Origin: an archaeon
GTDB taxonomy: Archaea; Methanobacteriota; Methanobacteria; Methanobacteriales; Methanobacteriaceae
Length of the DNA stretch: 10,882 bases
NCBI GenBank assembly: GCA_024409185.1
Contig: JAKSUD010000016.1
Location: 1-10,882, forward strand
Direction of reading: 5' to 3'
The position numbers and the translations under genes were made by a program. Numbering within the stretch: position 1 is the stretch's first letter; every line of letters starts with the position of its first letter. Below the pieces are notes generated by a model that did no database searches, was not told the origin of the DNA, and saw nothing but the letters and a program-made list of their open reading frames with translations. Positions 1 to 10,882 of the stretch are shown here, in pieces.

Positions 1-54
1 TTAATTTTTGACTAAAAAACTAAAAATTAAAAAAATAATTATTTTCTTTCTAAA

Positions 55-86
55 TAGTTTTGTAATAAGACACCATTACAAAACTA
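55..86 (-). terminator. 12-bp hairpin overlapping the stop codon of the small secreted protein gene
   Basis: Positions 55-66 (TAGTTTTGTAAT) and 75-86 (ATTACAAAACTA) are perfect reverse complements with an 8-base loop. The TAG stop codon at 86-84 forms the base of the stem. Read on the minus strand, the hairpin is followed within about 40 bases by T-rich stretches (positions 38-1). I infer a transcription terminator or an mRNA 3'-end stabiliser; archaeal termination usually depends on the U-tracts rather than the hairpin. Confidence 0.5.
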
Positions 87-371
87 ATACATATTACCTA
101 GTTTACTTATATCCTTAGGCATATATTTACCTATGTCCTGTAATTTATCATTAACATCATTATCATCACGATTACTCACAGACCCATCAAAATGACAGTT
201 TTCCATAATAACATCATTAACAACAGATGTTTTTATTACAAGGTTTAAAAGATTATCACTAGTATATTGATTATTTCCCATATCTTCTGGAATACTTGCA
301 CTTACTACATTTATACAACTTAGTACAAATAATCCAATTATAAATAAACTTAAAATTTTAGTTAAATTCAT
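84..371 (-). CDS. small secreted protein, unknown function
   Basis: A 95-residue product with an N-terminal signal peptide: Met-Asn-Leu-Thr-Lys, then a hydrophobic core (ILSLFIIGLFVLSCINVV) ending in a small-residue Ser-Ala-Ser region suited to signal peptidase cleavage. The roughly 65-residue mature part is polar, rich in Asn and Asp, has one Cys, and matches no family I recognise. I prefer the start at 371 because the hydrophobic core follows directly and a GGATGATG stretch lies just upstream. An ATG at 386 would add five residues (MDDDK) but has no Shine-Dalgarno. The gene lies 42 bases downstream of the LUD/ferredoxin gene and may be read through from it. It is probably exported or membrane-tethered; no function can be assigned. 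Confidence 0.6.
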   Translation of the reverse strand: MNLTKILSLFIIGLFVLSCINVVSASIPEDMGNNQYTSDNLLNLVIKTSVVNDVIMENCHFDGSVSNRDDNDVNDKLQDIGKYMPKDISKLGNMY

Positions 372-413
372 CTTATCATCATCCATAAAATAAATTAATC
401 TTAAGAATAAAAA

Positions 414-1640
414 TTAATAAGGAGAACCCTTATTTTCAATATTATCTTTAATTTCTTTGTGATCTTTTATGTAGAGATTGTTCTTTTGAAGATTATAACG
501 CATATCTTCTATGATTTCATTAGTTGGAGTAGCTACTGGACAGTTTTTAGTACAATTACCACATAATGTACACATATAAATACTAGAGTCATAACTTGTT
601 TTATCTCCTTTAAGGAATTTACTCATAGCTACACCACGGCCACCTAAATAGCTAGAATAACCAAATTCATTCCCAACAATATTATAAACAGGACAAGAAA
701 CAATACAATTTCCACAACCAATACACCATAAACATTCTTTAATAGCTTCACTTCTTCCATTATCTAAAAGAATAACAACTACCTTCTCAGCACCATACAT
801 ATTTTTAAGAAGTTTTTTCTCAATATCTGCTGTTTTTGAAGGTCCTGAAATTATATTCATATATGAAGTTACAGGTTTTCCTGTTGCATAAACAGTTTCT
901 AATTTAGCTATTGAAATTGATTCTTCTAAAGTTTCTACAAGTTTATCTATACCAACAAGAAGAATATGTAACTTTTTAGAAGCTACTATGCTTATATTAC
1001 CTTCATTGTGTATTAAAACAAGTGATCCATCTTTACTTGCAATAGAATTAGCACCACTAATTCCAATATTAGATTCTGCTAAAAGAGATAAAACATCTTC
1101 TCTTACAGTTTCCATAATTGCTTTTGGTTCTGGAGGAAGATTAGTTCCCATAGCATTATTTACAATATCTGCAATATCATCACGAGTTAAATGAGATGCA
1201 GGACCTGTTGGATGAGTTGGATTATTATCATGCTCTTTAAGTTGTAAAATCCTATCTCCAAGATCTGTTTCAATAACTTCATAATTTTGATTTTCTAAAA
1301 GCTCATGAATACCAATTTCTCTTAAAGTATTAGATTTAGATTTAGCTATTTTAATATTGTTCTCATCATAGCTATTTTCTTTAATTTCTTCTTCAATAAT
1401 ATTTAAAATAAGTTTTTGAGCTTCTTTATCATCTTTAGCTAAAAAACAATCAATATCATTATCTTTAAATGATTTTTGAGCTATTTCAATTAATTCTTGA
1501 TTATTATTAATTGCATTTTTTCTAATTTCAATAACTCTCTCTTGAAGTTCTTTAATCTCTGGAGAATTAGCAAGAGGGCTTATTTTATCTTTAAGATTAT
1601 TAAAAACTTTTCTCATAGATTTTAATTCTTTCTCTTCCAT
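414..1640 (-). CDS. LUD-domain 4Fe-4S protein (LutB-like)
   Basis: A 408-residue cytosolic iron-sulfur protein. An N-terminal and central LUD (DUF162) region is followed by two ferredoxin motifs near the C-terminus: CIGCGNCIVSCP (within about residues 303-317, with an extra Cys three residues before) and CTLCGNCTKNCP (about 357-368). Both are CxxCxxCxxxCP and should bind two [4Fe-4S] clusters. This resembles LutB/YkgF of the LutABC L-lactate oxidation complex. I chose the start at 1640 because AGGAGG lies seven bases upstream; an ATG at 1691 would add 17 residues, overlap the preceding gene and lacks such a site. The start is one base after the stop of the CCG-domain gene, so the two are probably translationally coupled. 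The likely role is electron transfer to or from a hydroxy-acid or ferredoxin/heterodisulfide-type partner. The substrate cannot be read from the sequence, and no lutC-like gene is present here. Confidence 0.85.
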   Translation of the reverse strand: MEEKELKSMRKVFNNLKDKISPLANSPEIKELQERVIEIRKNAINNNQELIEIAQKSFKDNDIDCFLAKDDKEAQKLILNIIEEEIKENSYDENNIKIAKSKSNTLREIGIHELLENQNYEVIETDLGDRILQLKEHDNNPTHPTGPASHLTRDDIADIVNNAMGTNLPPEPKAIMETVREDVLSLLAESNIGISGANSIASKDGSLVLIHNEGNISIVASKKLHILLVGIDKLVETLEESISIAKLETVYATGKPVTSYMNIISGPSKTADIEKKLLKNMYGAEKVVVILLDNGRSEAIKECLWCIGCGNCIVSCPVYNIVGNEFGYSSYLGGRGVAMSKFLKGDKTSYDSSIYMCTLCGNCTKNCPVATPTNEIIEDMRYNLQKNNLYIKDHKEIKDNIENKGSPY

Positions 1641-1641
1641 T

Positions 1642-2379
1642 TTAATCCTCCTTTTGATTAATTGATTCTTTCTTAATAAGAGATTCATCATTTTTAAGTA
1701 TTTTTAAAACAAATTCTGATAAATCTAAAACTTCTAAATTATCTGAATTTTCTGATAAATGTAATTTACAAAATGGACAGCTTGTAACAATTAAATCAGC
1801 ATTTGTATCTTCTGCTTCTTCAATTCTAAGTGTAGCTATTGAATTAGCTAAATCCCCATAAGCAGACTTTACACCTCCACCAGAGCCACAATAACGAGAT
1901 TGTTCTTTAATATTTTTCATTTCAATTAAAGTAGCTAATCTTTTAATAACATTACGAGGTGCTTCAAATTCACCTCCATGACGACCTAAATGACATGGAT
2001 CATGGTAAGTAACTTTTAAATTTTTAAATTTATTTTCATCTTTAAGTGTTAATTTATCTTCTTCAAACAATTTATCTAATAATTGAGAAATATGAATAAC
2101 ATCTAAATCAATGCCTAAAACATCTTTATAATCATATTTTAATGTTTTATAACATCCTGCACAAGAAGTTAGAATTGTACCTTCTAAATCTTTAAGATTC
2201 TTTTTCATTTGTTCTATTGCTTCATCTTTAAAGCCAGTTTTAAGTAAAACAGAACCACAGCAAGATTCATTTGAAAGCTCTTCAAACTCAATACCTGCTA
2301 AATTTAATAATTTTATAGTGGAATCTTCAATTGAATTTAATTTTTCTCTTGCAGTACATCCTTTAAAATATAATAACAT
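1642..2379 (-). CDS. CCG-domain (DUF224) iron-sulfur oxidoreductase subunit, LutA/HdrD-like
   Basis: A 245-residue protein made of two CCG (cysteine-rich, DUF224) modules, the fold that holds the non-cubane clusters of HdrB/HdrD and is found in GlpC and LutA. Module 1 is complete: Cys8, Cys40-Cys41-Gly, Cys73-x2-Cys76. Module 2 has Cys129 (YHDPCHLGRHGG), then Tyr163-Cys164-Gly-Ser-Gly-Gly-Gly, and Cys201-x2-Cys204. The first Cys of the second CCG triad is therefore replaced by Tyr (codon TAT, one base from TGT). The start gives the usual MLxYFKGCTAREK N-terminus; only a weak TTGAT Shine-Dalgarno is seen. It is the first gene of an operon with the LUD/ferredoxin gene immediately downstream. 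I infer that the pair forms a soluble redox complex. Lactate or another 2-hydroxy acid is one candidate substrate; a heterodisulfide-reductase-related role is another. Confidence 0.85.
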   Translation of the reverse strand: MLLYFKGCTAREKLNSIEDSTIKLLNLAGIEFEELSNESCCGSVLLKTGFKDEAIEQMKKNLKDLEGTILTSCAGCYKTLKYDYKDVLGIDLDVIHISQLLDKLFEEDKLTLKDENKFKNLKVTYHDPCHLGRHGGEFEAPRNVIKRLATLIEMKNIKEQSRYCGSGGGVKSAYGDLANSIATLRIEEAEDTNADLIVTSCPFCKLHLSENSDNLEVLDLSEFVLKILKNDESLIKKESINQKED

Positions 2380-2415
2380 AATATCAACTAAATAATAAAA
2401 ATAAGTAAGTCTAAA

Positions 2416-2425
2416 TTTAAATAAA
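2416..2425 (-). promoter_or_regulatory. possible TATA box of the redox operon
   Basis: On the minus strand an A/T octamer-like element (TTTATTTAAAT) lies about 40 bases before the ATG at 2379. Transcription starting about 25 bases downstream would leave a leader of roughly 15-20 bases. The whole gap is A/T rich, so this is a weak call. Confidence 0.25.
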
Positions 2426-2455
2426 ATAATTTAAACAAATTAAACAATGAAATAA

Positions 2456-2830
2456 TTATTCTTCAATATCATTATCTTTATTTAATGACTCAAATTTCTC
2501 TCTTTCAATAGCTATTTGTCTTACAAGCTCAGATATATCTTGATTCATATTATCTACTTTTACATATAATTTAAAAATAACATAAATACAAAATGCAAAA
2601 CCTAAAATAACTACAAAGTCTAAACCTCTTTGTAAACCAAAGAAATTAGCTATTGGATCAGTTAAATGAGGGAAAAATCCTATTAAAAGAACTGCAATAC
2701 AAAATAAAATCCATAAAATTAATGTAGGAATTGTGGATTGATTTTTACGAACACGATTAGCAAAAAATAAACAAGACACTATTGCAAGTAGAATAATTAT
2801 AACTTTATATAAACTTAAATGAAATATAAT
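2456..2830 (-). CDS. DUF2304 membrane protein, apparent ATT start
   Basis: A 124-residue membrane protein when read from the ATT codon at 2830. Its order is transmembrane segment 1 (LSLYKVIIILLAIVSCLFFA), a basic turn NRVRKNQ, transmembrane segment 2 (LILWILFCIAVLLIGFF), a loop PHLTDPIANFFGLQRG, transmembrane segment 3 (FVVILGFAFCIYVIFKLYV), and a charged C-terminal helix with ISELVRQIAIE. This is the DUF2304 pattern. No ATG exists in the 5' part. The first conventional codon, GTG at 2779, has no Shine-Dalgarno and would delete segment 1, whereas GGAGGG at 2843-2838 lies seven bases before the ATT. The gene follows the glycosyltransferase at 2915-3619. DUF2304 proteins often sit beside family-2 glycosyltransferases and are presumed to help transfer lipid-linked sugars at the membrane; that role is inferred. 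Confidence 0.75.
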   Translation of the reverse strand: MIFHLSLYKVIIILLAIVSCLFFANRVRKNQSTIPTLILWILFCIAVLLIGFFPHLTDPIANFFGLQRGLDFVVILGFAFCIYVIFKLYVKVDNMNQDISELVRQIAIEREKFESLNKDNDIEE

Positions 2831-2837
2831 TTTAATT

Positions 2838-2843
2838 CCCTCC
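2838..2843 (-). promoter_or_regulatory. Shine-Dalgarno placing the DUF2304 start at an ATT codon
   Basis: GGAGGG on the minus strand is a strong match to the archaeal anti-Shine-Dalgarno. The in-frame codon seven bases downstream is ATT (2830-2828), followed by ATA. No ATG, GTG or TTG falls within a usable distance. Confidence 0.7.
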
Positions 2844-2882
2844 TTTAAATTTTAAATAAATATGATTAATAAAAATGTTATA

Positions 2883-2941
2883 CTAAATAAATCTAAAAAC
2901 ATTACCTAAAAACACTAAATCCTAAATAAATCTAAAAACAT
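2883..2941. repeat. 20-bp direct repeat at the 3' end of the glycosyltransferase gene
   Basis: The 20-mer CTAAATAAATCTAAAAACAT occurs at 2883-2902 and again at 2922-2941, 39 bases apart. The second copy is coding (Met-Phe-Leu-Asp-Leu-Phe-Arg near the C-terminus of the glycosyltransferase); the first lies just after its stop codon. It looks like a local duplication of the gene end. Confidence 0.8.
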
Positions 2942-3619
2942 CTTACACATAATCTTAAATCCTACCCACATATTAGTTCCTTTATGTTGAGTATCATCTG
3001 TGTAAATGGTTGTAATTTCAACTTCTTCTAATTTAAGTTTATTATCCTTAATTTCACGAATAAACTCAGAAGATACACCATAACCTTCAGAAACAATATT
3101 AATCTTACTTGCAGCTTCTCTTGTAAAAGCTCTAAGACCAGATTGAGAGTCTTGAACATTTACTTGGTAAAATATAATTGTTAGAAGATTCATGATTTTA
3201 TTTGCACCACTTTTAGTAAAAGGCATATCTTTAAAAGGTCTTGCACCAATAACAACCTCTGCTTTACCTTCTTTTAACGGTTTACAAACTTTAGCGATAT
3301 CATTGACTTCATGTTGACCATCTGAATCAAAAGTAACCATATATTCAGCACCATGGTTTTCTGCAATAACAAGCCCTGTTTTTAATGCTGCACCTAAACC
3401 TCTATTAACAATATGAGATGCAATAAAAATCTTATCAGGATACTTTTTTTGAGATTCTTTTGCACATTTAAGAGTATTATCTTTAGATCCATCATTAACA
3501 AGAATAATATGATAGCCACGGCTAGCTACTTCTTCCATTACTTCACTAACAGTGTTTTCCTCATTATATGCAGGAATTACTAAATATACTCCTTCAGTAT
3601 CTTCTTTTAAGTTTGTCAT
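2915..3619 (-). CDS. family-2 glycosyltransferase (dolichyl-phosphate sugar transferase-like)
   Basis: A 234-residue GT-A fold glycosyltransferase of family GT2. Visible motifs are the N-terminal VYLVIPAYNEE, then IILVNDGSKDNT (nucleotide binding), HIVNRGLGAALKTG, the metal-binding DxD within TFDSDGQHE (about residues 96-104), and QSGLRAF (about 159-165), in the order seen in dolichyl-phosphate mannose/glucose synthases. It should move a sugar from a nucleotide donor to a polyprenyl phosphate or a glycan at the inner face of the membrane. It has no transmembrane segment of its own, and the neighbouring DUF2304 protein probably supplies membrane attachment. The start at 3619 has only a weak TTGAT Shine-Dalgarno. 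The sugar and acceptor cannot be determined from the sequence; roles in pseudomurein, S-layer or polysaccharide glycosylation are all possible. Confidence 0.88.
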   Translation of the reverse strand: MTNLKEDTEGVYLVIPAYNEENTVSEVMEEVASRGYHIILVNDGSKDNTLKCAKESQKKYPDKIFIASHIVNRGLGAALKTGLVIAENHGAEYMVTFDSDGQHEVNDIAKVCKPLKEGKAEVVIGARPFKDMPFTKSGANKIMNLLTIIFYQVNVQDSQSGLRAFTREAASKINIVSEGYGVSSEFIREIKDNKLKLEEVEITTIYTDDTQHKGTNMWVGFKIMCKMFLDLFRI

Positions 3620-3719
3620 ATTATCAATAGTATTTTTAAATTTAAAATTTTATTATATTGAAATTTTTATATTAAAATTTTAATTATTAATTAATTAAAA
3701 ATTAAAATAAATTATAAAT

Positions 3720-4187
<468 letters not shown>

Positions 4188-4250
4188 TCACCATTTGATT
4201 AATAATGTTTTTAGTTAATTAAATAACAATAATTATTTATGTTTAAAGTA

Positions 4251-4260
4251 TTATATAAAT
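4251..4260 (-). promoter_or_regulatory. TATA box of ribC
   Basis: ATTTATATAA on the minus strand is a good archaeal TATA element about 75 bases before the ribC ATG. Transcription from about 4230 would give a leader of roughly 45-50 bases that includes the GGTGAG site. No riboswitch-like structure is evident in that leader. Confidence 0.45.
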
Positions 4261-4264
4261 TGAA

Positions 4265-4368
4265 TTAAAAAAAGTAAACTTTTTATTAAAAAATATAAAA
4301 AATTAAAAAAATAAATTAAAAAAAGAAAAAATCTTTAAAAAATAAAATTATAAACTTTATGAAAAAAA
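4265..4368 (-). terminator. U-tract terminator region downstream of cbiO
   Basis: On the minus strand, within about 115 bases after the cbiO stop, there are repeated runs of five to seven T (for example 4368-4362) and a short AAAAAGT/ACTTTTT dyad at 4269-4284. Serial U-tracts of this kind terminate archaeal RNA polymerase without needing a hairpin. Confidence 0.45.
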
Positions 4369-4381
4369 TCTTGTAAAATAT

Positions 4382-5212
4382 TTATTTTATAAATTCAAGT
4401 ATTTTACGACGAGCTTCTCCAATTGTTAATGGATATTCTCCATTAAAATTAAAACCATCTTTTTTATCTAAAACTTCAGCTAAATGAGCTATTCTTGGTA
4501 ATCTAAGATTAGCTTCTCTTACTGTATCAACATCATAGAAAACTTCTTTTGGAGAACCTTCTTTTATAATTTCACCATCATTTATAAGGAATACTTTATT
4601 TGCATAAATTGGCACTAAATCAACATCATGAGTTGAAATTACAATAGTCATTCCTTCTTGATTAAGTTTATATAATAATTGAAGAATCTGTGAAGCACCT
4701 TTTGGATCAAGACCTGCTGTTGGTTCATCAAGGACCATAATATCAGGATTCATAGCTAAAACACCTGCAATAGCTACTCTTTTCTTTTGACCTCCACTTA
4801 AATGGTGAGGAGCTTTCTTTTCATAACCTTCCATCCCAACTGCTTTTAAAGATTCTTTTACTTTAATTTCAACTTCTTCTTGAGATAATCCTATATTCAT
4901 AGGTCCAAAAGCAACATCTTCTTCAACAGAAGGAGCAAATAGTTGATCATCAGGATTTTGGAAAACAATTCCTACTTTTTGACGAACTTCCATTAAACTT
5001 TGTTTATTATAACGGATTTTTTCACCATCAACAAATATATCTCCTTTTTGAGGTTCATTGATTCCATTAAAATGTAAGAATAAAGTAGATTTACCAGCAC
5101 CATTTTTACCTAAAAGTGCTACAATTTCGCCTTTTTCTACCTTAAAATTAATATTATTTAATGCAGTTGTTCCATCAGGATAAACATAAGTAATATTTTT
5201 TGCTTCTAAAAT
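4382..5212 (-). CDS. cbiO: energy-coupling-factor / cobalt-type ABC transporter ATP-binding protein, apparent ATT start
   Basis: A 276-residue ABC ATPase of the CbiO/EcfA family when read from the ATT at 5212. Motifs: Walker A GKNGAGKST (about 35-43), Q-loop VFQNPDDQ (about 83-90), signature LSGGQKKR (about 138-145), Walker B IMVLDEPTAGLD (about 158-169), and H-loop STHD with His about 195. It powers uptake of cobalt, nickel or a vitamin together with membrane subunits (CbiM/Q or EcfS/T), none of which lie in this window. The first ATG, at 4993, would remove residues 1-73 including Walker A and give a dead protein. The frame stays open to 5236 with no ATG, GTG or TTG. GGAGGAG at 5224-5218 lies five bases before ATT. 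The TATA box at 5259-5249 would start the message at about 5230, which also fits a start at 5212. Confidence 0.88.
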   Translation of the reverse strand: MLEAKNITYVYPDGTTALNNINFKVEKGEIVALLGKNGAGKSTLFLHFNGINEPQKGDIFVDGEKIRYNKQSLMEVRQKVGIVFQNPDDQLFAPSVEEDVAFGPMNIGLSQEEVEIKVKESLKAVGMEGYEKKAPHHLSGGQKKRVAIAGVLAMNPDIMVLDEPTAGLDPKGASQILQLLYKLNQEGMTIVISTHDVDLVPIYANKVFLINDGEIIKEGSPKEVFYDVDTVREANLRLPRIAHLAEVLDKKDGFNFNGEYPLTIGEARRKILEFIK

Positions 5213-5217
5213 AAAAT

Positions 5218-5224
5218 CTCCTCC
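5218..5224 (-). promoter_or_regulatory. Shine-Dalgarno placing the cbiO start at an ATT codon
   Basis: GGAGGAG on the minus strand is followed after five bases by ATT TTA GAA GCA, where family members normally begin Met-(Ile)-Leu-Glu-Ala. No conventional start codon occurs anywhere in frame before 4993. Confidence 0.75.
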
Positions 5225-5248
5225 AATTAAGTAATTTTATATTATTTT

Positions 5249-5259
5249 TTATATATAAA
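5249..5259 (-). promoter_or_regulatory. TATA box of cbiO
   Basis: TTTATATATAA on the minus strand is a near-ideal archaeal TATA box. Its spacing predicts transcription from about 5227-5232, just upstream of the GGAGGAG site, giving a very short leader. It shares a 141-base divergent region with the pyrF promoter. Confidence 0.55.
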
Positions 5260-5295
5260 GTTCACTAAATTATAAAAAATTAAAAAATGGTTAAT

Positions 5296-5307
5296 TATAA
5301 TATAAAT
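5296..5307 (+). promoter_or_regulatory. TATA box of pyrF
   Basis: TATAATATAAAT on the plus strand lies about 50 bases before the pyrF ATG, predicting a transcript start near 5328 and a leader of about 25 bases containing GGGATTGA. Confidence 0.45.
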
Positions 5308-5353
5308 AAAAAAACATACAAATAGAATAATAAGAAAAAATTATGGGATTGAA

Positions 5354-6001
5354 ATGGAAGTAAAAAATAATATTATATTAGCTATGGATTTAATGGATTT
5401 GAAAGAAGCAGAAAAAGTATGTGAAGATATTAAAGAATATATTGACACTATTAAAATAGGATATCCTTTAACACTTGCAGAAGGACTTTCTACAATAGGA
5501 TTCTTTAAAGATAACTTTGATTATAAAGTTATTTGTGATTATAAAGTAGCAGATATTCCAGCTACTAATGAAAAAATAGCTAATTTAACCTTTGATGCAG
5601 GTGCTGATGCAATTATTTGTCATGGATTTGTAGGTCAAGATAGTGTAAATGCATGTAAAGAATCTGCAGAAGACCATGGAAAAGATGTATTTTTACTTAC
5701 TGAAATGTCCCATCCAGGAGCAGTAAAATTCCTTCAAAAAGATGCTGATGATATTGCTAAAATGGGTGTTGAAATGGGAATTACTAACTATGTAGCTCCT
5801 TCTACAAGATTAGATAGATTAAGTGAAATTAGAGATATTGTAGGAAAAGATGCATTTATTATCTCTCCAGGTGTTGGAACTCAAGGAGGAGATCCTAAAA
5901 AAACACTTGAATTCAGTGATGGTTTAATCATTGGACGTTCTATTTATAATGCAGAAAACCCAAAAGAAGCTGTTGAAAACATCTTAAAAGATATTAAATA
6001 A
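5354..6001 (+). CDS. pyrF: orotidine 5'-phosphate decarboxylase
   Basis: A 215-residue TIM-barrel enzyme that decarboxylates OMP to UMP, the last step of de novo pyrimidine synthesis (EC 4.1.1.23). Catalytic residues are in the expected order and spacing: Asp12, Lys34, then Asp62-x-Lys64-x-x-Asp67 in CDYKVADIP. The intervals match Asp20, Lys42, Asp70, Lys72 and Asp75 of the Methanothermobacter enzyme, with a constant offset of eight. The phosphate-binding Arg195 sits in IIGRSIY near the C-terminus, and SPGVGTQGGDP forms the preceding phosphate loop. The start at 5354 is preceded by GGGATTGA. This is the only plus-strand gene in the window. It is divergent from cbiO and convergent with the DUF4143 ATPase gene, is probably monocistronic, and ends in a compact hairpin. 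Confidence 0.97.
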   Translation: MEVKNNIILAMDLMDLKEAEKVCEDIKEYIDTIKIGYPLTLAEGLSTIGFFKDNFDYKVICDYKVADIPATNEKIANLTFDAGADAIICHGFVGQDSVNACKESAEDHGKDVFLLTEMSHPGAVKFLQKDADDIAKMGVEMGITNYVAPSTRLDRLSEIRDIVGKDAFIISPGVGTQGGDPKKTLEFSDGLIIGRSIYNAENPKEAVENILKDIK

Positions 6002-6021
6002 AAGAGGATTAAATCCTCTTT
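6001..6021 (+). terminator. hairpin terminator of pyrF
   Basis: AAAGAGGAT (6001-6009) pairs perfectly with ATCCTCTTT (6013-6021) across a three-base loop, starting at the last base of the pyrF stop codon. The plus strand after it is A-rich rather than T-rich, so this may be a 3'-end-defining or stabilising hairpin as much as a terminator. Confidence 0.5.
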
Positions 6022-6042
6022 AAAATTAATATTATTAAAAAG

Positions 6043-6097
6043 TTTCCCTAAAAGAAAAAAACTTATAAAATAAAAATAATTTCCCTAAAAGAAAAAA
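6043..6097 (-). terminator. duplicated 18-bp U-tract terminator of the DUF4143 ATPase gene
   Basis: TTTCCCTAAAAGAAAAAA occurs exactly at 6043-6060 and 6080-6097, 37 bases apart. On the minus strand each reads T6-C-T4-AGGGAAA, about 14 to 68 bases after the ATPase stop codon. Together they form tandem U-tract terminators in the convergent gap with pyrF. Confidence 0.6.
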
Positions 6098-6110
6098 TTA
6101 AAAAGAAAAA

Positions 6111-7400
6111 TCACCTTAAACAACCAATAGGTAAAACTTTAACACCATCTTCCCTTGTATAAGCCACATTTGTTCCAGTTATAATAGCTAAAAATTTTGG
6201 TGGTTTAATATTTAAATTTCTAGTTTTAATACATTTTTTAATTAATTTATCTAATTTTTTCAAATTATCTGCTGCAAATTCAAATCCACTACGACCTAAT
6301 TTAAACTCAATTAATGCATATTCACCATTTTTAAGATGTAAAACACAATCAACTTCTAAACCATATCGATCTCTATAATAAGAAACTTCACCACCAAATA
6401 AACTTGAATACACCTTTAAATCTCTAAAACATAAAGTTTCAAAAATAAACCCAAATGTTTTTAAATCAAACAATAAAGAATCAGGATTCAAATTCAATGA
6501 AGCAACTGCAATAGAGGGATCTATAAACTCTCTTTTAGAACTTAATCTAATAGCAGTGGCTGAACGAATATTTGGACTCCAAGCAGAAACATTATCTATT
6601 ACAAATAAACGAGATAAAGCATTAACATAAGATTCATAAGTACTCATAGCCATATTTGGGAATAAACCATGAATATCAGCTAAAATTGTTTTATTAGTAG
6701 CAGTAGTAGAAATATTTCTACTATAAGATTGTAAAACAGATCTAACTTTTTGAGGATCTCTTTTAACATTATCAATTGCAGATACATCAATATTTACTAT
6801 ATTATCAACATAATTAGAAGCTACAAAAAGTTTAGATTCATCATCTATTTTATTTAAACTATCTGGCCATCCTCCACGACAAGCAGCAAAAACTAATTCT
6901 TCAATAGTTAAATCTGACATTATTCCATCAATGTCCATATCTGGATTTTCAAATAAATCTAAAATTGAAATTTTACCATTTGATTCTTTACTTTCATATA
7001 AACTCATAGGCCTCATAACTAATCTATGAATTCTTCCAGTTCCGGAATGCATTATTTTACTTTCATCAATAACTGTAGAACCTGTTAAAATATATAAACC
7101 TTCTTCTCTTAAATTATCCACACTTGTTCTTACAGCGTCCCATAATACTGGAATAATTTGCCATTCATCAATTAAACGAGGTTTTTCACCTTCTAAAAGT
7201 TTTGATGGTTTAAAATCTGCTAACTCTATATAAGACTTTAAATTATCTGGGTCTTGTAATTTTAAAACACTACTTGAATGTTGTTCTGCAGTTGTTGTTT
7301 TACCACACCATTTGGGACCTACAATAACAATAGAACCAACCATTTTTAAGCGTTTTTCTAAAATATCATCAACAATTCGTTTTAGATAAATTTCATTCAT
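6111..7400 (-). CDS. AAA_14/DUF4143 family ATPase
   Basis: A 429-residue P-loop ATPase with Walker A GPKWCGKTT (about 28-36), Walker B-like RLIDEWQ (about 75-81), and a LYILTGS sensor-like strand (about 102-108). A DUF4143 C-terminal domain carries GFIFETLCFRDLKVYS and, near the end, Glu349-Val-Asp351 followed by Glu365-Phe-Lys367-Leu-Gly. The last motif resembles the D...ExK core of PD-(D/E)xK nucleases. The family is widespread in prokaryotes and its biological role is poorly known. I chose the ATG at 7400, with AGGATG eight to twelve bases upstream. An ATG at 7409 or a TTG at 7427 would add 3 or 9 residues. It appears to be a single-gene unit preceded by an unusual 23-bp tandem array that could be its promoter or operator region. 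It is probably accessory; defence, DNA-linked or stress roles are speculative. Confidence 0.85.
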   Translation of the reverse strand: MNEIYLKRIVDDILEKRLKMVGSIVIVGPKWCGKTTTAEQHSSSVLKLQDPDNLKSYIELADFKPSKLLEGEKPRLIDEWQIIPVLWDAVRTSVDNLREEGLYILTGSTVIDESKIMHSGTGRIHRLVMRPMSLYESKESNGKISILDLFENPDMDIDGIMSDLTIEELVFAACRGGWPDSLNKIDDESKLFVASNYVDNIVNIDVSAIDNVKRDPQKVRSVLQSYSRNISTTATNKTILADIHGLFPNMAMSTYESYVNALSRLFVIDNVSAWSPNIRSATAIRLSSKREFIDPSIAVASLNLNPDSLLFDLKTFGFIFETLCFRDLKVYSSLFGGEVSYYRDRYGLEVDCVLHLKNGEYALIEFKLGRSGFEFAADNLKKLDKLIKKCIKTRNLNIKPPKFLAIITGTNVAYTREDGVKVLPIGCLR

Positions 7401-7449
7401 AAAAAACATCCTTTTTAACCAATACAAAAAACATTAATAATTTATAATT

Positions 7450-7564
7450 ATAATTTGTGGTAATTCATACTTATAATTTGTGATAATTTACACTTACAAT
7501 TTGTGGTAATTCATACTTATAATTTGTGATAATTTACAAATATAATTTGGAATAATTAATAAGT
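7450..7564. repeat. 23-bp tandem repeat array upstream of the DUF4143 ATPase gene
   Basis: Five head-to-tail units of exactly 23 bases at 7450-7472, 7473-7495, 7496-7518, 7519-7541 and a degenerate fifth at 7542-7564. Each begins with A-(T/C)-AATTTG. Two subtypes alternate: units 1 and 3 read TGTGGTAATTCATACTT, and units 2 and 4 read TGTGATAATTTACA. The true higher-order period is thus 46 bases. On the minus strand each unit contains an AAATTATAAG-like TATA element and a CACAAATTAT core. The array ends about 50 bases before the ATPase start and follows the adhesin terminator region. There are no unique spacers, so it is not CRISPR. Confidence 0.9.
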
Positions 7565-7646
7565 AAATTTAAAATATTCTAAAATAAAAAAAGAATTAAA
7601 TTAAATAAATAAAATTAAAAAATAAAAGTAAAAAACATATTTTAAC
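7565..7646 (-). terminator. U-rich terminator region after the adhesin-like gene
   Basis: On the minus strand, starting about ten bases after the TAA, come repeated T5-T7 runs between 7636 and 7585 in otherwise A/T sequence. This is the archaeal U-tract type; no clear hairpin is seen. Confidence 0.4.
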
Positions 7647-9090
7647 TTATATTTTACGTTTTAAAATTGGTAAAGATAATAATGAAATTATTAATAAAAA
7701 TAAAGAACTGCCTGTATTTTCCATAGAAATACCATTACATTCTAATTTTAAATTAGTTTTTGTACTATTACTTTCATTATTTTCAATCAAAGATTTAATT
7801 AAAAGAGAGCTTTCTTCTAAACCAGTAATAGGACTTTTAGCTACAATATTCAAATATAAGGAATCTACTTTTACAACAAATTGGGCTATACCATCAAATG
7901 GTATTGTTAAAAGAATAGGTTTTTTATTATTAATACGAATACTTGTAGTATAATCAGGTAAAATACCTTCCATTTCCACGTACTCTTTACCATCAGTAAG
8001 AGTGTCTAAAGCAACAGAAAATTTAGCATTTTTTCCATAAATCACTTCAGAATCATTAAAAATACTCATTAAAACCCAGGAATTAGGAGCATAAGATACT
8101 TCAAACATTGTCCCATTATCATATGTATCATAATAAGTTACAAATTTATATTTTTTAAATTCACGAGCAGTACTTGCATTTACAGCCCAGTAATCCTTAT
8201 TTAAACTTACATCCACATCTTTTCCTTTAGTAAAAGTATTACCTATTTCAGCTTTATTTCCATCAAATATTGAATTCTCTACAGTCCCATTAGGGGAACG
8301 CCATAATATAGCACCACCCATATCAGCACTATTATTAATAAAACTACACATATAAACCATACCATTAGGAGTACCCCAATTAATAGCACCTCCAAGACTT
8401 CCAAAGTTATTTATAAAAGTACATCCTAAAATAGAGTCATTTTCACCATTATTTAATGTAATACCTCCACCAGTATAACCTGCATGATTATCAATAAAAT
8501 TAGATCCAACTACATATAAATTAGAAGCATTACCAAAAATTCCAGGTGCACAATTTATAGCAGTATTATTAATAAAATTTGAATAAAAAACAGAGGTATT
8601 TTCAGCATTTACATAAATAGAAACACCATAAGTAGCATGATTATTCTTAAAATTAGAATTTACAACAGTACCGTCAATTCCTTCAAAGAAGACACCTGCA
8701 CCCCATGTAGAGTTACAATTTGTAAAATTACAATCTTCAATATAAGTACTTTTTCCAGAGGTATAAATAGCTCCACCACGAACTCCATTAGCATTAATAA
8801 AATTAATATTATTAAATTTAACATTACTAGAAGATACATTAAAAATAGAGGATAAATTATTTCCATCAAGTGGTTGAATTTTTACCTACAAATTTTAATC
8901 CACTCTTATTTACATGAATAACTTCACCATTACTTGTATAATTTCCATTAAGTTCAATTGTATCATTTTCATTAGCATTATCAACTGCATCTTAAATTTC
9001 TGTAAAATCAGTTGCACTTGATATAGAAATCGCTGAAAATAGAATAAACAGAATTAATAAAAATGATAAAATATATTTTGTATTAAAAAT
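7647..9090 (-). pseudogene. broken adhesin-like beta-helix surface protein
   Basis: The reading frame is recoverable as one protein of about 480 residues but is interrupted twice. It begins at an ATT after GGAGGA (9102-9097) with a signal peptide (FNTKYILSFLLILFILFSA, ending ISSA). It then hits TAA at 8994-8992, where related proteins have a sense codon (E-I-x-DAVDNANENDTIEL; CAA to TAA is likely). The frame continues to TGA at 8868-8866. A single extra base near 8868 moves it into the frame that runs open to the TAA at 7649-7647. The body carries polymorphic-repeat motifs (FxN and GGAI, for example CTFINN...LGGAI and CSFINN...MGGAI) typical of parallel beta-helix adhesins. The C-terminus is MENTGSS, a hydrophobic anchor and KRK, as in Methanobrevibacter adhesin-like proteins. 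An intact fragment of about 410 codons lies downstream of the frameshift but has no signal peptide. Confidence 0.85.
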
Positions 9091-9096
9091 ATTAAA

Positions 9097-9102
9097 TCCT
9101 CC
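9097..9102 (-). promoter_or_regulatory. Shine-Dalgarno of the adhesin-like gene, followed by ATT
   Basis: GGAGGA, six bases, then ATT TTT AAT ACA AAA TAT, where a Met-Phe-Asn-Thr-Lys-Tyr signal peptide start would be expected. The only conventional in-frame codon is TTG at 9117, upstream of the Shine-Dalgarno itself and hence implausible. Confidence 0.65.
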
Positions 9103-9122
9103 ACATATATTATACAATAAAA

Positions 9123-10109
9123 TTATTTATGATTTAAATAAAAATCAAATCCAAGTTCTTTTGAATGAGAAAGTTCATTAAGAGTTTTAAGAATAAAAAT
9201 ATTAAGTTCTTCTTCATCTTCTATTTTTTCAAAATCTTCAAAATATTTAGAGTAATCTGGATGATTTTTATATTTATTAATCAAATCATCATATTTAACT
9301 AATAATTCTTGTAATTTATCATCATTTTTAATTTCTTTGATAAGATCAGGATTATTAGCTAAAATACTTGTTATTCCATCAATATAAGCTTTATCTATCT
9401 TATTTTTAAATATGAAATATTTATTATCTTCTACCAAATTTGTAAAAATTAAATTATTAATAATTTTTAAGATTAATGATTTAAATAATATCAAGATATA
9501 GATAAAATTACTAAATAATGGAAACTTAAAAGATATTAAAAGTGCTATAAAAGCTATAATTGGATAAAATATAATATTTAAAAGGTTTTTATTAAAATTA
9601 TAGTTTTTAAGAAACAAATCTTTAAAACGATCAATTCCAGTTTCCTCACTATTTTGAATTTGCATATTCATTTTATAGATATAATACCACTGAATAACCA
9701 TCAATAATCCAATAGCTATTTGATTTAAATGAAAAATATAAGCAAAAATAGGAAATTCCATAGCAAAATTTAAAATTAATGATAATGAAATTGGAATTAA
9801 AACAGCAAACATTAAGATAATTAAAGTTAACCACATTAATTTCTCATTAGTTTGCTCAATAGATTCTATAAGATAACGCTCACTAATCCAAATGGACCCA
9901 AGAATAATAAAAGATAAAGCAAAAAGAACAACTTCATAAGTTAATGAATGTAAATATCCTTGAAGTAATATAGGGCTTAATTCTCCTTTATCTGGAATAA
10001 AAATAATTAAAGCTAACATTGTCATAGCTACTGCAAATATTCCATCTGTAATTGCTCTTAATGCATCTGCTGAAATTAAAAAAGTGTTATTATTATCAAA
10101 TATTCTCAT
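9123..10109 (-). CDS. TMEM175-like (DUF1211) integral membrane protein, putative potassium channel
   Basis: A 328-residue membrane protein. The N-terminal 220 residues hold six predicted transmembrane segments (about 15-38, 55-77, 91-115, 121-145, 176-194, 199-217), as in single-repeat prokaryotic TMEM175 proteins. Segment 1 contains ALRAITDGIFAVAMTMLAL, matching the family signature RxxxFSDGVFAIAxTLL, except that the Phe-Ser of FSD is Ile-Thr here (Arg18 and Asp22 kept). Characterised bacterial and human members are potassium-permeable channels; that activity is inferred here. A C-terminal cytosolic tail of about 108 residues, rich in Lys, Glu and Asp, is longer than in typical family members. 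The start at 10109 has no Shine-Dalgarno, and a TATA-like element about 27 bases upstream suggests a leaderless message. The broken adhesin gene begins only 32 bases after its stop. Confidence 0.78.
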   Translation of the reverse strand: MRIFDNNNTFLISADALRAITDGIFAVAMTMLALIIFIPDKGELSPILLQGYLHSLTYEVVLFALSFIILGSIWISERYLIESIEQTNEKLMWLTLIILMFAVLIPISLSLILNFAMEFPIFAYIFHLNQIAIGLLMVIQWYYIYKMNMQIQNSEETGIDRFKDLFLKNYNFNKNLLNIIFYPIIAFIALLISFKFPLFSNFIYILILFKSLILKIINNLIFTNLVEDNKYFIFKNKIDKAYIDGITSILANNPDLIKEIKNDDKLQELLVKYDDLINKYKNHPDYSKYFEDFEKIEDEEELNIFILKTLNELSHSKELGFDFYLNHK

Positions 10110-10132
10110 ATTTAGTTATATAATTTATAAAA

Positions 10133-10140
10133 TATTTAAA
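10133..10140 (-). promoter_or_regulatory. possible TATA box for a leaderless transcript of the TMEM175-like gene
   Basis: TTTAAATA on the minus strand is centred about 27 bases from the ATG at 10109, which would put the transcript start at or just before the start codon. The absence of any Shine-Dalgarno fits. Other A/T stretches (10114-10130) could also serve, so this is tentative. Confidence 0.3.
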
Positions 10141-10216
10141 TTTTAATAAAAAATTATAAAAAATTTAGGAAGACAAATTATTATTTATCATTCTAAAAGA
10201 AAAATGAAAAATTAAT

Positions 10217-10233
10217 AAAAAAAGATAAAAAAA
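10217..10233 (-). terminator. U-tract terminator after the secreted protein gene
   Basis: On the minus strand two runs of seven T (10233-10227 and 10223-10217) lie 12 to 28 bases after the TAA at 10247-10245, preceded by a small AGGA/TCCT dyad. This is typical of archaeal intrinsic termination. Confidence 0.55.
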
Positions 10234-10244
10234 GGAACTCCTAA

Positions 10245-10873
10245 TTAACCTTTGATTGAATCAATCTCAGCATCAATAAGAAGTATATTTCCATAAACTT
10301 CAAACATTACTTTGTCTGCAGATATAACACAATTTATAGCCCTAACATAGTCACCTTCAAAAAATTTTTCATCAGCTAACTCCATATAATGGTCAGCAAC
10401 TTTTAACCTATTAAAATATGGACTCAAATCTCCAGGAGCCAATTTCTTCTTATTAATACATTTATTCATTAATTCTTTAAGATCAGAAAGTTTACTTTTA
10501 GTTTCTGATATTTTATTTTCTGCTTCATTTTTAGAAGGAGTATTTTCTGTTTTAATTGAATTTTTAATATTTTGTGGATTCTTTGGAACTTTTAAATCAT
10601 TAACAGCAGTAGCTCCTAAATTAATTGATATTTTAGCAAATTCATTCATTTTTACAGAAGATGAAGGTGAATTAACAGAATTCTTATTAGGATCAACTTT
10701 TTTATCCATTGAATTATCTACTTGTTCTATTTCATTTCAGAAGATACTGGTTTAACATCATCTTGAACTTCCTTAACATCATCATTTGTATCAGAATCAA
10801 GTGCATAAGCACAAGGAACAGATAATAACATCACAGTAATAAACAGAACACAAAATAACTTTTTAATATTCAT
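10245..10873 (-). pseudogene. secreted protein of unknown function interrupted by a -1 frameshift
   Basis: The 5' part starts at ATG 10873 after GGTGAT (10882-10877). It encodes a signal peptide (MNIKKLFCVLFITVMLLSV, ending CAYA) and an acidic segment (DSDTNDDVKEVQDDVKPVSSE), then stops at TAG 10729-10727 after 48 codons. The rest is in the -1 frame, open after a TGA at 10739-10737 and running to TAA at 10247. Joining them needs one extra base, or a slip back by one, within about 10738-10727; GAAATG from GAAAATG is the simplest reading. The repaired product is about 209 residues: signal peptide, low-complexity Asn/Ser/Lys linker, and a C-terminal helical domain (about 130-209, with PYFNRLKVADHYMELADEKF) that I do not recognise. 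Mutation, sequence error and programmed frameshifting cannot be told apart here. Annotation from the internal ATG at 10709 would miss the export signal. Confidence 0.75.
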
Positions 10874-10882
10874 AAAATCACC

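What the first reader, a model, noticed from the sequence alone, without database searches (positions are those of the whole stretch)
2828..9102. Three genes in one window have a strong Shine-Dalgarno followed by ATT instead of ATG
Seen directly: GGAGGG-7nt-ATT (DUF2304, 2830), GGAGGAG-5nt-ATT (cbiO, 5212) and GGAGGA-6nt-ATT (adhesin-like, 9090). In each, the homologous protein N-terminus begins at that codon and no usable ATG, GTG or TTG exists. Neighbouring genes (LUD protein, ribC, pyrF) use ATG. AUU initiation is known for E. coli infC, where it serves IF3-dependent autoregulation, but is rarely considered in archaea. Three cases in 10 kb suggest that this lineage tolerates or uses AUU starts, perhaps as a class of down-tuned or initiation-factor-sensitive genes with compensating strong Shine-Dalgarnos. 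One of the three genes is otherwise broken, which weakens that case.
Basis: partly seen in the sequence, partly recalled or inferred. Interest (0 to 1): 0.72.

Follow-up and report, generated by a model that had tools for sequence, protein, structure and literature searches.

The report
Conserved AUU start codons in methanogens
Some genes of rumen methanogens and their relatives appear to begin with AUU (or AUA, AUC, CUG) instead of the usual AUG, the unusual start is kept across many species, and some deposited proteins lack their front end because of it.

Summary
The three SD-ATT sites exist exactly where stated, in a Methanobrevibacter MAG. Two are well-supported starts. cbiO: the 14 congeners (of 19) with a full-length orthologue all have ATT at the same codon; in the window the next in-frame ATG/GTG/TTG lies past Walker A. 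DUF2304: ATT in 17 of 17 congeners with the gene; one more distant relative has ATG in that column. The adhesin-like gene is broken and matched no other congener, so it is untestable. The motif alone is not enriched genome-wide (149 hits; reversed control 177). The phenomenon is wider. A glycerophosphotransferase gene has ATT in 4 and GTG/TTG/ATG in 11 of 15 congeners at the same column. A TatD-like gene has ATT/ATA in 12 and ATG in 18 of 30 genomes read. CTP synthase has CTG in 44 of 50 genomes read across the order, four with a stop codon directly before it. In sampled stretches of two congeners roughly 2% of conserved genes have a near-cognate start in at least one genome. The initiator tRNA looks ordinary; aIF1 starts with ATG. 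Best reading: SD-anchored initiation by ordinary Met-tRNAi at near-cognate codons in Methanobacteriales. Regulation is possible but unshown.

The parts
5210..5212 (-). AUU start codon of cbiO
   Evidence: ATT in 14 of 14 congeneric orthologues and 4 of 4 in genus g6 at the same column
5220..5224 (-). Shine-Dalgarno GGAGG of cbiO, 7 nt before the ATT
   Evidence: exact GGAGG-N7 in 16 of 20 orthologues of g1, g6 and g3
4385..5212 (-). cbiO, energy-coupling-factor type ATPase, 276 codons from the ATT
   Evidence: Pfam ABC_tran; alignment with the solved CbiO 3gfo starts at the ATT-coded residue in the M. ruminantium orthologue
2828..2830 (-). AUU start codon of the DUF2304 gene
   Evidence: ATT in 17 of 17 congeners at this column; ATG there in G091
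2838..2843 (-). Shine-Dalgarno GGAGGG of the DUF2304 gene
   Evidence: congeners mostly have GGAAGTG-like sites at the equivalent place
2459..2830 (-). DUF2304 gene, 124 codons from the ATT
   Evidence: Pfam DUF2304
9088..9090 (-). candidate AUU start of a broken adhesin-like gene
   Evidence: GGAGGA-N6-ATT followed by a signal-peptide-like stretch, 32 codons to a stop; no congeneric orthologue found
9097..9102 (-). Shine-Dalgarno GGAGGA of the adhesin-like gene
7647..8885 (-). long open piece of the adhesin-like gene, in another frame than the candidate start
   Evidence: Pfam Beta_helix

Best explanation
cbiO and the DUF2304 gene are translated from AUU. A Shine-Dalgarno sequence at the spacing usual for AUG genes docks the 30S subunit, and the ordinary initiator Met-tRNA (anticodon CAU) pairs with the first two bases of AUU and tolerates the mismatch at the third. 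The same tolerance is used at low frequency, and stably over evolution, at AUU, AUA, AUC and CUG in several genera of Methanobacteriales. Shown by sequence: column-exact conservation, exchange with AUG/GUG/UUG in the same column, absence of another in-frame canonical start in many genomes, and an ordinary initiator tRNA. Inferred: that Met is inserted, that initiation is weaker than at AUG, and that SD strength compensates.
For: cbiO: ATT in 14 of 14 g1 and 4 of 4 g6 orthologues, ATT/ATA in two of g3; 18 of 20 without any canonical codon back to the upstream stop; exact GGAGG-N7 in 16 of 20. The column is ATT in 18 of 18 while 1 of 10 other invariant Ile columns uses a single codon. DUF2304: ATT in 17 of 17 congeners, ATG in that column in G091. 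GPT-like gene: ATT 4, GTG 9, TTG 1, ATG 1 of 15 in one column. TatD-like gene: ATG 18, ATA 9, ATT 3 of 30 read. CTP synthase: CTG 44, TTG 4, ATG 2 of 50 read, four with a stop directly before CTG. SD-only calls, blind to the codon, land on a near-cognate in 7 of 7 genes judged real, background 0.138. Spacing in ATG genes peaks at 7 (40 of 67 with a clear SD). Ordinary tRNA-Met CAU in 7 genomes.
Against: The SD-ATT motif is not enriched genome-wide. Ile or another hydrophobic residue at the cbiO column is also found where the protein starts upstream, so part of its conservation could be protein-level. 4 of 17 DUF2304 genes, 22 of 44 CTG-type pyrG genes and 4 of 12 ATT/ATA-type TatD genes have some canonical codon in frame upstream. 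A pair of g9 genomes showed no case in 75 orthologue pairs. Which flagged pairs are real genes was my judgement. No protein-level evidence was seen.
Confidence: 0.88

Rival explanations
1. The unusual starts are regulatory: kept weak so that output stays low or responds to initiation-factor activity, like infC in E. coli.
For: ATT is fixed in cbiO of two genera and CTG persists in CTP synthase through most of the order.
Against: The genes have no common function; aIF1 itself starts with ATG; in the GPT-like and TatD-like genes the column swaps between ATT/ATA and GTG/ATG.
Confidence: 0.2
2. The proteins start elsewhere, at an upstream or downstream canonical codon, and the conserved ATT is an inner Ile codon or leader sequence.
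For: Some pyrG, TatD and DUF2304 genes have an in-frame canonical codon upstream, and databases use such codons in some records (P0149, P0160).
Against: 18 of 20 cbiO, 13 of 17 DUF2304 and 4 of 4 ATT-type GPT-like genes have none. Downstream starts would remove conserved sequence: Walker A in the window cbiO, the P-loop of CTP synthase. In GPT-like and TatD-like genes the column is ATG/GTG/TTG in orthologues.
Confidence: 0.06
3. Assembly or base-calling errors in a MAG.
For: The window comes from a fragmented MAG and holds at least one broken gene.
Against: The same codons stand in 13 other assemblies for cbiO, among them G003, a single contig of 2,937,203 bases matching M. ruminantium M1.
Confidence: 0.02
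4. A dedicated second initiator tRNA reads AUU, AUA and AUC.
For: All three codons occur as apparent starts.
Against: Exact matches to an initiator-type arm with any base at position 34 gave only C34 in 7 genomes; the one fetched per genome is tRNA-Met CAU. CTG starts would not be explained. tRNAs unlike that arm were not searched.
Confidence: 0.03

Closest known systems
AUU start of infC (IF3) and of pcnB in E. coli (recalled; infC papers seen only in the reference list of PMC9845219)
   Same: AUU as the start of a conserved gene in an SD-using cell
   Different: There one or two genes, with autoregulation by IF3; here several unrelated genes, in archaea that use aIF1 instead of IF3, and aIF1 itself starts with ATG
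Rare start-codon switches to AUU or CUG in bacteria and archaea (PMC5622118, passages)
   Same: Non-AUG/GUG/UUG starts seen by genome comparison
   Different: There 1 of 61,358 ancestral AUG starts switched to AUU; here about 2% of sampled conserved genes have a near-cognate start in at least one of two species, a different measure, so the contrast is only indicative
Non-AUG starts of chloroplast genes (PMC9845219, passages)
   Same: SD-assisted initiation at stable non-AUG codons
   Different: Bacterial-type organelle ribosome; mainly GUG and similar

Membership tests
Near-cognate translation start | Codon at the SD-set start position differs from AUG by one base | tested here: met
Near-cognate translation start | Same column is AUG (or GUG/UUG) in orthologues | tested here: met
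   DUF2304 in G091, GPT-like and TatD-like, pyrG. For cbiO only homologues that may be a paralogous clade show ATG/GTG in the column
Near-cognate translation start | No canonical in-frame alternative | tested here: met
   18 of 20 cbiO, 13 of 17 DUF2304 (one of them has ATG at the next codon); window genes cbiO and DUF2304. Not met for the adhesin-like gene (TTG upstream)
Near-cognate translation start | Met at the protein N-terminus | not testable with these tools
   needs mass spectrometry
infC-type autoregulated AUU start | The gene encodes an initiation factor | tested here: not met
   cbiO and DUF2304 are an ABC ATPase and a membrane protein family of unknown function; aIF1 starts with ATG
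infC-type autoregulated AUU start | Expression responds to initiation-factor level | not testable with these tools
   needs an experiment

The most novel reading that the evidence does not exclude
Methanobacteriales have a constitutively relaxed start-codon check (in aIF1/aIF1A, the ribosome or its rRNA modification), so that near-cognate starts are an ordinary, heritable way to set expression: about 2% of genes in the M. ruminantium clade, and a CTP synthase started with CUG through most of the order.
Probability: 0.3. Interest if true: 0.8.

Novelty: new variant of a known kind. Interest (0 to 1): 0.62.

Why it matters
Near-cognate starts in prokaryotes are usually treated as rare exceptions. 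Here they are conserved between genera of an archaeal order, including in CTP synthase, a central biosynthetic enzyme. That makes start-codon fidelity in archaea directly testable in culturable methanogens. It also explains deposited proteins without their N-termini: CbiO2 of M. ruminantium M1 (253 aa) and a CTP synthase cluster of 338 sequences that lacks the P-loop. Gene finders limited to ATG/GTG/TTG will repeat this.

Tried and rejected
Motif counting alone: no enrichment. A special initiator tRNA: no support. aIF1 itself with AUU: not so (a first pattern for it found nothing). Orthologues of the adhesin-like gene: none at E<=1e-30. A g9 pair (G045/G046, 200 kb each): 2 flagged of 75 pairs, both judged antisense, so none found. 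A g19 pair (G147/G149, 200 kb each): 37 flagged of 237 pairs; I judged most to be antisense, frameshifted, repeat or ordinary ATG cases and kept two (TatD-like; an ATG/ATC pair). In the main census 5 of 12 flagged pairs were dropped as antisense, non-coding or frameshifted; blind SD calls on these gave 0 near-cognates of 10. In the second census 4 of 5 flagged were dropped: two ordinary (TTG, ATG), one frameshifted, one unclear. Literature: searches listed no report of near-cognate starts in Methanobacteriales. Several lists were capped (25 of 8,243; 20 of 793; 25 of 49; 20 of 37), I saw titles and starts of abstracts, plus passages of eight papers, and the library lacks most subscription journals. 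So absence from print is not established.
Full report
OBSERVATION. The three sites are as described on the minus strand: ATT at 2828-2830, 5210-5212 and 9088-9090, each after GGAGG. The window is contig C68 of a MAG of 1.22 Mb in 261 contigs, 64% complete. By motif alone the finding is nothing special: GGAGGN{5,9}ATT occurs 149 times in the MAG and the reversed control 177 times. For DUF2304 and cbiO no ATG, GTG or TTG lies in frame between the upstream stop and the ATT; the next are at +17 and +73 codons. The adhesin-like site has an in-frame TTG nine codons upstream, and its frame stops after 32 codons.

cbiO. 14 of 19 congeneric genomes (own included) hold a full-length orthologue. The other five were left out: G004 and G017 have a fragment or a copy with stops, G005, G006 and G010 only more distant relatives. 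The 14 all read ATT-TTA-(G/A)A at the same column. Genus g6 has ATT in 4 of 4; in g3 one has ATT and one ATA. Exact GGAGG-N7 stands before 16 of these 20, and a G-rich variant before the other 4. 18 of 20 have no canonical codon back to the upstream stop. In most other genera read, the protein has ATG two codons earlier (MNIIEAK type); homologues in g9, which may be a paralogous clade, have ATG or GTG in this very column. I infer that the older ATG was lost and the SD moved with the start. Across the 18 sequences of g1 and g6 the start column is ATT in all, while 1 of 10 other invariant Ile columns uses a single codon. The next canonical codon lies at +15 to +73; in the window it lies beyond Walker A, which is at residue 39. 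The alignment of the M. ruminantium protein with the solved CbiO 3gfo begins at the ATT-coded residue.

DUF2304. 17 of 19 genomes have the gene. In 9 of the 12 genomes with both full-length genes it lies on the same contig within 6 kb of cbiO (coordinates). The column is ATT in 17 of 17. 13 have no canonical codon back to the stop, one of which (G010) has ATG as the next codon; 4 have an ATG or TTG 5 to 12 codons upstream. In g9, G091 has ATG in this column where G052 and G089 have ATT. In several other genera a downstream ATG with its own SD may be the start, so I claim the ATT start for g1 and a few relatives only.

THIRD GENE. The long piece of the adhesin-like gene matches no other congener at E<=1e-30. 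Secreted-type genes with ATA (A_+_206260, both species, Ig-like domains) and ATT (L421:11589 and L430:8488, both species) make an AUU start there plausible, no more.

CENSUS. I compared 400 kb of G016 with 400 kb of G003, both chosen around cbiO. Of 180 non-overlapping pairs, 12 had conservation beginning more than 12 codons before the first canonical codon in at least one genome. I judged 7 real and dropped 5. The 7: cbiO ATT/ATT; DUF2304 ATT/ATT; CTP synthase CTG/CTG; a CDP-glycerol glycerophosphotransferase family gene ATT/ATT (Pfam Glyphos_transf); the secreted-type gene ATA/ATA; one with ATT in G016 against ATG two codons away in G003; one with ATC in G003 against ATG in G016. Choosing the start by SD alone, blind to the codon, gives a near-cognate in 7 of 7 genes (genome with the better SD; on a tie both agree) and in 10 of 11 calls in the flagged genomes (the other was GTT), against a background of 0.138 and 0 of 10 in the dropped pairs (P(7/7)=9e-7, P(>=6/7)=4e-5). 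For one call in DUF2304 of G003 the SD picked the ATT one codon earlier. A second pair of 200 kb stretches, chosen next to aIF1, gave 75 pairs, 5 flagged, 1 kept, ATT in both. Leaving out cbiO and DUF2304, which led me there, this is 6 of about 246 conserved genes, roughly 2%; the denominator is approximate because some pairs may be antisense ORFs. For comparison PMC5622118 reports 1 of 61,358 ancestral AUG starts switched to AUU (passage), a different measure.

ORDER-WIDE. CTP synthase: 136 of 150 genomes have a match; I read 50: CTG 44, TTG 4, ATG 2. 22 of the 44 have no canonical codon back to the stop; in L271, L278, L284 and L301 the stop directly precedes the CTG. The other 22 have an ATG, GTG or TTG in frame upstream, in some of them overlapping the SD, and some database records use it (P0149, P0160). 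Pfam's CTP_synth_N begins two residues after the CTG codon. GPT-like gene: 15 of 19 congeners have a match, GTG 9, ATT 4, TTG 1, ATG 1 in one column. TatD-like gene: 135 of 150 genomes have a match and I read the 30 fetched: ATG 18, ATA 9, ATT 3, the last two only in g18 and g19; 8 of these 12 have no canonical codon upstream. Pfam's TatD profile begins one residue after this codon. G147, by its length of 1,751,377 bases Methanothermobacter thermautotrophicus delta H (recalled), has ATT in the TatD-like gene, with an in-frame ATG 5 codons upstream, and CTG in pyrG, with an in-frame TTG 3 codons upstream. A g9 pair showed none in 75 pairs, so the frequency differs between genera or samples.

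MECHANISM. In aligned ATG/ATG genes with a clear SD the spacing from GGAGG peaks at 7 (40 of 67; 191 of 258 gene copies had no SD by this strict rule), as in cbiO. The initiator tRNA fetched from each of 7 genomes is an ordinary tRNA-Met with CAU (G147 has a second exact arm match that I did not fetch). aIF1 was found in 10 of 19 congeners and starts with ATG in the 9 whole copies. So I infer SD-anchored initiation by ordinary Met-tRNAi with one mismatched base. Published work describes discrimination against non-canonical starts by aIF1 (PMC6237735, passages), and more protein from non-AUG genes when KsgA/Dim1 is missing in H. volcanii and E. coli (PMC7897474, passages); neither was tested here.

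ANNOTATION. CbiO2 of M. ruminantium M1 is deposited with 253 aa, beginning just before Walker A (P0001). An NCBI record whose contig length equals that of G014:C35 begins MLEARDIV, that is, at the ATT (P0002). A CTP synthase cluster of 338 sequences (P0126) lacks the P-loop, while P0121 begins MTKYIII at the CTG position. So some records already place starts at ATT and CTG.

VERDICT. Two of the three starts are well supported and conserved; the third is open. The phenomenon belongs to the known kind of near-cognate initiation. Its breadth, conservation and archaeal setting are what is new to me; searches are listed under Tried and rejected.

Noticed in passing
L254-L303 (pyrG loci across Methanobacteriales): CTP synthase starts with CTG in 44 of 50 genomes read, four of them with a stop codon directly before it.
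   Followed up: yes
L383-L392, L394, L395: TatD-like gene with ATA or ATT in the column where other genera have ATG.
   Followed up: partly
L332 around 17836 and L342 around 17029 (G147 and G149): A secreted-type protein has ATG in one genome and ATC in the other after nearly the same GGAGGTGAAAA leader.
   Followed up: no
window 8885-9090: The adhesin-like gene is interrupted: its front piece stops at 8994 and the long piece lies in another frame.
   Followed up: partly
window 10245-10736: An ORF without a start at its front end, next to a signal-peptide-like stretch in another frame; this gene also seems interrupted (read by eye).
   Followed up: no
window 7437-7561: Tandem array with a 23-base unit, 5.4 copies (46-base unit at 91% match), upstream of the AAA/DUF4143 gene.
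   Followed up: no
window 9123-10115: TMEM175-type potassium channel family protein in an archaeon.
   Followed up: no
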